This document shows, in pieces, positions 1-12,463 of a stretch of DNA of 12,463 bases. The notes beneath the pieces are model-generated. The model searched no databases. It was given only the letters and a program-made list of their open reading frames with translations, and had not been told where the DNA came from. The translations under genes and the position numbers were made by a program. The DNA lies in NCBI GenBank assembly GCA_019242065.1, contig JAFAWJ010000840.1:1-12463 (forward strand). Reading direction: 5' to 3'. Source of the DNA: Chloroflexota bacterium. Its GTDB lineage: Bacteria; Chloroflexota; UBA6077; CF-72. The first letter of the stretch is position 1; every line of letters begins with the position of its first letter.

Positions 1-677
1 CGCTGCCAGTGGAGACGATAGGGTCCGCCGCATTTTTCGTTGACGAAGCAGTGGCCAGCGACGTCGGTTGCCAGATGCGTCATCCAGCCAAGAGCAAAGG
101 CGCGCTGGGCGTCCGTCGTCGCGTTGGTCCACAGCTGATGGGCGAACTCGTAGGTTTTGCGGTAGTGGAACATGTCGCTCCAGAAAAACGTCTGCTCGTC
201 AAACCCCTGCGGCACGCCACTGGAGAGAAGACCGAAAATGTCGTACTGGCGGGTGATCAACACCAGCACGAAGTTGATCAGATACTGGATCGCTTCCCCG
301 AACATCGACGACAGCTCATCCGACAGGCCGCCGCTCAGGGAGCTGAACTCGTCGGACAGATTGTCGGCGATGGGGCCGAGAATGTCTTCGTAGGGACCGA
401 GAAAGTTGTCGTCCCACCAGGTGAACAGCTCGCGGATCAGGTTGGCTGCGCCCCAGAGCGCAGTGCCGGCTGGCGGCTTGAAGTCCGGCAGGAGAAAGAA
501 GATGTCCGGTCCAATTGCACCGAGGTAGAAGTACGCGGGATTTGCCGTAGCAATCGCCTGCAACTGAGCCGCGGTGAGGCCAGTGTCACTGGCGAGAATC
601 GCGCCCGCGTTGGCGTTCTTGTCCAGGTTGCCGATCGCCTGGCGCGCGGCATCCATGTGAATGTACCAGCCCGGCAT
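1..677 (-). CDS. Zinc-dependent phospholipase C-like protein (3' end beyond window)
   Basis: The minus-strand frame is open from an ATG at 677 to the left edge, giving 225 residues without a stop, so the C-terminus is missing. It resembles the zinc-dependent phospholipase C / S1-P1 nuclease-like fold (Pfam Zn_dep_PLPC type): a His near the N-terminus (WYIHMDAARQA, H7), a GPD motif in YLGAIGPDIFFLLPD (residues 51-65, D58), and the FALGWMTHLATDVAGH stretch (residues 194-209) with H201, D205 and H209 as likely metal ligands. The family hydrolyses phospholipid head groups or related phosphoesters. The substrate here is unknown. There is no clear signal peptide, although many relatives are exported. 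A hydrophobic stretch lies at about residues 128-147. A G-rich ribosome site (seven G at 682-688) lies just upstream and supports the start. It is the last visible gene of the four-gene minus-strand cluster, 99 bases after the membrane protein gene. Motif match is good; exact activity is uncertain. Confidence 0.75.
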   Translation of the reverse strand, partial: MPGWYIHMDAARQAIGNLDKNANAGAILASDTGLTAAQLQAIATANPAYFYLGAIGPDIFFLLPDFKPPAGTALWGAANLIRELFTWWDDNFLGPYEDILGPIADNLSDEFSSLSGGLSDELSSMFGEAIQYLINFVLVLITRQYDIFGLLSSGVPQGFDEQTFFWSDMFHYRKTYEFAHQLWTNATTDAQRAFALGWMTHLATDVAGHCFVNEKCGGPYRLHWQ

Positions 678-701
678 TCCACCCCCCCTTCCAGGCCGCC
701 A

Positions 702-741
702 CACTAGTCCAAATGCCGCGGACTGTCAATGCCGGCTAGTG
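702..741. repeat. Imperfect inverted repeat between membrane protein and PLC-like genes
   Basis: In the 99-base gap, CACTAG (702-707) pairs with CTAGTG (736-741), and AGTCC (706-710) pairs with GGACT (720-724). The two pairings overlap and give alternative small hairpins. No U-tract follows on the minus strand, so this is not an obvious terminator. It could slow transcription or protect the mRNA between the two genes, or be chance. The rest of the gap holds nothing else I recognise. Confidence 0.3.
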
Positions 742-776
742 AGTGGTTGGCGGTGCGCGCCAGATCCGACTGGGCC

Positions 777-1751
777 TTACGTCCCTGGCACCGCCGTGGT
801 CGTCGATGTGGTCGTCGTGGAACCGGGTCCACTTGTCGCTTGTTGCTTGTACTGCTGAATCGCTTGGATCAGCTCATGTGTCGGATTCGAACCCAGGCCC
901 ATGACCAGACCAGTCAGCGGCACGCCTGCGCTCCACACTACGGAGCCCGTGCCAAGCGTCAATGGCACGCCAAGCGCCAGGAACATGTCCAGGCGGAGTA
1001 CCAGGGCGATCGCGTAACCCAGGAGGCAACCGACCACCAGGCTGATCATCCGTCGCGGGGGATTGTCTTGAAACGTGGTCAGGAAGCTGTTGACATCGTT
1101 GGTCAGCGACGTGGCCAGGTCGATTCGGGAATCGAGGTGCTGCCCGAGGTCGGGATGCGCGATCAACACGCTATTTATACGGCTGGCCGACTCTGTGAGC
1201 AGATACTGGAGCTTTTGATCGTTGCCCAGCTTTGTGTTCCGTACCTCCATAGCGAGTGCAGTCAAGTTGCCTGAAAGAGCGCTGGTTGCTTGAAGCGCGG
1301 CATCTGCCTTGGCCTTCAACTCTGCCTCATTGCCGGCCAGCGTCTGAAGTTTCTGGCTCGCGTTGTTCAGATTCGTCACGTACGGGGTGACTAATGCCGC
1401 GAAGTTGGCCAGCCAGTCATTGATCTTGTCGTGCACAAGGTAGAATGGCCACCAGCCACCGGTCGTCGAGTCGACGACGCTCCAGAAGGCTTCGAGCACG
1501 CGCTCGATGACCACCGCGGCGCCGCCCACGATTGCCAGGACCGCGGTGCCGGTTGCGGCGGCGGTTGCAAGGTTCCCTGTGCTGGAGCCGGAGCCCGGCG
1601 GCGTCGGAGCCAGCACAAAGCCGCCCAACAGCACGCCAACGATGACGACAACGACCAGCAGCACGAAGCTCGTCTGCATCGGGAACTCGCGCCGCAACTC
1701 GACTACCGTCGGACCGGTGGGCGGAGTCGTGGCACTCGGAGAGGCGCTCAT
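777..1751 (-). CDS. Membrane protein with about four TM segments and a coiled-coil-like middle, unknown family
   Basis: The protein is 324 aa from the ATG at 1751. A TTG five codons upstream (1766) could start the same frame, but the ATG sits seven bases after GGGGGA and is preferred. Layout: a short Ser/Thr/Pro-rich N-terminus; a hydrophobic span at about 28-48 (SFVLLVVVVIVGVLLGGFVL); an Ala/Gly-rich span at about 63-87; a soluble Ala/Leu/Lys-rich helical part at about 125-225; two more hydrophobic spans at about 235-252 and 256-286; the motif GLGSNPTHELI at 285-295; and a Thr-rich tail. The spans suggest both ends of a helical middle are anchored in the cytoplasmic membrane. I do not recognise the family. 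From memory, similar G-x-G-S-x-P-x-H ends occur in small actinobacterial and phage-like membrane proteins. It lies between the MBL hydrolase and the PLC-like gene in the same direction. A membrane anchor, sensor or pore for its neighbours is inference only. Confidence 0.8.
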   Translation of the reverse strand: MSASPSATTPPTGPTVVELRREFPMQTSFVLLVVVVIVGVLLGGFVLAPTPPGSGSSTGNLATAAATGTAVLAIVGGAAVVIERVLEAFWSVVDSTTGGWWPFYLVHDKINDWLANFAALVTPYVTNLNNASQKLQTLAGNEAELKAKADAALQATSALSGNLTALAMEVRNTKLGNDQKLQYLLTESASRINSVLIAHPDLGQHLDSRIDLATSLTNDVNSFLTTFQDNPPRRMISLVVGCLLGYAIALVLRLDMFLALGVPLTLGTGSVVWSAGVPLTGLVMGLGSNPTHELIQAIQQYKQQATSGPGSTTTTSTTTAVPGT

Positions 1752-1758
1752 AGCGAAA

Positions 1759-1764
1759 TCCCCC
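1759..1764 (-). promoter_or_regulatory. Ribosome binding site choosing the ATG at 1751
   Basis: On the minus strand GGGGGA lies seven bases before the ATG at 1751. The alternative TTG at 1766 would place this site inside the coding sequence and has no equally good site of its own. A possible -10 (TATAGT, 1792-1797) overlaps the end of the upstream gene but has no convincing -35. Confidence 0.55.
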
Positions 1765-1792
1765 AACTGGTCAGGTCGCGAACAGCTTTCGA

Positions 1793-3082
1793 CTATAATT
1801 TGATTTCATAGTAGAGGTCGGTGGCAGCGTCTAACGGGGCGACCGCCGGGATTTCTTCGTCGGCCCGAACGACGCCAGCCCTGGCTTTGGTTTTAAGCGC
1901 ATCCAACAACTCCGGTAATGGCATGTTGTCCCAGTGCTTCTGGAGAGCCATCTGGTGATTGACAGGCACCATCGCGACGTCCAGCGAGGTCATCGTCTCC
2001 AGTCCGTGCTCCTTGAGCGTCGCGTTGAAGCTGCCGTGGTGCCCGACTTTGTACATGATGGTGCGCTTGAGCAGGTCCGGACCGGACACTGTTCCGTCAG
2101 CCACATTCCAGGTAAGGGATTGCCATGACTCCCAATTGCCAACCTGGGCATCACCTGGAAACAGCAGCACGTCGCCGTTCTCGAGTTCCAGGGCAAGTAC
2201 CAGGCAGGTGTTGTTGGTTGCGCTATCCAATTGCAGCGCGATCTGAAACGAATCCCCCAGCCACGCCGCGTCAATGCCACGCCAGGAATCAGCCCCCCAG
2301 TACATTCCTCCGAAGAACGTCATTTGCTGTGCAACTGCGACGGGGATCGTGTACAGCGCACTGAACGGAGCTTCTGGGGTATCCGCGGTGAGCACCGGAT
2401 CCAGATCGCCTTCCATAGCGGCAAATGCCCTTGCGTACGTCTCAGAGCTGCCGGACGGCAGGATCTTGCGGATGAGATGCGGATCGCGAGGAGGCCCCAT
2501 GACGTACAGCCGCACGTGTGGATCGTTCAGCTCCACCGGTGGATCATCCGGTCGACAGTACCGCACATTGGGCGAGAGTTTCCGTACACGGTCTAGAGCC
2601 GCCGCGGTCGTGTTCTCACCCTGTCCGTCACCGGCGAACTCGAGCAGCGAGCTCGTCGCCTGCGCCTTGTCAGTATCCCCGGCGAGCTGCAGACGCTCCA
2701 CCGCGAGACGCAAACTGGCCAGGGCCTGGTGACGTTCGCCTGCCAACTGCTTGGCGAGCTCGTCTGTCGGGTCTTCAGTCCATGCCAACCAGACGCTGTC
2801 GACGGTGATGCCTGTCCATTGGGCGGACGCCTGCAGAAACCCCGAAAGGTGGTCCCAGTGTTCGTGAGTGGCCAGCAGCAGGTGCAATTTGCCACCAGTG
2901 ACCGCCGCAACATCTGAGACCACCTTGGTCATCTCGGTTTGAGCATTCGCGGTTCCGAGGACGACTCCACAATCAATCAAGATGAAGTAGTTGGATCCAT
3001 CCGCACGCGGCAACGTGATCAGGAAGCAGTCGCCCAGTCCCTGGCGATACATTCGGATCTTCACTCTAAAATCAGCCGGCAC
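1793..3082 (-). CDS. Stand-alone ComEC-type metallo-beta-lactamase-fold hydrolase
   Basis: This 429-aa protein carries a metallo-beta-lactamase fold. The N-terminal YRQGLGDCFLITLP (12-25) and FILIDCG (33-39) match the start of ComEC/Rec2-like domains. The metal-binding HxHxDH motif is HEHWDH at 73-78. VLLFPGDA (305-312) supplies the bridging Asp (D311), and KVGHHGS (345-351) is the late motif typical of ComEC-like enzymes. Family members hydrolyse phosphodiester or other ester bonds, often in nucleic acids. The substrate here is unknown. No membrane span or signal peptide is seen, so unlike ComEC itself it is probably cytosolic. It is longer than a bare MBL domain because of an insert at about 100-290 between the metal motifs. 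The start is GTG, supported by an AAGGAG eight bases upstream. The gene begins 23 bases after the double-protease gene and is followed after 41 bases by the membrane protein, which suggests co-expression. Confidence 0.85.
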   Translation of the reverse strand: MPADFRVKIRMYRQGLGDCFLITLPRADGSNYFILIDCGVVLGTANAQTEMTKVVSDVAAVTGGKLHLLLATHEHWDHLSGFLQASAQWTGITVDSVWLAWTEDPTDELAKQLAGERHQALASLRLAVERLQLAGDTDKAQATSSLLEFAGDGQGENTTAAALDRVRKLSPNVRYCRPDDPPVELNDPHVRLYVMGPPRDPHLIRKILPSGSSETYARAFAAMEGDLDPVLTADTPEAPFSALYTIPVAVAQQMTFFGGMYWGADSWRGIDAAWLGDSFQIALQLDSATNNTCLVLALELENGDVLLFPGDAQVGNWESWQSLTWNVADGTVSGPDLLKRTIMYKVGHHGSFNATLKEHGLETMTSLDVAMVPVNHQMALQKHWDNMPLPELLDALKTKARAGVVRADEEIPAVAPLDAATDLYYEIKL

Positions 3083-3090
3083 TCGCTCAG

Positions 3091-3096
3091 CTCCTT
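3091..3096 (-). promoter_or_regulatory. Strong ribosome binding site for the MBL hydrolase GTG start
   Basis: AAGGAG (minus strand), eight bases before the GTG at 3082 and within the 23-base gap after the double-protease stop. It fixes the GTG as the start and suggests efficient translation from a shared mRNA. Confidence 0.65.
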
Positions 3097-3105
3097 CTGG
3101 ATTGT

Positions 3106-6100
3106 TCAGAATGCCCGGTGAAGGAGGGCAAATGGTTCGGCGTCGTCATCAGACCTGGTGAAGTAGCTCGCATGCAGTGGGTCTAACCTGAGCTGCGCGA
3201 AGGCTTGTTGTTTTTCGAACCGGACCTGCTGATCGACACGCTTGAGCACGGTGTAGCGCACTTGTTTCTGTCGAAGGTCGACTAGAAGCGTGCATCCGCC
3301 ACGAAATACTCCGCCGGGTCCAGTGTCGGGATGGAAGCTCTGCGTGATCTCGATGACCACGTCGGACTGCAACTGTCCGTCGGGTCCCACCCGTCGGCAC
3401 GGCCGAACTGAATGAACCTCGATCGGGTGGAGGGTGCCAGCCACGTTACCGATCTGACGCGCACCTGGAGCACGACTCAGCCCGAGCACGTCGAGCTCCT
3501 CGTCGGAGACCTGGGTCGAGTCGTGCAGCCACTGGTGCAGAAGAAAGGCATTGTGGCGGGATGACGTATACGCCTGTCTGCGATCGGACATCAGGTCCCA
3601 ATCGAGCGACAGTTGCTCGAGAACCCTGGCGGTGTTCCGCAGCGGCAGCGGCGGCGGCTCCCAGGCCAGACTATCGACGGACAATGACTTCACGTTCGCC
3701 GCGTAAATGCCACGAGAGCGGAAAGCGGAAACGAACGCGACACGGTACCCGCGCTGGTCTTCAGGCACGAGGTCGCGATCAGCGGTGATCAGCGCACGCA
3801 GATATTCGCCGAACGTAATGTCGACCGGCGGACAGTAGTCAAGTGCTCGAACGCAGATGTCCAGAACGTGTGCCGCCGCTTTGACAGCCTCGTCTGCCAG
3901 TCGCTCGACTAGATCCACGGAGATCGCCCCGCGTGGCAGAATCCCGCTGCCGCGCGTAGCTAGCCGGATGAGATCTGCTCCGCGGCTGCGATAGATCTGC
4001 AGGAATGCGTCGAAAACCGCGGCGACCAGCACAGAGCCGAGATCGTGCGGTTCCGTCGTGGATGTGTAGTCGGTCGTAGATGGCGTCTTGTGTGTGAAGT
4101 GGTTCGTGCTCTTGTCAAAGCTGCCGATCGCGTTTCGCAGGCCTGCGTACTTCCCGATCGCCTGCCCAAACTGTACCGCGAGCTCCACCAGCGTATTGTC
4201 CATACTGAGATCGCCACGCGTGGTATTGATGGCCTGCTTGAGCGCACCCGGAATTGAAAAGTGCTGAAATAGTGCGACAATGTCAGCAAATGCCTCATGG
4301 AAGGCCAGCACATCCGGGTTGGTGGGCTCCAGGAAGCGGCGGTGCAGGCCATCGAGGAGCGCGTGTGTCGACTCGTGCGCCACGATATCGGAGGACAGTG
4401 CTGTGAAAACGGTTCCGCCTGGCACGACGCTCGGCGCGTCGTCGGCAGACGCGAAGAAGTAGCCCATCAACAGCGCTCTTTGTGTCGGGCTGTAGTAGGC
4501 ATTCGCCGCGCGGAGTGCGTGAGGGTAAATCCGAAGCCGTTGGACGTACTGCTCCTGTGTATGGCCGTCAACTGTCACCAGTCGTGGTGACCAGAGGGCA
4601 CGCCGGCCTAATGCTCGTTCGAAGTGTTCGATGGTGCGCATGGCGACGGCGTACACCATCTGTTGTTGGAACTGTGGATTGCTCTCCTGCGGATTGAGCC
4701 CGTCAGCCACCAACAGGCTCGAATCGTTGAGATCGACCGGCGCATAGCAGCATTGGCTGGAGGGGTCCACATCGACGATCTCGAGGTATTCGCCCACAGG
4801 CCCCGGCTGGAGCCCATCTTCCCAAATCACGTCCAGCACCGCCTGGTTTATTCCCAGCGTCTCCAGTTGAGTGCCGAGCGACGGATCGTAGGCATACACC
4901 CGCAAACGCCGCCGCGTCGGCCGCGGCGGCTGAGGGCTGGTCGCATGCGCGAGGTGGAGTCGTTCGACGGCTGTGAGCGGTTGCACCGGTGATGGCACGG
5001 GCACAAGCGGCGGACGCGACGCGGCGCCAAGCGCAGTGCGCAATGTCTGTGACGCATTCGGATGCTCGATCAGGGCCTCCCTCAGTCGCTCCAGATCGTC
5101 CCTGGGCAGGCTGGCCGGATCGACACCCGGGTCGGGCAGAATTTGCTCGATCCGCGCCGATTGGGACAGCTGCAAAGCCTCTAGCTCGAGCATTTGCTGG
5201 CGGGTGTCCGTAGCGGCCAGGCCGACCCCAAGGAGAACGCGCAGGAAGGAGAACGACGCGGAATCAGGCGCCTCTGCCCGCAATTGCGACTCTGACGCCG
5301 GCTGCTGATTGAGGGCGTCATGCGTCCGTACCTCGCCACGACCGAGGCGCGTCTGATCGCTCGGGTGGGCACTGTCGAACAGTGCCTTGCGCACCGCCTC
5401 CACGCGCATCCAGGGCGCCGAGTATTGGTCGAGCTTGGACCTGTTCTGCTGAATCCATATGGCGGCCGCCGCGGCTATTTGTGGTGTAGCGCACGAGGTG
5501 CCGGCACCATTGAGATCGATCGTTTCATCGCATCCAAACCGAGCCCACGGTGCGTTGGGGGTATACGCGGCAAGCGCCGTTCGCATCTTGCTCGTGGGCC
5601 CGTAGTTGCCCGCCATGAGCCCCGAGGTCAGGTCCGCGTACGCCGTGTCGTTAGCCATGACGCCGCAAGCAGCGACAACTCGATTGAAACGCGCCGGAAA
5701 GACGATATTGCGCGTGGGCAAGTTGTCGATGTTGTTTCCAGCAGCGGTGACCACGAAGACGCCCGCCTCATACAGGGCGTTCACCGCATCGGCCCAGGTG
5801 GCCGAGGCGAGGCCGCCCATACTCATGGTGATCACGTCGACGCGCGTAGATGGATCCGCGCAGAGGTCGCGCACGTGCAGGAACGCGGACGCGATTGCAC
5901 TGTTGTGAAAAAGCACCACGCTGTTGGCAACGCGCAAAGGTACGACCTCGAGGAATGGCGCAGCGCCGATCGCCGCGAGGCCAGGCGTTGCTCTCCCCGC
6001 CAGGACCCCGATCGTCCCGGTGCCATGCCCCAGGTTTGCACCGATGCCGGTTGATTTGTCGCTGGCGTCGTCTGGTCTGTCGGAATCGACGAAATTGCGT

Positions 6101-6609
6101 TGGAGCGTGCGATTGAGGAACTCGGGTAGTGCGATGTGCGACGGGTCATAGCCCGTGTCACAGTGCGCCACTCTTGCCGCGCTGACACGGTCGACGCTGC
6201 CAAGTGCCGCCACGGCATCGGCGAATTGACCGTGCACGGCATCTTGAAACCACAGCGGTGCGGGCCCAGCCGGGAAGCGAGTGTCCTGTGGCGCGGCCAC
6301 CTCGCACGGCTGCGTAAGAGCGAGCCCGGCTTCGGCCGGTGGCCCGACTAGCCACGTTTGTGCCAGGTCTGGCTCGAGAAACTGGGGCGCCCCTCCCTGG
6401 ATCCCAAGTCCCTGGTCCAGCAGTTGATGACACATATCCCACACATGCAAATCCAACTCGGCGTCCGTGCTGGTAAGCAGGTGCCATGTCGGACCGCCAC
6501 TCTCGGGCACGCCCTGGAAAAGCGGTTGAGCAGACAAGGGCAGACGAGTCCCCGCGATGAGCAGCGTCGCTTGAGGCAAGGCAGCGCGTGTCTTGACCAG
6601 AATCCGCAC
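3106..6609 (-). CDS. Double protease: S8 subtilisin-like domain fused to thermolysin-like HExxH metallopeptidase
   Basis: The protein has 1167 aa. The first 130 residues have no recognised domain and could act as a prodomain or adaptor. An S8 serine protease domain follows at about 140-430, with all catalytic parts: Asp151 in CDTGYD, His195 in GHGTGTIGVLAG, oxyanion Asn292 in TAAGNN, and Ser372 in GTSCATP. After a helical, Pro-rich linker (about 440-565) comes a gluzincin-type metallopeptidase at about 570-960. Its zinc motif is HESTH (745-749), the third ligand is Glu772 in FHEAFADI, and a thermolysin-like late His is H855 in EPHDLGSV. The last 200 residues are unassigned, with an OB/beta-like Val-rich stretch at about 1060-1125. 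No signal peptide or TM segment is seen, which is unusual because most S8 and M4 enzymes are secreted. The start is GTG with GGGGGGA just upstream. It is the first gene of the minus-strand cluster. Both active sites look intact. Targets are unknown. Confidence 0.85.
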   Translation of the reverse strand: MRILVKTRAALPQATLLIAGTRLPLSAQPLFQGVPESGGPTWHLLTSTDAELDLHVWDMCHQLLDQGLGIQGGAPQFLEPDLAQTWLVGPPAEAGLALTQPCEVAAPQDTRFPAGPAPLWFQDAVHGQFADAVAALGSVDRVSAARVAHCDTGYDPSHIALPEFLNRTLQRNFVDSDRPDDASDKSTGIGANLGHGTGTIGVLAGRATPGLAAIGAAPFLEVVPLRVANSVVLFHNSAIASAFLHVRDLCADPSTRVDVITMSMGGLASATWADAVNALYEAGVFVVTAAGNNIDNLPTRNIVFPARFNRVVAACGVMANDTAYADLTSGLMAGNYGPTSKMRTALAAYTPNAPWARFGCDETIDLNGAGTSCATPQIAAAAAIWIQQNRSKLDQYSAPWMRVEAVRKALFDSAHPSDQTRLGRGEVRTHDALNQQPASESQLRAEAPDSASFSFLRVLLGVGLAATDTRQQMLELEALQLSQSARIEQILPDPGVDPASLPRDDLERLREALIEHPNASQTLRTALGAASRPPLVPVPSPVQPLTAVERLHLAHATSPQPPRPTRRRLRVYAYDPSLGTQLETLGINQAVLDVIWEDGLQPGPVGEYLEIVDVDPSSQCCYAPVDLNDSSLLVADGLNPQESNPQFQQQMVYAVAMRTIEHFERALGRRALWSPRLVTVDGHTQEQYVQRLRIYPHALRAANAYYSPTQRALLMGYFFASADDAPSVVPGGTVFTALSSDIVAHESTHALLDGLHRRFLEPTNPDVLAFHEAFADIVALFQHFSIPGALKQAINTTRGDLSMDNTLVELAVQFGQAIGKYAGLRNAIGSFDKSTNHFTHKTPSTTDYTSTTEPHDLGSVLVAAVFDAFLQIYRSRGADLIRLATRGSGILPRGAISVDLVERLADEAVKAAAHVLDICVRALDYCPPVDITFGEYLRALITADRDLVPEDQRGYRVAFVSAFRSRGIYAANVKSLSVDSLAWEPPPLPLRNTARVLEQLSLDWDLMSDRRQAYTSSRHNAFLLHQWLHDSTQVSDEELDVLGLSRAPGARQIGNVAGTLHPIEVHSVRPCRRVGPDGQLQSDVVIEITQSFHPDTGPGGVFRGGCTLLVDLRQKQVRYTVLKRVDQQVRFEKQQAFAQLRLDPLHASYFTRSDDDAEPFALLHRAF

Positions 6610-6638
6610 AGTGGTCCCCCCGGAGCTGCGATTCGCAC

Positions 6639-6644
6639 ATCCTA
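6639..6644 (-). promoter_or_regulatory. Possible -10 element for the double-protease operon
   Basis: TAGGAT on the minus strand lies about 30 bases before the GTG at 6609. A TTGACT occurs further upstream, but the spacing (26 bases) is too long for a standard sigma70 pair, so the promoter is weakly supported. The 158-base gap between the divergent protease and NifU-like genes is the natural place for the operon promoter. Confidence 0.2.
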
Positions 6645-6715
6645 GCGCATGCAGCCTCCGAGCACATCCGAGTCAATCCGGCATCGCTGAGTCCGGCTTT
6701 GTTCTGGAAAGTCGA

Positions 6716-6743
6716 TTGAGTAAGGGCGCCGCTTGGGTATAAA
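6716..6743 (+). promoter_or_regulatory. Sigma70-type promoter of the NifU-like gene
   Basis: TTGAGT (6716-6721) and TATAAA (6738-6743) are separated by 16 bases. They match the -35 consensus at four of six positions and the -10 at five of six. Transcription would begin near 6750, leaving a short leader of about 18 bases that contains AAGG (6751-6754) before the ATG at 6768. Confidence 0.5.
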
Positions 6744-6767
6744 AACCTGTAAGGCACACCGACCCGC

Positions 6768-7112
6768 ATGACGTCCGACCCGATGCTGCAGAAGATTGTT
6801 GACGCGCTCGAAGAAATTCGCGCCGAAGAGTTCGACTACGAGATCCTGCAGGCCGCGGCCGACGTCATGGGCGAAGACGTGGTCACCAGCTGGCGCCCAT
6901 CGCTGGCCTACCTGCCGCCCGAGCAGCGCGATGGCGAGTACCACGTCACCGTGTATGCCCAGGGTGCGTGCGAATCGTGTCCGATCAAACAGTCACACGT
7001 CGGCAGCATCGAGCCCAAGGTCCGTGCCCTGGTCGGCGCCGACAACGTGTTCGTCCACGACTACTTCGACTGGTTCGACTGGGGCACCACCCCGTCAGTC
7101 GGCGACGGCTGA
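6768..7112 (+). CDS. Small NifU-like CxxC protein
   Basis: This 114-aa protein has the segment YAQGACESCPIKQSHVGSIE (63-82), close to the iron-sulfur scaffold motif of NifU C-terminal domains (GAC-x-x-CP followed by a helix). Cys68 and Cys71 are the likely cluster ligands. NifU-like proteins assemble or carry Fe-S clusters and hand them to target enzymes. The N-terminal helix (residues 6-20) fits the family, but the middle (20-60) diverges and the usual Gly/Asp-rich strand before it is not clear. The end is rich in aromatic and acidic residues (DYFDWFDW, 98-105), which is unusual. It stands alone on the plus strand, diverging from the protease operon and converging on dnaK. A Rieske Fe-S enzyme lies 4.6 kb away, but no link is shown. 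It could instead be an unrelated thioredoxin-like or zinc-binding CxxC protein. Confidence 0.6.
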   Translation: MTSDPMLQKIVDALEEIRAEEFDYEILQAAADVMGEDVVTSWRPSLAYLPPEQRDGEYHVTVYAQGACESCPIKQSHVGSIEPKVRALVGADNVFVHDYFDWFDWGTTPSVGDG

Positions 7113-7115
7113 GCC

Positions 7116-7141
7116 AAAAACGTCGGCCAGTCATGCCGACG
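7116..7141 (-). terminator. Second intrinsic terminator for leftward (dnaK) transcription
   Basis: CGTCGGC (7121-7127) and GCCGACG (7135-7141) form a perfect 7-bp stem with a 7-base loop. On the minus strand the stem is followed by TTTTT (7116-7120). It would catch dnaK read-through before it runs antisense into the NifU-like gene. Confidence 0.6.
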
Positions 7142-7165
7142 CCGCCACATTCTGTTGCGCAAGTG

Positions 7166-7193
7166 ATGGCGGCCAGTATTTACCGGCCGCCAT
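7166..7193. repeat. Hairpin repeat copy A (ATGGCGGCC stem)
   Basis: ATGGCGGCC (7166-7174) pairs perfectly with GGCCGCCAT (7185-7193) across a 10-base loop. It is nearly identical to copy B at 7213-7239: same stem, loop starting AGT and ending CC in both. No U-tract follows on either strand, so by itself it is a poor terminator. It may come from duplication of copy B or belong to a REP-like family. Confidence 0.7.
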
Positions 7194-7205
7194 ACGCTGT
7201 TTGCG

Positions 7206-7239
7206 AAAAAAAATGGCGGCCAGTGTTGCCGGCCGCCAT
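7206..7239 (-). terminator. Intrinsic terminator of dnaK (hairpin copy B)
   Basis: ATGGCGGCC (7213-7221) pairs with GGCCGCCAT (7231-7239) across a 9-base loop. On the minus strand the stem is followed by a run of T (7206-7212), a textbook rho-independent terminator just after the dnaK stop at 7262. Confidence 0.8.
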
Positions 7240-7256
7240 CGCGTTCGCGAATTTTT
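7239..7256 (+). terminator. Possible terminator for the NifU-like gene
   Basis: TCGCG (7239-7243) pairs with CGCGA (7246-7250) across a two-base loop and is followed by ATTTTT on the plus strand. The loop is tight, but copy B just upstream could act with it, giving a two-way terminator between the converging genes. Confidence 0.4.
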
Positions 7257-7261
7257 AGGGC

Positions 7262-9166
<1,905 letters not shown>

Positions 9167-9244
9167 CGTCCTCTCTACCTAGCCTTTCTTCGTTCGCCGT
9201 GGGCGGGCGCAACCGTGGATGTGAAATGGGATGTAAGCATGTGA

Positions 9245-9643
9245 CTATTGATGGGCTCCCAGAGTTGCGAACGCGGCGCGCAGTGGAGCCTGGACGCGGC
9301 GTTGAAGGGTAACCATATCGGGTGTTTGATCGATTGCACTCGAGATTTCACTGAGCAGTTGGGTTAAGTCTAGAGCCATCTGAACGCCGGCAAGATTCAT
9401 CTCGCGTTCCTCGACGAGATGTTTGATCTGCTGCAGACGGCGGATATCTTCCAGGGAGTACAGGCGAGTGCGGCCGGGCGTACGGCTGGGCTCGAGGAAG
9501 CCGACGCGCTCGTACTTGCGCAGGGTGGTGGGATGCATCTCGACGAGTCGAGCCGCGACACTGATGACGTAGAGTGCATCCGAGGCACGCGAGCGGGCGC
9601 CGCTCGGCGTGCTGGCTGAAATTTGATGCGGGTCGCGATACAT
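9245..9643 (-). CDS. hspR: MerR-family heat-shock repressor, HspR-like
   Basis: A 132-aa MerR-type regulator. After a short variable N-terminus (1-23), the winged helix-turn-helix starts with YVISVAARLVEMHPTTLRKYE (25-45), the HspR form of the MerR motif. It continues through GFLEPSRTPGRTRLYSLEDIRRL (48-70) and a dimerisation helix containing EREMNLAGVQMAL (79-91). HspR binds inverted repeats (HAIR) and represses chaperone genes, often with DnaK as co-repressor. It is upstream of dnaK on the same strand and diverges from grpE by 31 bases, so it probably controls both. I searched by eye for the classic HAIR element (CTTGAGT-N7-ACTCAAG) around 9640-9680 and 9167-9244 and did not find it, so the operator here may differ. 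The ATG at 9643 is the only in-frame start before the HTH. GGCGGA upstream is a weak ribosome site. Confidence 0.9.
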   Translation of the reverse strand: MYRDPHQISASTPSGARSRASDALYVISVAARLVEMHPTTLRKYERVGFLEPSRTPGRTRLYSLEDIRRLQQIKHLVEEREMNLAGVQMALDLTQLLSEISSAIDQTPDMVTLQRRVQAPLRAAFATLGAHQ

Positions 9644-9657
9644 TTTTTGTCCGCCAC

Positions 9658-9686
9658 ATCATATACTTTGGGCAATGTCGGTGCAA
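9658..9686 (-). promoter_or_regulatory. Promoter of hspR-dnaK, with -35 inside grpE
   Basis: On the minus strand TTGCAC (9681-9686) and TATGAT (9658-9663) are separated by 17 bases. The -10 matches consensus at five of six positions and the -35 at three. The -35 lies within the first codons of grpE. Transcription would start near 9651, leaving only about 8 bases before the hspR ATG. Confidence 0.5.
9662..9667 (+). promoter_or_regulatory. -10 element of grpE, suggesting a leaderless mRNA
   Basis: TATACT matches the -10 consensus at five of six positions and ends seven bases before the grpE ATG at 9675. The expected transcription start (about 9674) would give an mRNA with essentially no 5' leader, and no good ribosome site is seen. 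It overlaps the hspR -10 by two bases. A clear -35 is lacking (TACATT at 9639-9644). Confidence 0.45.
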
Positions 9687-10268
9687 CAAGATCAACCAGC
9701 AACCCCTACCCCTCCAACCAACACCAACCCTCACCCTGATGGGCAGCCCGAGGGCCAGGCCAGGCCTGACCCCGAGGCGCCCGCCGCCACCGACGAGCTC
9801 GAGACCCTGCGTGCCGAGCTCGCCGAAATCGAACAGAAGGCTGACGAGTACCTGCGTCTGGCCCAGCGTACCCAGGCCGACTTCATCAATTACCGTCGCC
9901 GCATGGACGAGGAGCGCGCCCAACAGTCGCGCGACGCCAGCCTGTCGGTGCTGCAGCGCCTGTTCCCGATCCTGGACGACTTCGAGCGCGCCATGGCCAG
10001 CGCCTCGGACGCCGAGCGCCAATCCAGCTGGGGCCAGGGCCTGCTGCTGGTCGAGCGCAACCTGCGCGGCCTGCTGGCCGCCGAGGGCGTCGAGATGATC
10101 GAGGCCGAGGGCGCCGACTTCGACCCTCGCCTGCATGAGGCACTGGGTTCAGCGCCGAGCGCGCGGGTGCCTGAAGGCCACGTGCTGCACGTGGTGCGGC
10201 AGGGCTACCGCAAGGGCGACCGCGTGCTCCGCCCAACGCAAGTGATGGTGGCCCAGCGACCCGGGTGA
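9675..10268 (+). CDS. grpE: GrpE nucleotide-exchange factor
   Basis: A 197-aa co-chaperone that releases ADP from DnaK and resets its cycle. The first 40 residues are Pro/Gln/Thr-rich and probably disordered. A long dimerising helix or coiled coil follows (about 41-100, including ADEYLRLAQRTQADFINYRRRM at its core). The C-terminal beta domain carries the GrpE signature FDPRLHEALGSAP (153-165), with VLRPTQVMVAQ near the end. Length and motif order are normal. It is transcribed away from hspR-dnaK instead of lying downstream of dnaK. It converges on the lipoprotein gene with only 21 bases between stops, and no terminator is visible there. Confidence 0.97.
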   Translation: MSVQQDQPATPTPPTNTNPHPDGQPEGQARPDPEAPAATDELETLRAELAEIEQKADEYLRLAQRTQADFINYRRRMDEERAQQSRDASLSVLQRLFPILDDFERAMASASDAERQSSWGQGLLLVERNLRGLLAAEGVEMIEAEGADFDPRLHEALGSAPSARVPEGHVLHVVRQGYRKGDRVLRPTQVMVAQRPG

Positions 10269-10289
10269 GTTCTGGTGGCGGAGCAGCGT

Positions 10290-11666
10290 TCAGTGATGGT
10301 TGGCCGATGCGCCGAGCTGGCTCAGCCCGGTCACAGAGCGCAGTGGGCCGCGATTCAACGCCTGCGAATTGGATCGCGGCCGCGGCGTTGGCAGCGTCAG
10401 ATACTGGCCCGGGTAGCGGTCCACGATGGCCACCGCCAGCGTGTCCGCGGGCTTCTGCATCTCACGCGCGGCCTCGTGTAGGCGCGCGTACGCCGTCGTA
10501 AAGTCATGTGACTGGAACGCATCCGCGGCCGTGAGCATCGGCTGATCGCTCGCCCGCAGCTGCTGGGTCAACAGGCCAGGCGCCAGCAACGAGTTGGCGC
10601 CCGACAGCAGCGCATCGATCTGACCACGCGACTGGTCGATCTCCGCGCTGGCCTGGTGCCGATCGCCGCCCGAAGCGTCTGACACCAGCGCCGCCGTCTG
10701 CGCGCGCAAGCGGTCGGCCACCCCCGTCCCCACATCCGGCGTATACATGCTCCCGAGCTGGTTGCCGACGTCGTCAGCAGCCAGATTCGCCTCGGCCGTG
10801 TACGCCTGCGCATCGGCCGGGCGATTGTCGGCGGCCGCGTCGAGCGCCGCGCCGCTCGAATACAGGTGCTCGAGCAGGCTGCTGTTCAGATGCAAGCGAA
10901 CGTCGATGTCGGCGCCGGTCGTGGTTTGCGGCAACAGGTTGGGCAGCTGGCTGGCCATAGCAGCCGCGAGCGGCCGACTCAGGTCGTCACCGCTGGTGAC
11001 CAACGTCGCCAGTCGCTGCGTCGTCTGACCCGTGTCGTGACTGGTCATGCTGTCGGCCAGCGCCAGCTCTTGCTGGGTGCGTTGTTGCAGGACCGTGTCA
11101 GCCGCGTCTTTCGAGAAATCGCCTGTGGCGAGTTCGTCGGCGATGATCGTCCGCTGCTGGTCGAGGTCAGCCGGTGGGGTCGGCTGGGGCGCTTCGCTGT
11201 AGTCGATCAGGTCGGTGGTCTGCGCACGCCAGGCGTCGGCCAGGATCTGAGCGGTGGTCTGGCCCTTCAGGTCGCCGACGATTTCGGCCAGGGTGAGAGT
11301 GCTGTCGTCGAGCATGGTCGAGGCGCCGATGAGCTCGTCGAGGCGCGCGGTACTCGCGGCTTGCATGACCGCGGCGGTGAGATACGCGTTTTCCTGGAGG
11401 GACTGGTCCAGGCTGACACGTAAGTCGGCACCGCTACGCCCAGCGAGCACAGAGAGAGGCAGGCTGGCCGGGCGCGGCGAGGCGGCCGCGCGCACGACAG
11501 TGGACGGCAGCGGCTGCGGTGCGACGGCCTGGACGCGCACCGCCGCGGGCGTCTGGGTTGGCACCGGCCTCGGCGGCACTGGCACCGGCGTGGGCGCCTG
11601 GGACCCAAGTGGGGAGCAAGCCGTGGCGAGCAGACACGCGCACGCGGCGACAAGCGCCCTCCTCAC
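10290..11666 (-). CDS. Lipoprotein with two related helical repeats
   Basis: A 458-aa protein. The N-terminus is a lipoprotein-type signal: MRRA, then a hydrophobic stretch, then LLATAC with Cys17 as the lipidation site. The lipobox is slightly off consensus, with Ala at -3. A Pro/Thr/Val-rich linker follows (22-65), as in surface lipoproteins that need a spacer. The rest is Ala-rich and helical. Two units look homologous: about 79-160, starting GADLRVSLDQSLQENAY and ending near WRAQTTDL, and about 250-330, starting GADIDVRLHLNSSLLEHLY and ending near LRAQTAAL. From memory such repeats occur in secreted proteins of Bacillota and other Gram-positive-type bacteria, sometimes with copper-amine-oxidase-like domains. 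Their function is unknown. The GTG start (11666) fits the signal peptide, and a stop lies six codons upstream in frame. It lies 55 bases downstream of the dioxygenase gene on the same strand. Confidence 0.8.
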   Translation of the reverse strand: MRRALVAACACLLATACSPLGSQAPTPVPVPPRPVPTQTPAAVRVQAVAPQPLPSTVVRAAASPRPASLPLSVLAGRSGADLRVSLDQSLQENAYLTAAVMQAASTARLDELIGASTMLDDSTLTLAEIVGDLKGQTTAQILADAWRAQTTDLIDYSEAPQPTPPADLDQQRTIIADELATGDFSKDAADTVLQQRTQQELALADSMTSHDTGQTTQRLATLVTSGDDLSRPLAAAMASQLPNLLPQTTTGADIDVRLHLNSSLLEHLYSSGAALDAAADNRPADAQAYTAEANLAADDVGNQLGSMYTPDVGTGVADRLRAQTAALVSDASGGDRHQASAEIDQSRGQIDALLSGANSLLAPGLLTQQLRASDQPMLTAADAFQSHDFTTAYARLHEAAREMQKPADTLAVAIVDRYPGQYLTLPTPRPRSNSQALNRGPLRSVTGLSQLGASANHH

Positions 11667-11676
11667 AATAGTGAGG
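11661..11676. repeat. Perfect inverted repeat over the lipoprotein start codon
   Basis: CCTCAC and GTGAGG (6 bp each, 4-base spacer) form a perfect palindrome. The lipoprotein GTG start is the first codon of one arm. In RNA it could hide the start codon; in DNA it could be an operator half-site pair. A further CTCAC/GTGAG pairing with 11686-11690 is possible. The remaining 11677-11721 gap shows no strong promoter or terminator. Confidence 0.45.
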
Positions 11677-11721
11677 GTAGGTCAGTGGCTCACAGCCCGT
11701 CACACAAAGCTGTTATGTGAT

Positions 11722-12463
11722 TTAGCGCAACGCGGTCAGCGCTGTGGCGGCACCGGTGTTCCACTCCACGTCGCGAGGCAGCACCAGCGCCGCCGAGCGA
11801 ACGCGGTAGCTGTCCGCGTTGCGCGCCTCGTACGGCACCTCGCCCCGCTCCTGCAGCGCCCGCACCGCGTCGAGCAACCGCCGCCGCATGGCGATCACCG
11901 CCAGGTCCGCGCTGCCCAGGTGCTCTGTCGTGCGATCGCACACCCCGCCCATCGACTCCTGTACGGCCAGGTCCTCCTCGCGAATCCCCCGAATACCGGT
12001 ATACGACGCCCCCGAGCGCTGCACCGCGCGGTCGATCAGATAGTCGTTGTCGCGATTGCGCAGTGGCTTGAACGTCCCGGGGTCCACCTCGGTGTGCACG
12101 CCCGTCCAGGATTCGATCTGGGCGCGCTCGGCCTCGCTCAGTGGTCGATCGGGGTGCCAGGTGACGGTGAAGCCCATCATCTGCCGGTCGTCCATGGGCG
12201 TCGCACCGGTGAACGACACCGGTGAGCCGACGGGCGACGGGATCATCGTATAGGTAGGCATCAGGAACTGGGTCATGCGCCAGTAGTACGAGTCGGACTC
12301 CGCGTCGCGGCGGGCCCCGATGAGGATGCCGTAGTCGGTGGGCAGGACGAAAAAGCGCGGCGCACGGTCGCGGGCCATGTAATTGGGCAGCGTCGAGCGA
12401 AAATCGGACGGACGGATGCCAGCGGAGTCGGCGGACGAGTTGTCGCGGCTGTGCAGGAACGAG
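11722..12463 (-). CDS. Rieske aromatic-ring dioxygenase alpha subunit, catalytic C-terminal part (5' end beyond window)
   Basis: The frame is open from the right edge to a TAA at 11724-11722, about 247 residues. An internal ATG at 12378 is not the real start, since similarity continues upstream (SFLHSRDNS at the edge). The sequence follows the phthalate 4,5-dioxygenase-like oxygenase subunits: TDYGILIGARRDAESDSYYW, WRMTQFLMPTYTMIP, FTVTWHPDRPLS, RNRDNDYLIDR, YTGIRGIREEDLAVQESMG, RTTEHLGSADLAVIAMRR and YRVRSAALVLPRDV. These enzymes use a Rieske [2Fe-2S] cluster and a mononuclear iron to hydroxylate aromatic substrates with O2 and electrons from a reductase. The Rieske domain and the His ligands of the mononuclear iron lie beyond the window. 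The substrate cannot be read from this part. The downstream lipoprotein may share its mRNA, with no functional link evident. Confidence 0.88.
   Translation of the reverse strand, partial: SFLHSRDNSSADSAGIRPSDFRSTLPNYMARDRAPRFFVLPTDYGILIGARRDAESDSYYWRMTQFLMPTYTMIPSPVGSPVSFTGATPMDDRQMMGFTVTWHPDRPLSEAERAQIESWTGVHTEVDPGTFKPLRNRDNDYLIDRAVQRSGASYTGIRGIREEDLAVQESMGGVCDRTTEHLGSADLAVIAMRRRLLDAVRALQERGEVPYEARNADSYRVRSAALVLPRDVEWNTGAATALTALR

Follow-up and report, generated by a model that had tools for sequence, protein, structure and literature searches.

A gluzincin-type protease, often fused to a subtilase, conserved beside a ComEC-type MBL-fold protein: a possible proteolytically switched effector

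We report that a double protease and a ComEC-type MBL-fold hydrolase, encoded next to each other in many bacteria, form a conserved unit of two genes only, and not of all four genes of the run in which they lie in the Chloroflexota sequence analyzed here. The rarity of signal peptides among their relatives indicates that this widely conserved pair is intracellular. Our best reading is by analogy: the pair may work like the protease/pro-nuclease antiphage pairs described in PMC12799240, as a proteolytically switched intracellular effector whose MBL protein would most likely be a DNase unlocked by the protease. We hold this reading tentatively, as somewhat short of probable.

The window (the whole stretch of DNA analyzed, 12,463 nt of contig JAFAWJ010000840.1) carries the four genes on its minus strand, transcribed in the order protease (3106–6609; 1167 aa), MBL (1793–3082; 429 aa), membrane protein (777–1766, 329 aa, or from an ATG at 1751) and PLC-like gene (3–677, or from a GTG at 704), the last being open at the left window edge. 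The preliminary description had listed four same-strand genes separated by 23, 41, and 99 bases, and the ORF coordinates confirm these gaps with starts at 1751 for the membrane protein and 677 for the PLC-like gene. Its four functional labels hold as well: the double protease combines an S8 domain found by Pfam with an HExxH...E zinc motif in its C-terminal half; the MBL hydrolase has the ComEC motif order and a Lactamase_B match; the multi-span membrane protein shows four hydrophobic segments by hydropathy (starting near residues 34, 69, 241, and 261); and the phospholipase C-like enzyme matches Zn_dep_PLPC at E 9.6e-10. No NTPase or sensor was found in the window, where the four genes were checked by Pfam. 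Upstream of the pair, positions 6768–10268 hold a NifU-like gene and the heat-shock genes dnaK, grpE, and one for a MerR/HspR-like regulator. Beyond these, 10290–11666 encodes a protein of 458 aa whose N-terminus resembles that of a lipoprotein and which matches no Pfam family, and 11722–12462 a protein with a LigXa C-terminal domain match, open at the right window edge.

The assignment of the protease rests on Pfam, on our alignments A1 and A5, and on its catalytic residues. Its subtilase domain (residues 147–420; 5350–6171, minus strand) matches Peptidase_S8 at E 1.2e-20, PDB subtilases match the S8 half from E 3.3e-9, and residues D151, H195, N292, and S372 are kept in all 78 S8-bearing alignment rows. 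The gluzincin half with the C-terminal region (residues 564–1167; 3106–4920, minus strand), which elsewhere occurs alone beside an MBL gene, contains the zinc motif HESTH (residues 745–749; 4363–4377) and the third ligand E772 (4294–4296); H745, E746, H749, and E772 are identical in 86 of 86 relatives. We call this half a gluzincin because of its HExxH...E motif, the M36 match being weak (residues 738–967, E 0.062, below the Pfam cut-off). The motif is shared with thermolysin- and fungalysin-type gluzincins (M4, M36), and the relative in locus L187 is annotated as peptidase M4; unlike those enzymes, the gluzincin half here falls below the Pfam cut-offs, and no signal-like N-terminus occurs in the family tested. 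At three loci (L002, L059, and L083) the protease or MBL reading frames look split.

Weak NCBIfam matches of the S8 half, far below cut-offs, include the peptide-maturation proteases PatA and QhpE, which would suit a processing or detoxification set in which the proteases act on a peptide or protein toxin, to mature it or to destroy it, and the MBL protein is a further tailoring enzyme. Against this stands that neither the clustered neighbors nor the directly adjacent genes include a recurrent short precursor or biosynthetic enzyme, a result to be read with the fact that our gene caller drops ORFs <60 aa, so that small peptides could be missed; we consider such a set distinctly unlikely.

The MBL protein matches Pfam Lactamase_B at E 2e-4 (21.8 bits against a cut-off of 22.7), and hhalign aligns it to four ComEC MBL domains with a probability of 81.6% (E 1.1e-5). 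Like the MBL domain of ComEC/Rec2, it has the motif order GD-LIDxG-HxHxDH-NN-GD-HHGS. Within its metal motif THEHWDH (residues 72–78; 2849–2869, minus strand), H73, H75, D77, and H78 are identical in 66 of 66 rows, and no row deviates at any tested metal-site position that it covers. Unlike ComEC/Rec2, it stands alone, has no channel domain, and carries at least about 140 extra residues between HxHxDH and NN: the HxHxDH-to-NN[TS] spacing, measurable in 65 of 66 relatives, is 203–292 residues, as compared to 57–68 in four ComEC proteins. The hhalign alignment places two insertions relative to ComEC, with rough borders, at about residues 93–160 (2603–2806) and 201–289 (2216–2482), the second containing F240, a residue shared by all 66 of the 66 rows. 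Some parts of both insertions are conserved, and other parts vary in length.

Among known families, the best NCBIfam matches of the MBL protein are Avs1a (NF041809; 31.5 bits, cut-off 420) and the anti-phage 6A-MBL enzyme (NF058524; 18.6 bits, cut-off 220), both covering the N-terminus only; it thus differs from the 6A-MBL enzyme, and also from AVAST type 1, as the four genes include no STAND NTPase. A LmuA match reaches E 6.4e-12 but spans profile positions 3–105 of 345 only, and, unlike Lamassu, the four genes include no SMC-type gene (the LmuB partner). Weak family matches extend to lactonase- and hydrolase-type MBLs, and full-length likeness to ComEC is weak; rather than a nuclease, the protein might accordingly be an enzyme for a small signal, either a phosphodiesterase or a lactonase, the two enzymes of the pair then serving one pathway with different substrates. 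We regard this as rather unlikely, given a motif order and best family matches of the ComEC/Avs1a type and a close pairing with the protease that better fits substrate and enzyme.

The pairing itself is extensive. Protein searches at E 0.001 returned at least 6540 MBL relatives and at least 3877 protease relatives. Among the best 80 of 372 confirmed protease loci kept from a scan of genome contigs (L009 and L010 being identical), the MBL gene comes next in 63, three loci end at a contig edge, and 14 have no MBL gene. The double protease is therefore MBL-free in 14 of 77 untruncated loci (L036, L040, L044, L045, L048, L050, L052, L055, L056, L065, L070, L071, L077, and L078), and can evidently act without the MBL protein. 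Together with the window locus and seven loci from plasmids, the latter located via the MBL protein, the set comes to 88 loci; with genes from our own caller, MBL follows the protease in 71 of them (directly in 70, with one gene between in the other) at a median gap of 12 bases. Of the plasmid records, counted without dereplication, all 35 in which MBL was matched (35 of 35) also show a gluzincin match upstream in the same orientation, the two matches lying 26–1602 bases apart; where the gluzincin match covers ≥58% of the query, MBL is present in 35 of 37 records. Three distant MBLs that we checked all lie beside gluzincin-type proteins, one of them annotated "serine protease".

For a second sample, we applied the gluzincin profile A8 to 397 genomes of the order to which the genome of L008 belongs; 23 of them contained strong matches (E ≤1e-95), 24 in all. 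Leaving out three seeds gave 21 loci, and as one of these, L229, is identical to the first-set locus L076, 20 were new; because A8 was built from first-set loci, the lineages of the two samples are not independent. MBL is next in 17 of these 20 (with a small called ORF intervening in L225) and missing from L234, L238, and L239; S8 is present in 6 and absent from 14, and 11 of the 14 S8-free loci have MBL. The sample includes the close pairs L226/L228 and L230/L231, the latter resembling L060 of the first set. The prospect of a neighborhood conserved across genomes was thus borne out for the protease and MBL genes. A phage-borne system was also considered and rejected: the viral contigs scanned gave no MBL and five remote protease matches, with 25–32% identity over short stretches. 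One 9.5-kb "phage" record, an unverified scaffold, carries both genes.

The two proteins have diverged in a correlated manner. Tree-distance matrices correlate at r 0.75 for gluzincin and MBL (66 pairs) and at r 0.77 for the S8 half and MBL (59 pairs), with 0 of 2000 permutations as high in either case; both correlations ignore host relatedness. In the gluzincin-half tree, eight S8-free rows lie close together, all eight with MBL, and 12 of the 14 MBL-free rows fall in one clade along with two truncated rows. The subtilase half is dispensable. MBL is usually kept where S8 is missing and is absent from some loci that have S8, which makes the gluzincin the more likely partner of the MBL protein. 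MBL-bearing hosts include Pseudomonadota, Acidobacteriota, Planctomycetota, Verrucomicrobiota, Thermodesulfobacteriota, Myxococcota, Bacteroidota, and Deinococcota; Gemmatimonadota and Actinomycetota have only MBL-free loci. Host taxa are mixed in the tree, with the window among Pseudomonadota and a Spirosoma MAG contig, possibly mis-binned, beside Falsiroseomonas. These last two loci (L053 and L067) are nearly identical copies with an upstream gene in common, which reflects either a recent transfer or a mis-binned contig. The pair is patchy: apart from the seed, 289 genomes of the class of the L008 genome yielded a single full-length MBL match and a partial one.

This distribution bears on a housekeeping role in proteostasis or stress, which the dnaK, hspR-like, and grpE genes adjoining the pair in the window would favor. 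Such a heat-shock neighborhood is not among the recurrent neighbor clusters, and patchiness, plasmid carriage, and the mixing of host taxa in the tree all argue against it; we find that role very unlikely.

As for location, neither the protease nor the MBL protein of the window has a signal-peptide-like N-terminus by a crude hydropathy test. Applied to the relatives, with starts from our own gene caller, the same test flags no protease (0 of 86) and a single MBL (1 of 66) as signal-like at the N-terminus; across all called genes >100 aa, a set that takes in the core genes and the control loci, it flags 238 of 1477. For these two enzymes, the suggestion that they lack secretion signals is upheld, and with it, given the conservation of the pair, that of an intracellular conserved unit fitting a conflict or defense role. 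Proteases, phosphodiesterases, and phospholipases are common types of exoenzyme, and a secreted nutrient-degrading set would draw on just such activities; set against the signal-peptide counts, that explanation is extremely improbable.

PMC12799240 shows by experiment that MBL pro-nucleases with two insertions are cut by a partner trypsin-like protease, upon which they degrade DNA; such protease/pro-nuclease pairs occur in Hachiman (HamM), AVAST (Avs1a), Lamassu, DRT, and caspase–nuclease (canu) loci, a caspase taking the role of the trypsin-like protease in canu. The cut sites given there, residues 118/218 and 134/234, lie on the two insertions, which are described as disordered, and further nuclease homologs adjoin other protease families; the gluzincin/MBL pair may already be among these further neighbors. 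The published pairs resemble ours in the adjacency of a ComEC-like MBL gene and a protease gene, in correlated divergence, and in having two insertions at comparable positions (here about residues 93–160 and 201–289). They differ in the protease, here a gluzincin often fused to a subtilase and there a trypsin-like protease or caspase; in the insertions, which here are partly well conserved; and in the company of the pair, which here has lipase neighbors and no HamA, STAND NTPase, or LmuA fusion. Searches of part of the literature, by title and opening lines of the abstract, turned up no paper that couples an MBL protein to a gluzincin or a subtilase, which points only weakly to novelty.

If the analogy with those pairs holds, the MBL protein would be a zinc phosphodiesterase of the ComEC type and most likely a DNase, which the insertions at its active site would keep inactive. 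An internal trigger would lead the adjacent protease, acting through its gluzincin half, to cut the insertions; the MBL protein thus released would degrade DNA, and the cell would die or stop growing, with a presumed benefit against phage. The subtilase half would be an exchangeable extra activity, a second protease step, and neighboring lipases would likewise be exchangeable additions, acting as membrane-attacking effectors. Were this correct, proteolytic activation of MBL nucleases would extend beyond trypsin-like proteases and caspases to two further protease classes and span a very wide range of bacteria. With two proteins, one predicted cleavage, and one predicted DNase, the pair is a compact test case, and its subtilase-free and MBL-free branches are natural experiments on the role of each part.

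The remaining two genes of the window fall outside the conserved unit. The membrane protein has no Pfam match, and none of its 20 further relatives lies on a contig whose length is among those given for the 120 best relatives of the protease or of the MBL protein; tblastn (E 1e-3) finds it in 0 of 87 loci, and the plasmids searched gave no match. It looks like a bystander and shows no sign of belonging to the unit. The PLC-like protein, a possible optional partner, was likewise found by tblastn (E 1e-3) in 0 of 87 loci, a negative that says little on distant PLCs because the same search missed the Zn-PLC of L045. That gene, of the same family by Pfam, lies 25 bases upstream of an MBL-free protease on the same strand and is the one other case directly beside the protease; as it is one of 16 Zn-PLC matches in 53 of the genomes, the Zn-PLC link rests on L045 and the window. 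We thus reject a conserved four-gene operon, and the proposal that the four genes form one system is not supported.

The further suggestion of a lipid target stands as a class, since in some lineages the pair repeatedly has patatins or Tle1-like lipases as neighbors. Patatins lie upstream on the same strand in L006, L012, L031, L081, L178, and L179; L186 has one downstream, again on the same strand. Those of L012, L031, L081, and L186 were confirmed by Pfam, the others taken from record annotation. Tle1-like lipases lie downstream on the same strand in L074 and L182 (Pfam) and L183 (annotation), and a PLD-like gene upstream on the same strand in L187 (Pfam). L028 has, also on the same strand, a very long upstream protein with a weak patatin match (22 bits against a cut-off of 27.7), and its sister L029 a like upstream protein by our own patatin profile, which gave 0 matches in 354 control genes but was built from these loci, so that the control is not independent. 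The same 53 genomes contain 269 patatins by Pfam (summed), and in at least two clear cases (L012, L081) plus the two weak sister cases a patatin is directly upstream of the pair; about 0.04 would be expected by chance, estimated from some five patatins per 6000 genes. Of 25 distinct Tle1-like genes in these genomes, three lie ≤4 kb from a gluzincin (G004, G603, and G609), the chance expectation again being about 0.04 by a rough estimate.

Patatin was also the commonest Pfam family in the second sample, at 6 of 150 neighbor proteins: directly upstream in L221, L222, and L232, which are close relatives (64–71% identity), directly after MBL in L236, four genes on in L224, and probably, by motif only, in L233. 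All six of these loci are S8-free. The lipase link is a genuine one within certain lineages, mainly at S8-free loci, but optional rather than general. It suggests that one protease may couple attack on DNA and on the membrane. A broader proposal, possible but more doubtful, is a phylum-spanning immune or cell-killing module in which a gluzincin, often with a subtilase, would unlock a gated MBL nuclease, a swappable lipase (patatin, Tle1-like, PLD-like, or Zn-PLC) would be a second effector under the same trigger, and the double protease would constitute a two-step proteolytic cascade in one polypeptide.

Whether defense genes lie nearby, a check that the preliminary description had proposed, received a divided answer. 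In the first contrast (18 loci, 124 proteins each), neighbors matched 108 PADLOC families as compared to 27 in same-contig controls, a difference that counts redundant models, one protein matching 14 and another 19; in the second sample, 27 families were matched among 150 neighbor proteins, and the excess was not repeated. On these counts we do not claim a defense-island excess. The first contrast excluded proteins <80 or >1500 aa, L038 (which resembles L008) and L028, and controls L145 and L154 (the latter yielding three genes); the second excluded proteins <90 or >1450 aa, another five long proteins, and the weakly matching L242, and includes seven proteins of L229 that are identical to those of L076 in the first set.

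At individual loci, RADAR genes adjoin L012, a type III methylase L051, CBASS genes L006 and L178, and TIR or SIR2 proteins L003; DUF1837 and DEAD-helicase genes, which we take to be Hachiman-like, adjoin L006 and L179. Surroundings elsewhere are metabolic, e.g. cytochrome oxidase and RuBisCO genes beside L001; the Phyllobacterium-type loci L001, L008, and L038 share one long neighborhood of cytochrome oxidase and carbon-fixation genes, with no defense island. In two Hymenobacter plasmids (L005 and L177), an SMC/AAA-type ATPase, a possible sensor, lies just upstream of an S8-free gluzincin. S1/P1 nuclease genes occur within a few kb of gluzincin–MBL pairs on rhizobial plasmids (L181, L189, and L190), and in L190 the same gene run also holds a serine protease and a non-specific endonuclease. 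Finally, two three-gene runs of similar sizes, whose first genes have alike N-termini, follow the pair in L019 (8876–11891) and the MBL-free protease in L048 (13571–16639).
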